The notes beneath the pieces are model-generated. The model had not been told where the DNA came from. It ran no database searches and saw nothing but the letters and a program-made list of their open reading frames with translations. Shown here one piece after another: positions 1 through 64,000 of a stretch of DNA of 64,000 nt. The translations under genes and the position numbers were made by a program. Origin of the DNA: Halobacillus litoralis (lineage in GTDB: Bacteria > Bacillota > Bacilli > Bacillales > Halobacillaceae); assembly GCF_020524085.2 (NCBI RefSeq), contig NZ_CP129016.1, positions 3,280,001 to 3,344,000 of the forward strand. The letters run 5' to 3'. Every line of letters begins with the position of its first letter. The first letter of the stretch is position 1.

Positions 1-864
1 CTCCGTCTGCAGTTCAGGCATGTTGGCAAAGTTCATGCCATACACACCAACAATGAATGTCAACGGCATGAAGATGACGCTGATGACCGTGAGGATCTGC
101 ATCGTCCTGTTCGTTTCGTGGGAGTTCAAGGACAAGTAGCTGTCCCGGATATCCTGTGTCATTTCCCTGTTTGAGGCGACCATGTCGGCCACTTTGATCA
201 AGTGGTCATGGATATCCGCGAAGTATTCCCGTCGATCAAACACCCCATCCAAGTGCCTCGTGTTCAAAATACGGTAGAGAAGATCTCTCATGGGGTGAAT
301 CGTCTGCCTTAACGTCAGCAGTTCCCCACGTCGGTCGAACAATTCCTCAAGCAGCCTCTCCATCGACAAGTCTTTCGTATTGTCTTCAATTTCATTAATA
401 TGGTCCTCAATTTTATAAATGATCGGAAAATAATGGTCGACAACCTTATCCAGAATCTGATGAAAGACATAATACTCGTCGACATCCTGATGCTGTTTCG
501 TATGTTTGACAATCTTTTTCGCTTGTTCCAGAGGTTCATTCTTTTGTTTGTGAAAAGTGACGAGTGAACATTCACCGAGAAAGACATCGATCTCCTCCCG
601 CTCAAGTGTTTGTGGGTTCACGGAATGAACAACGATGAAACTGTGATCGTCATAATAATCGAGCTTTGGACGCTGCAGTCCATGCAAGCAGTCTTCCACC
701 GCTAATGGGTGGAACTCGAACGTCTTCTCTAAGAGCGTCACTTCCCCTTCAGACGGTTGATTGAAGTCGACCCAATACCAGTCCCAATTCCCACTGGACA
801 GTTCTTCGATGGAAAGGTCATCATGCAATCCTGATTCTTTACTATAAGCCAAAACCTCAATCAT
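1..864 (-). CDS. corA: CorA-family Mg2+/Co2+ transporter, C-terminus beyond window edge
   Basis: Membrane channel for divalent cation uptake. The visible 288 residues hold the acidic cytoplasmic N-terminal domain, a long helical stalk and the start of the first membrane helix with the family signature GMNF (in GVYGMNFANMPE) about 12 residues from the cut end. The last part of the helix hairpin lies outside the window. The ATG at 864 is preceded by AGGTAGGTG. It is divergent from the acetyltransferase gene at 978. The family call is firm; the ion specificity is inferred from the family only. Confidence 0.93.
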   Translation of the reverse strand, partial: MIEVLAYSKESGLHDDLSIEELSSGNWDWYWVDFNQPSEGEVTLLEKTFEFHPLAVEDCLHGLQRPKLDYYDDHSFIVVHSVNPQTLEREEIDVFLGECSLVTFHKQKNEPLEQAKKIVKHTKQHQDVDEYYVFHQILDKVVDHYFPIIYKIEDHINEIEDNTKDLSMERLLEELFDRRGELLTLRQTIHPMRDLLYRILNTRHLDGVFDRREYFADIHDHLIKVADMVASNREMTQDIRDSYLSLNSHETNRTMQILTVISVIFMPLTFIVGVYGMNFANMPELQTE

Positions 865-977
865 TCGTTTCACCTACCTATGTACGTCTTATTCTTTTAT
901 AACCGTAAACGAAATTATTCAAACAACCAATCTCACTTATGGTACGATGGAAGAAAAGACGGAACGGAGGCATGCGG

Positions 978-1559
978 ATGCTGCAACGATTGAAAAACGA
1001 TGAACAATTGAAAGGACAACGGGTAACCTTACGGGCGATTACAGAGAAAGACATCCCTGTCTTATACCAGTTGATCTACAATGGCGATCAACCGGAGTGG
1101 AAGAAATGGGATGCCCCCTATTATCCGCTCGAGCCTCATACGCTTGAAAGCTATCGCAGCCACGAAAAAGCCCGCATCCACAGGCTGGGACCGAACGAAC
1201 CCGACTCACGACTCATCATCGAAGTGGACGGAAAGACCATTGGTACGGTCACCTATTATTGGGAGCACAAACCATCCCTATGGCTTGAAGTCGGCATCGG
1301 CATTTATGATCCCGACTATTGGAACGGAGGGTATGGATCCGAAGCGCTGGAGCTTTGGGTGGACTACCTTTTCCGCACGCTTCCCCTTGCGCGCGTGGGT
1401 CTCACGACATGGTCCAAAAATGAGCGGATGATGCGTGTCGGTGAAAAGCTCGGCATGAAAGTGGAAGGCCGTTTGAGGAAGTGCCGCATTTATGAGGGGC
1501 AGTTTTATGATTCAATCCGTATGGGCGTCCTAAGGGAAGAGTGGATGAAACGTGCGTAG
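978..1559 (+). CDS. GNAT acetyltransferase, RimJ/RimL-like
   Basis: Predicted acetyl-CoA-dependent N-acetyltransferase of about 193 residues. The GNAT fold shows as VTLRAITEKDIPVLYQL near the N-terminus, the central beta strands ending in LEVGIGIYD, the acetyl-CoA loop WNGGYGSEAL, and the late helix NERMMRVGEKLGM. I chose the ATG at 978 because GGAGG (966-970) lies 7 bases upstream; the ATG at 972 is too close to it. Substrate unknown: the family includes ribosomal-protein and small-molecule acetylases. A terminator follows directly, so it is probably monocistronic. Confidence 0.85.
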   Translation: MLQRLKNDEQLKGQRVTLRAITEKDIPVLYQLIYNGDQPEWKKWDAPYYPLEPHTLESYRSHEKARIHRLGPNEPDSRLIIEVDGKTIGTVTYYWEHKPSLWLEVGIGIYDPDYWNGGYGSEALELWVDYLFRTLPLARVGLTTWSKNERMMRVGEKLGMKVEGRLRKCRIYEGQFYDSIRMGVLREEWMKRA

Positions 1560-1562
1560 AAG

Positions 1563-1594
1563 AACGCTTGGCCTAAACAGCCAGGCGTTTTCTT
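1563..1594 (+). terminator. Rho-independent terminator of the GNAT gene
   Basis: Inverted repeat AACGCTTGGC / GCCAGGCGTT (10 bp with G-U pairs, 7-base loop) followed by TTTCTT, starting 4 bases after the stop codon. Confidence 0.75.
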
Positions 1595-1629
1595 ATCCCT
1601 CTGCACCTTCAGCTCTTCCCTCGGTCTCC

Positions 1630-1676
1630 ATAAAAAAAAATCCCCGGATCATGAGTGGGACTGCCGTGGGGGATTA
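1630..1676 (-). terminator. Possible minus-strand terminator
   Basis: On the minus strand AATCCCC pairs with GGGGATT across a loop of about 22 bases and is followed by a run of nine T. It directly follows the stop codon of the gene remnant at 1674-1754. The stem is short and the loop long, so this is moderate evidence. Confidence 0.5.
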
Positions 1677-1754
1677 TTCAATTGCCGTTTTCTCTCCATC
1701 ATGAAAAGTATAAATATTCCCGCTGACCCTACTCAAACGAATGTTGGTAACGAG
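1674..1754 (-). pseudogene. Possible 3' remnant of an unidentified gene
   Basis: A minus-strand frame ends in SGNIYTFHDGEKTAIE before a TAA and a terminator-like hairpin. The composition looks like real protein, but upstream the frame runs into a copy of the dispersed palindromic repeat, so no intact gene start is possible. I do not recognise the family. It may be the tail of a gene truncated by repeat insertion, or chance. Confidence 0.3.
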
Positions 1755-1872
1755 TACAGACCCAGGGACAGGTGAGACCCCGGAAGGCGTAGCCTGAGGA
1801 GGCTCACCGCCCGCCCCATGGAAAGCGAACCTTTTCCTGGATCCCCAGAACTCACACAAACATCTCGAAACT
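1755..1872. repeat. Dispersed palindromic repeat, copy A (partial)
   Basis: Shares GGTGAGACCCCGGAAGGCGT, AGCCTGAGGAGGCTCA, CGCCCGCCCCATGGAAAGCG and a terminal TCTCGAAACT with copies at 10281, 34845, 38920 and (reverse) 59006. The outer left part of the full-length copy is missing here. The small reading frame across it is a by-product of the repeat, not a gene. Confidence 0.85.
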
Positions 1873-1908
1873 AAAAAGCGAACGCCTCACAACGAGGCGT
1901 TCGCTTTT
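1873..1908 (-). terminator. Terminator of ppaC
   Basis: Perfect hairpin AAAAGCGAACGCCTC / GAGGCGTTCGCTTTT with a short loop, followed on the minus strand by TTTTTAG, just after the ppaC stop. Confidence 0.9.
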
Positions 1909-1912
1909 CTTC

Positions 1913-2839
1913 TTATCCGAAATAGGTGTTCAATGGAGGTACGATCTGTTTCTTACGAGAGACAACGCCTTTCAGGACAGCCTGATTGCCATCAAGCTCC
2001 GTTTCGAAAGCTTTCGCCACTGCTTCTGTTTCATTACCGACCGCAACGACAGTGGAGTCGCTTTCCAAAATGTCGGTAACAACTAGTAAGAACAAGTCCA
2101 ACCCTTTTTCAGAAACGTTTTTTTCGATCGCTTCTTCAAGTTCACTCTTACGGGAAAGCACATCATCTGTATCAACCGTATTCACTTGAGCGATCTCTAC
2201 TTTCTTATCTCCCATGTCAAACTCTTTTGCATCCAGCGTGATTAATTCTTCTGCTGTCTTGTCACTGATATCCGCGCCTGCTTTCAACATGTTCAGACCG
2301 TATTCCTCAGTATCTACACCAGCGATCGCTGCAAGTTCTTCGGCCGCTTTACGATCTTCGTCAGTGCATGTCGGTGATTTGAACAGTAGGGAATCGGAAA
2401 TGATCGCAGACAGCATCAGCCCTGCCATTGGCTTCGACACTTGCTGTCCTTTTTCCTTATACAACTTGTTCAAAATCGTTGCCGTACATCCGACAGGCTC
2501 GGCACGGTAATAAAGAGGTCCTTTTGTTTCAAAGTTTGCAATACGATGGTGGTCGATCACCTCAAGGACCTGCACCTCATCGATATCGTCAGCACTCTGC
2601 TGGCGCTCGTTGTGGTCAACAAGGATGACCTGCTCCACTTCATCGGAAACACGCTCAACAAGACGCGGCGCATCGACATTGAACTGATCCAATGCAAATT
2701 GAGTTTCTCCATTTACTTCTCCAAGACGAACCGCTTCGACCTCTTCGCCAAGGGCTTTTTTCAGCTCAGCATACACGAGTGCTGATGTAATCGTATCCGT
2801 ATCCGGGTTCTTGTGCCCGAAAATCAATGTTTTGCTCAC
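1913..2839 (-). CDS. ppaC: Manganese-dependent inorganic pyrophosphatase (family II)
   Basis: Cytoplasmic enzyme hydrolysing pyrophosphate to two phosphates, which pulls nucleic-acid and activation reactions forward. DHH-superfamily metal motifs are present: GHKNPDTD near residue 8, VDHNERQQ, and the DHH triad in [11 protein letters not shown]; the C-terminal substrate motif is [11 protein letters not shown] start at GTG 2839, where AAGGAAG sits upstream; this gives 308 residues, the usual family length, whereas upstream in-frame ATGs would add 27 unrelated residues. It has its own terminator. Confidence 0.96.
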
Positions 2840-2955
2840 AAAAATCTTCCTTTCTTTATCAAGGGTATGTAGGATATCTTGTCCGTATCGATTATAAAAT
2901 AGATTGCAGCCATAGTCCATCTTCTCCTACCATTCCCCTTAATATGGAAAAGAAA

Positions 2956-3348
2956 CTATTCTTTTTCAAACCCATTGATCAAAAAGTATCCGAACAATAC
3001 CTGAATCACCGAACTAACGGAAGGGTTGGTAATCAGTAGATTTGGAAAGAGGGAACCGACAGGGATAACATAAGGAACCAGCATGATATATAAGGTAGGA
3101 AAAAGAAAGAACAGTCCGTACCTTTTCTTCCATTTCCACTGCCCTTCCTCTTCCCATTGATGAAGAAACCCAGGCAAAGCGAGTAGAATTCCTACGGGGA
3201 CACACACGAATTGTGAGAAAATAATATAAAAATAAAAATTTTCTGTCACCAGGGCGGATCCCTGTACTTTCACTGTTACAAAAGAGATGAAAATCAAGTA
3301 ACCAAAAATGGCCATAGACTGCATGATAACAAGCTTTTTACGATTCAT
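2956..3348 (-). CDS. Hypothetical membrane protein, about four helices
   Basis: 130-residue protein with hydrophobic segments near residues 8-27, 39-60, 79-98 and 108-125, and a charged loop (HQWEEEGQWKWKKR) between the second and third. I do not recognise the family. The start at 3348 (MNRKKL) is preceded by GGAGGG; an ATG 18 bases further up overlaps that site. It stands alone, facing away from glnA and reading towards the pyrophosphatase gene. Confidence 0.7.
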   Translation of the reverse strand: MNRKKLVIMQSMAIFGYLIFISFVTVKVQGSALVTENFYFYIIFSQFVCVPVGILLALPGFLHQWEEEGQWKWKKRYGLFFLFPTLYIMLVPYVIPVGSLFPNLLITNPSVSSVIQVLFGYFLINGFEKE

Positions 3349-3454
3349 ACCATCCCTCCATTCCACTTATAATCTACCTTATGTAAGACGACGAAATTTT
3401 TTACTAAATCATAGGTTTAGGTGAAAAAAATAAGGGAATTTAAATAAAAGACAT

Positions 3455-3484
3455 TTGAGATTTGTCTACACTATGTGTTAGAAT
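3455..3484 (+). promoter_or_regulatory. Predicted sigma-A promoter of glnA
   Basis: TTGAGA (3455-3460), an 18-base spacer and TAGAAT (3479-3484). The -10 lies inside the GlnR/TnrA-like box, so a protein bound there would block polymerase. Confidence 0.55.
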
Positions 3485-3492
3485 TCCTTACA
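3476..3492 (+). promoter_or_regulatory. GlnR/TnrA-type operator upstream of glnA
   Basis: TGTTAGAATTCCTTACA fits the Bacillus nitrogen-regulator consensus TGTNA-N7-TNACA exactly. It lies 79 bases before the glnA ATG and overlaps the predicted -10, which suggests repression when nitrogen is plentiful. No glnR gene is adjacent, so the regulator would act from elsewhere. Confidence 0.75.
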
Positions 3493-3570
3493 TAAGAAAA
3501 AGTGAGGTACATATCCAGCACTATTCCGGATACAAATCTCATAATAAAATTGTTAAAGAGAGGGTAATGT

Positions 3571-4881
3571 ATGACTTACACAAAAGAGCAAATTATTCAG
3601 GAAGTAAAAGAAAACAACGTTGAATTTCTACTATTAGAATTCACAGATATGTATGGGGATACGAAAAATGTAGAACTACCAGCTGAAGAGCTAGAAATGG
3701 TCTTAGACAATGAAGCAATGTTCGACAGTTCTTCCATTTCTGGTTTCTCTGATATCCAAGAAAGTGACATGTATCTTGTTCCAGACTTAGATACATTCCT
3801 ACTACTTCCTTCTTTGGTCGATGAAGATCGGAGCGCGCGCTTCATTTGTGATATCTACAAGCCGGATGGCACTCCATTCGAAGGAGACCCTCGTTACATC
3901 CTAAAACGTGCAATGAAAGAAGCAGAAGATATGGGCTACACAGTAAACGTCGGTCCAGAACCAGAATTCTTCCTATTCAAATTGGACAAAGATGGTTACC
4001 CGATCCGCGAAATGAATGACCGCGGTGGATATTTCGATGCTTCTCCTAAAGATAAAGGGGACAAAGTACGTCGTGACATCGTTCGTACACTTAAGAAATT
4101 CGGTTTTGAAATGGAAGCTTCCCACCACGAAGTTGCGATGGGTCAACACGAAATCAACTTCCGTTTCGATAACATGCTGAAAACAGCTGATAACATCCAA
4201 ACGTTCAAAAACGTTGTAAAAGATATCGCTACAAACCACGATTATCATGCGACTTTCATGCCTAAACCAATCGCTGGTGAAAACGGATCTGGAATGCACG
4301 CGCACCTTTCTCTATTCAGAGATGGCGACAGTGCTTTCTACGATGAAGATGCGAAAGACGGCGTTTCCAAAACGATGAAACAGTTCATCGCAGGTATCCT
4401 TCACCACGCTCGCGCAATTGCAGCGATCACGAACCCGAACGTGAACTCTTATAAGCGTCTCGTTCCAGGTTATGAAGCACCTGTAAGCATCGCTTGGTCT
4501 CACTCCAACCGTAGCTGTATGGTTCGTGTACCAACTACTCGTGGACAAGGAACTCGTTTCGAAGTCCGTAACCCGGACCCGACAGCGAACCCTTACCTGA
4601 CACTTGCGGTATTGATCCAAGCAGGTCTTGAAGGTATCCGTAATGGATATGATGCAGGTGAAGCAGAAAGCCGTAACCTGTACGAAGTTGAGGACGACAG
4701 TGTACCAACACTTCCTACAAACTTGAAAGAAGCTCTTTCTGCTCTTAAGAAAGACGAAGTTCTTCTTAAAGCTCTTGGCGATCACACAGCCAATGCGTAT
4801 ATCGAAGACAAAGAAGATGAGTGGACTCAGTACTCCTTGCAAGTAAGCAAGTGGGAAATCGACAAATATATGAACAAGTAA
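3571..4881 (+). CDS. glnA: Type I glutamine synthetase (stand-alone, possibly GlnA2-like)
   Basis: Makes glutamine from glutamate, ammonia and ATP; cytoplasmic dodecamer. 436 residues with family blocks: GPEPEFFLFK, ASHHEVAMGQHEI, FMPKPIAGENGSGMHAHLS, NPNVNSYKRLVPGYEAP, and the late RFEVRNPDPTANPYL. In B. subtilis GlnA the loop GFVRIEESD carries Arg62, which is needed for normal glutamine feedback; here the loop reads GFSDIQESD, with Asp at that place. There is no glnR in front, unlike the glnRA operon. Halobacillus is known to carry a second, salt-regulated glnA; this gene fits that role but the assignment is inference. GAGAGGG precedes the ATG. Confidence 0.95.
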   Translation: MTYTKEQIIQEVKENNVEFLLLEFTDMYGDTKNVELPAEELEMVLDNEAMFDSSSISGFSDIQESDMYLVPDLDTFLLLPSLVDEDRSARFICDIYKPDGTPFEGDPRYILKRAMKEAEDMGYTVNVGPEPEFFLFKLDKDGYPIREMNDRGGYFDASPKDKGDKVRRDIVRTLKKFGFEMEASHHEVAMGQHEINFRFDNMLKTADNIQTFKNVVKDIATNHDYHATFMPKPIAGENGSGMHAHLSLFRDGDSAFYDEDAKDGVSKTMKQFIAGILHHARAIAAITNPNVNSYKRLVPGYEAPVSIAWSHSNRSCMVRVPTTRGQGTRFEVRNPDPTANPYLTLAVLIQAGLEGIRNGYDAGEAESRNLYEVEDDSVPTLPTNLKEALSALKKDEVLLKALGDHTANAYIEDKEDEWTQYSLQVSKWEIDKYMNK

Positions 4882-4888
4882 GAAATAG

Positions 4889-4925
4889 AAAAAGCAGCGC
4901 TCCGTTGGGAGCGCTGCTTTTATCT
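4889..4925. terminator. Bidirectional terminator between glnA and the lipoprotein gene
   Basis: AAAAGCAGCGCTCC / GGAGCGCTGCTTTT with a 4-base loop, flanked by A-rich sequence on the left and TTTTATCTT on the right, so it can serve glnA (plus) and the converging lipoprotein gene (minus). Confidence 0.9.
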
Positions 4926-4945
4926 TGTTATAGATGCATACATTA

Positions 4946-5443
4946 TTATGATTCTCCGTCCTTCAATTCGATTTGCTTTTCCTTCTCTTTTCCATTAAAC
5001 GTACTGATTAATCTTATTTTCCATTGATCCTCATCTTTCTCATATTCTATAGAAGAAACAGCCCAAAGTTCATAGGTTTCATCTTCTTTCTTGTTCAAAG
5101 CTTTTCTGAGCGCTTCATACTCTGTCAGCTGCGCCCCTTCTGGTTTAGACGTAGGAACAGCCTTTGCTCTTTTCAATGCTACCTGGCCTGGGTATGATTC
5201 CTGTACATACTTCCCCAGCCATACATCTACTTTTGATCCGATCTCTACATTTTCTGCCGCGTCCCCTTCTGCCCAATAAGCTTCATAATACCGATCATCT
5301 TCTTTTGTGTGACTAAAATCTTGTGGAGAGGGATCAACGACTAGAATTGCCCCTTCTCTTTTGTCCATGACATAACCTGAAAAGGAAGGAGTACAACCAA
5401 CTAAAAAAGTAAGCCCGATTAGAATAGTGATCAACCTTTTCAT
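4946..5443 (-). CDS. Hypothetical lipoprotein (DUF3221/YobA-like)
   Basis: 165-residue exported protein. The N-terminus is a lipoprotein signal: MKRLITILIGLTFLVGC, with Cys17 as the predicted lipid site. The first mature part (GYVMDKREGAILVVD) resembles small OB-fold-like lipoproteins of Bacillus (DUF3221). The ATG has AAGGAG 7 bases upstream. It lies 13 bases after the stop of the dihydroorotate-dehydrogenase-like gene and is probably cotranscribed with it. Function unknown. Confidence 0.7.
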   Translation of the reverse strand: MKRLITILIGLTFLVGCTPSFSGYVMDKREGAILVVDPSPQDFSHTKEDDRYYEAYWAEGDAAENVEIGSKVDVWLGKYVQESYPGQVALKRAKAVPTSKPEGAQLTEYEALRKALNKKEDETYELWAVSSIEYEKDEDQWKIRLISTFNGKEKEKQIELKDGES

Positions 5444-5456
5444 AACAGACTCCTTT

Positions 5457-7220
5457 TTATTTATTCATTAAATAACGATAGGACAGAACCAACCCTGCCA
5501 CGTAAAAAAACAGGGCGATGTAGGCAGGCAGCAAGTGGATGAATGTCGTATACCCGATCATGATATGTACAAAAATCCCTGCGCAAAAGGCAGGAATACC
5601 TCCGATCAGGAACATCCACCAAAACCAGCGTTTCTCCTGGTGATAGCCCCATAAAGCGCTCATCAGGACGAGCGCTCCCACACTGAAAAGAGCACTCCCG
5701 AATCCGGCACGGTCGTGGGCAATGACGGGGATCAATCGTTCATTGAAGTTCTGAATCAGTTCAGGAGGCATACACAGATATGCGATATCGGTCGGAATAA
5801 ATACCCCAGTCACGCCAATGCATGAAATGATGATCCCTCCAAGTACAAAAGAGAATCCGAGGACGACGAAGCAAAACTGTCCGTAGACACCGAGAAGCCA
5901 CGTGCGATCATTTCTTCGATTCTTGGAAGCTGGCTTTTCAGACAGCCCTCGTGATTTCATCCATCCTGTCACATACAGCGGCAGGAGAATCAACCAGAAT
6001 AACAAATGCAGCCAATCAAAATAGCCATAACCGATGAAAAAGAGAATGCCTAAAAAGCCTGCAATTGCTGCGAAATCTATCGCCTGTTTCGCCCATTTTT
6101 CTCCTTTGGAAACAGAAAACCTTGCCAGCCACATGTAAAGGAGACCACCGGATATCATTGTACCGGCGAGAGTCATTCGGTCATGGGCCATAAACCAGAG
6201 AATCCGTTCATTGAACAAAAGCAATTCTTGTCTCGATATTCCGAGAAACGCTTCATCATAAGGGAGGATGACCGAGGTCAAGCTGAAGACCAAGGCAAGG
6301 ATGCCACCTAGGAAAATCGCCAGACCGAACAGGAAATACCACATCCAACCGGTCTTCTTTTCGTAAACCATGGGTGTTTCGTCCAGGAGAGCTTCATGAA
6401 TCCGCTTCGGTAATCCAGGACCTGCATCGACGTATTCAGCAGCAAGAAACACCATGCTTGCTCCAGCGGATAGGAGGGCGAGCGCATCTTCGGGGTCCTC
6501 CACCCCTCCGACTGTAATCACTTCATAGCCATGAAGCTTTTCTAATACCTCTTTATAATCTTCTACCTCCCCGTCACTGCCAGAGTCTTCTAAAATAATG
6601 CCGGCAGCTCCTTCAAAACGATCGACGTCTGAAACGCCTTTACTAGGCATTCTTAAAAAAACAGGTTTCCATTCTGACAGTTCGTCAACGATCTTGGACT
6701 CCCACTCCTTGTACGAGATACTAAAAATCCCACGGAATGGTTTTAATGCTTTTGCTATTTCCATTAATTCATCCTGTGACCCTTGCAAATGAAAGAGAAA
6801 AGGAACATCTGATTCCGCCTTTTCCAGACGCCGCACCGTTTCTTCCAGACCGATGGATTCTCCTTGATCTGGAAACCGAATACGCCCGTCTTCTCGTTCA
6901 GGGAAACATCCACTCTCTGATTCCAGCGTCACAGGGCCAACTTCAATCATGCTGAACCCTAAGTTGGTGAACGCTTTCGTGCCTGTTAATCGAGGATCAA
7001 TTTTCCCCGATAACCCAACAGGTCCACGTATAGATTCGCCTCCCACAGAAGTAGCAAGTCGCTCAGCGATTTCTTCTCTGCCAAGAAATCGAATGACATG
7101 GCTGCCTCCTGGTAAAGAGGCAATCCGGTTCATATTTTTATGTAAAAATTCCCTGTAAGTCACAGGTGAGATTTTTGACAGCCAAGGTTTGAACAACACA
7201 TGATAAGACCAATCTGGCAT
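5457..7220 (-). CDS. Dihydroorotate-dehydrogenase-like domain fused to a duplicated membrane domain
   Basis: 587 residues. Residues about 1-290 resemble class 2 dihydroorotate dehydrogenase: MNRIASLPGG, then PVGLSGKIDP, NLGFSMIEVGPVT, and the FMN phosphate region ITVGGVEDPEDALALLSAGA with GPGLPKRIHEAL. The class 2 NxSSPN substrate block and its serine base are not evident, so catalytic activity is doubtful. Residues about 300-587 are membrane helices in two related halves, each with P-x-D then FNER-x5-AHDR. GGAAG precedes the ATG at 7220. The gene heads a two-gene unit with the lipoprotein. It is not in a pyrimidine operon, and a true PyrD role is unlikely. Confidence 0.8.
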   Translation of the reverse strand: MPDWSYHVLFKPWLSKISPVTYREFLHKNMNRIASLPGGSHVIRFLGREEIAERLATSVGGESIRGPVGLSGKIDPRLTGTKAFTNLGFSMIEVGPVTLESESGCFPEREDGRIRFPDQGESIGLEETVRRLEKAESDVPFLFHLQGSQDELMEIAKALKPFRGIFSISYKEWESKIVDELSEWKPVFLRMPSKGVSDVDRFEGAAGIILEDSGSDGEVEDYKEVLEKLHGYEVITVGGVEDPEDALALLSAGASMVFLAAEYVDAGPGLPKRIHEALLDETPMVYEKKTGWMWYFLFGLAIFLGGILALVFSLTSVILPYDEAFLGISRQELLLFNERILWFMAHDRMTLAGTMISGGLLYMWLARFSVSKGEKWAKQAIDFAAIAGFLGILFFIGYGYFDWLHLLFWLILLPLYVTGWMKSRGLSEKPASKNRRNDRTWLLGVYGQFCFVVLGFSFVLGGIIISCIGVTGVFIPTDIAYLCMPPELIQNFNERLIPVIAHDRAGFGSALFSVGALVLMSALWGYHQEKRWFWWMFLIGGIPAFCAGIFVHIMIGYTTFIHLLPAYIALFFYVAGLVLSYRYLMNK

Positions 7221-7254
7221 AAAATCTTCCTTTTCATTAATAATCCAACGGTGC

Positions 7255-7294
7255 AGTTACAAAAAAGAGGCACCGGACCCGGCACCTCTTTTTT
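7255..7294 (-). terminator. Terminator of rsgA-like gene
   Basis: AAAAAAGAGGTGCCGG / CCGGTGCCTCTTTTTT on the minus strand, starting at the stop codon of the GTPase gene. Confidence 0.9.
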
Positions 7295-8320
7295 CTACTT
7301 GATCGCGTTCGGTCCGTGCAGCATCCGGTTTGTCCGGTGCGTCCCGTACCGATCTTTCAGCTCGAGCCGCTTCAGCTCCCGTTTCAACTTGTTGTAGCTT
7401 TTCAGGCGTGCAGCTTCAAGCTCGCCTTCTTCAATCGCTTGTTTTACTGCACATCCCGGCTCTTGTTCATGCTTGCAGTCTCTGAATTTACAAGACGCGC
7501 TCAAGAGGTCGATATCAGAGAACGTCTGGTCGACACCATCTTCATCTCCACCCCATAGCTGCAATTCGCGCATCCCAGGTGTATCAATGATATAAGTACC
7601 GTTCGGCAGTTCAAACAACTCCCTGTGAGTCGTCGTATGGCGCCCACGCTGATCCTCTTCACGCACGCCTTGTGTCGCTTGTTTTTCCATGCCGAGCAAA
7701 TGGTTGATCAGCGTCGATTTTCCAACACCAGAAGAACCTACAAGGGAAATGGTTCCGCCCGCACATAATTCAGTAATTAGCTCTTCCATTCCAGCCCCGG
7801 TCAAACTATCGACAGCATAGACAGGAACACCCGGCGCAACACTTTCGACTTCAGCGATATGATGAGCAGCCGTGTCACACAAGTCCCTTTTTGTTAAAAC
7901 AACCACTGGACTCGCTCCGCTCTCATATACCTGTTGAACATACCGTTCGATTCTTCTTGGATTAAACTCCTGGGTCAAAGCGGTGACGATAAAAACGGTA
8001 TCGACGTTCGCTGCTATGATTTGCTCTTGATGACTTCCTCCCGCTTTTTTCCGCGACAAGACTGTTTTCCGGTCCAGGACGCGGTGGATTTTGGCGCGCG
8101 TTCCTGCATCATAAGGTTCAAATACGACCCAATCTCCGACAGCTGGATAATCTTTGTCTACCTCGACGGTATGATGAAACCTCCCAGATACTTCTCCGTT
8201 CCGCTCCTGCTCATCATCCACGACAGTGTACAATCCATGGGTCAGACGGGTGACTCTTCCGATGTGGTCCCCTTCGTTCATTTGTGCTTTGAAAAATTCT
8301 GTAAAATCATTCCGTTTCAT
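7295..8320 (-). CDS. rsgA: Ribosome small-subunit-dependent GTPase A (RsgA/YjeQ family)
   Basis: Circularly permuted GTPase that acts in late maturation of the 30S subunit. Order of parts in 341 residues: OB-fold N-domain, G4 motif TKRD, G1 P-loop GSSGVGKST, the G3 motif DTPGMRE, and a C-terminal zinc knuckle CKFRDCKHEQEPGC. The usual Bacillus RsgA (YloQ) is near 300 residues and sits beside prkC and rpe; this copy is longer and stands alone, so it may be a second paralogue. AGGAGG precedes the ATG. Its leader carries a 20-codon ORF and competing hairpins. Confidence 0.92.
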   Translation of the reverse strand: MKRNDFTEFFKAQMNEGDHIGRVTRLTHGLYTVVDDEQERNGEVSGRFHHTVEVDKDYPAVGDWVVFEPYDAGTRAKIHRVLDRKTVLSRKKAGGSHQEQIIAANVDTVFIVTALTQEFNPRRIERYVQQVYESGASPVVVLTKRDLCDTAAHHIAEVESVAPGVPVYAVDSLTGAGMEELITELCAGGTISLVGSSGVGKSTLINHLLGMEKQATQGVREEDQRGRHTTTHRELFELPNGTYIIDTPGMRELQLWGGDEDGVDQTFSDIDLLSASCKFRDCKHEQEPGCAVKQAIEEGELEAARLKSYNKLKRELKRLELKDRYGTHRTNRMLHGPNAIK

Positions 8321-8325
8321 TCGAT

Positions 8326-8366
8326 TCCTCCTGAGAATTTGGAGGACGTTACGAGTGATGTCCTCC
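8326..8366 (-). promoter_or_regulatory. Possible translational attenuator in the rsgA leader
   Basis: Minus-strand RNA has three segments in order: GGAGGAC (8366-8360, in the end of the leader ORF), GTCCTCC (8347-8341) and the rsgA ribosome site AGGAGGA (8332-8326). The middle one can pair with the first (7 bp) or with the ribosome site (6 bp, 9-base loop). Such mutually exclusive pairings are typical of leader-peptide translational control. That they work this way here is inference. Confidence 0.5.
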
Positions 8367-8411
8367 GTGATTTGATTGATTTGAGTTAAATAGAATCGTT
8401 ACGTTTGCCAT
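8349..8411 (-). CDS. Short leader peptide upstream of rsgA
   Basis: 20-codon ORF reading MANVTILFNSNQSNHGGHHS, with AGGAG 9 bases before the ATG and an extended -10 box just upstream. It ends 28 bases before the rsgA start. The last third is rich in His, Asn and Gly. Good start signals and a hairpin overlapping its stop codon suggest a translated leader, but I know no homologue and the ORF is short enough to be chance. Confidence 0.5.
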   Translation of the reverse strand: MANVTILFNSNQSNHGGHHS

Positions 8412-8443
8412 AAAACATCACTCCTAACTTTTTAATTAGTTCT

Positions 8444-8452
8444 ATTATATCA
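8444..8452 (-). promoter_or_regulatory. Extended -10 promoter for leader ORF and rsgA
   Basis: Minus-strand TGATATAAT is a perfect TATAAT with the upstream TG of extended -10 promoters, about 33 bases before the leader ATG. No convincing -35 box is seen. Confidence 0.55.
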
Positions 8453-8475
8453 GAATTTATTACCAGTGATCAGTT

Positions 8476-9255
8476 TTATCCGCGGGAAACCGCTTTTTTT
8501 GCAGAAATGGCCGCAAAAGTAATGGTGATGGTGCACACAATGACGATCGCGAATACGCCCTGCATCAAATCCCAAAACACCCAGCCATCGATAAGTGCCG
8601 TCCGCATACTTTCGAAAATGTATGTCGTCGGGTTAATAGTGGCCGCGATTTTCAGCCATTGTGCTTCAATCAGTTCATACGGGACAAAAGTCGTGCTTAG
8701 AAAAATAAGCGGGAAGAAGATGAACGTTCCAGCCTGAGCTGCTTGCGCGTTCCCTGTCCGAAGCGCAACCCCCGCGGAATAACCGGCAAACGCAAGCCCC
8801 CATCCGACCGCAATAAGCAGCACAAACAGAATGCCGCCAAAGCCTGTCACCACTTCAAGTCCCAGTAAAAAGGCGATGCCAATGATGAGCAGCGTTTGGA
8901 CAACGAGCTGGAGCATTCCGGCAATGATCGGTCCGAGGACGATCGCCAGTCTTGAAGCAGGGGTCAACAACAAACGGGAGAAAAAACCATTCTCTATGTC
9001 TTTGACAATGCTCTGTCCGGCACCTCCGGCTCCACCAATAGCGGCAGACACAATTGATACAGGCAGAATGAAGGCCAAGTAGTTCGCACCTTCAAACGTC
9101 GGGAGCTGGGAGATCCCGCTCAAACCGCCTTCATAAACAAGGAGGAAGAATGCCGAGATAATCAAGTTTGGGATAAAAGAAAATGGATTGCGTAACGTCG
9201 TTTTGATGTTTCTTACAGTCATCAGCCACGTATCTTTCCAAAGGTTATTCCCCAT
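8476..9255 (-). CDS. ABC-2 type transporter permease (DrrB-like)
   Basis: 259-residue membrane subunit of an ABC exporter, with about six hydrophobic segments and the ABC-2 signature region around GNAQAAQAGTFIFFPLIFLS and INPTTYIFESMR. Its ATG lies inside the end of the ATPase gene (11-base overlap), so the two are translationally coupled and form one exporter. DrrAB-type systems often move hydrophobic drugs or lipids; the cargo here cannot be told. Confidence 0.88.
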   Translation of the reverse strand: MGNNLWKDTWLMTVRNIKTTLRNPFSFIPNLIISAFFLLVYEGGLSGISQLPTFEGANYLAFILPVSIVSAAIGGAGGAGQSIVKDIENGFFSRLLLTPASRLAIVLGPIIAGMLQLVVQTLLIIGIAFLLGLEVVTGFGGILFVLLIAVGWGLAFAGYSAGVALRTGNAQAAQAGTFIFFPLIFLSTTFVPYELIEAQWLKIAATINPTTYIFESMRTALIDGWVFWDLMQGVFAIVIVCTITITFAAISAKKAVSRG

Positions 9256-10213
9256 CTGCTCTCACCCCTTCCTTTTTCTCACTCGTAATTTTCAAGAAAA
9301 TATCATCCAAGGTTGGAGATGAAAGTTGGATATCCTCAATTTCATAGCCTTGCTGATCAAACAAACGGACAACTTCAAGCAATTGTTTCGTCCCTTCTTC
9401 CACGTAAATGAGAACCTTATTCTGGCGACTGATCACGTCAACATCCGCCATTTGTCCTCGTAAGTACCCTACTGCTTCAGATTGCTGATTTTCATCTTTC
9501 AATGTAAGTGTGATCAGATCATTCCCAATTTGAGCTTTCAACTCTTTCGGCGTGCCTGTCGCAACAATTTCCCCATCATTGATGATGCTGATGCGATGGG
9601 CAAGCGAATCGGCTTCCTCTAAGTACTGAGTGGTAAGAAAAATCGTAGTCCCCACTTCTTCGTTCAGCCGACGCAGTTCCTCCCAGATCGCCATCCGGTT
9701 CGAAGGATCAAGTCCTGTCGTCGGTTCATCGAGAAAAAGAATCTTCGGTTCATTGACGAGCGTTAGAGCGAGATCGAGACGCCTGCGCATCCCACCCGAA
9801 TAATTGCCGATCCTACGTTCCGCCGCTTCCGTCAGCTGCACGATCTCCAACAGCTCCTGCACCCTCTTTTTCCCTTCTTCTTTACGGAATCCGAAAATAT
9901 TCGCTTGAAGCTCGATCATTTCTCTTCCTGTCAAATCAGGATCCACGCCTGTTTCCTGCAAAGCTACACCTATATAACGTCTGACACTTTCCGGTTCCCG
10001 AATGACATCATGGCCTGCAACTTCCGCCTTTCCAGACGTCGCGTTGATGAGTGTCGTCAAAATTTGAACAGTGGTCGATTTTCCAGCTCCATTCGGTCCT
10101 AAGAAAGCGAAGAATTCCCCTTCCTTTACTTCAAAAGAGACATCTTTTACCGCTTGTACGTTTCCTTTTTTGAACGTTTTTGATAGGTGTTCCACAACGA
10201 TTTTCCCATTCAC
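9245..10213 (-). CDS. ABC transporter ATP-binding protein (DrrA-like)
   Basis: 322-residue ATPase of the exporter. Walker A GPNGAGKST, signature YSGGMRRRLDLAL, Walker B ILFLDEPTTGLDP, and a C-terminal DUF4162-like tail of about 80 residues typical of the DrrA group. I chose GTG at 10213 because GGAGGG lies 6 bases upstream; an ATG at 10231 overlaps that site. No regulator gene is adjacent. A copy of the dispersed repeat lies upstream. Confidence 0.9.
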   Translation of the reverse strand: MNGKIVVEHLSKTFKKGNVQAVKDVSFEVKEGEFFAFLGPNGAGKSTTVQILTTLINATSGKAEVAGHDVIREPESVRRYIGVALQETGVDPDLTGREMIELQANIFGFRKEEGKKRVQELLEIVQLTEAAERRIGNYSGGMRRRLDLALTLVNEPKILFLDEPTTGLDPSNRMAIWEELRRLNEEVGTTIFLTTQYLEEADSLAHRISIINDGEIVATGTPKELKAQIGNDLITLTLKDENQQSEAVGYLRGQMADVDVISRQNKVLIYVEEGTKQLLEVVRLFDQQGYEIEDIQLSSPTLDDIFLKITSEKKEGVRADGE

Positions 10214-10280
10214 TACAATCCCTCCAGTCATCGTTCCTTATCTTTACTATATACAAAAGTCCTACCATATTCACTTTTCC

Positions 10281-10415
10281 ACTCCTATGGGATGTGCGGG
10301 ACAGCTGAGACCCCGGAAGGCGTAGCCTGAGGAGGCTCAGCGCCCACCCCATGGAAAGCGAACGGTTTCCGGTAGCCCCCATCCACTCAACAAAAGTCTC
10401 GAAACTGAGCCTTCA
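10281..10415. repeat. Dispersed palindromic repeat, copy B
   Basis: Contains CTCCTATGGGATGTGCGGGA, the central hairpin AGCCTGAGGAGGCTCAGCG, CCATGGAAAGCGAAC and the terminal TCTCGAAACTGAG shared with the other copies. It lies upstream of the DrrA-like gene in the gap before the next divergent gene. Confidence 0.88.
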
Positions 10416-10464
10416 AGAATAAAAACCTTTATTGACAGAATTTTAGGAATAAAGGATCAGAGGT

Positions 10465-10479
10465 TTGAAACTGTTTCAA
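10465..10479. promoter_or_regulatory. Palindromic operator-like site 1
   Basis: TTGAAACTGTTTCAA is a perfect 15-base palindrome with a single central base. A close relative lies 61 bases downstream at the promoter of the small membrane gene. Between them (10511-10536) is an inverted repeat GAAAACCG / CGGTTTTC. Confidence 0.5.
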
Positions 10480-10540
10480 GCGGGGAAACTTTATTTTTAC
10501 GTCACAACGGAAAACCGCCAAAACTAGACGGTTTTCACGG

Positions 10541-10570
10541 TTGAAACAGTGTTTCAAAACGTGATAGAAT
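10541..10570 (+). promoter_or_regulatory. Promoter with overlapping operator-like site 2
   Basis: TTGAAACAGTGTTTCAA (10541-10557) has the same 7-base arms as site 1 with a three-base centre. Its first six bases form a -35 (TTGAAA), with an 18-base spacer to TAGAAT (10565-10570). Binding here would cover the promoter of the gene at 10617. TetR-family repressors use palindromes of this sort; the actual regulator is unknown. Confidence 0.5.
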
Positions 10571-10616
10571 CTTCAATAATAAGAATTTTCAGAATATATT
10601 TTAGGAGGTGAATACC

Positions 10617-10865
10617 ATGGAGCTTACTCAATTGTATCCTTGGTTGATGCCGGCCCTTTTGATCATCAGTATCGGGACATTGTTCGGTTCATACTTAACG
10701 TTTAGAGCAGAAAAATACATGATGTTGATCGCTATTGGGATGGTACAGACGCTGATTAGTACGATGCTTGTGACAAGTGTCGGGCCGCTTTTGTTCGGAA
10801 TTGGGTTGACACAATTTTATGTAGGAATCGTCAACATGAAAAAGGTGAAAGGCTATGAGACATGA
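10617..10865 (+). CDS. Small membrane protein of unknown function
   Basis: 82 residues with three hydrophobic segments (LMPALLIISIGTLFGSYL, MMLIAIGMVQTLIST, and LLFGIGLTQFYVGI) and a short charged tail. AGGAGG lies 8 bases before the ATG at 10617. The promoter carries a palindromic operator, so the gene is probably induced by a specific signal. No family recognised. Confidence 0.7.
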   Translation: MELTQLYPWLMPALLIISIGTLFGSYLTFRAEKYMMLIAIGMVQTLISTMLVTSVGPLLFGIGLTQFYVGIVNMKKVKGYET

Positions 10866-10901
10866 GAAATCATCGTCTTATAGGTCTTTCACCTTTTTTT
10901 C
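10839..10901. terminator. Terminator shared by two converging genes
   Basis: AAAAAGGTGAAAG (10839-10851) pairs with CTTTCACCTTTTT (10886-10898), a 13-bp stem that spans the stop codons of both neighbours, with T runs in both directions. The loop of 34 bases is long. Confidence 0.6.
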
Positions 10902-11228
10902 TATATACATACAAAGATCTCCAAGCGTCGAAAATCGAGTCAACTCTCGATTTTCTGGCAGTTCTTGATGGCTGTTCTGAGGGAGCTCCCAATGTTTAAT
11001 AAGGGCAGCGAACGCTTCCAAAAATTTGTCACGGTCATTTTTAAAAATGTCGGCAAGCTCGATATTGGTCGTTAAGTACTCCAGCGGATGTTGATCGGTT
11101 TCATCGCTGTACAAATGCACATAATAAATAACACTTCGATAAATGGCTACGGTTGTTCTCGGGTCCTGTTTCTTACTCTCTTTTTCTTTTTTTGACTGAA
11201 ATGCTTTAAAACTGTAAACTTCCCCCAT
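10878..11228 (-). CDS. Hypothetical cytoplasmic protein
   Basis: 116-residue soluble protein: a basic, lysine-rich N-terminus (FQSKKEKESKKQDPR), then helices around YRSVIYYVHLYSDETDQHP and a last helix LGDLCMYIEKKVKDL. No signal or membrane segment. AGGTGGGGG precedes the ATG at 11228. I do not recognise the family. Confidence 0.6.
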   Translation of the reverse strand: MGEVYSFKAFQSKKEKESKKQDPRTTVAIYRSVIYYVHLYSDETDQHPLEYLTTNIELADIFKNDRDKFLEAFAALIKHWELPQNSHQELPENRELTRFSTLGDLCMYIEKKVKDL

Positions 11229-11389
11229 TACCCCCACCTCACTCTTTTTTCTATAAGGATATATTTCTTGTTTTTTAATCCTTATTCCTTTTAAAAAATA
11301 GATAAACTTTGTAAAAGTTTCACCCTCATGAATTTTTGCCTGTTGTGGTATCCTTTAGAAAAGAGCTTTTTTAAGTGAGGGAATTGTTT

Positions 11390-12067
11390 ATGATGAAGAA
11401 AAACGTGTGGTGGATCGGCTTGTTCCTTCTTTTTTTGATCGGATGCAACTCGAATGCAGATGCACAAGAGACGTTGAGTATAAATCCGCTTGAGGGGGAC
11501 GATCCCCTTGTCGAAGAAGAAAGGGCCGAAGACAAAGGAGATAAAATGCAGCTCACCCTCGATGGAGCTTCCTATCCATTTACAACGAAAGACTATCCCA
11601 TTCTATCGCAGTATGTACATAATTTTGACCGACCGGAAGAGCAGTTAGGAAATCTTCCTTTTTCTAAAATAAACGAGGATCAGTACTTGGTGGAGTTTGC
11701 CTGTCATGAGCAGCGTTGCTCGCATTTGATGATTGATTTCGAACAGAAGCACTCGTTTTTAATCAGCGATTTGAGTAAACTGGTTTCCAATCACGTTTCT
11801 CCTGACCAGCAGTATGTAGCCTTCCTTTTTGAACGTACGTATGAAGAAGAAGTGACGCATCAGCTCGTTGTCATGGACCTTGGCACGCTCGAACCGGTGG
11901 ATCTCGAACCAGGGGAAGATCACCTCCTACCAAAGCCGAATCAGTATCAATACGCCATCCATTCTGTTACTTTTATGGATGAAGAACGATTAAAAATTAC
12001 CAATGACGATCCAGTGGCAGGTGCCGATACCCATGATCCGGTACGGACGCAATGGATCTATAAATAG
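11390..12067 (+). CDS. Hypothetical lipoprotein
   Basis: 225 residues. The N-terminus MMKKNVWWIGLFLLFLIGC is a lipoprotein signal with the lipobox LIGC, followed by a low-complexity linker. The body (about residues 50-225) looks like a beta-rich sensor or binding domain, with two cysteines in ACHEQRCSH that could form a disulfide. GAGGG precedes the ATG. It is 12 bases ahead of the nitroreductase gene, heading a three-gene operon. Function unknown. Confidence 0.7.
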   Translation: MMKKNVWWIGLFLLFLIGCNSNADAQETLSINPLEGDDPLVEEERAEDKGDKMQLTLDGASYPFTTKDYPILSQYVHNFDRPEEQLGNLPFSKINEDQYLVEFACHEQRCSHLMIDFEQKHSFLISDLSKLVSNHVSPDQQYVAFLFERTYEEEVTHQLVVMDLGTLEPVDLEPGEDHLLPKPNQYQYAIHSVTFMDEERLKITNDDPVAGADTHDPVRTQWIYK

Positions 12068-12079
12068 GAGGACACCTTC

Positions 12080-12820
12080 ATGAATAAAACCATTGAAACG
12101 CTTTTGAATCACCGGTCAATAAGGAAGTTCAAAAACACCCCCATCACTGACGAGCAGCTGAGCACCATTTTGTCTGCGGCCCAGCAAGCATCTACATCCA
12201 GTTACATGATGGCTTATACAATCATTGGGGTGACGGATGAAAAGAAGAAAGCACAACTTGCCGAAATCACCGGTCAAGGCTATGTGAAAGATAACGGCCA
12301 TTTGATGATCTTCTGCGCTGATCTTTACCGTCATACCCTTCACGCCTCTTCAGAGCAGTATGAGGAGATGCTCGCCAACCTAGAAAACAGTGAACATTTT
12401 CTCGTTTCCGCCATTGACGCTGCCCTTGCTGCCCAGAACGCGGCGATTGCTGCCGAATCGATGGGGCTCGGCATCTGCTATATCGGAAGCATTCGCAACC
12501 AGCTTGATAAGGTGGATGAAATACTCGGACTACCGAAACATGTGCTTCCACTCTTCGGCATGGTCCTCGGCGAACCCGATCACCAGCCTGATCAAAAGCC
12601 ACGCCTTCCGAAAGAAGCGGTTTACTTTGAAAATGAATACAATCGCCATCACAAAGATGAACTTGGAGTGTTTGACGAGAAAATCGCCGCCTATTATCAG
12701 TCACGTCAAACGAATACTAGGAACGATTCCTGGACGGATCAAATGCTTCGCCGCTTCACTAAACCGATGCGGATGGACGTTACCAGTATCGTGAAAAAGA
12801 AAGGCTTTAACAAGCAGTAA
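12080..12820 (+). CDS. NADPH-dependent oxidoreductase, NfrA/NfsA nitroreductase family
   Basis: Homodimeric FMN flavoprotein that reduces nitro compounds, flavins or quinones with NAD(P)H. 246 residues, the usual length. The FMN-binding start HRSIRKFKNTPI is followed by SAAQQASTSSYMMAYTIIGV, a central AIDAALAAQNAAIAAESMGLGICYIG helix region and the C-terminal arm ending in IVKKKGFNKQ. B. subtilis NfrA1 is the closest type I know. It sits between a lipoprotein and a sirtuin with 12- and 15-base gaps. AGGAGG precedes the ATG. Confidence 0.9.
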   Translation: MNKTIETLLNHRSIRKFKNTPITDEQLSTILSAAQQASTSSYMMAYTIIGVTDEKKKAQLAEITGQGYVKDNGHLMIFCADLYRHTLHASSEQYEEMLANLENSEHFLVSAIDAALAAQNAAIAAESMGLGICYIGSIRNQLDKVDEILGLPKHVLPLFGMVLGEPDHQPDQKPRLPKEAVYFENEYNRHHKDELGVFDEKIAAYYQSRQTNTRNDSWTDQMLRRFTKPMRMDVTSIVKKKGFNKQ

Positions 12821-12835
12821 GAGGAGTTTGCTTCT

Positions 12836-13561
12836 ATGCATGAAACGATTGCTCTCCATATTAAAAGTGCTGAACAGATTGCCATATTGACTGGTGCCGG
12901 TGTGTCGACGGCGAGCGGGATCCCTGATTTCCGCTCAAGCGAGGGATTATGGACAGAAGATCATGATCGCGAGTATTACATGTCCACCGACTACTTTTTC
13001 CATGATCCGGAGGATTTTTGGAAAAAGTATAAGGCGATTTTCCGTATGAAACTTTTGAAAAACTATCGGCCGAATCTTGTCCATCAGTTCATTAAGGAGT
13101 TGGAAGCAGATGATCGGGACGTGTCGGTGATCACACAGAATGTCGACGGGCTTCATTCGCTTGCCGGCAGTTCCCGTGTTCTTGAATATCACGGTACATT
13201 GAACCGCTCCAGCTGTCCAGACTGCGGCAGGTCCTATTCTTTGGATGAGGTGATGAGAGTAGCTGTACCGGTTTGTGAGGACTGTGGCTCTGTTTTGAAA
13301 CCGGATGTCCTGCTGTTCGGTGACTTGATCACCGCTCATGATGAAGCCGAATCGATCATTGAAAAAGCCGATCTCCTTCTCGTGATGGGGACGTCGCTTT
13401 TCGTGACTCCTTTCAACCTTCTGCCGTATCTTGCCTATGAACAAGAAAACACGACAACCATTCTCATCAACAACGAACCGACAGACAAGGATCATCTTTT
13501 CGACTATGTCATGCACGAAGATTTGTCAGAAGCCATAACGGAGATCAAAGAAAACATGTGA
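12836..13561 (+). CDS. cobB: NAD-dependent protein deacylase, Sir2 family
   Basis: Removes acyl groups from lysines with NAD+, giving nicotinamide and O-acetyl-ADP-ribose. 241 residues. NAD site GAGVSTASGIPDFRS, catalytic TQNVDGLHSLAG followed by the proton-accepting His in LEYHGTL, a four-cysteine zinc site CPDC...CEDC, then KPDVLLFGD and MGTSLFVTPF. Third gene of the operon; the pairing with a nitroreductase hints at redox or NAD(H) balance, which is inference. A strong terminator follows. Confidence 0.95.
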   Translation: MHETIALHIKSAEQIAILTGAGVSTASGIPDFRSSEGLWTEDHDREYYMSTDYFFHDPEDFWKKYKAIFRMKLLKNYRPNLVHQFIKELEADDRDVSVITQNVDGLHSLAGSSRVLEYHGTLNRSSCPDCGRSYSLDEVMRVAVPVCEDCGSVLKPDVLLFGDLITAHDEAESIIEKADLLLVMGTSLFVTPFNLLPYLAYEQENTTTILINNEPTDKDHLFDYVMHEDLSEAITEIKENM

Positions 13562-13594
13562 AAAAGCCTCCTTTGATGAAGGAGGCTTTTTTCC
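13561..13594. terminator. Bidirectional terminator after the sirtuin gene
   Basis: AAAAAGCCTCCTT / AAGGAGGCTTTTTT with a 5-base loop. A and T runs on both sides let it serve the sirtuin operon (plus) and the antiporter gene (minus). Confidence 0.92.
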
Positions 13595-13630
13595 ATTATC
13601 TGTATGACCTGGTACACCATAATATGGAAT

Positions 13631-14842
13631 TTAAGCCAGCCCGAGTTTCTTTATGACTGGCTTTAGGGTGAGTCCTTGGACGATTAATGAGAAGAGGACG
13701 ACGGAAAAGGTGAGCAACAGCACTTGTTCTCTGCCGTCAAAATCCATGGGCAGGCTTAAGGCGAGAGCGATAGAGAGGCTTCCGCGTAATCCTCCCCAGT
13801 TGATAAGGATTCTTTCTTTGGATGACAATTCTTTCACCCAGCCTGTTCCGATGTAAACCGCGATGGTACGTCCGACGAGTACAATAACGATCGCCCCGAC
13901 AATATACCCCCAATTACCCGCAAGATCGATGTTCCGTATTTCAAGTCCGACCATCAGGAAGATCAATGCGTTAGCAAGCAAGGTGACACTATCCCAAAAC
14001 GTATTGAGATTCGTCTTCGTTTCGTCCGACATGCCGATCTTTGCTCCGTAATCCCCAAAGACGAACCCACCGACAACAACCGCAATGACCCCGGAAGTAT
14101 GGAAGTGTTCAGCGATGAAGTAACTTCCGAAAAACAGCAGGGCACTGAAGGCAACCTCCAGCGGATAATCATCATAGACACGAATCACTTGGGAGAACAA
14201 ATAGCCCAAGATCAGTCCGATCAGTGCGCCACCGACCGCAAATTTTAAAAACATGAACACCCCGCTGCCAAGTCCAGCCCAGCCCATTTCAATATAGGTC
14301 AGCAAGTAGATGCTGGCGATTTTAAAAAGCACGACGGCAATCCCGTCATTAAACAGCGACTCCCCCTCCATGATCGTGGACATTTTTTGTTTTACGCCGA
14401 GAGACTTGAAAATGGAAAGCACGCTGATCGGATCGGTCGCACTCATCAGCGCAGCAAATGTAAACGCGACAGCAAGCGGCAGGTCCAAGAAGAAATAAGC
14501 CGCTGCCCCGATGGTGAGCGAGGATATGAACGTTCCCAAAAAGGCTAGTCCCATGACCGTCTTCTTTTGTGAAAAAAGATGATGAAAAGGAAGCTTTAAC
14601 GTCGCATCCCCAAGCAGAATCGGAAGAAAAAGTGAGATAACGGTCGCCTGGAACACTTCCGATTGTGTAATATAACTCTCCGCTTCCTCAATGAAAGGGA
14701 GCTGAGTCAGTCCCAGGACAAGCCCCACCAGAACCAGGGCTATGGAGTCTGGTTCCTTCAAGAGTTTGGCGATAGCGATAACCGAGACTGAAACGGCGAG
14801 TAACAATAGAATTTGAATGAAAACTTCATGAAATCCGTGCAT
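13631..14842 (-). CDS. Na+/H+ antiporter, CPA1 (NhaP) family
   Basis: 403-residue membrane antiporter with about 12 hydrophobic segments. CPA1 ion-site motifs are visible: SATDPISVLS and EGESLFNDGIAVVLF, and a late conserved block INWGGLRGSLSIALALSLP. It would expel Na+ (or K+) in exchange for protons, fitting a salt-adapted organism. I start at ATG 14842, which has AGGGAGGG 8 bases upstream; an ATG at 14866 lacks a site. No cytosolic cation-binding domain follows the membrane part. Confidence 0.93.
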   Translation of the reverse strand: MHGFHEVFIQILLLLAVSVSVIAIAKLLKEPDSIALVLVGLVLGLTQLPFIEEAESYITQSEVFQATVISLFLPILLGDATLKLPFHHLFSQKKTVMGLAFLGTFISSLTIGAAAYFFLDLPLAVAFTFAALMSATDPISVLSIFKSLGVKQKMSTIMEGESLFNDGIAVVLFKIASIYLLTYIEMGWAGLGSGVFMFLKFAVGGALIGLILGYLFSQVIRVYDDYPLEVAFSALLFFGSYFIAEHFHTSGVIAVVVGGFVFGDYGAKIGMSDETKTNLNTFWDSVTLLANALIFLMVGLEIRNIDLAGNWGYIVGAIVIVLVGRTIAVYIGTGWVKELSSKERILINWGGLRGSLSIALALSLPMDFDGREQVLLLTFSVVLFSLIVQGLTLKPVIKKLGLA

Positions 14843-14928
14843 GAAAAAAACCCTCCCTAAAATCAAAACCTATCGTTAGTCTTACCCTTAATGACTGACC
14901 GTTACCCATAAACCCGCCAGGATAGCTG

Positions 14929-16422
14929 CTAATTTTTCCGGAACGTATGCTCAGATAATAGGATTGCCAGTTGATCCTCAATATCCTTGACCTCATCAGA
15001 CAGAACATGGTTGAAAACAAAAGCAAAAATCAACGGTTCACCGTCAGCTGTAGTGACATAGCCGGAAAGGGAAGAGACTTCTGAGAGAGTCCCTGTTTTT
15101 GCCTGCACCTTTCCCTCCGCGTGCGTATCAATCATCCGTGACCGTAATGTCCCTCCCACAAACCGTTCCGAGTTTCCTGCGACAGGCAATGATTGAAACA
15201 ACACCGGAAACCACTCCTTATCCTGTACTTGAAATAGCAGCTCAGAGATTTCATGAGCAGGAATCAAGTTGGAACGCGACAATCCAGATCCATCTTTCAT
15301 TTGCATCGTCTCCACATCGACCCCCATCTTGGCCAGTTCATCTTCTACCACTGAGAGACCTCTCTCCCAGCTTCCTTCCCCATGAACAACTCTCCCCATC
15401 TCCTTGACGAGCACTTCCGCATGGCCGTTGTTGCTAAGCTTCATAAAAGGAAGAAACAACTCTTCAAGCGCCATCGAATTCCTTGTAACTAAGAGTGTCG
15501 CCTCTTCAGGCGTGACCCCTGAACGTGCATGTTCACCTTTCATAATAATGTTGTATTTTTGAAGAGACCTCTGAAAAAGTTCCCTAACAAGTCCAGAAGG
15601 TTCTGAAACAGCGACCCAGGAATGGGAGAAAGGATCGTCCAAAGCGATTTCCCCCTTCACAAGAATGTCATTTGTTCCATGCCTTCGTTCGACCTCAAGC
15701 TCCGTCCCTTTTTTAGCCGAAGACGTCACGGTTTGATTGATGATCCGCACATAATCATTGTCCGGAAAAATCTCGATGTGAGCTGGAGACCCTTTTACAT
15801 GAGCAGGCACGGTCTTCACGATGACCGTGCCCGCATCAAAATCCTTATCCGGCGACAATGTAAGGGCGGAAACCTGGGCTCCATAGTACTCTGTCTCATC
15901 CGTCCATTGAACCCCGTCCGATAATCGCACATCATCATACCACGAGTCATCAGCTACCAGCCGGCCGGTAATTTTACGGACACCCGCTTCCTTCAAAGCC
16001 TGCGCCATAGCATCCAAGTCTTCTGCTCTTAACGTAGGATCCCCTTTTCCCTTCAAATAAAGGTTTCCATTCAATATCCCCCGCTTCAACTCCCCATCTG
16101 TCCATAGTTCCGTTGTAAACGTATGCCCAGGCCCAAGTGTTTCCGGGGCTGCAGCGCCAGTGAAGAGCTTCGTATTGGAGGCAGGGACCAATCGAAGGTT
16201 TGCATTTTTTTCGAAAAGGATGGCTCCCGTGTCGGCATGACGGATGCTGATGCCTGCAACAGCACCTTCCAACCGCTCGTCCGTTAACACCCGTTCCACC
16301 TTTTCCTGCAGCGTCTCATCGATTCTTGCCTCCCCTTCCTTCTGTATCAAAAACGCGGCCGTGAAGATCAGGATCACACCAAGGAAGGAAATGGCGGTTT
16401 TCGTCTTTGGTAATGTTTGCAT
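14929..16422 (-). CDS. D-alanyl-D-alanine carboxypeptidase/endopeptidase, S13 (PBP4) family
   Basis: Low-molecular-mass penicillin-binding protein that trims or cleaves peptidoglycan peptides outside the membrane. 497 residues starting with a signal anchor (KTAISFLGVILIFTAAFLI). Catalytic motifs in order: SxxK in PASNTKLFTG, SxN in KLSNNGHAEV, and KTG in QAKTGTLSEVSSLSGYV. B. subtilis PBP4a (DacC) is of this family and length. ATG 16422 has AGGTGAGAG upstream; longer in-frame starts would put 41 residues before the signal. Confidence 0.94.
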   Translation of the reverse strand: MQTLPKTKTAISFLGVILIFTAAFLIQKEGEARIDETLQEKVERVLTDERLEGAVAGISIRHADTGAILFEKNANLRLVPASNTKLFTGAAAPETLGPGHTFTTELWTDGELKRGILNGNLYLKGKGDPTLRAEDLDAMAQALKEAGVRKITGRLVADDSWYDDVRLSDGVQWTDETEYYGAQVSALTLSPDKDFDAGTVIVKTVPAHVKGSPAHIEIFPDNDYVRIINQTVTSSAKKGTELEVERRHGTNDILVKGEIALDDPFSHSWVAVSEPSGLVRELFQRSLQKYNIIMKGEHARSGVTPEEATLLVTRNSMALEELFLPFMKLSNNGHAEVLVKEMGRVVHGEGSWERGLSVVEDELAKMGVDVETMQMKDGSGLSRSNLIPAHEISELLFQVQDKEWFPVLFQSLPVAGNSERFVGGTLRSRMIDTHAEGKVQAKTGTLSEVSSLSGYVTTADGEPLIFAFVFNHVLSDEVKDIEDQLAILLSEHTFRKN

Positions 16423-16581
16423 ATGTAGGTCTCTCACCTTCCATTGAAAATGGGACTTCATTTCCCTTATATTGGTTCCCTGTTCGATAAGCTTCATCCA
16501 AAAAAACGGCAGGAAATGAAACTGAAACGGTAAGTATTCGTACATTAGGTAAGGAGTATAGACAACCAGGAGGTGTTTGCC

Positions 16582-16767
16582 ATGTTTATGTTCCCCATTC
16601 TGTTCGGACTATGCGTTTTATTCTTCCCTTTACAAGGAATTAAAGATTTCAGAAATGAAAAAACAAGCCACAAAGTTACTCGACTCATTTTCATCGGATT
16701 TGCTCTTTTACTCCTCACAGCCGGTGGAATTGATTTAGCCGATTTTATCAACAATGCAAGGAATTAA
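16582..16767 (+). CDS. Small two-helix membrane protein
   Basis: 61 residues with two hydrophobic segments (FMFPILFGLCVLFFPLQGI and RLIFIGFALLLLTAGGI) joined by a charged loop DFRNEKTSHKVT. AGGAGG lies 8 bases before the ATG at 16582. Divergent from the carboxypeptidase gene and followed by a strong terminator, so it is its own unit. Family not recognised. Confidence 0.7.
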   Translation: MFMFPILFGLCVLFFPLQGIKDFRNEKTSHKVTRLIFIGFALLLLTAGGIDLADFINNARN

Positions 16768-16800
16768 TTTCAATGAGGACATCACTTACCGATAAGATGA

Positions 16801-16836
16801 AAAAAAAAGCTGCCTCCTAGTGGCAGCTTTTTTTTC
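16801..16836 (+). terminator. Terminator of the small membrane gene
   Basis: AAAAGCTGCC / GGCAGCTTTT with a 7-base loop, followed by eight T. Confidence 0.9.
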
Positions 16837-16918
16837 ATTCTAAAAATTTTTCGAAGCATTTCCGTATTCATTACAATCAATCATTGATAGAGTACAAATA
16901 GAAGAAAGAGGTGCCCTT

Positions 16919-17653
16919 ATGAAAATAAAACTTACATTGACCATCGCCGCTGTGCTTGCAGCGTTGCTATGGTTTTTAAATGAAGGAAAAGAGGAAAAAT
17001 CGCAACAAACAGAAGATGACTGTTCCGGGGATCGGTTCTGTTCGTTTGAAGAGCTGACAGAAGTCTATGAAGAAGGTGAAGACTGGGTCATAGCCACGAG
17101 TACGAAAGGTAATCAAAAATGGCTGGTCAGCGCGATTCATGGTGGCGGAATAGAAGAAACGACCTCGTCCTTAGCCGAGGCGATTGCAGGAGATTCCTAT
17201 CCTTATTACGCATTCAAAGGAAGGTTAGCCTCCGATAATTTCAGAAATTTACATATCACCTCGACAAACTTCAATGAGCCCAAAGCGCTTGAAATGGTGG
17301 CAAAGGCCGATCATCACCTTTCCATTCACGGGGCAGGCGGGGATGAGCGAACAACGCTGATTGGCGGCCGGGATAAAGAGTTGATGAAGATCGTGGAGCG
17401 GCATTTAGAGGAGAAGGGATTCAACGTTGAAGTTGCTCCTGAACACCTGGACGGCGACGACCCTGACAACTACGTCAACAAAACGAAGACAGGGAAAGGC
17501 GTGCAGCTTGAGATCACACGCGGGCAGAGGAAAGCCTTTTATAAGAACGGCGACATCAGTTACTCGTCAAGGAAAGATCCTTCTAATGAGACCGGCGCGT
17601 TTCATGCTTATGTAGAAGCCGTTCAGGAAGCACTGAAGGAATATCAAGAATAG
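16919..17653 (+). CDS. Poly-gamma-glutamate hydrolase-like zinc peptidase (PghP/YjqB family)
   Basis: 244 residues with an N-terminal signal or anchor (LTLTIAAVLAALLWFL). The catalytic body shows AIHGGGIEE (metal His and Glu), SIHGAGGDE, and the late GVQLEITRGQR, matching the phage PghP/YjqB (DUF867) zinc carboxypeptidase-like family that cuts poly-gamma-glutamate. Phage copies are intracellular or released; this one seems exported or membrane-bound. GAGG lies upstream of the ATG. No capsule (pgs) genes are nearby. Confidence 0.85.
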   Translation: MKIKLTLTIAAVLAALLWFLNEGKEEKSQQTEDDCSGDRFCSFEELTEVYEEGEDWVIATSTKGNQKWLVSAIHGGGIEETTSSLAEAIAGDSYPYYAFKGRLASDNFRNLHITSTNFNEPKALEMVAKADHHLSIHGAGGDERTTLIGGRDKELMKIVERHLEEKGFNVEVAPEHLDGDDPDNYVNKTKTGKGVQLEITRGQRKAFYKNGDISYSSRKDPSNETGAFHAYVEAVQEALKEYQE

Positions 17654-17660
17654 CAGACGA

Positions 17661-17690
17661 AACGCTCCACCATCATGGTGGAGCGTTACA
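17661..17690 (+). terminator. Terminator of the PghP-like gene
   Basis: AACGCTCCACCA / TGGTGGAGCGTT, a 12-bp perfect stem with a 3-base loop, but little T-run afterwards. Confidence 0.7.
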
Positions 17691-17805
17691 AAAACAGGCT
17701 CATTTATAGAAGCATTTCAATTAGCCAGCTCAACATTTGCCACTTTTCCCCCACCTTCCCTAAGGGTAAATCTACCAATAGTTGAAAAAGGATCAAGAAA
17801 TAAAT

Positions 17806-17838
17806 AAAGAGGCTTCCGTTTTTCAGAAAAGCCTCTTT
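17806..17838 (-). terminator. Possible terminator of the 25-residue membrane gene
   Basis: AAAGAGGCTT (17806-17815) and AAGCCTCTTT (17829-17838) form a 10-bp stem; on the minus strand TATTTATTTC follows. The rest of 17691-17911 shows no gene or clear site. Confidence 0.5.
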
Positions 17839-17911
17839 AAAGAGAAAGCCCTTTATTCATCAAGTAAAAAACCGAACCGGCAATAGAAAAGAACGCCAAA
17901 TGTTCCTTTGC

Positions 17912-17989
17912 TTATTTTTTCACCTTCTTAAAGCCACCGACAGCTATGAAGACGACAAAGAACAAAATGAACCACGAACCAATACCCAT
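17912..17989 (-). CDS. 25-residue single-span membrane protein
   Basis: Encodes MGIGSWFILFFVVFIAVGGF followed by KKVKK: one membrane helix with a basic tail, the form of many small bacterial membrane proteins. GGGAGG lies 8 bases before the ATG, a strong site. Downstream at 17806-17838 is a hairpin. Too short for most gene finders. Function unknown. Confidence 0.65.
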   Translation of the reverse strand: MGIGSWFILFFVVFIAVGGFKKVKK

Positions 17990-18148
17990 AAGGTCTCCCT
18001 CCCTGAAAGTCTCGTTGACTTCTTTACGTACGAGATCTTTAAAGGTTTCATTCTAAGGCATACACTCAATGAGAATAGGTAAATATGTAAATATCATAAA
18101 AGCCTAAAAAAATCGAAAAGAAACCACACGACTAACGGCTGACGATGA

Positions 18149-18598
18149 CTAATAGAAGGAACCCTCCAAAATTTCTTTAACATCCCCCAAATGACGGATA
18201 AGGGATAGTCCAGAGACAAATACGTAAAAACAACTGAGGACAAGCACTTTTTTCAATGGTATCCCTTTGAGGACATCCAACCCCACCCAGAAGATGGCTA
18301 CCATGATGGAAGTGAAAAAGAGGTGGTACTCCATAGCTTGACCTTCGATACGATCGACCAGTGCTTTCGCTCTCCATTCATCCCCTTCAGGCGGTTGATA
18401 AGTGACCCTCTCTTCATTGAAACCCCAAGCATTCAAAGACTGTACCACGACCGCATCCTCCTGCTTTTCCACCACTTCATAACCGAGCGGCGCATACCCG
18501 AGTGGATAAGCAAGACCATAGGATAAGAAGAATGCGGCCATCAGAAACGCGAGGTAAAGAAGGATGCGTCTGACTTTCTTCAAAAGCTCTTCACTCAT
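18149..18598 (-). CDS. Hypothetical membrane protein
   Basis: 149 residues. A helix near residues 12-31 (LLYLAFLMAAFFLSYGLAYP), an outside domain of about 60 residues, then two helices near 96-113 and 118-135. AGGAGG precedes the ATG at 18598. No family recognised; it resembles the general form of small membrane proteins with one extracytoplasmic domain. Confidence 0.65.
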   Translation of the reverse strand: MSEELLKKVRRILLYLAFLMAAFFLSYGLAYPLGYAPLGYEVVEKQEDAVVVQSLNAWGFNEERVTYQPPEGDEWRAKALVDRIEGQAMEYHLFFTSIMVAIFWVGLDVLKGIPLKKVLVLSCFYVFVSGLSLIRHLGDVKEILEGSFY

Positions 18599-18733
18599 GA
18601 TCATCCCTCCTAACGATTGTTGCAACCAAACTTTATGACCGGCTCTTATCTGTCTATACGATGCCAGCTGAAAATCGTTTCACTTCGCAAATCAAAATTT
18701 CTTTCCTCTTCTTCAGAAAAAAGTACCCTGGGT

Positions 18734-19012
18734 TTAATCCTTAAACGATAACCCTTTCTCACTTAAAGCTGCGCGGAGTTTCGGAATCGAACTTTTTCCA
18801 AGTCCATGAAGTTTCAAAATTTCCTCTTCCCTGTAAGTAGATAATACCTCCAGAGAGTCCACTCCGTGATTCTCCAATGCTCTTCTTGCCGGCGAGGCGA
18901 GTGTCGAAAGAAACCCGGTCTCAGGCTTTCGCTCTTGCTCACAGATCGGACAGGTCGGGCAGTCACTTTTCTTCTCGTACTTATGACCTCTGTCACACGT
19001 TCGAATACTCAT
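18734..19012 (-). CDS. Small zinc-ribbon protein with RNA polymerase alpha-CTD-like helix-hairpin-helix domain
   Basis: 92 residues. The N-terminal half has Cys and His spaced like a zinc finger (TCDRGHKYEKKSDCPTCPIC); the C-terminal half (LASPARRALENHGVDSLEVL through HGLGKSSIPKLRAAL) matches the helix-hairpin-helix fold of the RNA polymerase alpha C-terminal domain. Proteins of this sort are likely DNA-binding, but the role is unknown. AAGGAGG precedes the ATG at 19012. It lies 49 bases downstream of the histidine kinase gene and may be cotranscribed. Confidence 0.75.
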   Translation of the reverse strand: MSIRTCDRGHKYEKKSDCPTCPICEQERKPETGFLSTLASPARRALENHGVDSLEVLSTYREEEILKLHGLGKSSIPKLRAALSEKGLSFKD

Positions 19013-19061
19013 GGATCGCACCTCCTTGAATCGCTTTTTTCATTTGGTTAATGACCAGCAT

Positions 19062-20471
19062 TCACTCTTTCGGCAATCGCAATGTAAACGTCGTCCCGCT
19101 CCCGGAAGAATGACGTAGAAGTAGGTCTCCGCCGAGGGCACGGGCAAGCATCCGGCTGAGAGGGAGACCAAGTCCCAGTCCCCTTTCCTTCAGTTTCTTC
19201 GCTTCCCCTCTATAGAAACGTTCAAAAATGAGCCCCTGTTCTTCACTCGGGATTCCATCACCGGTATCCGACACGTCGATGTCGACATAATCGTTGGAAT
19301 GATGGACCGCCAAAGTGATGCTGCCATCGTTGTCCTTGACGGCGTGGTCGGCATTCTGGACGACATTTAAAAGAATTTGTTTTACTCGGTGATCATCGAC
19401 TTTCATTTTCATAGCTTCTGCCGGACATTCCATTCTTAAAGGAGTATGCGATGGATCCGAACGCCATTGTTTTTCAAAATCCCGGAGGATGAGGTGAAGG
19501 TCCTGATGTTTTTTCTGAATGGGGAACGATCCGGATACGTACGTATTGAAGCTTAACAGGTCCTGGATCATCGTTTGCAGGCGTTCCATTTCCTTTAAAG
19601 AGAGATCCAAGTACTCTTTCGCTTCCTCTCCATCCACAATCTCATCCTTCACCGCCTGGATCAACCCGCTCATCGAGGTGACAGGTGTTTTCAAATCATG
19701 AGTCACACCAGCGAGCAGTTCATTTCGCATGTCCTCAAGCCTCTTCAATTTATCCGCCATTTCCGAAAACGAGCCCATCAATTCAGCGAGCTCCCTTTCT
19801 TTAGGAATATCTGTAAGATTGATGTCATAATTCCCTTCGCTCACTTGTTTGGCTGCCGTTGCCGTCTCCTTTAGTGGTTTGGATACTTTCTTCGTCATAT
19901 AGTAAATCACCGCCCAGCCCAGAAGACCTACCCCTCCGAGCATGGCTGCGAGCAAACGATATTCATGGTTGATGCTTGAGAGGACAGATTTTTCGTTCAC
20001 GAGGACAATATAGCCCAATGTTTCGGAATCACTTTTGATCGGTTCACTCACCACGTAGGCTTTTTCGTTTCCTTCCAAAGTTATGGTGGACTCATTGGTT
20101 TTATAAAGGGATTCTTCCAGATAGTCGCCTCGGTTTTTAAAGGTTCGTTCCCGGTTGTTGGTAATAAGGATTTCACCTTCTGCTGACACAACGATTCCTG
20201 TTGGCGGCTCGTTCACCTGCAGTTCCTCTGACCTCTTCCTAAGAATCTCTTCAAAAAGAGGGCCGGCTAAGATCCTGCCGTTCGTGCTCACGACGCGGTC
20301 CGCAATCTCCTGGGCGACGATATGCATCAAGTTCAGACGGTTGTCTACCGTCGTCTGACGAATCCACACGACAGAAAGTACAGCTATAATCACGAGACCC
20401 ACGAGGAGCGTAGTCAAATATCTTCGTGACCAATAATAGAAGATGTTTTTACGTTTCTTTTGTTTGAACAC
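19062..20471 (-). CDS. Sensor histidine kinase
   Basis: About 469 residues: helix near 17-38, an extracytoplasmic domain of about 125 residues, a second helix (LLAAMLGGVGLLGWAVIYYM), HAMP linker, dimerisation domain with the phospho-His in GVTHDLKTPVTSMSG, and an ATPase domain with NVVQNADHAV, DTGDGIP and GLGLGLPLSRML. The start is uncertain: I chose GTG 20471, which overlaps the response-regulator gene by 23 bases; the same frame stays open further up inside that gene. Partner of the regulator at 20449; signal unknown, perhaps envelope stress. Confidence 0.85.
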   Translation of the reverse strand: MFKQKKRKNIFYYWSRRYLTTLLVGLVIIAVLSVVWIRQTTVDNRLNLMHIVAQEIADRVVSTNGRILAGPLFEEILRKRSEELQVNEPPTGIVVSAEGEILITNNRERTFKNRGDYLEESLYKTNESTITLEGNEKAYVVSEPIKSDSETLGYIVLVNEKSVLSSINHEYRLLAAMLGGVGLLGWAVIYYMTKKVSKPLKETATAAKQVSEGNYDINLTDIPKERELAELMGSFSEMADKLKRLEDMRNELLAGVTHDLKTPVTSMSGLIQAVKDEIVDGEEAKEYLDLSLKEMERLQTMIQDLLSFNTYVSGSFPIQKKHQDLHLILRDFEKQWRSDPSHTPLRMECPAEAMKMKVDDHRVKQILLNVVQNADHAVKDNDGSITLAVHHSNDYVDIDVSDTGDGIPSEEQGLIFERFYRGEAKKLKERGLGLGLPLSRMLARALGGDLLLRHSSGSGTTFTLRLPKE

Positions 20472-21138
20472 GCCACTGATACCCCAATCCACGTAGAGTT
20501 TTGATCGCATAAGGATCGTCTTTGGAAAGGCGGAGCGCTTTTCGAATCCTTTTAATCGATAAATCGACCGCCCGGTCACTGCCATCGTAATCAAAGCCCC
20601 AGACGTGATCGAGCAGCTGGTCCCTGGAAAACGTCTGGTTCGGATGTTGGACGAGGAACAAGAAAAGAGAACGGTCCTTCGGAGACAATTCCACTTCCTC
20701 CCCCTCATACAGAATGGTGTGCCCCACTGGATCGATACGCAGCGATCCATACTGCAGCGTGTGATCCTCTACCGTCGGTATCGGACGGCGCAGCACGGCT
20801 TTGACACGGGCGACGACTTCCTCTCCGATAAAGGGCTTTGATATGTAATCATCCGCACCGCCCTCAAATCCTTTCAAACGATGATCGATTTCACCGAGAG
20901 CCGTCAGCATAATGACCGGACACGAGCTCTTTTTCCGTATGTCAGATAAAATGGACCATCCATCCACATCAGGAAGCATCACATCCAGAAGCACAAGATC
21001 CGGCCGACTCCGGAAAAACATTTCGAGGGCATCCCTGCCTGTGAAAACCTGTTCGACATGAAGTCCGTTTTTCGTTAAATAGGCGGTAAGAACACGTGAG
21101 ATGGTCGGTTCATCTTCCACAATTAATACTTTACTCAT
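20449..21138 (-). CDS. OmpR-family response regulator
   Basis: 229 residues. Receiver domain with acidic pair EDE, phospho-Asp in LVLLDVMLPDVDG and the Lys in YISKPF; C-terminal winged helix with RDQLLDHVWGFDYDGSDRAVDLSIKRIRK and the end GLGYQW. Transcription factor controlled by the overlapping histidine kinase. ATG 21138 has AAAGGAG 9 bases upstream; the ATG at 21144 is only 3 bases from that site. Confidence 0.93.
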   Translation of the reverse strand: MSKVLIVEDEPTISRVLTAYLTKNGLHVEQVFTGRDALEMFFRSRPDLVLLDVMLPDVDGWSILSDIRKKSSCPVIMLTALGEIDHRLKGFEGGADDYISKPFIGEEVVARVKAVLRRPIPTVEDHTLQYGSLRIDPVGHTILYEGEEVELSPKDRSLFLFLVQHPNQTFSRDQLLDHVWGFDYDGSDRAVDLSIKRIRKALRLSKDDPYAIKTLRGLGYQWRVQTKET

Positions 21139-21237
21139 CGTCATGAACTCCTTTGGCTTTCATTATAAAGGTTTGCCGACATAAAAGAAAAAGAAGACTT
21201 CTTCTCAAAGAAAAAGCCTTCCTTCTTATGCACAAAG

Positions 21238-21834
21238 TTACACGGAAGAATCCGTTTCCTCCGCTGTCTCTTCTTCTGTAGATTCCTGAGGGCGGTCCCT
21301 AGGGAAGAAGTCCAAACCGAGCGCTTCCATTTCTGCTCTCGCTTCTTCTTTCGTCAGTTCCCCGCTCTTCACTTTTTCATGGATGTCTTCTAAAGCCGTT
21401 CTTTGTTCCTCTGTCAGGTTGTCCAGCATCGGCTTGAACCCTTTCGGATGAGGGTGTTTAATCCCTAGTTCTTCGATTTGCTCCCTCGCCTCTTCTTTCG
21501 TCAGCTCACCAGCTTCCACCTGTTCTTTGATCGCTTCAAGTTTTTGCTTTGTCTCTTCATCGATCTCTTCAAAGTGATGGTTGCCTTTGTGGAAAAAGAA
21601 CCGTTTCTGCTCCCTCAGTTTCTCAACCACCTCATCTTCCGTCAGTTCCCCATCTTTAAAGGACTGCAAAAGACTGCGGATTTCGGTTTCGCCGCTTTCC
21701 ACCACTTCCTCGTTCACGTTTGCCTCCACTTCTGCGTCCGAAGTACTTGAGGCATAAGAGATCCCAGGTATAGCAATAGCCAAAGCAATCGCACCTGTTA
21801 AAGCTTTTTTAGATAAAACGTTTTTCAATTTCAT
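21238..21834 (-). CDS. Secreted acidic protein with three GELTxEEA repeats
   Basis: 198 residues. A Sec signal (LTGAIALAIAIPGISYASS) leads to an acidic mature protein. Three units share a core helix-turn-helix pattern: LQSFKDGELTEDEVVEKLRE, VEAGELTKEEAREQIEELG and VKSGELTKEEARAEMEALG. The unit resembles SHOCT-like or EF-hand-like short helices; I do not know a function. It lies just upstream of the two-component genes on the same strand, so it could be a target or accessory of that system. GGAGGG precedes the ATG. Confidence 0.75.
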   Translation of the reverse strand: MKLKNVLSKKALTGAIALAIAIPGISYASSTSDAEVEANVNEEVVESGETEIRSLLQSFKDGELTEDEVVEKLREQKRFFFHKGNHHFEEIDEETKQKLEAIKEQVEAGELTKEEAREQIEELGIKHPHPKGFKPMLDNLTEEQRTALEDIHEKVKSGELTKEEARAEMEALGLDFFPRDRPQESTEEETAEETDSSV

Positions 21835-21876
21835 GCCCTCCTCTGGGTGTCATTTTTGATGGTACACGTTTATCGT

Positions 21877-21905
21877 ATAGAAGAAATAAGTCAGGAAGAT
21901 GTCAA
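21877..21905 (-). promoter_or_regulatory. Predicted promoter of the secreted repeat protein
   Basis: Minus-strand TTGACA (21905-21900), 17-base spacer, TTCTAT (21882-21877), about 40 bases before the ATG. The -35 is perfect; the -10 is weak. Confidence 0.4.
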
Positions 21906-22013
21906 AGAAACATTTTTTACACCATGATGGTCTTACCCACTCCAACACTTACAGAAAGTCATGCACATGATTCCTACACCACCTACTCATACTAACTTCA
22001 GGAGGAGTCAGGG

Positions 22014-22919
22014 ATGAAAATTGCCATACTTTCACTATGTTTACTCATTACTGCACCGTTCATTCAGGAACAGCATTTATCCATTTCTCATGACGGGGAA
22101 AAAATAATGACTGTGAACCGGGAAGACTTCGCGGATGAGGTGTTCGGAAAACCTTTTGTTGATAAAAAGAAAACAGCGGACCTGATAAAACAATTGGAGG
22201 AGGAGATCAACCGGGAGCCCGTTTCTGCAAAGATCGGAAAAACGGAAGAAATCATCCCTGGTAAGCCGGGAGCTAAAGTCGATCATCAAACATTCATCGA
22301 AGAATTTTACCATTACCTGCACAGCACCGGATCATCTACGATCGACGTGCCGACGATTCCGGCTCACCCTAGAGTTGATAGTGAGCTGCTTGCAACAATC
22401 CGCACGAAACAGATCGGCCAATATGTGACCTATTTCAATAAAAACAATGAAGAACGCTCCCACAATATCCGATTGGCCGCTGAAGCCCTGGACAGTCATG
22501 TCGTCTTTCCCGGTGAGGTTTTTTCTTTTAATAAAGTGGTTGGAAAAAGAACAGTGGAAAAGGGATATAAGAAGGCCCCGGTCATCGTCAAAGGGGAAGT
22601 GTCGGAAGGTATCGGCGGGGGCATATGTCAGTTATCTTCCACCTTGTTTAATTCTGTAGACAAAGCGGGTGTAAAGATCCTGGAACGCTATTCACACAGC
22701 AAGCGTGTGCCCTATGTTCCGGAAGGCCGTGATGCGACAGTGAGTTGGTACGGTCCTGATTTCACATTTAAAAATCCGTACAATCAGCCCCTGTTGATCC
22801 GGTCGAAGGTGTATGGCGGGCAGATGATTGTAAAAGTGTATTCTTCTGATGTGATCAATACGGAACCAAATGAAGTTCCCGATGCAAGCAAACAGCTCCC
22901 GGAAGAGATGTTCCAATGA
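22014..22919 (+). CDS. VanW family protein
   Basis: 301 residues with an N-terminal signal (ILSLCLLITAPFI), a middle region resembling the PG_binding_4 fold, and the VanW domain: HNIRLAAEALDSHVVFPGEV, FSFNKVVGKRTVEKGYKKAP, then GGGICQLSSTLFNSVDKAG with its conserved Cys. VanW occurs in some vancomycin clusters, but its role is unsettled and most Bacillus copies are unrelated to resistance; no van genes are here. AGGAGG lies upstream of the ATG. Likely cell-wall linked. Confidence 0.88.
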   Translation: MKIAILSLCLLITAPFIQEQHLSISHDGEKIMTVNREDFADEVFGKPFVDKKKTADLIKQLEEEINREPVSAKIGKTEEIIPGKPGAKVDHQTFIEEFYHYLHSTGSSTIDVPTIPAHPRVDSELLATIRTKQIGQYVTYFNKNNEERSHNIRLAAEALDSHVVFPGEVFSFNKVVGKRTVEKGYKKAPVIVKGEVSEGIGGGICQLSSTLFNSVDKAGVKILERYSHSKRVPYVPEGRDATVSWYGPDFTFKNPYNQPLLIRSKVYGGQMIVKVYSSDVINTEPNEVPDASKQLPEEMFQ

Positions 22920-22931
22920 TTTCACACCACC

Positions 22932-22979
22932 AAAAAAAGGCCTGTTCATCCTGAAATCACAGGAGGTACAGGCTTTTTT
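22932..22979 (+). terminator. Terminator of the VanW gene
   Basis: AAAAAAGGCCTGT / ACAGGCTTTTTT with a loop of about 22 bases; A and T runs on both sides, so it may also serve the converging DUF4256 gene. Confidence 0.8.
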
Positions 22980-22989
22980 GTGATGGGCA

Positions 22990-23571
22990 TCAGACGTGCA
23001 GCGAACCACGGAACCCTCTGGCCTTATAATAGGACTCTGCTCCGTTATGATACAAAAAGACGTGATCAAAGCGACGGTCGCAAAAAAGCGCTCCGCCAAG
23101 TTCTCTAATCTTTTCAGGCGTATGAACCCAGCTGGATGTCTTCAAATCAAATTCCCCGAGCTCCTGCAGAGAACGATACTGTTCTTCCGTCAACATTTCG
23201 ATCCCCATCGATGCGGCCAGGTCCATCGCGCTGGTTTCAGGTTTATATTTCTTTCTGGATTCCAAGGCGGCCCGGTCATAACACACACTTCTCCGACCTT
23301 TTGGACTTTCCTTTGAACAATCATAAAAGATGTAGGCGTCCTTCTCTTTGCTGTATCCCACGACATCCGGTTCGCCACCGGTTCTTTCCATTTCATTCAG
23401 TGACCAAAGTTTTTCCGGGTGTTCATCCAATTTGGCCTGAACTTCAGTCCAATCCAGATCCTCATGCCGGTGCCTGTTCTTTTCAAAGCGAGCTTTCAAT
23501 CCTTGAAGTAATTCCTGCTTCTCTTCTACTAAAAGCTCCCCTTTATTCCTTGTCCCCGTTTCCTTTGTCAT
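22990..23571 (-). CDS. DUF4256 family protein
   Basis: 193-residue soluble protein. Family features are LDEHPEKLWSLNEMERTGGE, YIFYDCSKESPKGRRS, GIEMLTEEQYRSLQELG, and the end DRRFDHVFLYHNGAESYY. The family is common in Bacillus and Bacteroidetes and has no known function. AGGAGG precedes the ATG. It has its own unit between two terminators or gaps. Confidence 0.88.
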   Translation of the reverse strand: MTKETGTRNKGELLVEEKQELLQGLKARFEKNRHRHEDLDWTEVQAKLDEHPEKLWSLNEMERTGGEPDVVGYSKEKDAYIFYDCSKESPKGRRSVCYDRAALESRKKYKPETSAMDLAASMGIEMLTEEQYRSLQELGEFDLKTSSWVHTPEKIRELGGALFCDRRFDHVFLYHNGAESYYKARGFRGSLHV

Positions 23572-23952
23572 GACTCTTCCTCCTTAATGTTCAATCCAAT
23601 GTAGTCGTTACCTTCTATCTTACTATAAAAAAGCAACTCCTTCCCCCCTTCTATGAAGCATATGAAAATGCCAAAGAACGATAGAAGAAAGCTTGGATTA
23701 CTCAATGGTCATAAAGTTCTAAAATATATCCCACAAAACCTTGCTTTGACAGAGTTTTACATATCCATCCACGACATACCCGTTTAGGTATGAAAGAAAC
23801 CGGTTATGAAACAACTGTGTACGTAAAAACAAACCACAGCTTGAGATTGGATTTTTTATTTGAAGATAAAAAGCTTCATTGTTTAAAAACCCTGAATGTC
23901 ACCTGTCTTTTTGATTCGAAATTTCGACCAACCATTTTAGAGGAGTGATCGT
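23572..23952. other. Intergenic stretch before the peroxiredoxin gene
   Basis: 381 bases, AT-rich. I see no gene. A TTGACA at 23746-23751 has no good -10 at the right distance. There is a small palindrome TCGAAATTTCGA near 23919. The peroxiredoxin promoter should lie here, but I cannot place it with confidence. Confidence 0.4.
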
Positions 23953-24621
23953 ATGGAACAAGAAAACCAGGTAGAGGAACAAACGTACAGCTTACCTAGA
24001 ATCGGTGAAAAAGCACCCGATTTCACGGCGCAAACCACACACGGGGAAATTTCATTGAACGACTACGAGGGAAAATGGTTCATTCTTTTCTCCCACCCTT
24101 CCGATTTCACACCTGTGTGTACGACTGAATTTGTGGCTTTTCAAGGGATCTATGATCAATTGCGTGAACGGGACACAGAATTGATCGGACTAAGTGTCGA
24201 TAGTGTCACGTCACACATTGCCTGGATTCGAAACATTGAAGAAAACTTCAATACGACCATTGAATTTCCGGTCATTGCTGATTTAGATAAACGAGTCGCT
24301 ACAAAGTTCGGAATGATCATGCCGGAAAGCAATGGAACAGAAACCTCAAGAGCCGTCTTCGTCATAGATGATAAAGGGACCGTCCGATCCGTGATCTATT
24401 ATCCACTCACTACCGGAAGGAACATGGGTGAAATCCTCCGTCTTGTTGAAGCCCTGAAAACGACGGATGAACATGGCGTATCCACTCCTGCCGATTGGAA
24501 AAAAGGAGATCAAATCGTTGCTTCTCCCCCAAAAACGACGGAGGATGCAAAAGCACGTATCGATGATCCGAATTATGAGTGTGTGGATTGGTACTTCTGT
24601 AAAAAGGATATCCACTCCTAA
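23953..24621 (+). CDS. Peroxiredoxin, Prx6/1-Cys-like (AhpC-TSA family)
   Basis: Reduces peroxides by a cysteine thiol. 222 residues; peroxidatic Cys56 in SHPSDFTPVCTTEF with the threonine and later arginine (TSRAVFVID) of the active site. The C-terminal arm ends in YECVDWYFCKKD, so Cys210 and Cys216 could resolve the sulfenic acid, as in the archaeal Prx6-type enzymes. Next genes handle sulfur, which suggests a role in sulfide or persulfide stress. An AGAGGAG site precedes the ATG. Confidence 0.92.
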   Translation: MEQENQVEEQTYSLPRIGEKAPDFTAQTTHGEISLNDYEGKWFILFSHPSDFTPVCTTEFVAFQGIYDQLRERDTELIGLSVDSVTSHIAWIRNIEENFNTTIEFPVIADLDKRVATKFGMIMPESNGTETSRAVFVIDDKGTVRSVIYYPLTTGRNMGEILRLVEALKTTDEHGVSTPADWKKGDQIVASPPKTTEDAKARIDDPNYECVDWYFCKKDIHS

Positions 24622-24765
24622 AGGGAAACGATGATAGCGGGACGGAAAATAGAATCCACTTGTCTTCAATACGCACCATTCCCTTATGACCGGGAAATCA
24701 TCATAAGAAGATCATTTAAGATAAAACTATGAAGGGAAGTCAATCATTTTCAAGGAGGAGTTCCA

Positions 24766-25164
24766 GTGGCGAATACAAAAGTGGCCATCATTGCGGCAAA
24801 TGGAAGTTTATTTGATGCTTATAAAGTTTTCAATATCGCCTCAGCGGCAGCAGCCTCTGATGCAGAGGTAGGCATCTTCTTCACTTTCGAGGGGTTAAAC
24901 TTAATTCATAACGAAGGGCACAAAAACCTGCCTTTACCCGAAGGAAAAGAACATTTCCAAGAAGGTTTTGAAAAAGCGAATGTCCCTTCCATTGAAGAGT
25001 TGGTCGGCATCGCACAAGAGATGGATGTCAAACTGATCGCCTGCCAAATGACGATGGATGTCATGAGTTTAGAGAAAGAGGATTTTGTAGAAGGCATTGA
25101 AGTCGGCGGCGCTGCTTCTTTCATTGAGTATGCAAAAGATGCAGACATTTCCTTAACTTTCTAA
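24766..25164 (+). CDS. DsrE/DsrF-like sulfur carrier protein
   Basis: 132 residues. The fold starts with KVAIIAANGSLFDAYKVFNIA and carries a single cysteine (Cys93 in LIACQMTMDVM), the DsrE2 pattern for holding a persulfide. GTG start at 24766 with AAGGAGG 9 bases upstream. It is 14 bases ahead of the rhodanese gene, so they form one operon. Upstream, TTATGA / TCATAA (24684-24706) is an inverted repeat that might be an operator. Confidence 0.82.
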   Translation: MANTKVAIIAANGSLFDAYKVFNIASAAAASDAEVGIFFTFEGLNLIHNEGHKNLPLPEGKEHFQEGFEKANVPSIEELVGIAQEMDVKLIACQMTMDVMSLEKEDFVEGIEVGGAASFIEYAKDADISLTF

Positions 25165-25178
25165 ACAAAGGAGCTTGA

Positions 25179-25517
25179 ATGGTTACCCTTAAACATTTAT
25201 CAACCAGCGACTTAGCTGAAAAGATGCAGAACAACGAGGAGAAAACTCTTATTTTGGATGTGCGCAATAGCGATGAATTTAATGAAGGTAAGATTGAAAA
25301 CAGTCAGGTGGAGGTCATCAACGAACCTTACTTCCATCTGCTCGACGACCTCCAAACCCTTGACGGGAAATTAGCGAAAAACCAAGAGATCGTCGTCGTT
25401 TGTGCGAAAGGGAATTCATCGCAAATGATCGCAGAAATGCTTGATGAAGAAGGTTATGAAGATGTGTACTCTCTAGACGGCGGCATGCAGGCTTGGAGTG
25501 AGCACTTCGAAAGATAA
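25179..25517 (+). CDS. Rhodanese-domain sulfurtransferase
   Basis: 112-residue single rhodanese domain: LILDVRNSDEFNEGKI, and the active loop CAKGNSS with catalytic Cys75, which carries sulfane sulfur. AAGGAG precedes the ATG. It is placed between the DsrE-like and TusA-like genes, so it most likely passes sulfur between them. Confidence 0.9.
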   Translation: MVTLKHLSTSDLAEKMQNNEEKTLILDVRNSDEFNEGKIENSQVEVINEPYFHLLDDLQTLDGKLAKNQEIVVVCAKGNSSQMIAEMLDEEGYEDVYSLDGGMQAWSEHFER

Positions 25518-25584
25518 AGGCTGCCGTTTAAAACAAACGTCGTCTGTCACAGCCAAGGAACAGCAATAAAAAGGAGGATGACCA

Positions 25585-25812
25585 ATGGAAGCAAATGAAG
25601 TGTTGGATGCAAAAGGATTGGCGTGCCCGATGCCGATCGTTAAAACGAAAAAAGCGATAGAGAAACTTGAGACCGGTGAGGTTCTGGAAGTCCAGGCGAC
25701 CGATAAAGGAGCGAAAAGTGATATCGCCGCATGGGTGAAATCCGGGGGGCACGAACTCTTGAAAGATACAGAGGAAAACGATGTCTTGAAGTTCTGGATC
25801 AAAAAGGGATAA
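25585..25812 (+). CDS. TusA-like sulfur carrier
   Basis: 75 residues with the defining CPMP motif (LDAKGLACPMPIVKTKKAI; Cys14). Accepts persulfide sulfur and hands it on, in cytoplasmic sulfur relay. AAGGAGG precedes the ATG. Last gene of the DsrE-rhodanese-TusA set; sulfide:quinone reductase and persulfide dioxygenase, often found in related clusters, are absent here. Confidence 0.92.
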   Translation: MEANEVLDAKGLACPMPIVKTKKAIEKLETGEVLEVQATDKGAKSDIAAWVKSGGHELLKDTEENDVLKFWIKKG

Positions 25813-25861
25813 GAACTAAACAAGTGAGCCCTTTTTAAAGAAGGGAAACATGCTGACAAAA

Positions 25862-25915
25862 AGGAAAAAGATCTGTCCCGGGCTTTATGAAAGCCAGAGG
25901 CAGATCTTTTTTTAT
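25862..25915. terminator. Terminator of the sulfur-relay operon
   Basis: AAAAAGATCTG / CAGATCTTTTT encloses an inner hairpin GGGCTTT / AAAGCC. T run on the plus side and A run on the left allow use from both strands, including the converging permease gene. Confidence 0.85.
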
Positions 25916-25937
25916 TTAGGATGAATGCTAAGAGGAT

Positions 25938-27230
25938 TCACAAAAATATAAAATACATAATAAATAGTCCACCAAGGGTGTACATGATCGGGTGTACCTG
26001 CTTCCAGTCTCTCTTCGCAATCATAGCAAACGGATAAAGAATAAAACCAAGTGCAATTCCTGTCGCGACACTGAACGTCAGCGGCATCATGATGATCGTG
26101 ACGAACGCCGGCACTACGATTTCAAATCGGCTCCAGTCGATTTCTTTCACTTCTGTCGCCATGAGAGCACCGACGATTATGAGCGCGGGTGCCGTCACTT
26201 CTGGTGTGATGACACCAAGAACAGGTGAAAAGAACAGCGCAATAAAGAAACAGATCGAAATCACAACGCTCGTAAACCCTGTACGGCCGCCGACTGCAAC
26301 ACCTGCGGAAGATTCAACGAAGGAAGCCGTCGTCGATGTACCGAAGATGGCTCCTGCCACTCCGGACGTGGAGTCAGCCAATAGAGCACGGCCTGCGTTT
26401 GGAATTTTGTTGTCTTTCATAATTCCCGCTTGACTGGCTACGGCAATAAGCGCGCCTGCCGTATCAAAAAATGCGACAAACAAGAAAGTGAAAATAACCG
26501 CTAAGACTTCCGGTCTGAAGATATCCCCTAAATGCTGAAACACCACGCCGAAGGTTGGCTCGAGGCTTGGAATTTCCCCCACAACAGATTTAGGCACATC
26601 CACCAAACCAACGATCATGCCGATGATACTGGTAATGACAATCCCGTAAAAAATCCCTCCGCGAATGCCACGCACAAGCATCATCAGCGTAGCGATAAAA
26701 CCGAATGCGGCAAGGGCTGTTGTTGGTGAGGTCAATTGACCGATCGATACAAACGTCTCTTCACTCCCAACCACGATTCCGGCATTTTTCAACCCGATGA
26801 ACGCAATGAAAAAGCCGATGCCTCCTGCAATCGCATGCTTTAAATCTTTCGGAATGACATTGATGATTTTCTCCCGGATCTTAAGCAGACTCAGAATCAT
26901 AAAGATGATCCCGGCGATGAAGACACCGGTCAAAGCGACCTGCCACTCAATGCCCATCCCGATGACTACAGAGAATGTAAAGAAAGAGTTCAGCCCCATA
27001 CTCGGTGCAATCCCTACTGGGAAGTTAGCAAGAAGCCCGATCAACAGCGACCCGACAATGGCGGATAACGCGGTAGCTGTGAACAGTGCCCCTTTACCCA
27101 TCCCCGCCTGACTTAAAATGATCGGGTTGACGACTAATATATAAGCCATGGAAAGAAACGTCGTAACTCCAGCGAGCGTTTCTTTTTGAAAGTTCGTTTC
27201 ACGTTCTTTGAATTGAAAAAAGTTTCTCAT
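25938..27230 (-). CDS. pbuG: Purine (hypoxanthine/guanine) permease, NCS2 AzgA-like
   Basis: 430-residue proton-linked importer with about 12 membrane segments. AzgA-group features are ETLAGVTTFLSMAYILVVNP, ANFPVGIAPSMGLNSFFTF, and GTSTTASFVESSAGVAVGGRTG. A guanine-type riboswitch in the leader supports the substrate call (hypoxanthine/guanine) and the PbuG name. GAGGGG precedes the ATG. Confidence 0.93.
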   Translation of the reverse strand: MRNFFQFKERETNFQKETLAGVTTFLSMAYILVVNPIILSQAGMGKGALFTATALSAIVGSLLIGLLANFPVGIAPSMGLNSFFTFSVVIGMGIEWQVALTGVFIAGIIFMILSLLKIREKIINVIPKDLKHAIAGGIGFFIAFIGLKNAGIVVGSEETFVSIGQLTSPTTALAAFGFIATLMMLVRGIRGGIFYGIVITSIIGMIVGLVDVPKSVVGEIPSLEPTFGVVFQHLGDIFRPEVLAVIFTFLFVAFFDTAGALIAVASQAGIMKDNKIPNAGRALLADSTSGVAGAIFGTSTTASFVESSAGVAVGGRTGFTSVVISICFFIALFFSPVLGVITPEVTAPALIIVGALMATEVKEIDWSRFEIVVPAFVTIIMMPLTFSVATGIALGFILYPFAMIAKRDWKQVHPIMYTLGGLFIMYFIFL

Positions 27231-27250
27231 GATGTCCCCTCCTGTACACG

Positions 27251-27280
27251 AAAAAAAGCACCGGCAATCTACCGGCGCTT
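27251..27280 (-). terminator. Riboswitch-controlled terminator before pbuG
   Basis: Minus-strand AAGCGCCGGT / ACCGGTGCTT hairpin followed by seven T, between the purine aptamer and the pbuG ribosome site. Typical transcription-off switch on ligand binding. Confidence 0.88.
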
Positions 27281-27314
27281 ATACATAGGGAAAGGAACAT
27301 AGACGTTCCATCCC

Positions 27315-27379
27315 TTGTAGACGAGCTATTTCCGGTAGCTGGTAGAAACGTTCAGGCCGTATTCCTGAACTTATACAAG
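27315..27379 (-). promoter_or_regulatory. Purine riboswitch aptamer, guanine class
   Basis: Minus-strand P1 CTTGTA/TACAAG; P2 GTTCAG/CTGAAC with loop GAATACGGC; the conserved joint TTTCTACC; P3 AGCTA/TAGCT with loop CCGGAAA. By alignment to the xpt aptamer the base matching position 74 is C (GTCTA after P3), which specifies guanine or hypoxanthine and not adenine. Confidence 0.93.
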
Positions 27380-27480
27380 GTGCTGCTGTTTTGAATTATA
27401 GGGAGAATCATAACAATCCAATGGAGAAGGGTCAATAAGTTTAAAAAATGTTCGGGAATTCACTTTTTTCAGATATTTGA

Positions 27481-27585
27481 TTGTCAGTGGTTGGTTTAGA
27501 AGACGCTCCACGTGGTTATGAAGAATTTGACAGCGGGGTAGCGAAAAAGTTTGTGCTCGACCCGCAGAATCTGATCCGCAGCTAA
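27481..27585 (+). pseudogene. 3' remnant of a glutathione-independent formaldehyde dehydrogenase
   Basis: The frame SVVGLEDAPRGYEEFDSGVA then KKFVLDPQNLIRS ends in TAA. It closely matches the C-terminal end of zinc-dependent formaldehyde/alcohol dehydrogenases of the FdhA type (..APRGY..FD.G..KKFVIDP). An in-frame stop lies at 27478 and nothing of the other 360 or so residues remains, so it is a gene fossil. A terminator still follows it. Confidence 0.75.
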
Positions 27586-27595
27586 TGATTGAGGC

Positions 27596-27629
27596 TCTCC
27601 ATCCTCTAGGTGCATGGAGACGTTTTTTT
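27596..27629 (+). terminator. Terminator after the dehydrogenase remnant
   Basis: TCTCCAT / ATGGAGA with an 11-base loop, then CG and seven T. Confidence 0.7.
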
Positions 27630-27699
27630 CGTGCCCTGCCTATCGATCCACCTGCTCCAGTGCCAATCCTTCATGCATCGTCAGAAAAAGGACCCGGAG

Positions 27700-27742
27700 A
27701 ACGAAGAAAGCTGACCAGTCCACCTAGTCAGCTTCCTTCGTT
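27700..27742 (-). terminator. Terminator of the DinB gene
   Basis: AACGAAGGAAGCTGAC / GTCAGCTTTCTTCGTT, 15 of 16 pairs, beginning 3 bases after the DinB stop codon; the following T-run is weak. Confidence 0.7.
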
Positions 27743-27745
27743 TAT

Positions 27746-28204
27746 TTACTCTGCTGTCTTTTCTTTCAGTGCTTTCACTGTACCGGTATGTACACCCTCA
27801 TGATAGATCGTGAAGTTAAGGATTTCACCAACCGTGGGCAGGGATAGAAAAGTTTGTGCCGCTTCATCATCCAGCTGGCCGCTGAGTACTTCCTTCAGTG
27901 TCTCCGGCTGCTCCTTAAGTACTTGTTTCAGCTCATCAAGAGACGGGATGTCGCCCTTCCAGTCCGCTGGTTTAGTTCCAGGTGCGAACAATTCTATGTA
28001 TCGGGGGGACGTTTCGACAGGTTTGCCTCCGAACTTAGCCAGCAAGGCGTTTTGCACCACGTGTATGTGTCCTATGTTCCAGCGGATCGTGTTTTTGAAT
28101 CCTTCCGGTTGATCATCGGCCTGTGCCTCTGTGACACTTTCCAATTGTTTTAATGTGGCTTGCCTTACCAGGTTGATCTGTTTAAACAGCTGTTCTTCGT
28201 TCAT
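27746..28204 (-). CDS. DinB family protein
   Basis: 152-residue four-helix-bundle protein. Possible metal histidines are seen in WNIGHIHVVQ and near the end in YHEGVHTGTVKAL, the DinB/YfiT-like pattern. Some family members are thiol-transferases (bacillithiol S-transferases), others unknown. AGGGAG lies upstream of the ATG. It follows the LAP cluster on the same strand but a strong terminator separates them. Confidence 0.85.
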   Translation of the reverse strand: MNEEQLFKQINLVRQATLKQLESVTEAQADDQPEGFKNTIRWNIGHIHVVQNALLAKFGGKPVETSPRYIELFAPGTKPADWKGDIPSLDELKQVLKEQPETLKEVLSGQLDDEAAQTFLSLPTVGEILNFTIYHEGVHTGTVKALKEKTAE

Positions 28205-28314
28205 ATGAACATCTCCCTTCTTCTCTATTATTCTAGCTTCCTCCCCTATGGTTCACAACTATACTGCTCGTTCCTCCTACAACATACGGTCTACTCACGC
28301 TCCATGACAAGGCT

Positions 28315-28354
28315 AAAAAACGGAAATCTCCTGTTATTCTCTCAGGAGATTTCC
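28315..28354 (-). terminator. Terminator of the LAP biosynthesis operon
   Basis: CGGAAATCTCCTG / CAGGAGATTTCCG, a 13-bp perfect stem with an 8-base loop; on the minus strand six T follow. It lies 30 bases after the sagB-like stop. Confidence 0.9.
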
Positions 28355-28384
28355 GCTTCCGCTACACGTGGCCAGGACGATAGA

Positions 28385-29938
28385 TTAGGTGTGCAGATTT
28401 CCAACTAGTGAGCTCTTCGGTTGGTAAAAGCCCATAGGGATTTGAATGAGTGTTGTTTCTTTGGATTTCTCCAACTGATAAATTCGATCACAAGCATCCC
28501 CGTCATACCCAAGCAGTGGATGACCGTTCATACCAAGTGCACTGGCTGTCAACAACAGCCTTTGAAGGAGCATGCCTGCTTCCATCTGCTGAATCCGGTA
28601 TCCCCTGTACCCGAGTTCTTTTTTATAGTGGGCCCGTTCGCCGGCGATATGAAGACAGATCGGCACTTGATGGAGATTGACGTTATCGACCTTCATCGCC
28701 TGCTGCAACGGGAGACGGAAGTCCCCTTGGGCGATTTCGGTCAATGAATGACTGTTTGCATCATAGCGGTAAGCGCCGTCAGGGAATCCTTCCACCCCAT
28801 GAAAACAACCATAGATCGCCAAAGAGGATCGGCCGTCTTCGGCATAGAGGTCCGTATGGGATGGTTTGATTGTCTCTTTCAAAAGCAAAGCGAGCTGTTT
28901 TAAAGGAATGCTCCGGTTCACAAAATTCAGTTCTGGTGAATGCCTCTTACGGCACGCGTCAGCCAGGTTGTAGACCAATGGCTCAATTTCCGGCAAAGAG
29001 TGGGTCGGATTCATAATCCAATCCGGCTCTTTGGGTTTAACAAGCCCGAATTGAGCAGGCGAATTAAACATGGCCTGTTGATTGATTCTTTTAATGTATG
29101 GGAAATCAAGGACGTTTATGGAACGTTGATAGTGGCTGGTTTTGATTTCTGGAATGTCTCTGCTCCATTGTGAAGAAGACAGGTTTCCTGTTTTATTTTT
29201 TATAAAAGAATTATCGCTTTCTGCAAACGGGACAACTGCGTAGGTACTCTCCTCCCCCTCATCCAATCCAAGCAGATGATTGATCGGACGGTCGAGGAAT
29301 TGAAAATGGATCTTTATTGAAAACCGGGCACGTGAACTTAATTCCTGCCATTGACCGAGGAGCGCTCCTGCATCAAGGCCTTGCAGACGATAGGCGAAGT
29401 GGTTGTATTTGAAAAAGTTTTTCCAAAACATCGTCGTCACGAATAGAATTCCCTGCGCTTTAGATACATCGCAGCGACCGCCAAGTGCTTCAGTCAGAAA
29501 AGAATCGACATTCCCCTCTCGAATCAAATGCAGACGGTGGTGAGCAGCATCATAATGGTAGATGCCGTATGGAACGTCCTCCATTTTTAAATAGATATAC
29601 ACTTCACTCGGATACAAGCCACCACCTGAAGGGACAAAGCGGCGGAACGCTTGGATGGTTTCGACACCGGCCCCGTTTGTCAGCGGCATTATGGTTTCAC
29701 TGTATCCTGTCTGTCCGTAAGCATACCAGAGTAAATGACTGAGCCTCTTGAGTCCAGTCGTTGTATCCAAGGACGATTCGTTTAACGAAGACGGAAGATC
29801 ACCGTCGAGCGGAAACTCCTTTAGATGCTGATAAAGTTTAAAAGGAAGCGGAGCGTCATCCCAAGCGGGTTTCCAATCCGAAGGAATGACCTGCTCCGAT
29901 TGAAATTGCAATTGATGTAGGAACCGGTCAAGATCCAT
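28385..29938 (-). CDS. SagB-type LAP dehydrogenase with two nitroreductase-like halves
   Basis: FMN enzyme that oxidises azolines to azoles in thiazole/oxazole-modified peptides. 517 residues in two related halves: the first with RRFVPSGGGLYPSEVYIY and GIYHYDAAHHRL, the second with SLAIYGCFHGVEGFPDGAYR and the flavin-side block EAGMLLQRLLLTASALGMNG. ATG 29938 has AGGAGG 6 bases upstream. It is 19 bases after the YcaO gene in the same operon. The second half has weaker binding residues, so only one may be catalytic. Confidence 0.88.
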   Translation of the reverse strand: MDLDRFLHQLQFQSEQVIPSDWKPAWDDAPLPFKLYQHLKEFPLDGDLPSSLNESSLDTTTGLKRLSHLLWYAYGQTGYSETIMPLTNGAGVETIQAFRRFVPSGGGLYPSEVYIYLKMEDVPYGIYHYDAAHHRLHLIREGNVDSFLTEALGGRCDVSKAQGILFVTTMFWKNFFKYNHFAYRLQGLDAGALLGQWQELSSRARFSIKIHFQFLDRPINHLLGLDEGEESTYAVVPFAESDNSFIKNKTGNLSSSQWSRDIPEIKTSHYQRSINVLDFPYIKRINQQAMFNSPAQFGLVKPKEPDWIMNPTHSLPEIEPLVYNLADACRKRHSPELNFVNRSIPLKQLALLLKETIKPSHTDLYAEDGRSSLAIYGCFHGVEGFPDGAYRYDANSHSLTEIAQGDFRLPLQQAMKVDNVNLHQVPICLHIAGERAHYKKELGYRGYRIQQMEAGMLLQRLLLTASALGMNGHPLLGYDGDACDRIYQLEKSKETTLIQIPMGFYQPKSSLVGNLHT

Positions 29939-29957
29939 CACACGCCTCCTTCTGCCA

Positions 29958-31904
29958 TTAAGGGAATGGATGCGGATAAGGGTTAAGTTCACCAGGGGTA
30001 AGGAGGTGGTCGGTATAACCGAGCTTCTTAGGAACTTCCAATACTCTGTTCAACCCCTCCAGACGTCTGAGGTGATGTCCGAAAGTCATCGGCAGCATCC
30101 CAGGGATCAACACTTTGACGCAATGCAGTCCGTTCCTTTCCAATTCACCCGCTGTCTGGTCTACAACGATGACATCCAGGTTCAATTTCTGAAAAACTTC
30201 CAGAATGTCTTTTACATCCTCTGTGAGGTCTGAATGAGCTCCTTCATAGTGAAAAGCTTCTTCAAAAGTCTGGAGAGGACCGTTCTGATTCAACAAAAAC
30301 CCGAGACGTTCTTCCGCTTCCAGGAGTCCGTACACCATCCCGTGATCATCCATTTTTTTCACGAGGAAAGAATCGTGAAGCATCTTTGTATAGCTCTCTT
30401 TGTTCTTCTTGAACTCTTTGTTCAACGGTGCGATCATGCCGACACTTTCAAATACCGCACTTTTCACAGCTTTTACGGGATCCAGATGGGCGCCCGCGGC
30501 ACAGATCAGATTCAACTCACCGGAGTCCGCTTTCCTTTTCTTGATGACGGTCAGGATACAAGGGATGCCGTGTTCCATCGTCGCATTATACAAATACAGA
30601 TCATAGCCTGCGATCTCTTTCATACGCTCGATCATCAAAAGCAATTCTTGGTCACCGGAAGAGTACGGGTCTATACGTGGCAGCGGAAGTTCTGCATACC
30701 AGGTCAAAAGAAAAGAATCACGTTCCAGCACTTCCATCATGCCGTGGAAAATCGCCTCTTCCCTGCTTCCACCGATCGCGCATCCGTTGGAGGTTTCAAA
30801 AATATACCCGCCTCCACAACCCATGCTGTAATAGGCAAGCCTTTCCGGCACTAAGATCGGCTTTTCCTGTAATAATGAATACCCCCACACCCAGTTCATT
30901 TTTTTATCGGGATGATAAGGAGTGAAAGGAAAATCTTTTTTTGCATACTGTTCATCTGAATGAACGCCGACATCCAGAGGATTAAGCGCTGAACGGAGGT
31001 TGCTGTAACTGTTATACACACGCGTTCTTTTCCGTTTCGGATCCATCCCGCAGAACCGTTCCAGCCCTTCCAGGATGGCAGTCCTCTCACTGGCAGCATA
31101 GGAATTCGTTCTCCCGGCCGATCCTTCATTGCCGCTCATAAGCGGGAGATTCACAATCACATCCGCGAACGGGGTTTCAAAATCAATCATTTTATGATTG
31201 AGGATCCCTGTACGCGGTTCGAGGTAATCTTTGGTCAGGAATGTGCTCAAATCCTCCATTGACCTTGTGCGGTAACTGCCTTCACTTATTTTCATACTTG
31301 GCTGCAGGGGCACCTCTGCAAGGTGAGAAGAATCTTCGACAATCTTCCTGCAATACCTGCACTGGGAATCTGGCAAAAAGCGATGACGTGAGCTTTCCAA
31401 TGTCCTCATGTTGATCAGGTGGACGGCTTGATCTGTCAAGACGGATTTCCCTTCAATCCAACGCTGAACCTCATTTTTTATAAAGGAAGTCATCTGCAGG
31501 ATCCCGCTTACAGAAACCCATTCATCCTTTCTTGCCTGCGTATCCTCCGTAAGTTTCTGTTGAATGGTCCAAAGATCCTCACGATCGCCTGCTGTCATGA
31601 CTCTTCTCAAATCCGCACACTGAGAACATCCCTCACCCCCGGGGCGGACGAAAGGGCCGATGACTCCTTCCCCGAATGCTACAAACCCTCTCAACCAATC
31701 GACTCCATGATCCCGGGCGATCTTTTCTCCCATAATTGAGATTGCCGGGTTCCAACCGTCCTCTAGTACAAGAAGTAAATCCGTGGTGTCCGGTACCGTT
31801 TTTTCAAAACTTGGAATACATGTCACTTCATAATGAGTCTTCAGTTCCTTCACTACACAATCAAGCAGAACGCCTTCCCCTACGGCCGTTATGAAAATGC
31901 TCAT
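29958..31904 (-). CDS. YcaO-type cyclodehydratase of the LAP cluster (SagD-like, fused N-terminal domain)
   Basis: ATP-dependent enzyme that turns Cys (and Ser/Thr) of the precursor into azolines. 648 residues. The N-terminal part resembles the cyclodehydratase docking/E1-like domain and has CSQCADL and CRYCRKI cysteine pairs, probably zinc. The YcaO domain follows, with ASERTAILEGLERFCG, GGSREEAIFHGMMEVLERDS and ending in NPYPHPFP, the PxPxPxP tail required for activity in this family. ATG 31904 overlaps the stop of the E1-like gene (ATGA), so translation is coupled. Confidence 0.92.
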   Translation of the reverse strand: MSIFITAVGEGVLLDCVVKELKTHYEVTCIPSFEKTVPDTTDLLLVLEDGWNPAISIMGEKIARDHGVDWLRGFVAFGEGVIGPFVRPGGEGCSQCADLRRVMTAGDREDLWTIQQKLTEDTQARKDEWVSVSGILQMTSFIKNEVQRWIEGKSVLTDQAVHLINMRTLESSRHRFLPDSQCRYCRKIVEDSSHLAEVPLQPSMKISEGSYRTRSMEDLSTFLTKDYLEPRTGILNHKMIDFETPFADVIVNLPLMSGNEGSAGRTNSYAASERTAILEGLERFCGMDPKRKRTRVYNSYSNLRSALNPLDVGVHSDEQYAKKDFPFTPYHPDKKMNWVWGYSLLQEKPILVPERLAYYSMGCGGGYIFETSNGCAIGGSREEAIFHGMMEVLERDSFLLTWYAELPLPRIDPYSSGDQELLLMIERMKEIAGYDLYLYNATMEHGIPCILTVIKKRKADSGELNLICAAGAHLDPVKAVKSAVFESVGMIAPLNKEFKKNKESYTKMLHDSFLVKKMDDHGMVYGLLEAEERLGFLLNQNGPLQTFEEAFHYEGAHSDLTEDVKDILEVFQKLNLDVIVVDQTAGELERNGLHCVKVLIPGMLPMTFGHHLRRLEGLNRVLEVPKKLGYTDHLLTPGELNPYPHPFP

Positions 31905-33830
31905 ACACTGTCCCCCCTTTCCAACCATACCCCGCAGAGATCGATCACCCCGTCCTCCTCGAAAGGATCCATGGAAATTTTGACAAAGGAAGGTTTGTGC
32001 TGTCCTTTTTCCAACTGCGTGACTGCACCACGAAGGACTTCTTTGTTATCTTTCGCTTCCATAGAAGGGAGGTCAAAAGATGCCATCGATTCTTTTTCAA
32101 AGTATAGCTGGGAGCAGGAACGGAAGGAATAAGCAGTTGGAAGGCCCTCCATTTGCTTCTCCATGAGGAGGAGAAATAATGCCTGGCGGACGGCCAGTGT
32201 TTGATGCAGCGCAACCGTCCCCCTCCATTTGCTATGGGGCGTTTTCACCCACACCATAGGGAAGCCGAAACCATCTTCTGAAATCGCAAGCTCCGGTTCC
32301 TTATCCATCGTCTTGAGAACCTGCCAATAATAACGGCAATCCTCATCTTCGATCGTTCTTAAAGTGAATTTCCTTGCTTTCTTGGCTTTGTGATGGTCCT
32401 CGGTCCATACGTTTTCAACAGCTTTTTGCAATGCTCTGAGGCTAGATTCGGTGTAACTTTCCCCGGCACCAATGTGAAAGGCGTCATCAGGAAATCTCCT
32501 TGGTGACTCCGCATGAGGGACGAGACTTTGTAATATTTCACCTTCCAGTGTTTTCGCATAAGCCTCCACCCCCATGAAACCTGCTTCCCGCCTTGCCTCT
32601 TCATGGGTTTTCCCTCCGGCAATGATCTCAGGTGTCAATTTCTGTGACCGGGCATGAACCACTTGAACGCCGCATAGGGAAAGAGGGAGCTGTTCCAGGT
32701 CGCCTTCTTCCCATTGATAAAAGATCCCTAGAGGGCTTGCTGTTAACTCACCAAAATAGTAAAGCCATTCGTTCTGGTCTTTTACGTGATTCAAACTTCC
32801 CTCTTCAATGTTCATTTTTTCCGTTGAAATGTTCTGTGTAGCCAGCGGATGCGGTTTAAAAGGATGCCATCTTCCCTCAAGGGTTTCCATGTTCATCAGA
32901 TAGATGTGTTTGGTCTGATGAGGCTCCTGGACACCAGTCATCTTCTTAAAGAGTTCAAATACCATAACCGTTGAAAGCATCGACTGAGCGGGTCTCGACG
33001 CTATGAAGGATGGGGATTCGCTCTTCATATGCTCGGGCAGGCTATGCCAGGCTGACTGCCAATCTTTTTCTGAAGTTTCATTTATATAAGGACCTGCCAT
33101 TCCATAAGCTCCTAGAACGACAGCCGGTAGGAAGTCTTTCTTCTTTTCCAGGCATCGCTTCATGATGCTCTCAAGTTCATCCACTTTTCCTTCTTGGGAT
33201 ACGTATAGAACAGCATCATAAGAATCGATTTCATCTGCCCAGGAAAAAGGCTCCTTTTCAAAAAAAAATATTCACCGCTGCCTCAGGATCCACTTTTCTG
33301 GCTGCCGTTTCTAATTCCGATAATCTGTACACGTTTGTCTTCTTGGGATCCGTGAGGCAGACGGAAACATTCGCCAACCCAGCTTGGAGCATGGCGGATA
33401 CGAGCCCGGTCACCATCGTCCCTTCGCCAATCGCCATCACTTTTTTTTGACGAAACCGCTGGAAGTGATAAGCAGGGGAATCAACGAAACTTTCTAAGTA
33501 TTCGATTTGAGAGGCGAACGCTTCCACCACCTGCTCTTTCAATTGATGAGGCCGTTCCTGACTGACATCTAAGAGAAACCCATTTTGATAAAGCGTGTCG
33601 GTAATTTCATAAAGCCGCTCGCGATAGGCATTCGGTAGACCGTCCGTCAGAATTTCCATCGTATGACTTCCGTTCAGCATAGGGATGAGCTTTTCAATCC
33701 ACTGCTGGATCATCGGGCCTTCCATACGGAAAGAACCCGCATTGTTCTTGAAGTAAACACGATCCGTCTCCGGCATAAAGAACGTGCCCTTTTTGACTTT
33801 CAAACACATGAAAGGTTGGACCTTTGTCAT
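31901..33830 (-). pseudogene. ThiF/E1-like thiazole bacteriocin maturation protein, split by a frameshift
   Basis: Two frames join into one protein of about 642 residues, the length of the putative thiazole-containing bacteriocin maturation family. The first (33830-33258) opens with MTKVQPFMCLKVKKGTFFMP behind AAGGAGG, contains the Rossmann-like MAIGEGTMVTGLVSAMLQ, and stops right after a nine-T run (A9 on plus, 33260-33268). With eight T the frame runs on as FEKEPFSWADEIDSYDAVLY into the second (ending 31901). So it is broken by one base, or uses slippage, or the base is an error. The second part alone has no good start. Confidence 0.85.
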
Positions 33831-33912
33831 GACGTTCCTCCTTGCCCACTAAGGTGACTTCCTAACCGATTTTATGTATTCCGACACGTAAGTTATGCGT
33901 GGACAACACTGA

Positions 33913-33945
33913 AGAACCCCTGTCGAAATATCCGACAGGGGTTCT
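33913..33945 (-). terminator. Attenuator hairpin between the LAP precursor and maturation genes
   Basis: AGAACCCCTGTCG / CGACAGGGGTTCT, a 13-bp perfect stem with a 7-base loop, 36 bases after the precursor stop. There is no T-run, so it may be an RNA-stabilising or partial stop hairpin that gives more precursor than enzyme mRNA. Confidence 0.7.
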
Positions 33946-33980
33946 CATTCTCGTTCATTATGTCTGTAAAGGTCGATGCA

Positions 33981-34277
33981 TCAGCGGCCCCCGCAGCGTC
34001 CGCAGCCGCCGCAACGGGCGCAGCCTCCACAACGAGCACAGCCTCCGCACCCTGCACAGCGGGCACAACCACCGCATCCCCCACAGCGGGCACAGCCTCC
34101 ACAACCGCCACATCCGAAGCAACTGAAACAGCCGAAACATCCTCCAAGTCCGAACCCAAGGCCGACACACAAACGCGCATCATTCGTATACGCTTCTGCC
34201 TGCTGACTCGGCACTAATTGTTGAGCATGAAATTCACCGACATCTAAGTTCTGAATTTGATTTTGAAATTCATTCAA
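33981..34277 (-). CDS. LAP precursor peptide, heterocycloanthracin/sonorensin-like
   Basis: 98 residues. The leader (1-36) starts [20 protein letters not shown] and resembles heterocycloanthracin leaders. The core begins at Cys37; from Cys47 to Cys95 there is a cysteine every third residue without exception (17 of them), with the fillers mainly GG and AR, 18 Cys in all. TTG start at 34277 with GGAGGGG 8 bases before; an earlier in-frame ATG at 34322 has no site. The cysteines are the expected targets of the YcaO enzyme. Other reading frames over the same DNA are by-products of the 9-base repeats. Confidence 0.92.
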
Positions 34278-34631
34278 CTTGTTTTCCCCTCCATAGTTCC
34301 AGTCTTTGTGCGCAAAAAACACAAAGCACTACGTTCACAACAACGTATGATGAAAGCCTATGGATTGTTACTGTTGAGGGAAGGAGAAGGACAATGGTGT
34401 CACAAAAGAAAATCCTTTATTTTTGCAGACATTACATGATCTTCATGATTAAAAATAAAAATGAGAACGAAACATCCTGATCTTACCGCGATCGTTCTCC
34501 CCCTTCATCCTTTTTCTTTTTTTGCTCTGGTAAAGTTAAGTATTGATATTATTAGCAAAAGTAGAGGAACGGCCAAATTTTATTGTATTTCTTCTTTTTT
34601 TATATGAGCTTATTCAACTAACGCTCCCGAT
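34278..34631. other. Leader and upstream region of the LAP precursor
   Basis: Holds a leader hairpin on the minus strand (CTTTGTG/CACAAAG, 34304-34326), an inverted repeat TACGTT-6-AACGTA (34330-34347) that could be an operator, and a terminator-like GAGAACG/CGTTCTC hairpin (34463-34499) with ATTTTTATTTTT after it on the minus strand. A precursor promoter must lie here; TTGTCC with TAACAA 18 bases on is one weak candidate. No regulator gene or other gene seen. Confidence 0.4.
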
Positions 34632-35030
34632 TGCTGAAGACTCAGTTTCTAGACTTTTGTTGAGTGGATGGGGGCAGCGGGGAATAGCTCGCTTTTCGTA
34701 AGACATTCTCGAATCTACCTTCCAGTAATAAGAGCTTTTGTAGTTAAGAATCTTATACCGATGCAGATTAAGCAGGATTTCACAACACAACTAGGCAGGT
34801 TACTACAAGAGGGATTTCGAGAACCTCCTTTGGTAAAGGGGGCGGAGGGAAACGGTGAGACTCCTGTGGGAAGTGCGTGGTAGATGAGACCCCGCAGAGC
34901 GTTAGCTCGAGGAGGCTCATCACTCGCCCACGGAAAGCGAACCTTTTCCCGGAGCCCCTAAACTCCAACAAAAGTCTCGAAATCAGCTCTTACACAATCC
35001 TGCCAGTTCTTTGAAGACTCAGTTTCTAGA
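34632..35030. repeat. Dispersed palindromic repeat, copy C (interrupted)
   Basis: The left end (GAAGACTCAGTTTCTAGAC, ATGGGGGCAGCGGGGAATAG) lies at 34632-34704, then about 140 bases of other sequence, then the rest (GAAACGGTGAGACTCCTGTG, CCCCGCAGAGCGTTAGCTCG, GGAAAGCGAACCTTTTCCCG) at 34845-34998, and a further lone terminal GAAGACTCAGTTTCTAGA at about 35013-35030. It looks like one element interrupted by an insertion, or two partial copies. Confidence 0.8.
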
Positions 35031-35093
35031 TAATAAAATATCAACCAATAACTTTAACAGAGCCTTCTTATTTAAAAAGGATTATATGATTCC

Positions 35094-35732
35094 TTATTCA
35101 TCAAGCATAGATGCGGCTTTTTCAAACTCACGTTGGCTTTCTTGAACCTTTTTTTCTTTTGGAGGAAACGATTGATCAAATGCAGTGACTTCCTCATCAT
35201 CAACTTCCAGTGCATCAGAAAAAACGACATAACCGGAAATGTCCTCAAGCGCCCCTTCGTAGAGCGGCAGGACCAACAAGCCTTTATAAAACTTTCCATC
35301 AGGCATGGAGATGTTGTATTGTTTTCCACCTACAAATCCATAGGGTTCATAATGATAGGGAAACCCCAGGGTAAGGATGGCACGATATCCCTTTTCTTTC
35401 GCAGCTTGAATAGAATGAGTGATTAACTTTCTTCCAAGCCCTTTTCTATGAAATTCAGGAGAGATGAAAACAGGCCCAAAACTAATCGTTCTATATTCTT
35501 TCTGATTTTTTGAGACTATTTTTGAATGTGTATAGAAAATGGCACCGACAACCTCACCATCAACTTCGATCACAAATGAGAGGTCCTTGATAAAATCTTC
35601 ATGCTCTCTCATCTTGTGTATAATGAAATGTTCATGACATCCAGGGAAATATAAATTCCAAAAGGCTTCTCTCGCCATTTCTTCCACTCTTCTGTAATCT
35701 TGTGGATTTTCTTTTCTGATGTTCGTTTGCAT
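35094..35732 (-). CDS. GNAT N-acetyltransferase (YhbS-like)
   Basis: 212 residues. Acetyl-CoA-binding loop SPEFHRKGLGRKLITHSIQ, preceded by strand ISFGPVFI and followed by ILTLGFPYHYEPYGFVGG, the typical COG3153 arrangement in which the aromatic loop shapes the active site. N-terminal helix pair RKENPQDYRRVEEMAREAF. ATG 35732 has AGAGGAGG upstream. Substrate unknown; alone between a repeat and a membrane-protein gene. Confidence 0.88.
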   Translation of the reverse strand: MQTNIRKENPQDYRRVEEMAREAFWNLYFPGCHEHFIIHKMREHEDFIKDLSFVIEVDGEVVGAIFYTHSKIVSKNQKEYRTISFGPVFISPEFHRKGLGRKLITHSIQAAKEKGYRAILTLGFPYHYEPYGFVGGKQYNISMPDGKFYKGLLVLPLYEGALEDISGYVVFSDALEVDDEEVTAFDQSFPPKEKKVQESQREFEKAASMLDE

Positions 35733-35869
35733 ACAGATCCTCCTCTTAGAAATTCCCAACCTTCCTATGTCCAGGGATGACAATTCTCCCTTGTCTGCTG
35801 TCTTTATCTGGATGAGAACGTTTATACCATATACGTTTCATCACTCTCATCAATATAGTGCCCCTTTGT

Positions 35870-36325
35870 TTAAGTTAAATTTTTTATTCTAGCGATTTGA
35901 CCTATATTCATACCGATCCACCCGCCAAGCATAGGAAAGACATCCAATGGAAAGTCCAACCTTGCAGAACCAAAATCAATAGTAAACAAGACTACTGTGA
36001 TGCCAAGGCATAAAACAATAAGGACGGTGAACTCTATAAATTTCCTTTGTTTCCAACGTTCCTTCCCCATATTATCGATATCAAAAGCCAAGACACGTCG
36101 ATATGTCTTTGAACCTAGCACTTTCCCTGTTATTATCGTGTACAACGTATTCGCAGCAATGCCCCATAATATGACACAGAAAAAGCCAATCACAACGTTG
36201 AGCGTACCTTCATTCAGAGCATAAATAATAAAAAGTGCGAAAAACGCCAGCAATACGAGATTGGAGTGAAGCAACTGTTTCTTTTTCAATCGTTTCACTT
36301 CTTCTATATTCCATTGTGTTTCCAC
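35870..36325 (-). CDS. Hypothetical membrane protein, four helices
   Basis: 151 residues with helices near 22-41, 44-63, 98-117 and 130-147, and a positively charged middle loop with GKVLGSKTYRRVL. GTG start at 36325 with GGGGG upstream. No family recognised. It faces the acetyltransferase in the same direction with a gap of about 140 bases. Confidence 0.65.
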   Translation of the reverse strand: METQWNIEEVKRLKKKQLLHSNLVLLAFFALFIIYALNEGTLNVVIGFFCVILWGIAANTLYTIITGKVLGSKTYRRVLAFDIDNMGKERWKQRKFIEFTVLIVLCLGITVVLFTIDFGSARLDFPLDVFPMLGGWIGMNIGQIARIKNLT

Positions 36326-36379
36326 TAAACTTCCCCCTTTCCCCGGCGGCCGGAGCCATTAAACGTCTTTATTCATGTA

Positions 36380-37420
36380 TCATCGCTTAGTGAAATCTCT
36401 TTCCCAATCAAACCACCGTCCGTGGCCATCCGTTTCACCGATCGTCTCCGTCTTCAAACGGCCACTGACAACAGAATCCACATGAAGCTTTCTATCACTC
36501 ATGTTGTTGTAGATATGGTAGACCTCTCTTCTCTGTCCGATCCCGGCAACTTGACGAAGAAGCTCATCTTTTACACTTTCCGGCATCTGGTTGGCTACAT
36601 GGGTATGGAAGATACATAGAGTCGTATCCTCTGGAATTTCACCAGCGATTTCAGGAAGCATGGCGACTCCATCCCCTTCTTTTAAAACGGGCGGATAGGT
36701 TCTCAGTTGTTGGACGGCTGTTTCAAAATTCTTTCTCCGCTCCTCATGCTCCGGCCATATAAGTGCCTTCAGCCAATGAACATCCTCTTCCTTTGTTAAA
36801 TCACTGACATGTATATCGATCCCTACCCGCTTCGTTACGGAAGGCGTGTGTTTCAGTACATCAGGAGAAAGTGATCCTCTTCTTACCTTGGACGTGAGAT
36901 GAACGTACGAATCCAGGTTTCCGTAAATTTGATCGTCTCCATAGGAATAGCTGTACTGATCCCACAATAATTGCAGTCCGGCACTTGTACCGATTTCAAT
37001 GAGCGATAGAGGCTTTTTTGTTTGCTGATGAATGGAACAAAATACTGGGTAAAGGTAAGCACATCGGCGAACCTCGTTCGTTTGGACTCGTTTTGTTTTT
37101 AGCCGTTCAAGGATAGCCTCCTCATTCTCCCGACAAAACGCCTTAAAGATTGGAAAAGGATTTTCCCTCCTGTCTGGTTTATCCGTTACACTTGGATAGA
37201 AATTGGCGAGCTCATGATCCGCGCCTCTCAAGAGTAAATCGTGAACAGATGCGAAGAGAAGGTTGGGAACTGGCTGTCCTTCTCTTACTGAAAGACAAAG
37301 TTGTAATAAATACTCGTCATCAGCGATTTGTAAAGACAGCCGTTCATAAAGGTCACTGGACCCTGCACACTCTTCCTTTGCAAAAACATTAAATATTCGA
37401 GCCATGTTTTTTGTATCCAT
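36380..37420 (-). CDS. DUF2332 family protein
   Basis: 346 residues, soluble. Family marks: NPFPIFKAFCRENEEAILER, SLIEIGTSAGLQLLWDQYSY, then VGIDIHVSDL, a stretch ALIWPEHEERRKNF, and FHTHVANQMP near the end. The middle GTSAGL resembles a methyltransferase-like nucleotide loop, but the activity of the family is not known. GGGAGG precedes the ATG. Stands alone. Confidence 0.88.
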   Translation of the reverse strand: MDTKNMARIFNVFAKEECAGSSDLYERLSLQIADDEYLLQLCLSVREGQPVPNLLFASVHDLLLRGADHELANFYPSVTDKPDRRENPFPIFKAFCRENEEAILERLKTKRVQTNEVRRCAYLYPVFCSIHQQTKKPLSLIEIGTSAGLQLLWDQYSYSYGDDQIYGNLDSYVHLTSKVRRGSLSPDVLKHTPSVTKRVGIDIHVSDLTKEEDVHWLKALIWPEHEERRKNFETAVQQLRTYPPVLKEGDGVAMLPEIAGEIPEDTTLCIFHTHVANQMPESVKDELLRQVAGIGQRREVYHIYNNMSDRKLHVDSVVSGRLKTETIGETDGHGRWFDWERDFTKR

Positions 37421-37563
37421 ACGTTTTCCTCCCGTCCTTAACTTCCATTATGTACACGTGCACATCCTAATTATGGAAAACATTCTCTACCAAAACATAA
37501 CATACCCCTGCTCCCTCTCAAAGAACTACGAGTATGAGAGTCCAAGACCTTCCAATAGTTCTT

Positions 37564-37597
37564 AAAAAAAAGCCTTGAGGGGATCCTCCAAGCTTTG
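37564..37597 (-). terminator. Terminator of the siderophore-type ATPase gene
   Basis: AAGCTTGGAGG / CCTCAAGGCTT with G-U pairs, followed by eight T on the minus strand, right after the stop codon. Confidence 0.8.
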
Positions 37598-37600
37598 CGT

Positions 37601-38431
37601 TCAGCCATATATACTGACGGGTTTTTGCTGTGTTGATTCGTTTTCCTTCCCGATCAAATCATACGTGATCAACGCCGGTCGATGGGTGCGGGGATCCGTG
37701 ACAATCGCCGCATCAATGTTAAAAACACGTCTCAGGACAGCAGAAGTCATCACTTCATGTGCCGTTCCTTCCTTAATGATCTTCCCGCCATTCAAGGCTA
37801 CCAAATGGTCAGCGAAACGGGCGGCATGGTTCAAATCGTGTAACACCATGACGATGGTACGGCCTTCTTCTTTGTTCAACTTTTCCAAAAGGGTGAGGAC
37901 TTCAAGCTGGTGTGCAAGGTCCAGGTAGGTGGTCGGTTCATCCAGCAGCAGGAGGTCCGTCCCCTGAGCTAAGGCCATTGCAATCCACACTTTTTGACGC
38001 TGGCCGCCGGATAAGGCATCAATTTGACGTTCTGAAAATTGCTGAACACCCGTTACTTCAAGTGCCCATCCGATGATGTCACGATCTTCATCCGTCAATT
38101 TACCGAATCCGCGTTGATGTGGAAAACGTCCATAAGAAACAAGCTCATAGACCGTCAAGCCGCTCGGTGCCTGTGGGGTTTGGGGAAGAACCGCCATTTT
38201 CTTGGCGATTTCTTTCGTCGATTCTTTATGAATCGCTTTTCCATCCAAATAGACGACTCCGGACTTCGGTTCAAGCAAGCGCGACATCGTTTTCAAAATC
38301 GTCGATTTACCGCAGCCGTTCGGTCCGATGATCGTCGTGATTTCTCCTTCAGGGATATGCAAGTTCAAATCTTCGACAATCTTCACTTCACCATAGGCAA
38401 TGCCTAAGTCCTGCATGGACATTCTCACCAT
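37601..38431 (-). CDS. Iron-siderophore ABC transporter ATP-binding protein (FecE/YusV-like)
   Basis: 276 residues: Walker A GPNGCGKST, signature DALSGGQRQKVWIAMALAQG, Walker B LLLLDEPTTYLDLAHQLE, and the switch His in VMVLHDLNHA, all of the FecE/FhuC type. No permease or binding protein is adjacent. In B. subtilis YusV is such a separate ATPase shared by several siderophore importers; this is likely its counterpart. ATG 38431 has AGGTG 7 bases upstream. A Fur-like box lies about 58 bases above the start. Confidence 0.9.
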   Translation of the reverse strand: MVRMSMQDLGIAYGEVKIVEDLNLHIPEGEITTIIGPNGCGKSTILKTMSRLLEPKSGVVYLDGKAIHKESTKEIAKKMAVLPQTPQAPSGLTVYELVSYGRFPHQRGFGKLTDEDRDIIGWALEVTGVQQFSERQIDALSGGQRQKVWIAMALAQGTDLLLLDEPTTYLDLAHQLEVLTLLEKLNKEEGRTIVMVLHDLNHAARFADHLVALNGGKIIKEGTAHEVMTSAVLRRVFNIDAAIVTDPRTHRPALITYDLIGKENESTQQKPVSIYG

Positions 38432-38488
38432 TGTTGTGCACCTCACCTTTTCGATTTCCAAACATTATATCCGTTCATATGTAGATAG

Positions 38489-38503
38489 TAATAATCATTC
38501 TCA
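38489..38503 (-). promoter_or_regulatory. Fur box upstream of the siderophore-type ATPase
   Basis: Minus-strand TGAGAATGATTATTA matches the 7-1-7 Fur/PerR consensus TGATAATNATTATCA at 13 of 15 positions. The site supports iron-repressed expression of the ATPase. Confidence 0.75.
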
Positions 38504-38597
38504 ATTAATCGTATACGGAAAACGTTTTTTCGTCAAGGAAGAGTACGTAAAAAAGAAGCCCTTTGAAGTAGGACTTCTATCGGCATAGCTCTTATAG

Positions 38598-38627
38598 CTG
38601 TGTCTCAATAATTTCTTTGAGACACAG
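38598..38627 (-). terminator. Hairpin at the end of the small acidic gene
   Basis: CTGTGTCTCAA / TTGAGACACAG, an 11-bp perfect stem with an 8-base loop that covers the stop codon of the gene at 38605. No T-run follows, so it is a weak terminator or a stabilising hairpin. Confidence 0.5.
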
Positions 38628-38823
38628 AAAAATATTGAAACCAGAATCGAAATTCATCAAAAAATACTTGGGGTGATAATTCGATGTTGTTGAAGAAATT
38701 CTCCAACTGCTCTTCCTCCACTTCATCGAACAGCCCTGTTACGTATAATGGCGTTTTAAAACGGGTGTACATCTCTCCATGTCCATAACTTTCAAAAACA
38801 TCTCTCATTTGCTCATCCGTCAT
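38605..38823 (-). CDS. Small acidic hypothetical protein
   Basis: 72 residues, soluble and acidic (LFDEVEEEQLENFFNNIELS), aromatic-rich at the end (FFDEFRFWFQYFSV). AAAGGAG lies 9 bases before the ATG at 38823. I do not recognise it; placed between the Fur-regulated ATPase and a repeat copy. Confidence 0.6.
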   Translation of the reverse strand: MTDEQMRDVFESYGHGEMYTRFKTPLYVTGLFDEVEEEQLENFFNNIELSPQVFFDEFRFWFQYFSVSQRNY

Positions 38824-38919
38824 AAGCGCACACTCCTTTTCACTAGGGTGGCACGATTTCTCCATTCATATTCCATTTCCCTTATAAGCTCTTCACCAAT
38901 ATGGCAGTATTGCGGAAGA

Positions 38920-39126
38920 ATCAGTTTCGAGACGTTTATTGAGTGGATGGGGACTTCGGGGAATAGTTCGCTTTCCGTGGGAGCGCGGTGAGCCTCCTAT
39001 GGGGTGTGCGGGACAGCTGAGACCCCACAGAGCGAAGCTCGAGGAGGCTCAGCGCCCGCCCCATGGAAAGCGAACCTTTTCCCGTAGCCCCTAATCTTCT
39101 ACAAACACCTCGAAACTAAGTCTTCT
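38920..39126. repeat. Dispersed palindromic repeat, copy D (full length)
   Basis: The most complete copy, about 207 bases: GGAAGAATCAGTTTCGAGAC at the left, CTATGGGGTGTGCGGGACAG and CAGAGCGAAGCTCGAGGAGG in the middle, and CCTCGAAACTAAGTCTTC at the right. The ends are inverted repeats of each other and the inside forms nested hairpins (CTTTCCGTGGG..CCATGGAAAG; GAGCCTCCTATGG.. CGAGGAGGCTC). Confidence 0.9.
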
Positions 39127-39197
39127 ACAAAAGGGAGCTTATTTGGGAGATTGGGACGTTATAATGGTAGAAAAGATAGTGGAAAGGAGTGGTGAGG

Positions 39198-39677
39198 GTG
39201 CCTTTGATTATTCATCGGACATATATAGAAGCACCTACGCATGTGTGCTTCGATCTCGCGAGGAATGTGGATGTCCACACACAAACCACCAGCAAAACTA
39301 ATGAAAAAGCGGTGGCTGGAGTGACGGAAGGTTGGATGGAAGAAGGAGATGAAGTGACTTGGGAAGCGACACACTTCGGCATCCGGCAACGACTGACAGC
39401 CCGGATCACAGAAATGGACCGCCCGCATCGTTTTGTCGATGTCATGGTCAAAGGGGCTTCCCATTCCTTTACCCATACTCATGAGTTTTTCGAAAAAGTA
39501 GGGGGCACAGTGATGGTGGATACGTTCGCCTATCAATCACCACTCGGTCCCCTCGGTATTATGGCCGACCGCCTTTTTCTGGAGAAGTACATGAAAGGCT
39601 TTATCGAACTTCGTGCCAACGAACTAAAGAAGATGGCGGAAAACGAAAAAGACCCAGAGTTAAACTCTGAGCCTTAA
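39198..39677 (+). CDS. SRPBCC-family ligand-binding protein
   Basis: 159 residues with the START/Bet v1-like fold: an N-terminal strand IIHRTYIEAPTHVCFDLARN, central strands VTWEATHFGIRQRLTARI and FVDVMVKGASHSFTHTHEF, and a long C-terminal helix. Such proteins bind hydrophobic molecules; many are cell-wall or polyketide-cyclase-like in name only. I start at GTG 39198 because AAAGGAG is 8 bases upstream; earlier GTGs at 39189 and 39192 overlap that site. It runs head-on into the penicillin acylase gene with only 4 bases between. Confidence 0.82.
   Translation: MPLIIHRTYIEAPTHVCFDLARNVDVHTQTTSKTNEKAVAGVTEGWMEEGDEVTWEATHFGIRQRLTARITEMDRPHRFVDVMVKGASHSFTHTHEFFEKVGGTVMVDTFAYQSPLGPLGIMADRLFLEKYMKGFIELRANELKKMAENEKDPELNSEP
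39650..39669 (-). terminator. Minus-strand terminator inside the end of the SRPBCC gene
   Basis: CAGAGTT-A-AACTCTG (39655-39669), followed on the minus strand by GGTCTTTTTCGTTTT. It would stop transcription from the penicillin acylase gene within the 3' codons of its neighbour. Confidence 0.55.
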
Positions 39678-39681
39678 GTCA

Positions 39682-42036
39682 TTATGGCGTGAGGGTCAGA
39701 ACCTCGCCGTCCACTTCATCTGTGGACGTGCGGTGGTACTCCCCTTCCACCCAATCCTCGAGTTGATCATGGTACCAGTCACTTCTGAAATGACCGGATT
39801 GTCCAGGTCCGACGACATGATACGCTTCGGTCGTGTCATCCATGTCGATGACAAAACGCCATGATGCTCCGTGATTGACGAGACCTTTGCTATTGAAACC
39901 AGCGGCCCTTACTGTCACTCGGCTGCCACTAACGGGACGAGGATCGCCTGGATTCAGGAATCGTTCCAGGAATCCGATGCTTGAAAGCGGATGGGTGAAT
40001 TCAACTGCATGCGCATCTCCCCACGCCCATTCAGAAGGATTTTCTCCAAACTCCTCCTTCCCCTCATTCATCGTCGCTTGAAAAGCCTCGGTAATCACCG
40101 ATTCCATACCTCCCGCTTTTTGCATCCAGCGGGACTCCTCTCCCATCCGCAGCAATTCATCCGTCGTTTGTCCGGAGCCTTCGAAAAATTGTTGTATGTC
40201 TCCGGACAGATCAACATTGTAAAGTTCATCCTGAATGTTCGCCATCCAGCGGTGGAAGATCAACGGCTGCGCCAGGGCTCGATCATCCTCCTTGTTCCAT
40301 TCTTCCATCAGCGCGATGGCTTCTTTTTCCATAGAAGTGACGGGGGCAACATAATCAAGCAATAGAGGCAGGAACTCTTCTGCCTGGAGGTTTTTCACAT
40401 CCATCTGCATCGCTTGGAATTGCTCCGGAGTCAGCTCATTCTCTCCTTCGAGCATCTCACTGATCCGCGCATAACGATAAGGCTGCGCCCAATTGTGGCT
40501 GATATGGTAATGGTAGTCCTCGGTCGTAATTTTGTTGTTCGCTGTTGCAATGAATCCTTCCTCCGGGTTGACCACTCGCGGCAGCTCATCAAACGGAACG
40601 AATCCCTGCCACTCATCCTCAGACTCCCAACCCCGCATCGGGAGCAGCGCATCATCCGGCTCATTGTAGATTGGCACCTGACCATTTGCCTTATAAGCAA
40701 TCGTTCCATCTTTACTTGCAAAAACAAAGTTCTGTGCCGGTGCAAGGAATTTTTCCAATCCTTTTTCAAACGAGTTCCAATTATCCGCGCGGTTCATTTC
40801 AAGTACCGCTTCCAGTTCAGTCGTCGCATCCAGGGCGGTCCATCGTAAGGAGAGCAGCGTATCTTTTCCGGACTCTCCTGCATAATCGCTGATGACAGGA
40901 CCGTGGCGGGTCTCCACGACCTCAAGTTCCACAGGATCCCCGTCTTTCACATCAATGGTTTCTGTGAAAACATCCGCCTCTTCCCATTCGTCTTCGTATA
41001 AAAATTGATTCGGATTATCGGGATTCCGTTTTTCTAAGTACAGCTGCTGCACGTCGGGGCCAACGTTCGTCACACCCCAGGCAATGTTGTCGTTATGTCC
41101 GAGGATGATGCCAGGGATGCCTGCGAAAATCACACCGGAAACGTTGTAACCAGGCGCTTCCAAATGCATCTGATACCAGATCGACGGAGTGGCCATTCCG
41201 AGGTGCGGGTCGTCGGCAAGCATAGGAGACCCTGAAGCCGTCCGATCTCCGCTCACGACCCAGTTGTTGCTGCCATTGAACTCGTTCGGAATGATGACAT
41301 GGGCAAAGCTTTTTTCAATATCGACGGCGTCTGCTTCTGCAAGAACCGTCGGGGCCTCATCAGGATAGGTTGGAAAAAGTTCATACGCTTCTTCCTCGCT
41401 GAAATTCTGCAGCAAGTAATAGTTGAACGCCTGACGCTCCCAGTGGCCGCCAAGGTCGAACGCCATGTATTTTCCGATGGTTAATGAATCGAGCGGTGTC
41501 CACGGTTCAGGGTCGATATTCATCATCGCAAACTCCGGAGGCAGCGGTTCGCTTTCCATGAACGCATTGACTCCCTCCGCAAAGGCCTCCAGCCGTTCGG
41601 TGGCTTCGTCTGAATAAACCGCCAGTGATTTTTCGGCTGCCCGCCTTAAGCCCAGCGTCCGGAAATACCGGTCCTGATCGACCGTCGCTTCCCCGACCAC
41701 TTCACTCAACCTTCCTGATGCCTGCCTGCGCGCAAGCTCCATCTGAAAAAGCCGGTCCTGTGCCTGGACATAGCCTTGGGCACGGAAGACATCCAGTTCG
41801 TTTTCAGCCTGGATGTGAGGCACCCCCTGTTCATCCCTCGTCACGGTCACGGAAGCTTCCAGTCCAGATAGCGATGCCTCGCCGTCGGTCTCAGGCAGGC
41901 TCCGTAACGTGTAAGCGTTTACAAAAATCACAGCACTGACTACCAATAAAACGATGATTCCAAGCGTAAGCCAGGTCGCTTTTTTCCACCGTGACCGCTT
42001 CTTTTTTTGTGGATCGATTTGTCTAGCTGTCTCCAT
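39682..42036 (-). CDS. Penicillin acylase family protein (N-terminal nucleophile hydrolase)
   Basis: 784 residues. N-terminal membrane anchor (ATWLTLGIIVLLVVSAVIFV), an alpha part with GVPHIQAENELDVFRAQGYV, the autoprocessing site before Ser in EFNGSNNWVVSG (the Ser becomes the N-terminal nucleophile after self-cleavage), then LADDPHLG, IPGIILGHNDNIAWGVTNVG and a late conserved ASWRFVIDM. Probably acts outside the membrane on acyl-amides such as acyl-homoserine lactones or beta-lactam side chains; substrate not given by sequence. AGGAGG precedes the ATG at 42036. Confidence 0.93.
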   Translation of the reverse strand: METARQIDPQKKKRSRWKKATWLTLGIIVLLVVSAVIFVNAYTLRSLPETDGEASLSGLEASVTVTRDEQGVPHIQAENELDVFRAQGYVQAQDRLFQMELARRQASGRLSEVVGEATVDQDRYFRTLGLRRAAEKSLAVYSDEATERLEAFAEGVNAFMESEPLPPEFAMMNIDPEPWTPLDSLTIGKYMAFDLGGHWERQAFNYYLLQNFSEEEAYELFPTYPDEAPTVLAEADAVDIEKSFAHVIIPNEFNGSNNWVVSGDRTASGSPMLADDPHLGMATPSIWYQMHLEAPGYNVSGVIFAGIPGIILGHNDNIAWGVTNVGPDVQQLYLEKRNPDNPNQFLYEDEWEEADVFTETIDVKDGDPVELEVVETRHGPVISDYAGESGKDTLLSLRWTALDATTELEAVLEMNRADNWNSFEKGLEKFLAPAQNFVFASKDGTIAYKANGQVPIYNEPDDALLPMRGWESEDEWQGFVPFDELPRVVNPEEGFIATANNKITTEDYHYHISHNWAQPYRYARISEMLEGENELTPEQFQAMQMDVKNLQAEEFLPLLLDYVAPVTSMEKEAIALMEEWNKEDDRALAQPLIFHRWMANIQDELYNVDLSGDIQQFFEGSGQTTDELLRMGEESRWMQKAGGMESVITEAFQATMNEGKEEFGENPSEWAWGDAHAVEFTHPLSSIGFLERFLNPGDPRPVSGSRVTVRAAGFNSKGLVNHGASWRFVIDMDDTTEAYHVVGPGQSGHFRSDWYHDQLEDWVEGEYHRTSTDEVDGEVLTLTP

Positions 42037-42086
42037 TCCCCTACCTCCTGAACTTTTCTCCATTATATCTCATTTTCGAGAAAATA

Positions 42087-42112
42087 GATTAAAGAATTTC
42101 CGAAACGGGTAT
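42087..42112 (+). promoter_or_regulatory. Sigma-B-type promoter of yhdN
   Basis: GATTAA (42087-42092), 14-base spacer and GGGTAT (42107-42112), close to the sigma-B consensus GTTTAA-N12-15-GGGTAT, 33 bases before the ATG. In B. subtilis this gene (GS69) is sigma-B-dependent, which supports it. Confidence 0.6.
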
Positions 42113-42145
42113 GGAACGAATGTGCTTGACTTTGGAGGTGTAATA

Positions 42146-43150
42146 ATGGAAAAAATCAAAATTAGTGATACATCCATGGAAGCGAGCCGCATCGGCCTTG
42201 GCACATGGGCGATTGGCGGCTGGATGTGGGGAGGGACGGATGAAGAACAATCCGTAAAAACCATCCACTCCGCGCTTGACCAGGGCATCAACTTGATCGA
42301 TACCGCACCTGCTTATGGGTTCGGACGCTCAGAAGAAATCATCGGAAAAGCGGTTGAACAATATGGCCGACGCGAAGACCTTCTGCTTGCGACGAAAGCT
42401 GGCATTGACTGGAACGAAGACTCTGTTTTCCGTAATGACAGCAAAGAGCGCATCCATAAAGAAGTCGAAGATTCACTGAAACGCTTAAAAACCGATTACA
42501 TCGATATTTATCAGGTTCACTGGCCCGACCCGATCACACCGATCCACGAAACAGCGGAAGCTCTGTCCTATCTGTACAAACAAGGAAAAATTCGCGCGAT
42601 CGGGGTCAGCAACTTTTCACCAAAACAGATGGATACTTTCCGTGAAGCAGCACCGCTACACACGCTGCAACCCCCTTACAATCTGTTCGAAAGGGAAATC
42701 GAGTCGAAAACCCTGCCTTATGTCCAGGACCATAACATTACGACCATCTCTTACGGTTCTTTATGCCGTGGACTATTATCTGGGAAAATGTCTACGAAAC
42801 GTGAGTTTGAAGGCGATGATTTGAGAAACAATGATCCGAAATTCCAACAGCCACGCTTCAAACAATACTTGAATGCCGTCAACGAATTGGAACAGCTCGC
42901 TGAAAACCGTTTTGGCAAGAGCGTGCTTCAGCTCGCCATCCGATGGGTACTTGATCAGCTAGGGTCCGGCATCGCCCTTATGGGAGGCCGTCGTCCGGAT
43001 CAGCTCAATCCGATCAACGGTGTCGACAGCTTTACGATTGATGAAGAAACGAAACGTGACATTGATGAAATTCTGCTGAAACACGTCAGTGATCCGGTTG
43101 GACCGGAGTTCATGGCTCCCCCTGACCGTCAAGAATTAGGATTGAAATAA
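42146..43150 (+). CDS. yhdN: Aldo/keto reductase, general stress protein GS69-like
   Basis: 334-residue NADPH-dependent reductase of the AKR11 type. The sequence tracks B. subtilis YhdN closely: ASRIGLGTWAIGGWMWGGTD, IDTAPAYGFGRSEEI (catalytic Asp and Tyr), ATKAGIDW, YQVHWPDP, GVSNFSPKQMDTF, YGSLCRGLLSGKM and the end SDPVGPEFMAPP. GGAGG lies 8 bases upstream of ATG 42146; the frame is open further up but that part overlaps the neighbour gene. A sigma-B-like promoter is in place. Confidence 0.95.
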   Translation: MEKIKISDTSMEASRIGLGTWAIGGWMWGGTDEEQSVKTIHSALDQGINLIDTAPAYGFGRSEEIIGKAVEQYGRREDLLLATKAGIDWNEDSVFRNDSKERIHKEVEDSLKRLKTDYIDIYQVHWPDPITPIHETAEALSYLYKQGKIRAIGVSNFSPKQMDTFREAAPLHTLQPPYNLFEREIESKTLPYVQDHNITTISYGSLCRGLLSGKMSTKREFEGDDLRNNDPKFQQPRFKQYLNAVNELEQLAENRFGKSVLQLAIRWVLDQLGSGIALMGGRRPDQLNPINGVDSFTIDEETKRDIDEILLKHVSDPVGPEFMAPPDRQELGLK

Positions 43151-43160
43151 AAAAGATGGG

Positions 43161-43190
43161 CGGACCCTCTTGTATGAGGGTCCGTTTTTA
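43161..43190 (+). terminator. Terminator of yhdN
   Basis: CGGACCCTC / GAGGGTCCG with a 6-base loop, then TTTTTA. Confidence 0.9.
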
Positions 43191-43315
43191 CGTGAGAGGA
43201 TATGGATGATCAGTTAAAATAGAAAAAACGTTGACCGAATCCACAAAAGTTTAGAAACTTTTATTCTCGTCAATCGTATTAAAGAAAGAATCAGAAACTC
43301 AGGAGGTACATGCTT

Positions 43316-43792
43316 ATGGATATTCTAATATGGGTGATCATCATCGCCTGTTTCATCGCTAGTTTTGCGAGCGTCATTTTTCCAATCATTCCGGCACCGC
43401 TCGTATTATGGATCGGCTTTCTTGCTTATGCGTTCTTCATCAATGGCAGCGGACTCTCGGTCTTCTTCTGGGTCGGAGCGGTCGTCTTAACCATACTGCT
43501 CATCGTCTCTGACATCATCGCCAATAGCTACTTCGTGAAAAAGTACGGCGGAAGTAAATGGGGTGAGCGTTCGGCGGCAATAGGTGTCATCATTGGATCA
43601 TTCATCATTCCGCCATTCGGCATCATCGTCATTCCATTCGTGCTTGTCATCATAGTGGAACTGGTCCAGAAACGATCGACGGAAGAGGCGTTCAAAGCTG
43701 CCATCGGCTCTCTGTTCGGTTTTCTCAGTGGGACGGTTGCGAAAATCATCATTCAAGCGATTCTCATCATCTGGTTTTTCTTTGACATTTAA
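43316..43792 (+). CDS. DUF456 family membrane protein
   Basis: 158 residues, with hydrophobic segments over most of its length and the family block SVIFPIIPAPLVLWIGFLAY near the start, KYGGSKWGERSAAIG in the centre (a short charged loop) and VELVQKRSTEEAFKAAIGSL. Function unknown. AGGAGG is 9 bases ahead of ATG 43316; the ATG at 43310 is too near. Monocistronic, with a terminator. Confidence 0.9.
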   Translation: MDILIWVIIIACFIASFASVIFPIIPAPLVLWIGFLAYAFFINGSGLSVFFWVGAVVLTILLIVSDIIANSYFVKKYGGSKWGERSAAIGVIIGSFIIPPFGIIVIPFVLVIIVELVQKRSTEEAFKAAIGSLFGFLSGTVAKIIIQAILIIWFFFDI

Positions 43793-43803
43793 ACACTAAA
43801 AAA

Positions 43804-43833
43804 ACCTCAGAGCTTAGGGCTCTGAGATTTTCT
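43804..43833. terminator. Bidirectional terminator after the DUF456 gene
   Basis: CCTCAGAGC / GCTCTGAG with a short loop, then ATTTTC on plus and GTTTTTTT on minus. Confidence 0.8.
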
Positions 43834-43846
43834 TATTTTCACAGCT

Positions 43847-43933
43847 TCAATTTTCTCTTTGTTGTTCTTTCATTAACACTTTCAGTAACGATTTGATTTC
43901 CTGTACGTCTGCCCGCTCCAACACCTTCTCCAT
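43847..43933 (-). CDS. Possible 28-residue helical peptide or gene remnant
   Basis: Encodes MEKVLERADVQEIKSLLKVL followed by MKEQQREN, a plausible amphipathic helix. The ribosome site is poor (AAGTGAG), but a terminator (43804-43833) follows it on this strand. It may be a short gene, the tail of a lost gene, or chance. Confidence 0.25.
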   Translation of the reverse strand: MEKVLERADVQEIKSLLKVLMKEQQREN

Positions 43934-43958
43934 ATAGCTCACTTGAAAAAAGAGAATA

Positions 43959-44083
43959 CTTATCGGTAGGTTTTAACCTTTTATCCGTGACTTTCAAGTC
44001 TGTATTGGCGACTTTCGGGATTTTATCAGTGGGTTTGACACATTTATCGGTGACTTTACTGAATTTATCAGTAGCTTAGTTAA
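43959..44083. repeat. Degenerate 21-base tandem repeat, about six units
   Basis: Units at 43959, 43980, 44001, 44022, 44043 and 44064, each 21 bases (the last 20), based on TTTATCGGTGACTTT plus six variable bases. Read on the minus strand the period is seven codons giving K-V-T-D-K-like words, but stops break any long frame. It fills the gap between the DUF456 and DUF1641 genes. Confidence 0.8.
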
Positions 44084-44119
44084 TAAAAAGAGGGTGAAGC
44101 CATTATGGCTTCACCCTCT
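44083..44119 (-). terminator. Terminator of the formate dehydrogenase operon
   Basis: AGAGGGTGAAGCC / GGCTTCACCCTCT, a 13-bp perfect stem with a 5-base loop, then TTTTTATT on the minus strand. Confidence 0.9.
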
Positions 44120-44126
44120 ACGTCTG

Positions 44127-44591
44127 TTACCTTCCCATCCCCTTCAAAAAATGGAGGAGCATCGTGATGCTGCGGTTAATTTCCGGATCTTTCAACGCTT
44201 TGGCAAGGTCGAAGAACGATGTCTTGTCTGTCGTCCCTTCCCCTTCCATCGCTTCCAGGCCGTGGTTCAGTCGTGAACTCAAGTCACGGATCCCGGTCAC
44301 GTTGATCTCGCCCAGCAGGAAGACGAGTTCAGGCAGATTGCGCAGCAATGGTTCGTATTGATCCTTATCGATTTCTTTCACCACGTTCGCAAGGGCTTCA
44401 TCCTTGGCTTTTACAAAAGCGGTCACGGAGTCCAGGGTACCTCCGTTGTCGAGCGCCTTCAACAATTCGATGCCTTTGAGGATGGAATCTTTGTTGTCAG
44501 CAACGGCCTCTTTCACTTCCCGAACGTCCTGTTCAACCTGGTCTTCCCTTGATACTTCATACCTTTTGATTTTCGTAATGGCTTTGGCCAT
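44127..44591 (-). CDS. DUF1641 protein, YrhD-like, partner of formate dehydrogenase
   Basis: 154 residues, helical: NKDSILKGIELLKALDNGGT, the DUF1641 block with LPELVFLLGEINVTGIRDLS, and FFDLAKALKDPEINRSITML. In B. subtilis YrhD sits beside the formate dehydrogenase YrhE, and the same pair appears here with the start inside the end of fdhF. Role unknown, perhaps assembly or electron transfer. I start at ATG 44591; ATG 44594 is adjacent and the stop of fdhF (44591-44593) overlaps both. Confidence 0.9.
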   Translation of the reverse strand: MAKAITKIKRYEVSREDQVEQDVREVKEAVADNKDSILKGIELLKALDNGGTLDSVTAFVKAKDEALANVVKEIDKDQYEPLLRNLPELVFLLGEINVTGIRDLSSRLNHGLEAMEGEGTTDKTSFFDLAKALKDPEINRSITMLLHFLKGMGR

Positions 44592-47527
44592 CATCGTCCC
44601 CCCTTGCCTGGGAATATATAATCTTCACGCTTCCATTTTTCCTGTACTTTGACACCTTTTTGCGGGACAGGATTTCCGCGGCGGTGGTTGTTGTGCGGAA
44701 TCGGTGACTTGCCTTTCTTCTTCAGCACTTTCATCTTCACCGCGATTTCTTTATACGCCGGTGTATTCGTATCTTTATCGACCCGGTTATCGGTCAGGAA
44801 GTTGATCGCTGACTTGCCGTTGTCGTTGAGCGGCAGGAAGATTTCCTTTCCGCGTACACGGTCGGTGACAGTGACGACGCCTGTCGCTTCCCCTGATTCT
44901 GAGATCAGTTTCACTTCTGCACCTTCTTCAATGCCGCGTTCTTTCGCAAGCTCTTTCGACACTTCGATAAAGGCGTTCGGCGTTTTACGGCGGATACCTT
45001 CCGACTTATACGTCATGTTCCCTTCGTGGAAGTGCTCAAGCAGGCGACCGTTATTGACATGCAGGTCGTATTCTTCATTCGTATCGTACTTCATCTCGTA
45101 CGTCAGTGGATACAGCTTCGCTTTCTTATCTTCAAAAGGAAAACCTTCCGCGAATAAGAGCGGCTGATCGGATCCATCTTCAGCAACCGGCCATTGTAGG
45201 GACTTGTACCCTTCGAGACGATCGTAATGAACACCTGCGAACAACGGTGCTAGACCTGCCGCTTCGTGCATGATTTCAGATGGATGCTGGTAGTTCCAGT
45301 CACGGCCGAGTTCTTTGGCGATCAGTTGAATGATCTGCCAGTCCGGCTTCGTCCCTTCGAGCGGCTCGAAGCTCTGATACAAACGCTGGATGCGGCGCTC
45401 GGTATTCGTGAACGTTCCTTCTTTTTCAAGACTAGGAGATGCAGGGAGTACAACATCCGCGTATTCAGCCGTCTTCGTTAGGAAAAGGTCCTGAACGATG
45501 AAGAGGTCTAATTTTTCAAACGCATCGGTCACATAGTTGATGTTGGCATCAACAATCCCTGTGTCCTCACCCATGACATACATCATGGAAAGCTCACCAT
45601 CATGGATCGCCTCGACCATTTCGTGGTTATCCATGCCCGGTTCTTTCGGAATCGTCGCATCCCACGCTTTTTCATAGCGGGCACGAACTTCATCATCTGA
45701 TGTCGCTTCATACCCAGGGAAGAAGTTCGGCATGCTTCCGAAGTCACTGCACCCTTGGACGTTGTTGTGGCCGCGGAGTGGGTAAGCACCTGTGCCCGGC
45801 TTGCCGTAGTTTCCTGTAATGAGAAGCAGGTTACTGATCGCTGTACTCGTATCACTTCCGAGCATATGCTGCGTGACACCCATCGCCCAGCAGACAACGA
45901 CCGATTCCGAATGGGCGATTTCTTTGGCAACATCCTTCAACTCCTGCTCAGGGATTCCGGTCAACTCGGAAGCATACTCCATCGTGAACGGCTCCAGGCT
46001 TTCGCGATAGTCATCAAATCCGTTGACCCACTCATCCAGGAAGCTCTGATCTTCCCAGCCTTGGTCAAGAATATACTTCGCTACAGCGGAAAGCCAGACG
46101 AGGTCCGTCCCTGTCTTCGGCTGATAAAAGCGGTCGGCGCGCTTCGCCATTTCGTGCTTTCTCAAATCGAAAACAAACAACTTCTGGCCGAACAGCTTTT
46201 GAGAACGCTTGATTCTAGAAGCGAGAACCGGATGGGATTCTGCCGTATTCGAGCCGATCGTCAAGACCAGTTTACTTGCGGCGATATCGTCGATGGAACC
46301 GGAGTCCCCTCCATATCCGACGGTACGGAACAAGCCTTTCGTTGCCGGTGCCTGACAGTAGCGGGAACAGTTGTCGACGTTGTTCGTCCCGATCACTTGG
46401 CGGGCTAATTTCTGCATCACATACGATTCTTCGTTCGTCGCTTTGGAAGAAGAAATGAACGCGAGGTGGTCCGCGCCTTTTTCTTCCTTGATCTGAGTCA
46501 TGCGATCCGCGACGTGAGCAATCGCTTCGTCCCATTCGACTTCTTCAAAATGGTCGCCACGTCGGATAAGCGGCTTCTGTAGACGCTCTTCACTATTGAC
46601 ATAATCCCAGCCGAATTTCCCTTTCACACAAGTGGAAATGCCGTTCGCCGGAGATTCGGCACTCGGTTCGACTTTGAGGATTTCTCTTCCCTTCGTCCAT
46701 ACATCGAAGGAACAGCCGACCCCACAGTAGGTGCAGACCGTTTTTTCCTTCTCGATGACTTCTTCGCGCATCGCCGCTTCTGTATCCGATACAGCGAAAA
46801 GCGGACCGTACCCTGTCTCCACTTTCTTCGTCAAATTGATCATCGACTTCAGGATTCCAGGCTCTGTGTCCGTCAAAAAGCCGGCATCGCCTTCCATCCC
46901 TTTTTCCATCATCGCGTTACAAGGACAAACGGTGGAACACTGCCCGCAGTTGACGCACGAGGATTCATCGATCGGAACATCATTGTCCCAGATGACACGG
47001 GGTTCTTTGCGATCCCAGTCGATCGTAAGCGTCTCATTCACCTGTACATCCTGACAGACCTCCACACAGCGGCCGCAGAGGATACACTGGTCCGGGTCGT
47101 AGCGGTAAAAAGAGCCGGAATCGTCCTTCTCATAACTGGTCGGCTGAAACGGACGGGACTGGTGCTCCAATCCGAACTCTGCCATCGTATTGTGAATCTC
47201 ACAAGAACCGTTGTTGTAATCACAAACCGTGCAGTACAATTCGTGTTTTTCCAAAATGCGGTCCAACGACTCCTTCTGTGCCTTATGTACATGAGGAAGT
47301 TTCGTTTGGACTTTCATACCGGCTTTCACACTCGTGCCACACGCCCGCGTCAATTCACCATCGACCTGGACGATACACGTATCACACGTCTGGATCGGTC
47401 CCAGTGATTCGTTGTAGCAGATTTGCGGTACCTGTTCTTCCGCCTCGTTCATCAGTTGAAGCAGATTCTGACCCGGTTCCGCCAGAAATTCTTTTCCATT
47501 GATCGTCACTACTGTGTGTTCATTCAA
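44591..47527 (-). CDS. fdhF: Formate dehydrogenase alpha subunit, molybdenum/tungsten bis-MGD
   Basis: 978 residues; oxidises formate to CO2. Order: a 2Fe-2S ferredoxin-like part ([17 protein letters not shown]), an Hx3CxxC-type site ([16 protein letters not shown]), two 4Fe-4S sites ([24 protein letters not shown]), then the catalytic domain with its own 4Fe-4S ([13 protein letters not shown]), and a metal-ligand region [14 protein letters not shown] with Cys and no selenocysteine codon. The NuoG-like N-terminal part is typical of NAD- or ferredoxin-linked soluble forms in Bacillus (YrhE/YjgC). It starts 8 bases inside fdhD. Confidence 0.96.
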
Positions 47528-48323
47528 TCGTTACTCCTCCTCCACTAGCTGCAGCGATACGCCTCGGATGAGTGTACACATTCATCCGCTCCCCCCGTAA
47601 AAATCCGACAGCCGTTATGTTTAAATCATCCGCAAGCTGAAGGGCCAAGTCTGTCGGTGCCGATTTGGACAGCAGGACACCAAACCCCATTTTCGATATT
47701 TTTAAAAGGACTTCCGAAGAAATCCTGCCTGTAAATAAAATGATCTTCCCTTTTCTGCTTACGTTTTCTTTCAATAAGTATCCATACAACTTGTCCAGCG
47801 CGTTATGACGGCCGATGTCCGCATACGCTTTCAGAATCCCATCTTTCGTAGCAATGGCTGCCTGGTGCACCCCGCCCGTCCGTTGGAATAGGCCTGCCTG
47901 GGACTGGAACTCTTCCATCAGTCTGAAGCAAAGGTCCGGGTCAAAGGTACTCTCATCCATGGCTGTCCGAGCCGTCGCCGCGTCGCTTTGAAAATAAAAC
48001 GCCCGGCTTTTCCCACAGCACGAGCCGAGCCATCTTTTCTGCCCGCTTTGGATCTGTGGAAGACTTTTCGCCGTTTCCACGTAAGCAAACCCGCGGTCTT
48101 CATCGATGGTCATCTCTTTGATCTCCTTAATATTACGAACGAGACCTTCGGATGCGAGGAATCCAATGACCATTTCCTCTTTGTCCATCGGAGTACAGAC
48201 CATCGTCGCGAATTCCTCCCCGTTGACGGTCACCGTGAGTGGATACTCGATAGCGACTTCATCTTCTTCAGAAGACCATTCTCTCTCTCGGAATCTATGA
48301 ATCTGCCACGATCTCGTCCCCAA
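47520..48323 (-). CDS. fdhD: Formate dehydrogenase accessory sulfurtransferase
   Basis: 267 residues. Transfers sulfur from IscS to the molybdenum cofactor of FdhF. The sulfur-carrying loop is LGSCCGKS, followed by the conserved [22 protein letters not shown] and [12 protein letters not shown] blocks. TTG start at 48323 with AAGGGGG 7 bases upstream. First gene of the fdhD-fdhF-DUF1641 operon, with 8-base and 4-base overlaps to the next genes. Confidence 0.96.
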
Positions 48324-48380
48324 TTTTTAACCCCCTTACCAATCGTTCCCTAACTTATTCCCGTTCTTTCGACAAAACAA

Positions 48381-48411
48381 ACACCTGCCCTTAGGAATGT
48401 TGGACAGGTGT
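48381..48411 (-). terminator. Terminator of the MFS gene
   Basis: ACACCTG / CAGGTGT (with inner CC/GG) followed on the minus strand by TTTGTTTTG. It lies downstream of the MFS reading frame on that strand. Confidence 0.6.
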
Positions 48412-48536
48412 CTCGGTGAATGTTCTCTATTTCATATTCTTCTCTCTTCAAAGCCGTTTCCCTTTTTTCTGGTGTTTACATTTACAATTTATAGGAAATA
48501 AACCTTTACATAATCTGACGGAAAGTGGTGAGGTTC

Positions 48537-48668
48537 ATGAATGTATTCGAAACCATCATTCATTTCATACGAAAAGTACGTAGAATCATTTTGTCAATTG
48601 TACTTCTGTTTATCGTTCTGTTCGCGCTCTTTGCTGCGGCCGGATACATCACTTCCCTTTTCCATTAG
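48537..48668 (+). CDS. 43-residue single-span membrane protein
   Basis: Starts MNVFETIIHFIRKVRRIILS and continues with a hydrophobic stretch (IVLLFIVLFALFAAAGYI): basic N-terminus then one membrane helix. GGTGAGG precedes the ATG at short spacing. The last 20 bases overlap the end of the converging MFS gene. A TTTACA-rich stretch upstream could be a promoter. Function unknown. Confidence 0.5.
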   Translation: MNVFETIIHFIRKVRRIILSIVLLFIVLFALFAAAGYITSLFH

Positions 48669-49807
48669 AAATATAGAAGATTAGCAACAAGACACCTCCT
48701 GCGATTCCAATTCCTCCTCCCCACAAGCCAAGGGTACGGGCACTGAAAACATCCAAAAACCACCCGGAGGCGAACATCATGAATCCAAGTTGGACGTTGG
48801 TCCATGATTCGATCCAACCGAAGACCCTCCCCTGTTCTTCTATTTTCATATGTTTCATGAGAAAAGCATCCAGCAGGGCTCCCCATACCCCACCGATCAA
48901 GGCGATGCATACAAACGTCATCCATAACCCAGGAAAAACAGTCATGCGGCTGGCGAGCAGATGGAACATCCCTTCTACGATGAGGAGAGCAAGACATAAA
49001 GGCAGGCCATAGGTTTTAATCTTACTGGAAAAAAAAGAAACTGGCCACCAGTCCTGTGCCAAGAGCTCCATATAAGAAACCGACGCCCAGTTCCCCGAGA
49101 CGGAAGGTATCGGCCCCATACACACTGATCAAGACATTGAACGCCCCATCCATAGCAGCGCCGACAAGCTGGATCGCAAGAACAAACAGCATCCAACTTT
49201 GCCAATGGACGCGTTTTCTACTTGCTACTTTTCCAGAACGACGATTCGATGTGGGCCCCTTCAAAGGAAGTATCACTATCGCCGCGGCGATAAAAGAAAG
49301 GCTGTTCAGCCAGAAGGCAAAAGAAGTTCCGAAGATGTAAGCCACCACGCCGCCGGTAATGGAGCCTGCAATCAAAACCACGCCCAGCAGAAGCTGCTCC
49401 CAGCCATTCACCTTCACCAAATCCTTTTTTTCCACAAGGGCTGCAAGGAAACTTTTCCGCACCGGTTGATAAACCGCCTCTCCGCAAGCTAAGACGAACA
49501 TCGACGTGAAGACCAGCCACACCATCTCTTTCGTATCCACGAGCAAAAAACTGAGAGCAAACGGAATCCTGAACACGTCGGTCAGCATGAGCATCCACTT
49601 TTTGTTCAAGCGATCGGCAAGCCTTCCCCCGAGTGGGGAGAGCAGCAAGTAGGGAACCACCCTTAACCCAAGAGCCGCTCCTACGGCCATCCCTGATCCG
49701 GTCAGTTGTAAAAGGAGCGTCAAAACGGCTACCTGACTGAACCGGTCACCAATTCCATTCACGATCCCTGAATAAAACAGATAACGGTACGGGTGATGGC
49801 GAATCAT
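48649..49807 (-). pseudogene. MFS transporter, split by a frameshift
   Basis: Two frames make one 12-helix major facilitator of about 385 residues. The first half (49807-49022) has the motif-A-like loop GGRLADRLNKKWMLM after helix two and ends in ASFFFFQ. The frame breaks in a run of eight T (A8 on plus, about 49029-49036); with seven T it reads ASFFFSSKIKTYGLPLC and continues to 48649. Probably a drug exporter (MdfA/Bcr-like) under the ArsR gene upstream, which shares its operator. Start taken at ATG 49807, but the ribosome site is weak. Confidence 0.8.
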
Positions 49808-49822
49808 ACCACCCACAACCAG

Positions 49823-49838
49823 TTAGATACACATCTAA
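49823..49838. promoter_or_regulatory. ArsR-type operator upstream of the MFS gene
   Basis: TTAGATACACATCTAA is a palindrome with 6-base arms. A close copy lies upstream of the arsR gene at 50475-50490. It is 16 bases before the MFS ATG, so bound repressor would block it. Confidence 0.65.
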
Positions 49839-49867
49839 TTAGATTCTCAAAAAAAGAAGCCATGTCG

Positions 49868-50458
49868 TCACCTTTGGACGACGACCGGCCACATCTCCAC
49901 AGGGTTCAGCTCATATTGATTGTTTTCCCTGTACATGAACTGCTGCATGATCCATTCCCGTCTGACGGTCGCAAAATCATCGAAGAACGTTTTGATATAT
50001 TCATTGACCTCTTTCTCATCATAGGTTTTTCCGTGCTCAAACCATTGGACAAAATAAGAAAGAATCACGTTCTTCTTCTTCAGCTGGCTTGGCATCTGTT
50101 TCAGTTTTCCTTCCACCGTGACAAAGTTTTTAACAATTTTCGCCTGATCTTTGGCATCCACTTTCAATTCTTCGGCTACCACTCGTTCATCATCTCCAAT
50201 CCTTAAAATTGCGGTCGTCATGAATTCCAGGTTCTGTTCATTCAAATAAAAATAAATCGTATTTTTATCCCTTCTCGAGTAGACCGCTCCTGTATCTTTC
50301 AACTTCTTCAAATGATGGGTAATCGTCGGCGGACGCAGTCCTAACTTTCCGGCAATCGCCTGCCCGTGCAGCGGCCCCTTCCGGAGAAGTGCGATGATCC
50401 GCAGTCGTGTCGGATCTCCCACCGCTTTATGAAACGCGACCATTTTTTCTAATTGCAT
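49868..50458 (-). CDS. ArsR-family regulator with C-terminal DUF2087 domain
   Basis: 196 residues. Winged-helix domain: DPTRLRIIALLRKGPLHGQA, then the recognition helix RPPTITHHLKKLKDTG and the wing YSRRDKNTIYFYL. It lacks the metal-binding Cys motif (ELCVCDL) of ArsR proper. The C-terminal YFVQWFEHGKTYDEKEVNEY and FATVRREWIMQQFMYR are the DUF2087 domain, thought to bind small molecules. Divergent palindromes near its own promoter and the MFS promoter suggest it controls both. Confidence 0.9.
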   Translation of the reverse strand: MQLEKMVAFHKAVGDPTRLRIIALLRKGPLHGQAIAGKLGLRPPTITHHLKKLKDTGAVYSRRDKNTIYFYLNEQNLEFMTTAILRIGDDERVVAEELKVDAKDQAKIVKNFVTVEGKLKQMPSQLKKKNVILSYFVQWFEHGKTYDEKEVNEYIKTFFDDFATVRREWIMQQFMYRENNQYELNPVEMWPVVVQR

Positions 50459-50474
50459 CTTTCCACCCCACTAA

Positions 50475-50490
50475 TTAAATATGTATCTAA
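50475..50490. promoter_or_regulatory. ArsR-type operator upstream of arsR
   Basis: TTAAATATGTATCTAA, matching the MFS site TTAGATACACATCTAA in arms and spacing with TAATTA flanks, 17 bases before the arsR start. Suggests autorepression. Confidence 0.6.
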
Positions 50491-50563
50491 TTAAACAATA
50501 GTCTAATTACATGATAGTGTCAACGACGATTTCTGATTATTTAGAAGAACTCCTTGTCCCCAT

Positions 50564-50596
50564 AAAAAAAGCACCCCATTTCTGAGATGCTTTTGC
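50564..50596 (-). terminator. Terminator of the lutABC operon
   Basis: AAGCATC / GGTGCTT with a 9-base loop, then seven T on the minus strand, 4 bases after the lutC stop. Confidence 0.75.
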
Positions 50597-50599
50597 CGC

Positions 50600-51304
50600 T
50601 TATAAATCTTCGACCAGTAGATAGGTCGCTTTCACAGGCCCATGAACACCGACGATCAAGTTCATTTCAATATCCGCACTGTTGCTCGGTCCTGTAATAA
50701 AGCTGACGCATGACGAAACAGGATTCCCTTGCTGCTCCTGTTCATGAATGACACGCGCCGCTTGCGTCATTCTCGGTACGAGCGTACTTTTTGGGATGAT
50801 GGCGATAAACGTTTCCGGAAGAAGGCTGATGGATCTGCCGTTATGTGTATCGTTAAAAAGGGTCACCGTTCCGGATTCTGCAAGGGTGATATCACTGAAG
50901 ACGATCCCGACACCTGCCTGTTCAGCGAATGTGACGTCTCCCTCTTGGTCATTCCAGACACGGAGATCGAAGCCTTCTTTCCCAAGCGCTTCATAAATTC
51001 CCCGCATACCGAACTCATCCAACCTCGGACCTCCTGCGCTGATGACTTTTCTAGAACCCTCAAAGGAGGCAAGCACATTCTGTAAGGAATCACCTAAATC
51101 GGCCAGCACTGTCCGTTCGAAGGAAGTATGGATGACCTGGCATTGGACTTCCAGCTTTTCGATCAGTTCATCCTGGGTGGCTCCTTGGAAAACACGATCC
51201 TGCGGTTTGACAGAATACACAGGAGGTTTCACATCTGTCCGCCGCTCTCTCCCAAGATTATCGGCAACACGGTCCAGAAACGATGTTCGGTTATGAACAG
51301 TCAT
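50600..51304 (-). CDS. lutC: Lactate utilisation protein LutC
   Basis: 234 residues (LUD domain). Needed with LutA and LutB to oxidise L-lactate to pyruvate. Family blocks: [13 protein letters not shown] at the start, [18 protein letters not shown] and the end [20 protein letters not shown] followed by [15 protein letters not shown] 51304 overlaps the lutB stop (ATGA), so it is translationally coupled. Confidence 0.95.
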
Positions 51305-52728
51305 GCTTCTCCCCTCCTTTTTTCTCGTTGTTTGTACCATTCCCAGAAGTTCTTCTTGGCGGGAGCAGGAAAGTCTCTACTCTCTGTCCATCCTTTCAAC
51401 GGACCCGGACCCTTTTCGATCTGCTCGTCTTTCGTCCATGGCTTCATCGCCGTCCTCGCCATTTTCGTACTTAATTTGTAAGCAGCAGGCGTGGAGGCCC
51501 ATTTGGCGAATCCTTTCATCATCCATTCTTCTGACTTAGCCCCCATGTGTTCCCGCTCGACGATGATCTCACGGTGGCGGATCAAATGTTCATGGAGTGG
51601 AATTTTCACAGGACACGCCTCTGTGCAGGCGGCGCACAACGTGGACGCATAAGGCAGGTCTTTATGGTCTTCGTACCCGTCAAGGAGCGGCGTCAAAACC
51701 GCACCGATCGGACCTGGATAAATCGACCCGTAAGAGTGACCTCCTACATGACGGTAAACCGGACAGGCGTTGATACAGGCCGCACAACGAATGCAATGCA
51801 GCGCAGACTGGAATTCCGTCCCCAGAATTTTCGAACGGCCGTTATCAACAATGACGAGGTGGAAATCTTCCGGCCCGTCCGTTTCGTCTTCTAAACGAGT
51901 ACCTGTGAGTGCCGTAATGTAGCTCGTCAGTTTTTGACCAACGGCTGCTCTCGTAAGTAAGCTGACGACGACTTCAAGCTCCTCCCACGTTGGGACGACG
52001 CGCTCCATGCCCATGACGGCGATGTGGGTATCAGGAAGGGAAGTGACCATGCGCGCATTTCCTTCATTCGTCACAAGCGTGACCGCACCGGATTCCGCAA
52101 CAGCGAAATTGCAGCCTGTTACACCAAGGTCTGCTTCCGGGAAATCTTTTCGCAGCTGTTCGCGGGCAAAGGCAGCCAGTTCCTTGGGCTGGTCGGTTTT
52201 CGTGTACCCTTTTTTGTTCGCAAACGTTTCGCGGATCTGCTCTTTATTTTTGTGAAGGGCCGGGGTGACGATGTGGGACGGTGGATCTTCATCGAGCTGT
52301 AAGATCCATTCGCCTAAGTCTGATTCCACCACTTCACAGCCACTTTGTTGCAACGCTTCATTCAAGCCGATCTCTTCTGTGACCATCGACTTTGATTTCA
52401 CCACTTTGCGTGCCTGCTTCTTTTTCGCGACTTCCTGGACGTAAGCATTCGCTTCCTCAGCGGTTTCTGCAAAAAACACCGTTCCGCCCCGTTTTTCCAC
52501 CTGCTCGCTGAGTTGGTGCAAGTAGTAGTCCAGGTTTTCCATCGTGTGATGACGAATCTCTTCGCCAAGCGTCCGCCAGTCTTCCCAATCGCCGAGTTCT
52601 TCCGCTGCTTTCAGACGTCCACTTCGGAAGCGGCCCTGAGCGGACGATACGGCCTGTCTCATGAAGCTATTGTCAATCCCTGCCTGGATCCGCTCGGCAT
52701 AAGGCTTATCCCCGATTTTAATTCCCAT
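51301..52728 (-). CDS. lutB: Lactate utilisation iron-sulfur protein LutB
   Basis: 475 residues. LUD domain with [20 protein letters not shown], followed by two 4Fe-4S sites: [20 protein letters not shown] and [18 protein letters not shown]. Passes electrons during lactate oxidation. Starts 15 bases after the lutA stop; GAAAGGAG precedes the ATG. Confidence 0.96.
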
Positions 52729-52743
52729 GTGCTCTCTCCTTTC

Positions 52744-53460
52744 TTATTGACTGTTCAACACTTGGGCGATATGCAGCACTTGCACGTCCTGTTTATTCCG
52801 GCGCATGCATCCACCCATATTCATCAGGCAGCCCATATCGCCCCCGATGAGATATTCTGCCCCGGTCTCATCGATATGCTGGGCTTTTTCTTCCACCATC
52901 TGCCCGGACACGGCGGCATTTTTAACCGCGAACGTCCCTCCGAACCCGCAGCAGTCTTCTTTCATCGGAAGCTCGATCAAATTCAATCCTTCCACATTTT
53001 CCAGTAAAATTCTCGGCGCATCCTTCACACCTAAGAGACGTGTCATATGACAGGACGGATGATACGTCGCGGTCCCTTGGAACGTCGACTTCACATCTTC
53101 TATTTGTAAAACTTCAACTAAAAACTGCGTCAGTTCATAGGTTTTGTCCGCGACCGCCCGGGCACGTTCGCTCCACTCAAGTTCATCCTTCAACACATGC
53201 GGATACTCCTTAATCATCTGTACACAGGAACCGGAAGGACCGACCACGTAGTCGGATGCTTCAAAGGCTGTAATCATCTGCTTCATCGCTTTGATCGACT
53301 CTTGCTTGTACCCACTGTTGAATGCCGGTTGACCGCAACAGGTCTGGTTCTCTGGAAAATCCACCTGACATCCGAAACGTTCCAGCAGTTGGACGGTATC
53401 TTTCCCCACGTCTGGTGTGAACGTATCGCAAAGACAGGTGATAAATAATGATACTTTCAC
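52744..53460 (-). CDS. lutA: Lactate utilisation protein LutA (Fe-S oxidoreductase)
   Basis: 238 residues with two CCG-type cysteine motifs: ENQTCCGQPAFNSGY and MKEDCCGFGGTFA, plus TYHPSCHMTRLLGV and the end region IGGDMGCLMNMGGCMRR. Together with LutB/LutC it replaces classical lactate dehydrogenase for growth on lactate. First gene of the lut operon, with a LutR-like operator 25 bases above the start. Confidence 0.96.
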   Translation of the reverse strand: MKVSLFITCLCDTFTPDVGKDTVQLLERFGCQVDFPENQTCCGQPAFNSGYKQESIKAMKQMITAFEASDYVVGPSGSCVQMIKEYPHVLKDELEWSERARAVADKTYELTQFLVEVLQIEDVKSTFQGTATYHPSCHMTRLLGVKDAPRILLENVEGLNLIELPMKEDCCGFGGTFAVKNAAVSGQMVEEKAQHIDETGAEYLIGGDMGCLMNMGGCMRRNKQDVQVLHIAQVLNSQ

Positions 53461-53484
53461 GGTTATGTCCTCCCTTTACACATA

Positions 53485-53501
53485 AGGTCATCAGATGACT
53501 T
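53485..53501. promoter_or_regulatory. LutR-like operator upstream of lutABC
   Basis: AGGTCATCAGATGACTT is palindromic around GTCATC-A-GATGAC. A perfect version is found in front of lctP. FadR/GntR regulators bind this kind of site. Confidence 0.75.
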
Positions 53502-53537
53502 AACTTTTAAGAAAGGATACTGACAACAGAATCCTTT

Positions 53538-54242
53538 TCATGATAAATATTCAGCTAAATGTTCTTCCACACTCTGCAAGTGATGGACCATCGCCTCTTG
53601 GGCCAACGCTTCATCCTGAGCTTTGACGGCATCGAAAATTTGTTTATGCTGCTCAAGCAAGCGGCTCGTTCCTTCAGGCGTATGCAAAAGTTTGCGGGTT
53701 TCCCTCATGGCCTGCACCATAATTTCAGAAACGCTGTTCATCAGATTGATCAAAATCTGATTCTGCGTTGCCTGAACAAGTGCGATATGGAATTCGAGGT
53801 CCGCCTTTTCACCGAGCTCGCCATTTCCTTTCGCTTTTTCCATATCCGCCAGGGCCTGCTCCATCGCTCTGAGGTCATCCTCATGCCTCGTCCTGGATGC
53901 TGTCCCAGCTGCGCCAACCTCCAGGATATGCCTTACTTCCATCAAATCTTTCATATCCTCTTTTTTCATCAAAAAGGCGACGGATACGGGTAAAGAAAAC
54001 CGGGAAGGATCGAAGGCCTTCACATACGTCCCTTCTCCCTGGCGCATTTCAAGAATACCCATGGCTCTCAGTGCGCTTAAAGCCTCACGGATCGCCGACC
54101 TTCCCACACTGAAACTGCCGGCCAGACTCTCGACACTGTCCAGTTTGTCTCCTGGCTTCAATTCCCCTTTTTTCAATGAATCCAAAAGAGAATCGGCGAC
54201 TTGTTCGTATATTTTTTTCGTTCGGATCGGTTTATAATTCAT
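53538..54242 (-). CDS. lutR: FadR-family lactate-responsive regulator LutR
   Basis: 234 residues: GntR winged helix (KIYEQVADSLLDSLKKGEL, SVGRSAIREALSALRAMGIL, RQGEGTYVK) and an FCD C-terminal domain with RHILEVGAAGTASRTRHEDD and likely metal ligands (Asp/His: DLEFHIALV, EQHKQIFDAV). In B. subtilis LutR represses lutABC and lutP; here it lies between lctP and lutABC, with matching palindromes in front of both. Confidence 0.93.
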   Translation of the reverse strand: MNYKPIRTKKIYEQVADSLLDSLKKGELKPGDKLDSVESLAGSFSVGRSAIREALSALRAMGILEMRQGEGTYVKAFDPSRFSLPVSVAFLMKKEDMKDLMEVRHILEVGAAGTASRTRHEDDLRAMEQALADMEKAKGNGELGEKADLEFHIALVQATQNQILINLMNSVSEIMVQAMRETRKLLHTPEGTSRLLEQHKQIFDAVKAQDEALAQEAMVHHLQSVEEHLAEYLS

Positions 54243-54320
54243 GCTGTTTCCTCCAAAGTTTCGCTTGCCTCTTGCTTCTATTCTAATCGAAAACCATACC
54301 CTTTAAAAGAGAAAGCGGTT

Positions 54321-55904
54321 TTAAGTAAAGAAGAGATAAATGAGAGCAGCCGTTCCAACAAGCAGTCCATACAGCAAAGCAGGGCCAATCGTTTTTCTTA
54401 TGATATCCCCTTCTTTGCCTGCGAGTCCTACGACCGCACCAGCGGCTACAACATTATGCACACAAATCATATTGCCTGCCGCTGAACCAAGGACCTGCAA
54501 GGACAACACCGTATCTTTGGCTAGGGCTGTTTCCTCGGCAATGCTGTACTGAACGGGTGAAAACGTCAGAGTGGATACCGTAGCACTTCCGGTAATGAAC
54601 GCTCCGAGCTGCCCAAGAAATGGCGCCACCATGACCCACATGGAACCGAATCCCCCGGCAAGAGTCTGGGCAATGTACTGAGGCATGCTCACAAGGTCCT
54701 GCGCGTTCATCCCTGAATTCGTAAACACTTGGACAAGAGCGAGTGTCGCAACTAAAGCTAAAGCCGCATCCTTCATGGAAAGAACAGATTCTTTCGCCGC
54801 CTTTGTAAAGCGGTCAAAGGATTTCCTTTGCACAACGACCGCCATAAGGGCAGCAAAGACGAGTACAGATCCTGGAGAATAAAGCACTTGCCAGGAGGAT
54901 GTAATGCCTTCTACACCTAAAATATCCGCCCAGGAAAGATCAACCCAGGTCAAAGCGAATGTTTTGACCGCTGGAACGATCCTTGTCACAAGCAGGAGCA
55001 GGACAATGATCACATAAGGTGCCCAGGCCGCCCACAAGCTCATAGAGACAGGTTCATCGGCTCCTTTTTCCTCTTGAAGGGCTTCCTGCCATGGTTCATC
55101 AGGAAGCAGAAAACCTTTCTTGGCCGTCAAGGTGGCGACGAGCAGGCCGGTCAAAGAAGCTAAAATGGCAACGAACTCATGACCGAACAAACTGGCATAA
55201 AGATAAGCGGACAACGTATAGGTGAAACCGATTAAGAGGGTCCAGGGAATCATTTGCGTCATATCCTTGAGCTTACGCTGTCTGCCAAAAAAGACGGTTA
55301 GGATGACCACAAGAATAAGAGGAATGAAGCTTCCTGCAAACAGATCAAAAAAAGCGATATGGACTCCGATATCTTTGTAAAAAGAAAGATCCGCCCCCGG
55401 AATATTACTCAACCCGACTTGAATCGGTGTTCCGACAGCTCCATAAGAGACCGCTGAACTATCCGCTATAAGCGCAATGGCTGCGGCAGCCAGCGGGGAA
55501 AATCCTAAAGCCACCATCAACGGCCCTGTTACAGCAGCCGGTGTCCCAAACCCTGCGGCCCCTTCGATCAAGGCACCGAACAAGAAGGCCACGATGACAA
55601 TCTGGACTCTCATGTCTTTGGAAATGCTCCGGAATCCCTGATTGATCCGGTCCACAGCTCCGGTCCTTCGCAGCGTGTTCAAAAGGACAATCGCACCGAA
55701 TAAGATGAACAGGATGGTCAACGTCTTATGTGCCCCCTCAAGGATAGAGGCAGCGATCACCCTTCCCCCCACACCCCAGACAAGGTATGCAAGGCCGATC
55801 ACAATCAACGCGCTATACAACATCCCTTTTTTTGCCGGCATCCGTAAAAGGACCAAAAAGATAAAAGGAGCGAGTATCGCACTTAATGCCACGAATAAAA
55901 TCAT
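54321..55904 (-). CDS. lctP: L-lactate permease, LctP/LutP family
   Basis: 527 residues with about 13 membrane helices. Family blocks: [60 protein letters not shown], and [20 protein letters not shown]. Brings lactate in with a cation. It is transcribed towards lutR with a gap of about 80 bases. GGGAGG precedes the ATG. A cre site and a LutR-like operator lie upstream. Confidence 0.96.
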
Positions 55905-55929
55905 ATAAATCCTCCCCCATCACACTTAA

Positions 55930-55943
55930 TGTCAACGCTTTCA
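55930..55943. promoter_or_regulatory. CcpA cre site upstream of lctP
   Basis: TGTCAACGCTTTCA fits the cre consensus TGWNANCGNTNWCA at every fixed position, 26 bases before the lctP ATG. Suggests repression by glucose through CcpA. Confidence 0.7.
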
Positions 55944-55960
55944 AAACTTGGATAAAAGTA

Positions 55961-55977
55961 AGGTCATCAGATGACCT
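55961..55977. promoter_or_regulatory. LutR-like operator upstream of lctP
   Basis: AGGTCATCAGATGACCT is a perfect 17-base palindrome sharing GTCATCAGATGAC with the site before lutA. Confidence 0.75.
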
Positions 55978-56156
55978 GCTTTAATTATATTTTATACCGG
56001 GAAGGTCGTTTTTGCAATCGCTTTTATAGATTTCATCGAGAAAGACCAAGAGCATTTAAAGCCCTAGTCTAATCCTTTTTAGAGAAAGGTGACTCCATCC
56101 GGTTTCCTTCTGAAAGAATCGGCGTTTCTTCTTCCCCTTCATAAGAATGTATAATC

Positions 56157-56185
56157 AAAAAGCCGCACATCTTATGTACGGCTTA
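56157..56185 (-). terminator. Terminator of the DUF1028 gene
   Basis: AGCCGTACA / TGTGCGGCT with G-U pair and a short loop, then TTTTTG on the minus strand. Confidence 0.8.
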
Positions 56186-56191
56186 TCACAA

Positions 56192-57052
56192 TTATTGATT
56201 TTTCATGTACTCCAGGACTTTCAAGTCGATTTTTCCACGCTCCTGCTCACGGCTTTCGAAATTTTCCGTGTGCAAGTATGTCGTAAATGTATGGTAAAAC
56301 TCATCAGGAGTTACGTTCTCTGCAGTGAGGTAACCGAGACGACGGAGGTGATGCTCGACCTCCTTCTTTATATTCCCTTCCACTTCCACCACTTCCTCAG
56401 GCTTTGACGCCCCAAAATAGAGTTGATGAAGCTTATAGATACGGTCAAGCTCTTCAATCGGTTCCGGATGATCATCCACACGGAGATCAACAGCGACGTC
56501 ACTGAGCTCCCCATATCCTGCTTTATCTTTAACGACGAGGATGGCTGCCGATTGCTTCCCACGACTGTCTCCCCCCGCACGCTGAGCCGCTTTGATTGCA
56601 GTCATCAAACGGTCCGCAAGAGAACCTTCCGCCTGTTCAAAAGCTTCGCCCATATCGGTGACGGTCGCTTCATTCACAAGGATGTTCCCTTGAGCCACAT
56701 AATGTTTGCCGACTTTGCCGCCAGCCCACTCGTAGCACTCTTTCCCTGTAAATGTAGCCCCGTTTCCTTTCGCGTCGACGATTCCGACTTGGCGGTCTTC
56801 CTTTTGAGGATCGTCGGAAGTTAACCGATCGATCACTTCTTCAGCTGAAAGCCCTAGTTCAAGCAGCTTCAGTCCATCCGGTCCGTACTGCGGGTTGCCA
56901 AAGGCCTGCGTAGCGACAGCCCCTACACCTGCTTTTGCCCATGGGACAATCGACCCCACACCTAAAAACTTCGACTGCACAGCAACGCCCCACTCCCCTG
57001 TTTCAGGATCGTGTGCACAAATAGAAAACGTAGCGATAATCTTTGCATTCAT
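56192..57052 (-). CDS. DUF1028 family protein (Ntn-hydrolase-like)
   Basis: 286 residues. N-terminal domain ATFSICAHDPETGEWGVAVQ, SIVPWAKAGVGAVATQAFGN, and a middle AEGSLADRLMTAIKAAQRAGG followed by DSRGKQSAAILVV, all typical of DUF1028; the C-terminal 70 residues form a putative peptidoglycan-binding-type helical domain. The Ntn fold suggests a hydrolase; substrate unknown. ATG 57052 has GGAGGG upstream; the frame stays open 35 codons above. Confidence 0.9.
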   Translation of the reverse strand: MNAKIIATFSICAHDPETGEWGVAVQSKFLGVGSIVPWAKAGVGAVATQAFGNPQYGPDGLKLLELGLSAEEVIDRLTSDDPQKEDRQVGIVDAKGNGATFTGKECYEWAGGKVGKHYVAQGNILVNEATVTDMGEAFEQAEGSLADRLMTAIKAAQRAGGDSRGKQSAAILVVKDKAGYGELSDVAVDLRVDDHPEPIEELDRIYKLHQLYFGASKPEEVVEVEGNIKKEVEHHLRRLGYLTAENVTPDEFYHTFTTYLHTENFESREQERGKIDLKVLEYMKNQ

Positions 57053-57249
57053 TTTGTTCCCTCCAATCTTGTATGTAATTCGAGATGGTTGGACAAATTC
57101 CTGCAACTTTCCGGCTTGCGTTTGACCAATCAGAAGCTTCATAGATCTCTCTCTCAAGTTTAGTTGTTCTATGAATTTTTAATGGATAGATTTACTTTTT
57201 GCTGAAGCAACCTCTGCCCATTCACACGTTTCATCCACATCTAACCGGG

Positions 57250-57414
57250 TACATTTCATACCGTAGCAGCTATAATACCGACCGCATCGCCAAAAACGTC
57301 AACGCCAATACGATTGGCCTTTCTAAACAGTAAGCAGAAGAATACGAAGAAGACTTGGATGAAGGGAAAGTTCTTTTGATTGTAAGGAACCCGTCCAAAG
57401 CAGAAACCTTATGA
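57250..57414 (+). pseudogene. Remnant of a general stress protein 17M-like gene (YflT-like)
   Basis: The plus-strand frame reads SYNTDRIAKNVNANTIGLSK then Q, an in-frame TAA, and AEEYEEDLDEGKVLLIV to a stop at 57412. Proteins of the GSP17M family end in a similar TERIA..-KEKYEEDL..GKVLLIVD pattern. An internal stop and the missing N-terminal part mark it as a fossil. A terminator follows it. Confidence 0.65.
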
Positions 57415-57419
57415 TAAAA

Positions 57420-57453
57420 AGAAGGAGCGCACGGTATGTGCGCTCCCTTTTTA
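57420..57453. terminator. Terminator between the GSP17M remnant and the PLD gene
   Basis: GGAGCGCAC / GTGCGCTCC with a 5-base loop and T on the plus side; on the minus strand TTCTTTTTATC follows. It sits at the stop of the phospholipase-D gene. Confidence 0.85.
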
Positions 57454-58902
57454 TTAGTATGTGGTAAACCATGTCCACTTCTGCAAGTAGTAGGTGGCAT
57501 AACGGATGAATGTTAAATTGTCCTGGTATTCTTTATAATCTGCCGTATAATGTCCCTCTTCGTTGCTCCATATTCGGGTGAAGTAATCATTGACATCATG
57601 GAACACTTGCTCTTCCCCATTCCCTTTGATGACAACATCGGCTTCCAGGTTTAAGTTGGAAAGGTTACGACGCGTATAGTTCGCCGACCCGGCGATGATG
57701 ACATCTTCCTCAGGATGGTCGATATACAGCATCTTCGTATGGTACTGCTCAATATTGACATCATACCACCGCAAATGAATATTTTCGTTACCTAAATTCT
57801 GTAACTCGGCAGCCACAGGTAAATTGGGAATGCCGGTTTTTTCATGACCAAACGCCTTTTTGTTTGGATCCATCACAATGTTCACCGTAGCTCCACGGTT
57901 GGCTGCTTCATCGATGGAATTCATGATTTTTTTATCGGCTAAGTAATACATACCAAGCCAGACGGTGTCCCCCTTACCAGCTTTGGAGAATTCTTCAAGA
58001 ATCGATCTGTAGATCTTTCCTTCTGTGACAAACTGTGTAGTGATCGGCCCTTCCTGCTCCTCCCAATCACGATTTTCATAATCAGGAAAATCAGCCTCAC
58101 CTGAATAGTTAACCACCGCTTCTTCAGCTTCTAAAATATCTTTGATGATCGGCCCCGTCATCTTGAAGGCGACGTTTTCATGATAACCACTGGCATCGTG
58201 GGGATTCGCTGTCGAGACAATCGCATTTTTCTCTGTGACGAGAATTTTCCTATGATTCGCTTTGATGTTCAACAATTTCATATAGGACCTGAGCGTTACA
58301 TCTGGAGCTTCTTTGGCCATAGGGTTACTGATCCATCCGTTGTCTCCAGTACCCATCCATGAAAACAAAAGCCGCCAAACGCTCGAGTATAAAGGATTCG
58401 AATCTCTCAACTTATTCAAATTGGTCAAAACTACATCGACCCCGCCATCCTCGAGGCGTTTGATTGTCTCCGACTCATACGATCCATAAACCGTATTGAT
58501 CCGGTCCGTTATGAAAACGACCTTCAAATCAGGAACTTCCTCTTTTCTTTTTAGAATGGCGTCCACTAAATTTTCGGATATCTTCGGGAACTCGTTTTTT
58601 CCGTTCGTGTAGCCATTGAATAAAAACATATCCGCTACAATAAAGTCCTCAGCTTCCGAGATCGTCTGGTTGATCTCTTCAAAAACCTGTAGGTCATGTA
58701 CTGTCTTGCCTGCTTCATTTTCGTATGTTAAATCACGGAAAAACTCGATGTTTTCCATCTGGTGCGTTTCTCCTTCATAAGAAATCCCCTCAGGCAGAGC
58801 TTTCCATGAAGTATGATAAGCAATCATGACACTTAAAATAGCGATAATGATGACGATGATCCAAAACCACTTGCTTTTTCCAATCCGTTTTAAACGGTTC
58901 AT
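57454..58902 (-). CDS. Phospholipase D family protein (cardiolipin-synthase-like)
   Basis: 482 residues. N-terminal membrane anchor (WFWIIVIIIAILSVMIAYH), then two HKD-type catalytic motifs: NHRKILVTEKNAIVSTANPH (first) and YHTKMLYIDHPEEDVIIAGS with SANYTRRN (second). This is the PLD/cardiolipin synthase fold; such an anchored form may act on membrane lipids, but standard cls enzymes have two N-terminal helices and this has one, so the reaction is not certain. Confidence 0.85.
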   Translation of the reverse strand: MNRLKRIGKSKWFWIIVIIIAILSVMIAYHTSWKALPEGISYEGETHQMENIEFFRDLTYENEAGKTVHDLQVFEEINQTISEAEDFIVADMFLFNGYTNGKNEFPKISENLVDAILKRKEEVPDLKVVFITDRINTVYGSYESETIKRLEDGGVDVVLTNLNKLRDSNPLYSSVWRLLFSWMGTGDNGWISNPMAKEAPDVTLRSYMKLLNIKANHRKILVTEKNAIVSTANPHDASGYHENVAFKMTGPIIKDILEAEEAVVNYSGEADFPDYENRDWEEQEGPITTQFVTEGKIYRSILEEFSKAGKGDTVWLGMYYLADKKIMNSIDEAANRGATVNIVMDPNKKAFGHEKTGIPNLPVAAELQNLGNENIHLRWYDVNIEQYHTKMLYIDHPEEDVIIAGSANYTRRNLSNLNLEADVVIKGNGEEQVFHDVNDYFTRIWSNEEGHYTADYKEYQDNLTFIRYATYYLQKWTWFTTY

Positions 58903-59005
58903 TATGTAGCCTCCTCAACTTGAGTGCTTATTTTATTTTCACTATAATGGCCCGTTTCAAACCTTGATCGGAGAAAAAAATAAATTCGTGCAGTGTATTG
59001 AGATT

Positions 59006-59200
59006 CTTGAAGACTCAGTTTCGAGATGTTTGAAGGTGGATAGGCCCTCCGGGAAACAGTTCGCTTTCCATGGGGCGGGCGGTGAGCCTCCTCAGGCTAC
59101 GCCTTCCGGGGTCTCACCTGTCCCGCACACCCCATAGGAGTCTCACCGTTTCCCTCCGCCCCTTTACCTAATGAGTGTCTCGAAACCACTTCTCGAATAA
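59006..59200. repeat. Dispersed palindromic repeat, copy E (reverse orientation)
   Basis: Left end GAAGACTCAGTTTCGAGATG, centre CGGTGAGCCTCCTCAGGCTA and CGCCTTCCGGGGTCTCACCT, right end GTGTCTCGAAACC. It matches copies A, B and D in the opposite orientation. Confidence 0.9.
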
Positions 59201-59324
59201 GCAGTCATTCCGTTTGGTGAGGGTATGAATATACCCCCCCTGCCTAAGTGTTTGAATTCTGAGAGCTTGATACCGAGCTCTTTATGCTTCCAACAGTGGG
59301 ATAGTGGAAAAAATCCAACTTGGT

Positions 59325-59535
59325 AAAGGGGTTCGTTTCTCACTTACATCGAATGGGGTGGTTGGGAAGCTGCGAGACTCCCGTGGGAGAAAGGAGATCG
59401 GCGAGATCCCGCAGGGCGTTAGCCCGAGGAAGCTCGCCACTCCCCCACAGGAAAGCGAGTTGCTTCCCAACCACCCCCGAATTCCTATACGGCAAACGAG
59501 CCCCGGTTATCTCGAAGCTGAGTCTTCCACAATCG
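59325..59535. repeat. Dispersed palindromic repeat, copy F (divergent)
   Basis: GGGGTGGTTGGGAAGC (59355-59370) and GCTTCCCAACCACCCC (59462-59477) form a 16-bp perfect stem around GCGAGACTCCCGTGGG, GCAGGGCGTTAGCCCGAGGA and CCACAGGAAAGCGAG. The end TCTCGAAGCTGAGTCTTC matches the family. The primary sequence differs more than other copies but the folding is stronger. Confidence 0.75.
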
Positions 59536-59555
59536 GTAGAGTTTATGAATTTTAA

Positions 59556-59603
59556 TTAAAAAACCCCCTCTCGATGTCGGAGCATTGAGAGGGGGGTTTT
59601 TTG
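59556..59603 (-). terminator. Terminator of thiT
   Basis: AAAAAACCCCCCTCTC / GAGAGGGGGTTTTTT on the minus strand with a loop of about 18 bases, directly after the stop. Confidence 0.9.
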
Positions 59604-60170
59604 TTAATGGCTTAATAGTTTTGGTCGTTTTACGAATAGGAGACTGACGACGATACTGCTTAAGATGAACGCGGGCAGCATGTATCCACCATTATAGACG
59701 AGGGAATACAACCAGACCGGCTGACCTTCCGGGGCGAACTCGCCGTAAAAAACGATGCCTGCAAAAAAGTGTCCAAAAAAGCGCAGCACACTTCCGATCA
59801 GGCAGCCGACAATGATCCATCCGACCAATCGACGGGACTCTTTCGCTTTGATCGCATTCCATAGCGGCTTCGCCACTAAACCAGCCCCTCCAATTACAGC
59901 AAAGGCAACGACATAGTCCAGAAACGCCTGGAGAGGGGTCATAATATAGGCGCCAGTCATGATTTGATAGATTCCTAGTAGCAGGCCGGTGGTGACGCCC
60001 CCTTTCAAGCCCCAGCGAAAGGCCATGATAAACACAGGGACCATCGAAAACGAAACTGATCCTCCCTGCGCCCACAGTTTAAAAGATAAAAACGGGATGA
60101 TATCCAACAATAATGCGAGTGCTGAAAAGATCGCAACATCTACGAGAAATAAAACGCGACGATTTCTCAT
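59604..60170 (-). CDS. thiT: Thiamine ECF transporter S component ThiT
   Basis: 188 residues with six membrane helices. Thiamine-binding features of ThiT: LLLDIIPFLSFKLWAQGGSV followed by SFSMVPVF near the start, and the end region GHFFAGIVFYGEFAPEGQPV with YSLVYNGGYMLPAFILS. Works with a shared EcfAAT energy module encoded elsewhere. ATG 60170 has AGGAGG 9 bases upstream. A TPP riboswitch controls it. Confidence 0.95.
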   Translation of the reverse strand: MRNRRVLFLVDVAIFSALALLLDIIPFLSFKLWAQGGSVSFSMVPVFIMAFRWGLKGGVTTGLLLGIYQIMTGAYIMTPLQAFLDYVVAFAVIGGAGLVAKPLWNAIKAKESRRLVGWIIVGCLIGSVLRFFGHFFAGIVFYGEFAPEGQPVWLYSLVYNGGYMLPAFILSSIVVSLLFVKRPKLLSH

Positions 60171-60197
60171 TTCAACATTCCTCCTAAAAAAAGACAC

Positions 60198-60256
60198 AAA
60201 AAAAGCAACGCCAAATAGGGAAGCTTCCTGATGGAGGAGTCCCAATTTTGCATTGC
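60198..60256 (-). terminator. Riboswitch-controlled terminator before thiT
   Basis: GCAATGCAAAATTGGGA pairs with TCCCTATTTGGCGTTGC (15 of 17 pairs) and is followed by seven T on the minus strand. It lies between the TPP aptamer and the thiT ribosome site. Confidence 0.8.
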
Positions 60257-60271
60257 ACCATCAAAAAAGCC

Positions 60272-60352
60272 GCCATCCCTACGCCAGTGCTAACTGACAG
60301 GTTCGAAGGGTCAGAACGAAATGTTCACTCTCAGCCGGAGGCTCCCCTTGAA
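60272..60352 (-). promoter_or_regulatory. TPP (THI-box) riboswitch aptamer
   Basis: Minus-strand CAAGGGGAGCC, GGCTGAGAGTGAAC, GACCCTTCGAACCTGTCAG, TTAGCACTGGCGTAGGGA. These match the conserved TPP aptamer parts GGGG..GCTGAGA..ACCCTT-GAACCTG..CTGGCGTAGGGA. Expected to switch off thiT when thiamine pyrophosphate is abundant. Confidence 0.96.
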
Positions 60353-60439
60353 GGCTTTATACCGTTTACTTTTCTTGATTTGTCTCTATTATAATAAACT
60401 TTTTACTAGATTACAAAACCTTTTCTATTTCCCGGGCAA

Positions 60440-61180
60440 TCATTTCGTGTTCGTGTACATTTGGAAAAATTCCAGCGTGCGCTCGATGATCATATCCTTA
60501 TCATAATCAAGTGTGGCCACATGGTAACTGTTTTCCAGATGGATGATCTCTTTATGTTCAGAAAACACCGATTCGAATATGACTTCTGAATTGTGAGGTG
60601 GAACGACGTGATCCTCATCCGATACGAAAATCATGATCGGGCAGTGGATTTCGTCAAGCCTGTCCTTCACTTTACCCATCAACGTGACGAGCTCCCCGAT
60701 CGATTTCACCGGCGTGCGGTCATACGCCAGTTCAACGGTTTCCGGATCCTTGATATCGGAACCGATCGCATCTATAAATCGTTCGTCCATTCCCTGACTA
60801 TTTTCAAGTGCTGGTATATCGATAGCTGCATTGATCGGAATGACGCCTTCAATATCCCGGTGTTCACTCGCCATATACAACGCAAGGGTTCCCCCCATCG
60901 ATAACCCGACGACAAATATTTTCGAACACCTTTCTTTCAACCAGGTGTAAGCTTCTTCTACGGATTGCACCCAGTCCATATGAGAGGTCGATTCCATGTC
61001 CTCTGGGGTCGTTCCGTGCCCTTTCAACCGCGGACAGCAGACGGTATAACCTGACCTTGCATACGCTTCGACTAATGGCTTCATGCTCTGTGTTGTCCCG
61101 GTAAACCCGTGAGAGACGAGAATGCCGACTTCATTACCCTCGAAGCGCATCTCCTCCGCTCCATGTATCACTTTTTCCAT
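60440..61180 (-). CDS. Carboxylesterase (alpha/beta hydrolase, Est30-like)
   Basis: 246 residues. Ser nucleophile in VVGLSMGGTLAL, Asp in VSDEDHVVPP, His in NSYHVATLD, and the oxyanion-side HGFTGTTQSMKPL. Matches the Est30-type carboxylesterases of Geobacillus and Bacillus that act on short acyl esters. Its start overlaps the end of the short-chain dehydrogenase gene by 47 bases, suggesting cotranscription. AAAGGAG is upstream of the ATG. Confidence 0.92.
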   Translation of the reverse strand: MEKVIHGAEEMRFEGNEVGILVSHGFTGTTQSMKPLVEAYARSGYTVCCPRLKGHGTTPEDMESTSHMDWVQSVEEAYTWLKERCSKIFVVGLSMGGTLALYMASEHRDIEGVIPINAAIDIPALENSQGMDERFIDAIGSDIKDPETVELAYDRTPVKSIGELVTLMGKVKDRLDEIHCPIMIFVSDEDHVVPPHNSEVIFESVFSEHKEIIHLENSYHVATLDYDKDMIIERTLEFFQMYTNTK

Positions 61181-62037
61181 TCAACCCCACTCCTTTGGCT
61201 TTCTCTTTTCCTAGAATTTTTTGTAACACCGTTTTTTCCAGCCACTTCCACGGCAGTAAACGTTTGAACCACACATTCGCCCGCACTCCGGCACCGATGG
61301 GATAGCGGAGTTTCACGAGCGTTTCTTTTTCCATCAGTCCGGTCATCAGATCAGAAACGTCCTGAGGGTTGCCGTGTGATTCACTGTTCAAAGCATTCCA
61401 CAACCCTTTTATGTAATCGGCGTAAGGAGATTCAGGGTCCTGGACTTCTTCCGGCATTTCAAGTCCTGTCGACCAAATATTTGTCTGATAAGAGCCTGGC
61501 TCGATCAGCGCGACATCAATCCCGAACGGTTTCACTTCGAAACGGAGACTTTCCGATAATCCCTCCAATGCGTGTTTGGATGAAACATAAGCTGATAAGC
61601 CCTGGAAAACCGATCAATCCGCTCACACTGCTGACATTTAAAATCTTCCCACTTCCCTGGGCACGCATCAGTGGCAGAACCGCTTTCGTAACGGCAATCA
61701 CTCCAAAGACATTCGTATCAAACTGCTTACGGTATGTTTCAAGCGGCACCTGTTCAAGAAATCCACCGACCGCATAGCCCGCGTTATTCACGAGGACATC
61801 CAGGCGTTCCAGCGTATTCACTTTCTTTGAAAAACGCGCGATGGACTTTTCATCTGTCACATCCAAAGGCCACACTTCGATGCGGTTGCGTACTTCCTCA
61901 TCAAGTGTTTGGTAGGCGGCTGCCTTTTGTACATTTCTCATCGTGGCGATGACACGAAATCCTTTTTCGGCACATTTCACTGCTGTATGGAAACCGAATC
62001 CACTGGATGCGCCTGTAATGAGTACGGTTTGTTTCAT
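61134..62037 (-). pseudogene. Short-chain dehydrogenase/reductase, split by a frameshift
   Basis: Two frames join into one SDR of about 300 residues. The first (from 62037) has LITGASSGFGFHTA, VNNAGYAVGGFLE and NVSSVSGLIGFPGL. The catalytic Tyr-Lys then falls in the second frame: SAYVSSKHALEGLSE, and it runs to 61134. One extra base in the string CTTATCAGC (minus, near 61594-61605) breaks the frame. Good start: GGGGGAG before the ATG. Without the base it would be intact, so this may be recent decay or a sequence error. Confidence 0.85.
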
Positions 62038-62244
62038 AATCTGACTCCCCCTTGTGCTAATCGTTACCCCATATCATTCGCTGTCACACCCTTATTCTCC
62101 TCTTTCCCGGAAACCTAAACAGCTCCGTACAGGCAGATCACGGTATTATTCCGATACATAATGTATGGTTTTAGGCATATTAATGATAGAATGGTAAAGG
62201 TTATCGACCGAATAAATTTGAATAGAAAGGAAGTTTCATATTTT

Positions 62245-63369
62245 ATGAGTACGAACATGAAGCTTCAGGCGCTTATCCCATCTTATGACCCGTGGGAAGC
62301 GTATATGGACGTGGAAGAACACGGAAAAATGACGTTATCGAATATTGAATTTACGACGACGACGCTCTGCAACATGCGTTGTGAGCACTGTGCGGTCGGA
62401 TATACGCTCGGAGCAAAGGATCCCGAGGCTCTGCCGATGGACCTGCTCAGGAAGCGTCTCGATGAAATCCCTCACCTCAGGACGCTGAGCATCACGGGCG
62501 GAGAACCGATGATGTCTAAGAAATCAGTAGAAAATTATGTGGTTCCTCTGCTGAAATACGCCCATGAACGCGGAGTGCGGACACAAATCAACTCGAACTT
62601 GACGCTTCCTTATGAGCGTTACATCCCGATCATTCCTTATTTGGACGTTTTACATATTTCCCACAACTGGGGAACGATCGAAGAATTTATCCATACTGGG
62701 TTTGCCCGTATGGAACGAAAACCCTCCGAAGAAAACCGTAAGAAATTCTTTGATCGTATGGTGGAAAATTCGCAGCGGCTTTCTGAAGAAGGCGTGATGG
62801 TTTCAGCAGAAACGATGCTCAACCGTCGTACGTTCCCTTACCTTGAATCCATCCATGATCATGTCAAAGAAATGAAGTGTGCGCGCCACGAGATTCACCC
62901 GATGTATCCCGTGGATTTTGCCAGCAGCTTAGAGACGTTGAGCCTGGAACAAATGCGGGAAGGCATCAACCGGCTTCTTGACCATCGGGATGACAACATG
63001 TGGATGTTGTTTGGAACACTGCCGTACTATCCATGCAGTTCTTCCCCAGACGATCTCGATATGCTGAAGCGCCTGTACAGCGAAAAAAATGTGACGGTAA
63101 GAAACGATCCGGACGGGCGCTCCCGCCTGAACGTGAACATCTTCTCAGGTGATATTATCGTGACAGACTTCGGCGACGAGCCCGGCCTCGGAAACATTCA
63201 AGACACGAAACTTGGCGATGCCTATGAAAACTGGCTGTCTACCAAAACGGCGCAGAGTCTCAACTGCCACTGCCCTGCTGTGAAGTGCCTCGGTCCGAAT
63301 GTGCTTGTGAAGAACACGTACTATGAAGGGGTCGATTTCCAAAAACGGAAAACGAACATTACGTTATAA
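62245..63369 (+). CDS. yfkAB: Radical SAM protein YfkAB
   Basis: 374 residues. Radical-SAM cluster motif CxxxCxxC in TLCNMRCEHCAVGYTLG, SAM-binding SITGGEPMMS, and the C-terminal CxCxxxxC motif CHCPAVKC that names the YfkAB family. Conserved start SYDPWEAYMDVEEHG. Function unknown; such proteins modify peptides or other molecules. I chose the ATG at 62245, with AAAGGAAG about 13 bases ahead; upstream the frame is open but unlike the family. Confidence 0.92.
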   Translation: MSTNMKLQALIPSYDPWEAYMDVEEHGKMTLSNIEFTTTTLCNMRCEHCAVGYTLGAKDPEALPMDLLRKRLDEIPHLRTLSITGGEPMMSKKSVENYVVPLLKYAHERGVRTQINSNLTLPYERYIPIIPYLDVLHISHNWGTIEEFIHTGFARMERKPSEENRKKFFDRMVENSQRLSEEGVMVSAETMLNRRTFPYLESIHDHVKEMKCARHEIHPMYPVDFASSLETLSLEQMREGINRLLDHRDDNMWMLFGTLPYYPCSSSPDDLDMLKRLYSEKNVTVRNDPDGRSRLNVNIFSGDIIVTDFGDEPGLGNIQDTKLGDAYENWLSTKTAQSLNCHCPAVKCLGPNVLVKNTYYEGVDFQKRKTNITL

Positions 63370-63387
63370 AGTAGAAAGGAGACCGCC

Positions 63388-63969
63388 ATGCCGACCCTTA
63401 CTTTCGGAAACAAAACCATAGCTTATACGGTAGAGAGGCAAGACGTCTCTTTTATTAAGATCTACCTCGATGATTTGAATGGAGTAAAAGTGACCGTATC
63501 CCATCATAAAGAGGAAGCGAAAATCCAAGCTTTTGTTGAGAAGAAAGCGGACTGGATCCTGGAAAAATGGCAGCATACGCACGAAGATTTATACGCCGTT
63601 GATGCTCTTACTGCTTCCGAAAACGAAAAGATCGCTTACCTTGGCCGCTCCTATCGGCTGAAGATCGACCATCAGGATGAAGTCCGCTTCGCTTTTCAAA
63701 AAGGAACCTTCCTTTTTGCTTATCCTGAAAAATGGACAGAGGAAGAAGCGAACGAACACCTTCGATCAGAGGTGAACGATTGGCTATTCCGTAAGGCCAG
63801 TGAAAAATTTGCGACGCTGTCCGATTGGCAAATCCACGCAGAAGAAGACCAGTTGAAGCTTGGAATGAAAGAGGATGACCACGTTCATCTCAACTGGCGT
63901 CTGATCCAGAGGTCCAAACAGAAGATCCAAGAAACCATCGAAGATCTTATCCATGAAAAAACGTGTTAA
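63388..63969 (+). CDS. YgjP/DUF45-like protein lacking the HExxH motif
   Basis: 193 residues. N-terminal part resembles YgjP-like M48 metallopeptidases (IAYTVERQDVSFIKIYLDDL, VEKKADWILEKWQ, YLGRSYRLKI), and the later VHLNWRLIQRSKQKIQETIE matches the block just before the metal site. In the family HELAH follows and then another 40 residues; here the sequence is EDLIHEKTC and stops. So it is short and lacks the zinc site, and may be inactive or have changed role. AAAGGAG precedes the ATG. Confidence 0.65.
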   Translation: MPTLTFGNKTIAYTVERQDVSFIKIYLDDLNGVKVTVSHHKEEAKIQAFVEKKADWILEKWQHTHEDLYAVDALTASENEKIAYLGRSYRLKIDHQDEVRFAFQKGTFLFAYPEKWTEEEANEHLRSEVNDWLFRKASEKFATLSDWQIHAEEDQLKLGMKEDDHVHLNWRLIQRSKQKIQETIEDLIHEKTC

Positions 63970-63970
63970 C

Positions 63971-64000
63971 AAAAAATGCCCAACAGGCCAATACCTGTTG
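63971..64000 (+). terminator. Terminator cut by the window edge
   Basis: Six A, then TGCCCAACAGG and CCTGTTG at the last base: the left arm and first part of the right arm of a terminator hairpin. The T-run should follow outside the window. Confidence 0.6.

Follow-up and report, generated by a model that had tools for sequence, protein, structure and literature searches.

At which stage in the life of the cell is the peptide of a heterocycloanthracin (HCA)/sonorensin-type cluster made, and how does it leave? The question is raised by a locus in the genome of Halobacillus litoralis, lying in a window (the whole stretch of DNA that was analysed) of 64,000 nucleotides, positions 3,280,001 to 3,344,000 of contig NZ_CP129016.1, assembly GCF_020524085.2; coordinates below are those of the window unless another contig is named. 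An earlier note, made from the letters of the DNA, had described a biosynthetic cluster here, and the present analysis followed up its gene assignments, upstream sequences, relatives and distribution.

Gene content of the cluster

By its gene sequences the stretch 34277-28315 on the minus strand is an HCA/sonorensin-type LAP cluster, a kind of locus already known. It contains, in order, a precursor gene, an F-protein (ocin-ThiF) gene, a gene for a fused YcaO cyclodehydratase and a tandem SagB gene:

33981-34277, minus strand: HCA precursor, 98 aa, TTG start at 34277, 18 Cys in CxxC repeats, TIGR03601
33258-33830, minus strand: F protein (ocin-ThiF-like, leader-binding), N-terminal piece, 190 aa; TIGR03693, 208 bits, model positions 1-183
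31901-33184, minus strand: F protein, C-terminal piece in another frame, 427 aa; TIGR03693, 255 bits, model positions 218-633
29958-31904, minus strand: fused C-D cyclodehydratase (YcaO); TIGR03604, TIGR03882, PF02624
28385-29938, minus strand: tandem SagB-type FMN dehydrogenase, 517 aa; TIGR03605

The strand, gene order and coordinates given in the earlier note all hold, as does the NPYPHPFP C-terminus of the YcaO protein; the precursor frame of 98 aa begins with TTG at 34277. The class that it proposed is confirmed by the NCBIfam search that it had suggested, with scores that exclude chance. The YcaO protein matches both TIGR03604 (386 bits, cut-off 219, residues 272-656) and TIGR03882 (135 bits, cut-off 36.9, residues 77-243); SagB matches TIGR03605 (202 bits, cut-off 78.4) over two stretches, in keeping with the tandem architecture described earlier, and TIGR03693 is matched by both pieces of the F protein, while TIGR03603 gave no match in this search of the cluster proteins. 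The YcaO and SagB proteins thus fall in the expected families, and homologous clusters are present in related genomes. The precursor scores 34.7 bits against TIGR03601 (cut-off 35) and covers positions 1-86 of the 88 in the model; the precursors of two near relatives also lie slightly under the cut-off (32.4 and 32.5). Its anatomy suits the family, all 18 Cys being located past the leader. The ATG of the YcaO gene at 31904 overlaps the stop codon of the F gene (ATGA), the protein is the sole YcaO match genome-wide, and SagB, which most likely starts at ATG 29938, resembles the tandem protein 3eo7. For all four genes, with the two F pieces taken separately, dN/dS against Halobacillus relatives is 0.07-0.29 wherever it is computable.

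The HCA clusters of the Bacillus cereus group have the same parts, i.e. a precursor with leader and CxxC repeats, an F protein, a fused cyclodehydratase and a B protein, and the last three are the only genes found in every HCA cluster (PMC4603692). Differences are that the precursor adjoins the enzymes here but lies about 1.27 Mb away in the HCA strain of PMC2674419, that the neighbours scanned here include no identified gene for a methyltransferase, a succinyltransferase or a 2-oxoglutarate dehydrogenase, and that the F gene is split in the present assembly. Sonorensin, from Bacillus sonorensis MT93, likewise has a predicted precursor of the HCA subfamily (PMC4544038).

Candidate promoter of the precursor gene

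Upstream of the precursor gene lies a conserved promoter-like sequence that is absent from the earlier note. When five Halobacillus loci are aligned, this block is far more conserved than the sequence further upstream, and it recurs in other genera, laid out as a GerE-type box (AAATAGGCnnTT), then GTAACA, 16 nt and CATAnnTTGTTG; the family-wide form of the promoter is AACA-N16-CATANNNT. The consensus for sigma-K is mACm, about 16 nt and CATAnnnTA, and that for GerE is RWWTRGGYnnYY, with the box RWWTRGGYNNYY. The elements of the window, including those within and after the operon, are as follows:

34342-34369, minus strand: sigma-K-type promoter of the precursor; AACA (34369-34366), 16 nt, CATACGTT (34349-34342)
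34352-34363, minus strand: GerE-like box CCATAGGCTTTC, matching at 8 of the 10 defined positions and lying, in this clade, within the spacer of the promoter
33913-33945, minus strand: strong hairpin between the precursor and F genes, 13-pair stem, fold z -5.1
33869-33898, minus strand: a further conserved element, sigma-E-like, ahead of the F gene; GCATAAC N15 CATAAAAT
28315-28354, minus strand: hairpin and T run after SagB, an intrinsic terminator by sequence, fold z -6.2

The promoter in the window is a strict sigma-K match by scan (-35 and -10 elements, 16-nt spacing), and in most other genera the GerE box precedes the -35 by 20 nt. In B. thuringiensis, published promoters that read CAC-N16-CATATGTTA agree with the sigma-K consensus (PMC4750369). 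Sigma-A promoters were tried and rejected, the consensus matches being no commoner than in shuffles (6 against 7.7).

For a first set, 58 loci were examined for precursors; six gave none by rule (L007, L008, L009, L014, L016 and L083, of which L014 does have a precursor, left uncounted) and seven duplicates were removed, so that 45 upstream regions were kept. The strict sigma-K element is present in 32 of these 45 regions, as compared with an average of 0.2 over 20 rounds of shuffles and with none of the 306 further upstream regions used as background (0/240 from Halobacillus, 0/66 from elsewhere). The regions share ancestry, so that neither this count nor those below are independent. In 23 of the 32 strict regions the best GerE match begins exactly 20 nt before the -35, and a perfect GerE box occurs anywhere within 300 nt in 25/45 regions, as compared with 2.4 in shuffles. 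A fixed-geometry score, defined after inspection of these 45 regions, reaches at least 16 of 19 in 40/45 regions and in 2/306 of the background, where no region exceeds 16. The window and L002, L004, L005 and L006, all Halobacillus, fail this score because the GerE-like box is displaced or imperfect, although the sigma-K core is kept; L003 barely passes (16), by way of a poor GerE box. In all the sequence then gathered, repeated loci included, the strict composite occurred 19 times; a rule placed 15 of these ahead of a precursor, and inspection by eye did so for the remaining four.

A held-out set of 53 regions from the order, scored unchanged, gave 36 strict matches, 42 by geometry and three by neither; its windows, of about 500 nt (four of 1001), are longer than the 300-nt background regions, and one locus (L189) repeats L006. 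When the order-level genomes are merged, either form is found in 94 of 96 genomes, covering 30/31 genus labels and 20/20 family labels (five named loci among the 96 carry no labels), and the strict match in 67/96; two of the 96 (G338 and G012) have neither the strict nor the geometry form. TIGR03601 matches were obtained in 93 genomes of the order, and upstream regions were examined in 86 of them, leaving out G216 (same coordinates as L134), G386 (set aside as a possible member of the B. cereus group) and the weak matches G314, G230, G298, G125 and G395. Outside the order, 34 of the 45 genomes with TIGR03601 matches supplied 40 regions, and 25 of these pass either test (9 strict, 22 geometry) while 15 fail both; the corresponding shuffles give 0.3/40 strict and 1.25/40 by geometry. 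As a positive control, the known sigma-K gene dpaA showed the element in 26/29 cases in a scan that ran from 250 nt before the frame to 90 nt within it (L118 was dropped from 30). On the wrong strand, the strict and geometry tests were passed by 1/93 and 4/93 regions, respectively. It is this signature, in almost every HCA-carrying genome examined in the order, that is the surprise and that leads to a developmental hypothesis.

Distribution and genomic neighbourhood

Class-wide, among 299 genomes, dpaA (E up to 1e-60) is present in 190, and 49 of these have HCA precursors (TIGR03601, E up to 1e-6), as compared with none of the 109 that lack dpaA; the hypergeometric probability of this association is 1.6e-11, without phylogenetic correction. 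The order sample agrees: the precursor is found in 0/17 genomes with weak or missing dpaA as compared with 93/380 (p 0.0096, again without phylogenetic correction). In the genomes sampled, and with phylogeny uncorrected, HCA precursors are confined to endospore formers. The genome studied here has sigK. Its own precursor was missed, however, by the whole-genome TIGR03601 search, which returned nothing although the protein itself scores 34.7 bits; a lack of match in such genome searches is therefore no proof of absence and, with this genome counted as precursor-less, the distribution searches undercount.

Among named relatives, H. aidingensis, two strains labelled H. litoralis and Halobacillus sp. 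Nhm2S1 stand closest (YcaO identity 82-86%). Ten of 21 other Halobacillus genomes carry the F gene, and the locus is thus patchy within the genus. ORFs of at least 90 aa around the cluster were grouped for the window together with 14 related loci that span several genera. The only genes that recur across genera are those for F (15/15), YcaO (15/15), SagB (14/15) and the precursors; other genes common to at least three loci are confined to the Halobacillus group or to the Pseudalkalibacillus group. In these 15 loci, therefore, the conserved neighbours include no gene for an exporter, a protease or immunity. The DUF2332 gene beside the cluster lies within 10 kb of it in four close relatives too (G002, G007, G008 and G011). 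The neighbours scanned comprise DinB, GNAT and DUF2332 proteins, together with a permease and an ABC ATPase; the remaining one, a small protein (36325-35870), has no Pfam match and does not recur in at least three of the 15 loci.

Proposed pathway and release of the product

These observations are best accommodated by a four-gene HCA-type LAP pathway in which the precursor would be transcribed by sigma-K late in the mother cell and the product would be laid on the spore or freed by lysis, a reading to which we assign a probability of about 0.75. Going by family membership, the F protein would bind the leader of the precursor, the fused YcaO protein would turn cysteines of the core into thiazolines by cyclodehydration, and oxidation by the tandem SagB would convert these to thiazoles. 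Conserved promoter anatomy suggests that sigma-K would transcribe the precursor in the mother cell at a late stage of sporulation, and that in most relatives GerE would sit directly upstream. The enzymes might conceivably be expressed through read-through of the internal hairpin, perhaps also from a separate earlier mother-cell promoter. The product would then build up in the mother cell and either reach the spore surface or be freed at lysis, which is the least certain step.

The earlier note had placed export and immunity elsewhere in the genome or with a general pump. With a promoter that suggests expression in the mother cell at a late stage of sporulation, both are probably unnecessary, because the product would be laid on the spore or freed by mother-cell lysis. 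Since lysis of the mother cell frees the spore (PMC517825), release without an exporter would be natural, attachment to the coat being the alternative. Two groups of known products offer partial parallels. Promoters of the form CAC/AGC-N16-CATA, several with GerE sites, have been demonstrated for bclA, bclB, bxpB and other genes in B. thuringiensis (PMC4750369). Such sigma-K/GerE coat and exosporium genes have promoters like that of the HCA precursor, but their products are structural or enzymatic spore proteins and not a modified peptide. The Cry proteins of B. thuringiensis are made by the mother cell during sporulation and freed by lysis without an exporter; they are large and unmodified, unlike the HCA peptide, and serve only as a precedent for release by lysis. 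In the literature searched, with subscription papers outside its scope, nothing linking HCA to sigma-K was found and the timing of HCA is not described.

For the HCA family at large, the product is probably a late mother-cell sporulation product, bound to the coat or released by lysis, rather than a secreted vegetative bacteriocin. The broader statement, that the whole HCA/sonorensin RiPP family consists of polythiazole peptides of endospore development, under sigma-K and GerE, which are made in a dying mother cell and either travel on the spore or are set free along with it, is favoured with somewhat more reserve than the reading of the present locus. If true, it would explain the lack of conserved exporter, protease and immunity genes, the scattered precursors and the restriction to spore formers. 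The group of F-protein-dependent LAPs is large (254 clusters; PMC4603692) and, if sigma-K and GerE do drive the precursor, may have been sought in the wrong growth phase and in the wrong fraction. The missing exporter and immunity genes would then no longer be a puzzle, and the modified peptide would become a candidate spore-surface component or cargo.

The usual reading of HCA is that of a conventional bacteriocin secreted in stationary phase, which would here need a general pump and a general protease and would make of the conserved element some other stationary-phase promoter. Both HCA and sonorensin are called bacteriocins in the literature (PMC2674419, PMC4544038). Sonorensin is reported to be an antibacterial isolated from Bacillus sonorensis, which fits secretion unless release follows lysis; the main text of that paper was found to contain no words beginning with 'spore' (PMC4544038). 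Moreover, a putative gene of the HCA/sonorensin family is upregulated in biofilm cells of B. cereus, but sporulation genes rise in the same study (PMC6962202), and this joint rise is compatible with, though not specific for, the sporulation reading. Secretion in stationary phase is nevertheless considered unlikely, given that the strict sigma-K fit of the precursor regions (32/45 and 36/53) is near the rate for dpaA (26/29), that the family is found in none of the 109 class-level genomes without dpaA, and that no exporter recurs beside the cluster.

The interrupted F gene

The present assembly shows the F gene broken. The E1-like maturation gene of the earlier note does belong to the F-protein family (TIGR03693), but it is found as two pieces rather than as a single open frame. 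The TIGR03693 model has 637 positions and a whole-protein cut-off of 562 bits, under which each piece falls because the gene is split; its family identity is not in doubt. The frame breaks at a run of T, and the gene is one open frame in 10/10 of the other Halobacillus genomes that carry it (21 others examined). In a survey of 264 kb of this genome against 200 kb of H. litoralis SL-4, nine frame breaks were flagged in the present assembly among 165 ORFs of the relative with an orthologue, three of them in the window, and five of the nine lie within 15 nt of a homopolymer of at least 6, as compared with 5.7% of random positions. The reverse comparison flagged eight among 168, six of them at places already flagged. 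Both F pieces are constrained against four close relatives (dN/dS 0.07-0.12 and 0.22-0.29). In addition, the dpaA gene of this genome (C1:2993988-2994845, minus strand) has one in-frame TGA, which could be either assembly noise or a real sporulation defect. Because of the homopolymer site, the other breaks in the assembly, the dN/dS values and the stop in dpaA, the most likely cause of the break in the F gene is an error in the assembly; the rival cause is a genuine mutation of recent date.

Should the F gene be truly frameshifted, the cluster would be dead in this strain, as HCA cyclodehydratases depend on the F protein (PMC4603692) and the gene does stand in two frames. This is quite unlikely, however, in view of the position of the break at a homopolymer, the nine flagged breaks among 165 orthologues, five of them near runs, the in-frame stop in dpaA and the low dN/dS of both pieces. 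Neither programmed slippage nor phase variation at this run of T is favoured, the gene being unbroken in 10/10 relatives of the genus and the assembly having breaks elsewhere too.

An MFS transporter gene (PF07690; 48649-49816, minus strand) stands in two frames at a T run relative to H. litoralis SL-4. A gene for a short-chain dehydrogenase (61134-62037, minus strand), whose first piece matches PF00106, is also divided between two frames relative to that strain. A DinB-family paralogue elsewhere in the genome (C1:2727949-2728409, plus strand) gives three separate matches and is perhaps also a broken gene. The N-terminal F piece (33261-33830, minus strand) has a weak Pfam match to Methyltransf_16 (22.2 bits, cut-off 21) that overlaps the F-model region and probably reflects fold resemblance.

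Nature of the conserved block

The block upstream of the precursor might be read as an RNA element or a shared ancestral leader instead of a promoter, since its distance to the start codon varies from about 70 to 250 nt and the bases right after the -10 (TTGTTGnGGAgag) are likewise conserved. On the other hand, the spacer between AACA and CATA diverges in sequence, yet of the 34 regions matching with a spacer of 15-17 nt, 32 have one of 16 nt, and the GerE box keeps its 20 nt in 23/32; a diverged spacer of constant length, together with a fixed GerE distance, is the behaviour of a promoter. The element also persists on dispersed copies of the precursor: in G595 and G605 (L213, L217, L221, L228-L230), for each of which six separate HCA precursor matches are listed, the strict sigma-K element is kept by 3/4 and 2/2 of the precursors examined, respectively. 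An RNA element or ancestral leader is therefore held to be very unlikely. Three Pseudalkalibacillus loci and that of Bacillus sp. RAR_GA_16 showed no precursor within the sequence examined around the enzymes; precursors were located elsewhere in three of these four genomes, and all three carry AACA-N16-CATA, which is in none of the 700-nt stretches upstream of the four F genes. The element thus goes with the precursor.

A thiopeptide in place of a linear azole peptide is scarcely credible for this cluster, for although F proteins occur in thiopeptide clusters too (PMC4603692) and are common to both groups, the precursor has the repeated Cys/Gly make-up of TIGR03601 peptides and no dehydratase or cycloaddition enzyme is encoded among the neighbouring proteins scanned.

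Hairpins and other elements

The terminator that the earlier note had seen at the operon end is borne out by a strong hairpin followed by a T run (28354-28315); the pattern scan did not list it because the loop exceeds the limit of the scan. The hairpin between the precursor and F genes had not been recorded in the earlier note. It is conserved in five genomes, and its 13-pair stem was listed by the pattern scan on the plus strand only. It may attenuate transcription or protect the precursor mRNA, and a role as terminator is put forward tentatively because the minus strand has no T run.

In loci L002-L028 the conserved element that precedes the F gene by about 50-90 nt takes the form of two boxes, mCATA N15 CATA; GGACAAA or GAGACAAA stands between the boxes in many genera. 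A sigma-E-like score of at least 11/14 is reached by 12/28 upstream regions, as compared with about 6.5% of shuffles, the rows being non-independent. A sigma-E promoter before the F gene is suggestive only, since the enrichment is moderate despite the conserved fixed geometry.

The window also holds two riboswitches. A purine riboswitch (RF00167, 72 bits; 27298-27398, minus strand) lies upstream of a permease gene (PF00860; 27230-25938), and a TPP riboswitch (RF00059, 58 bits; 60259-60358, minus strand) lies upstream of a thiamine transporter gene (PF09515; 60245-59604).
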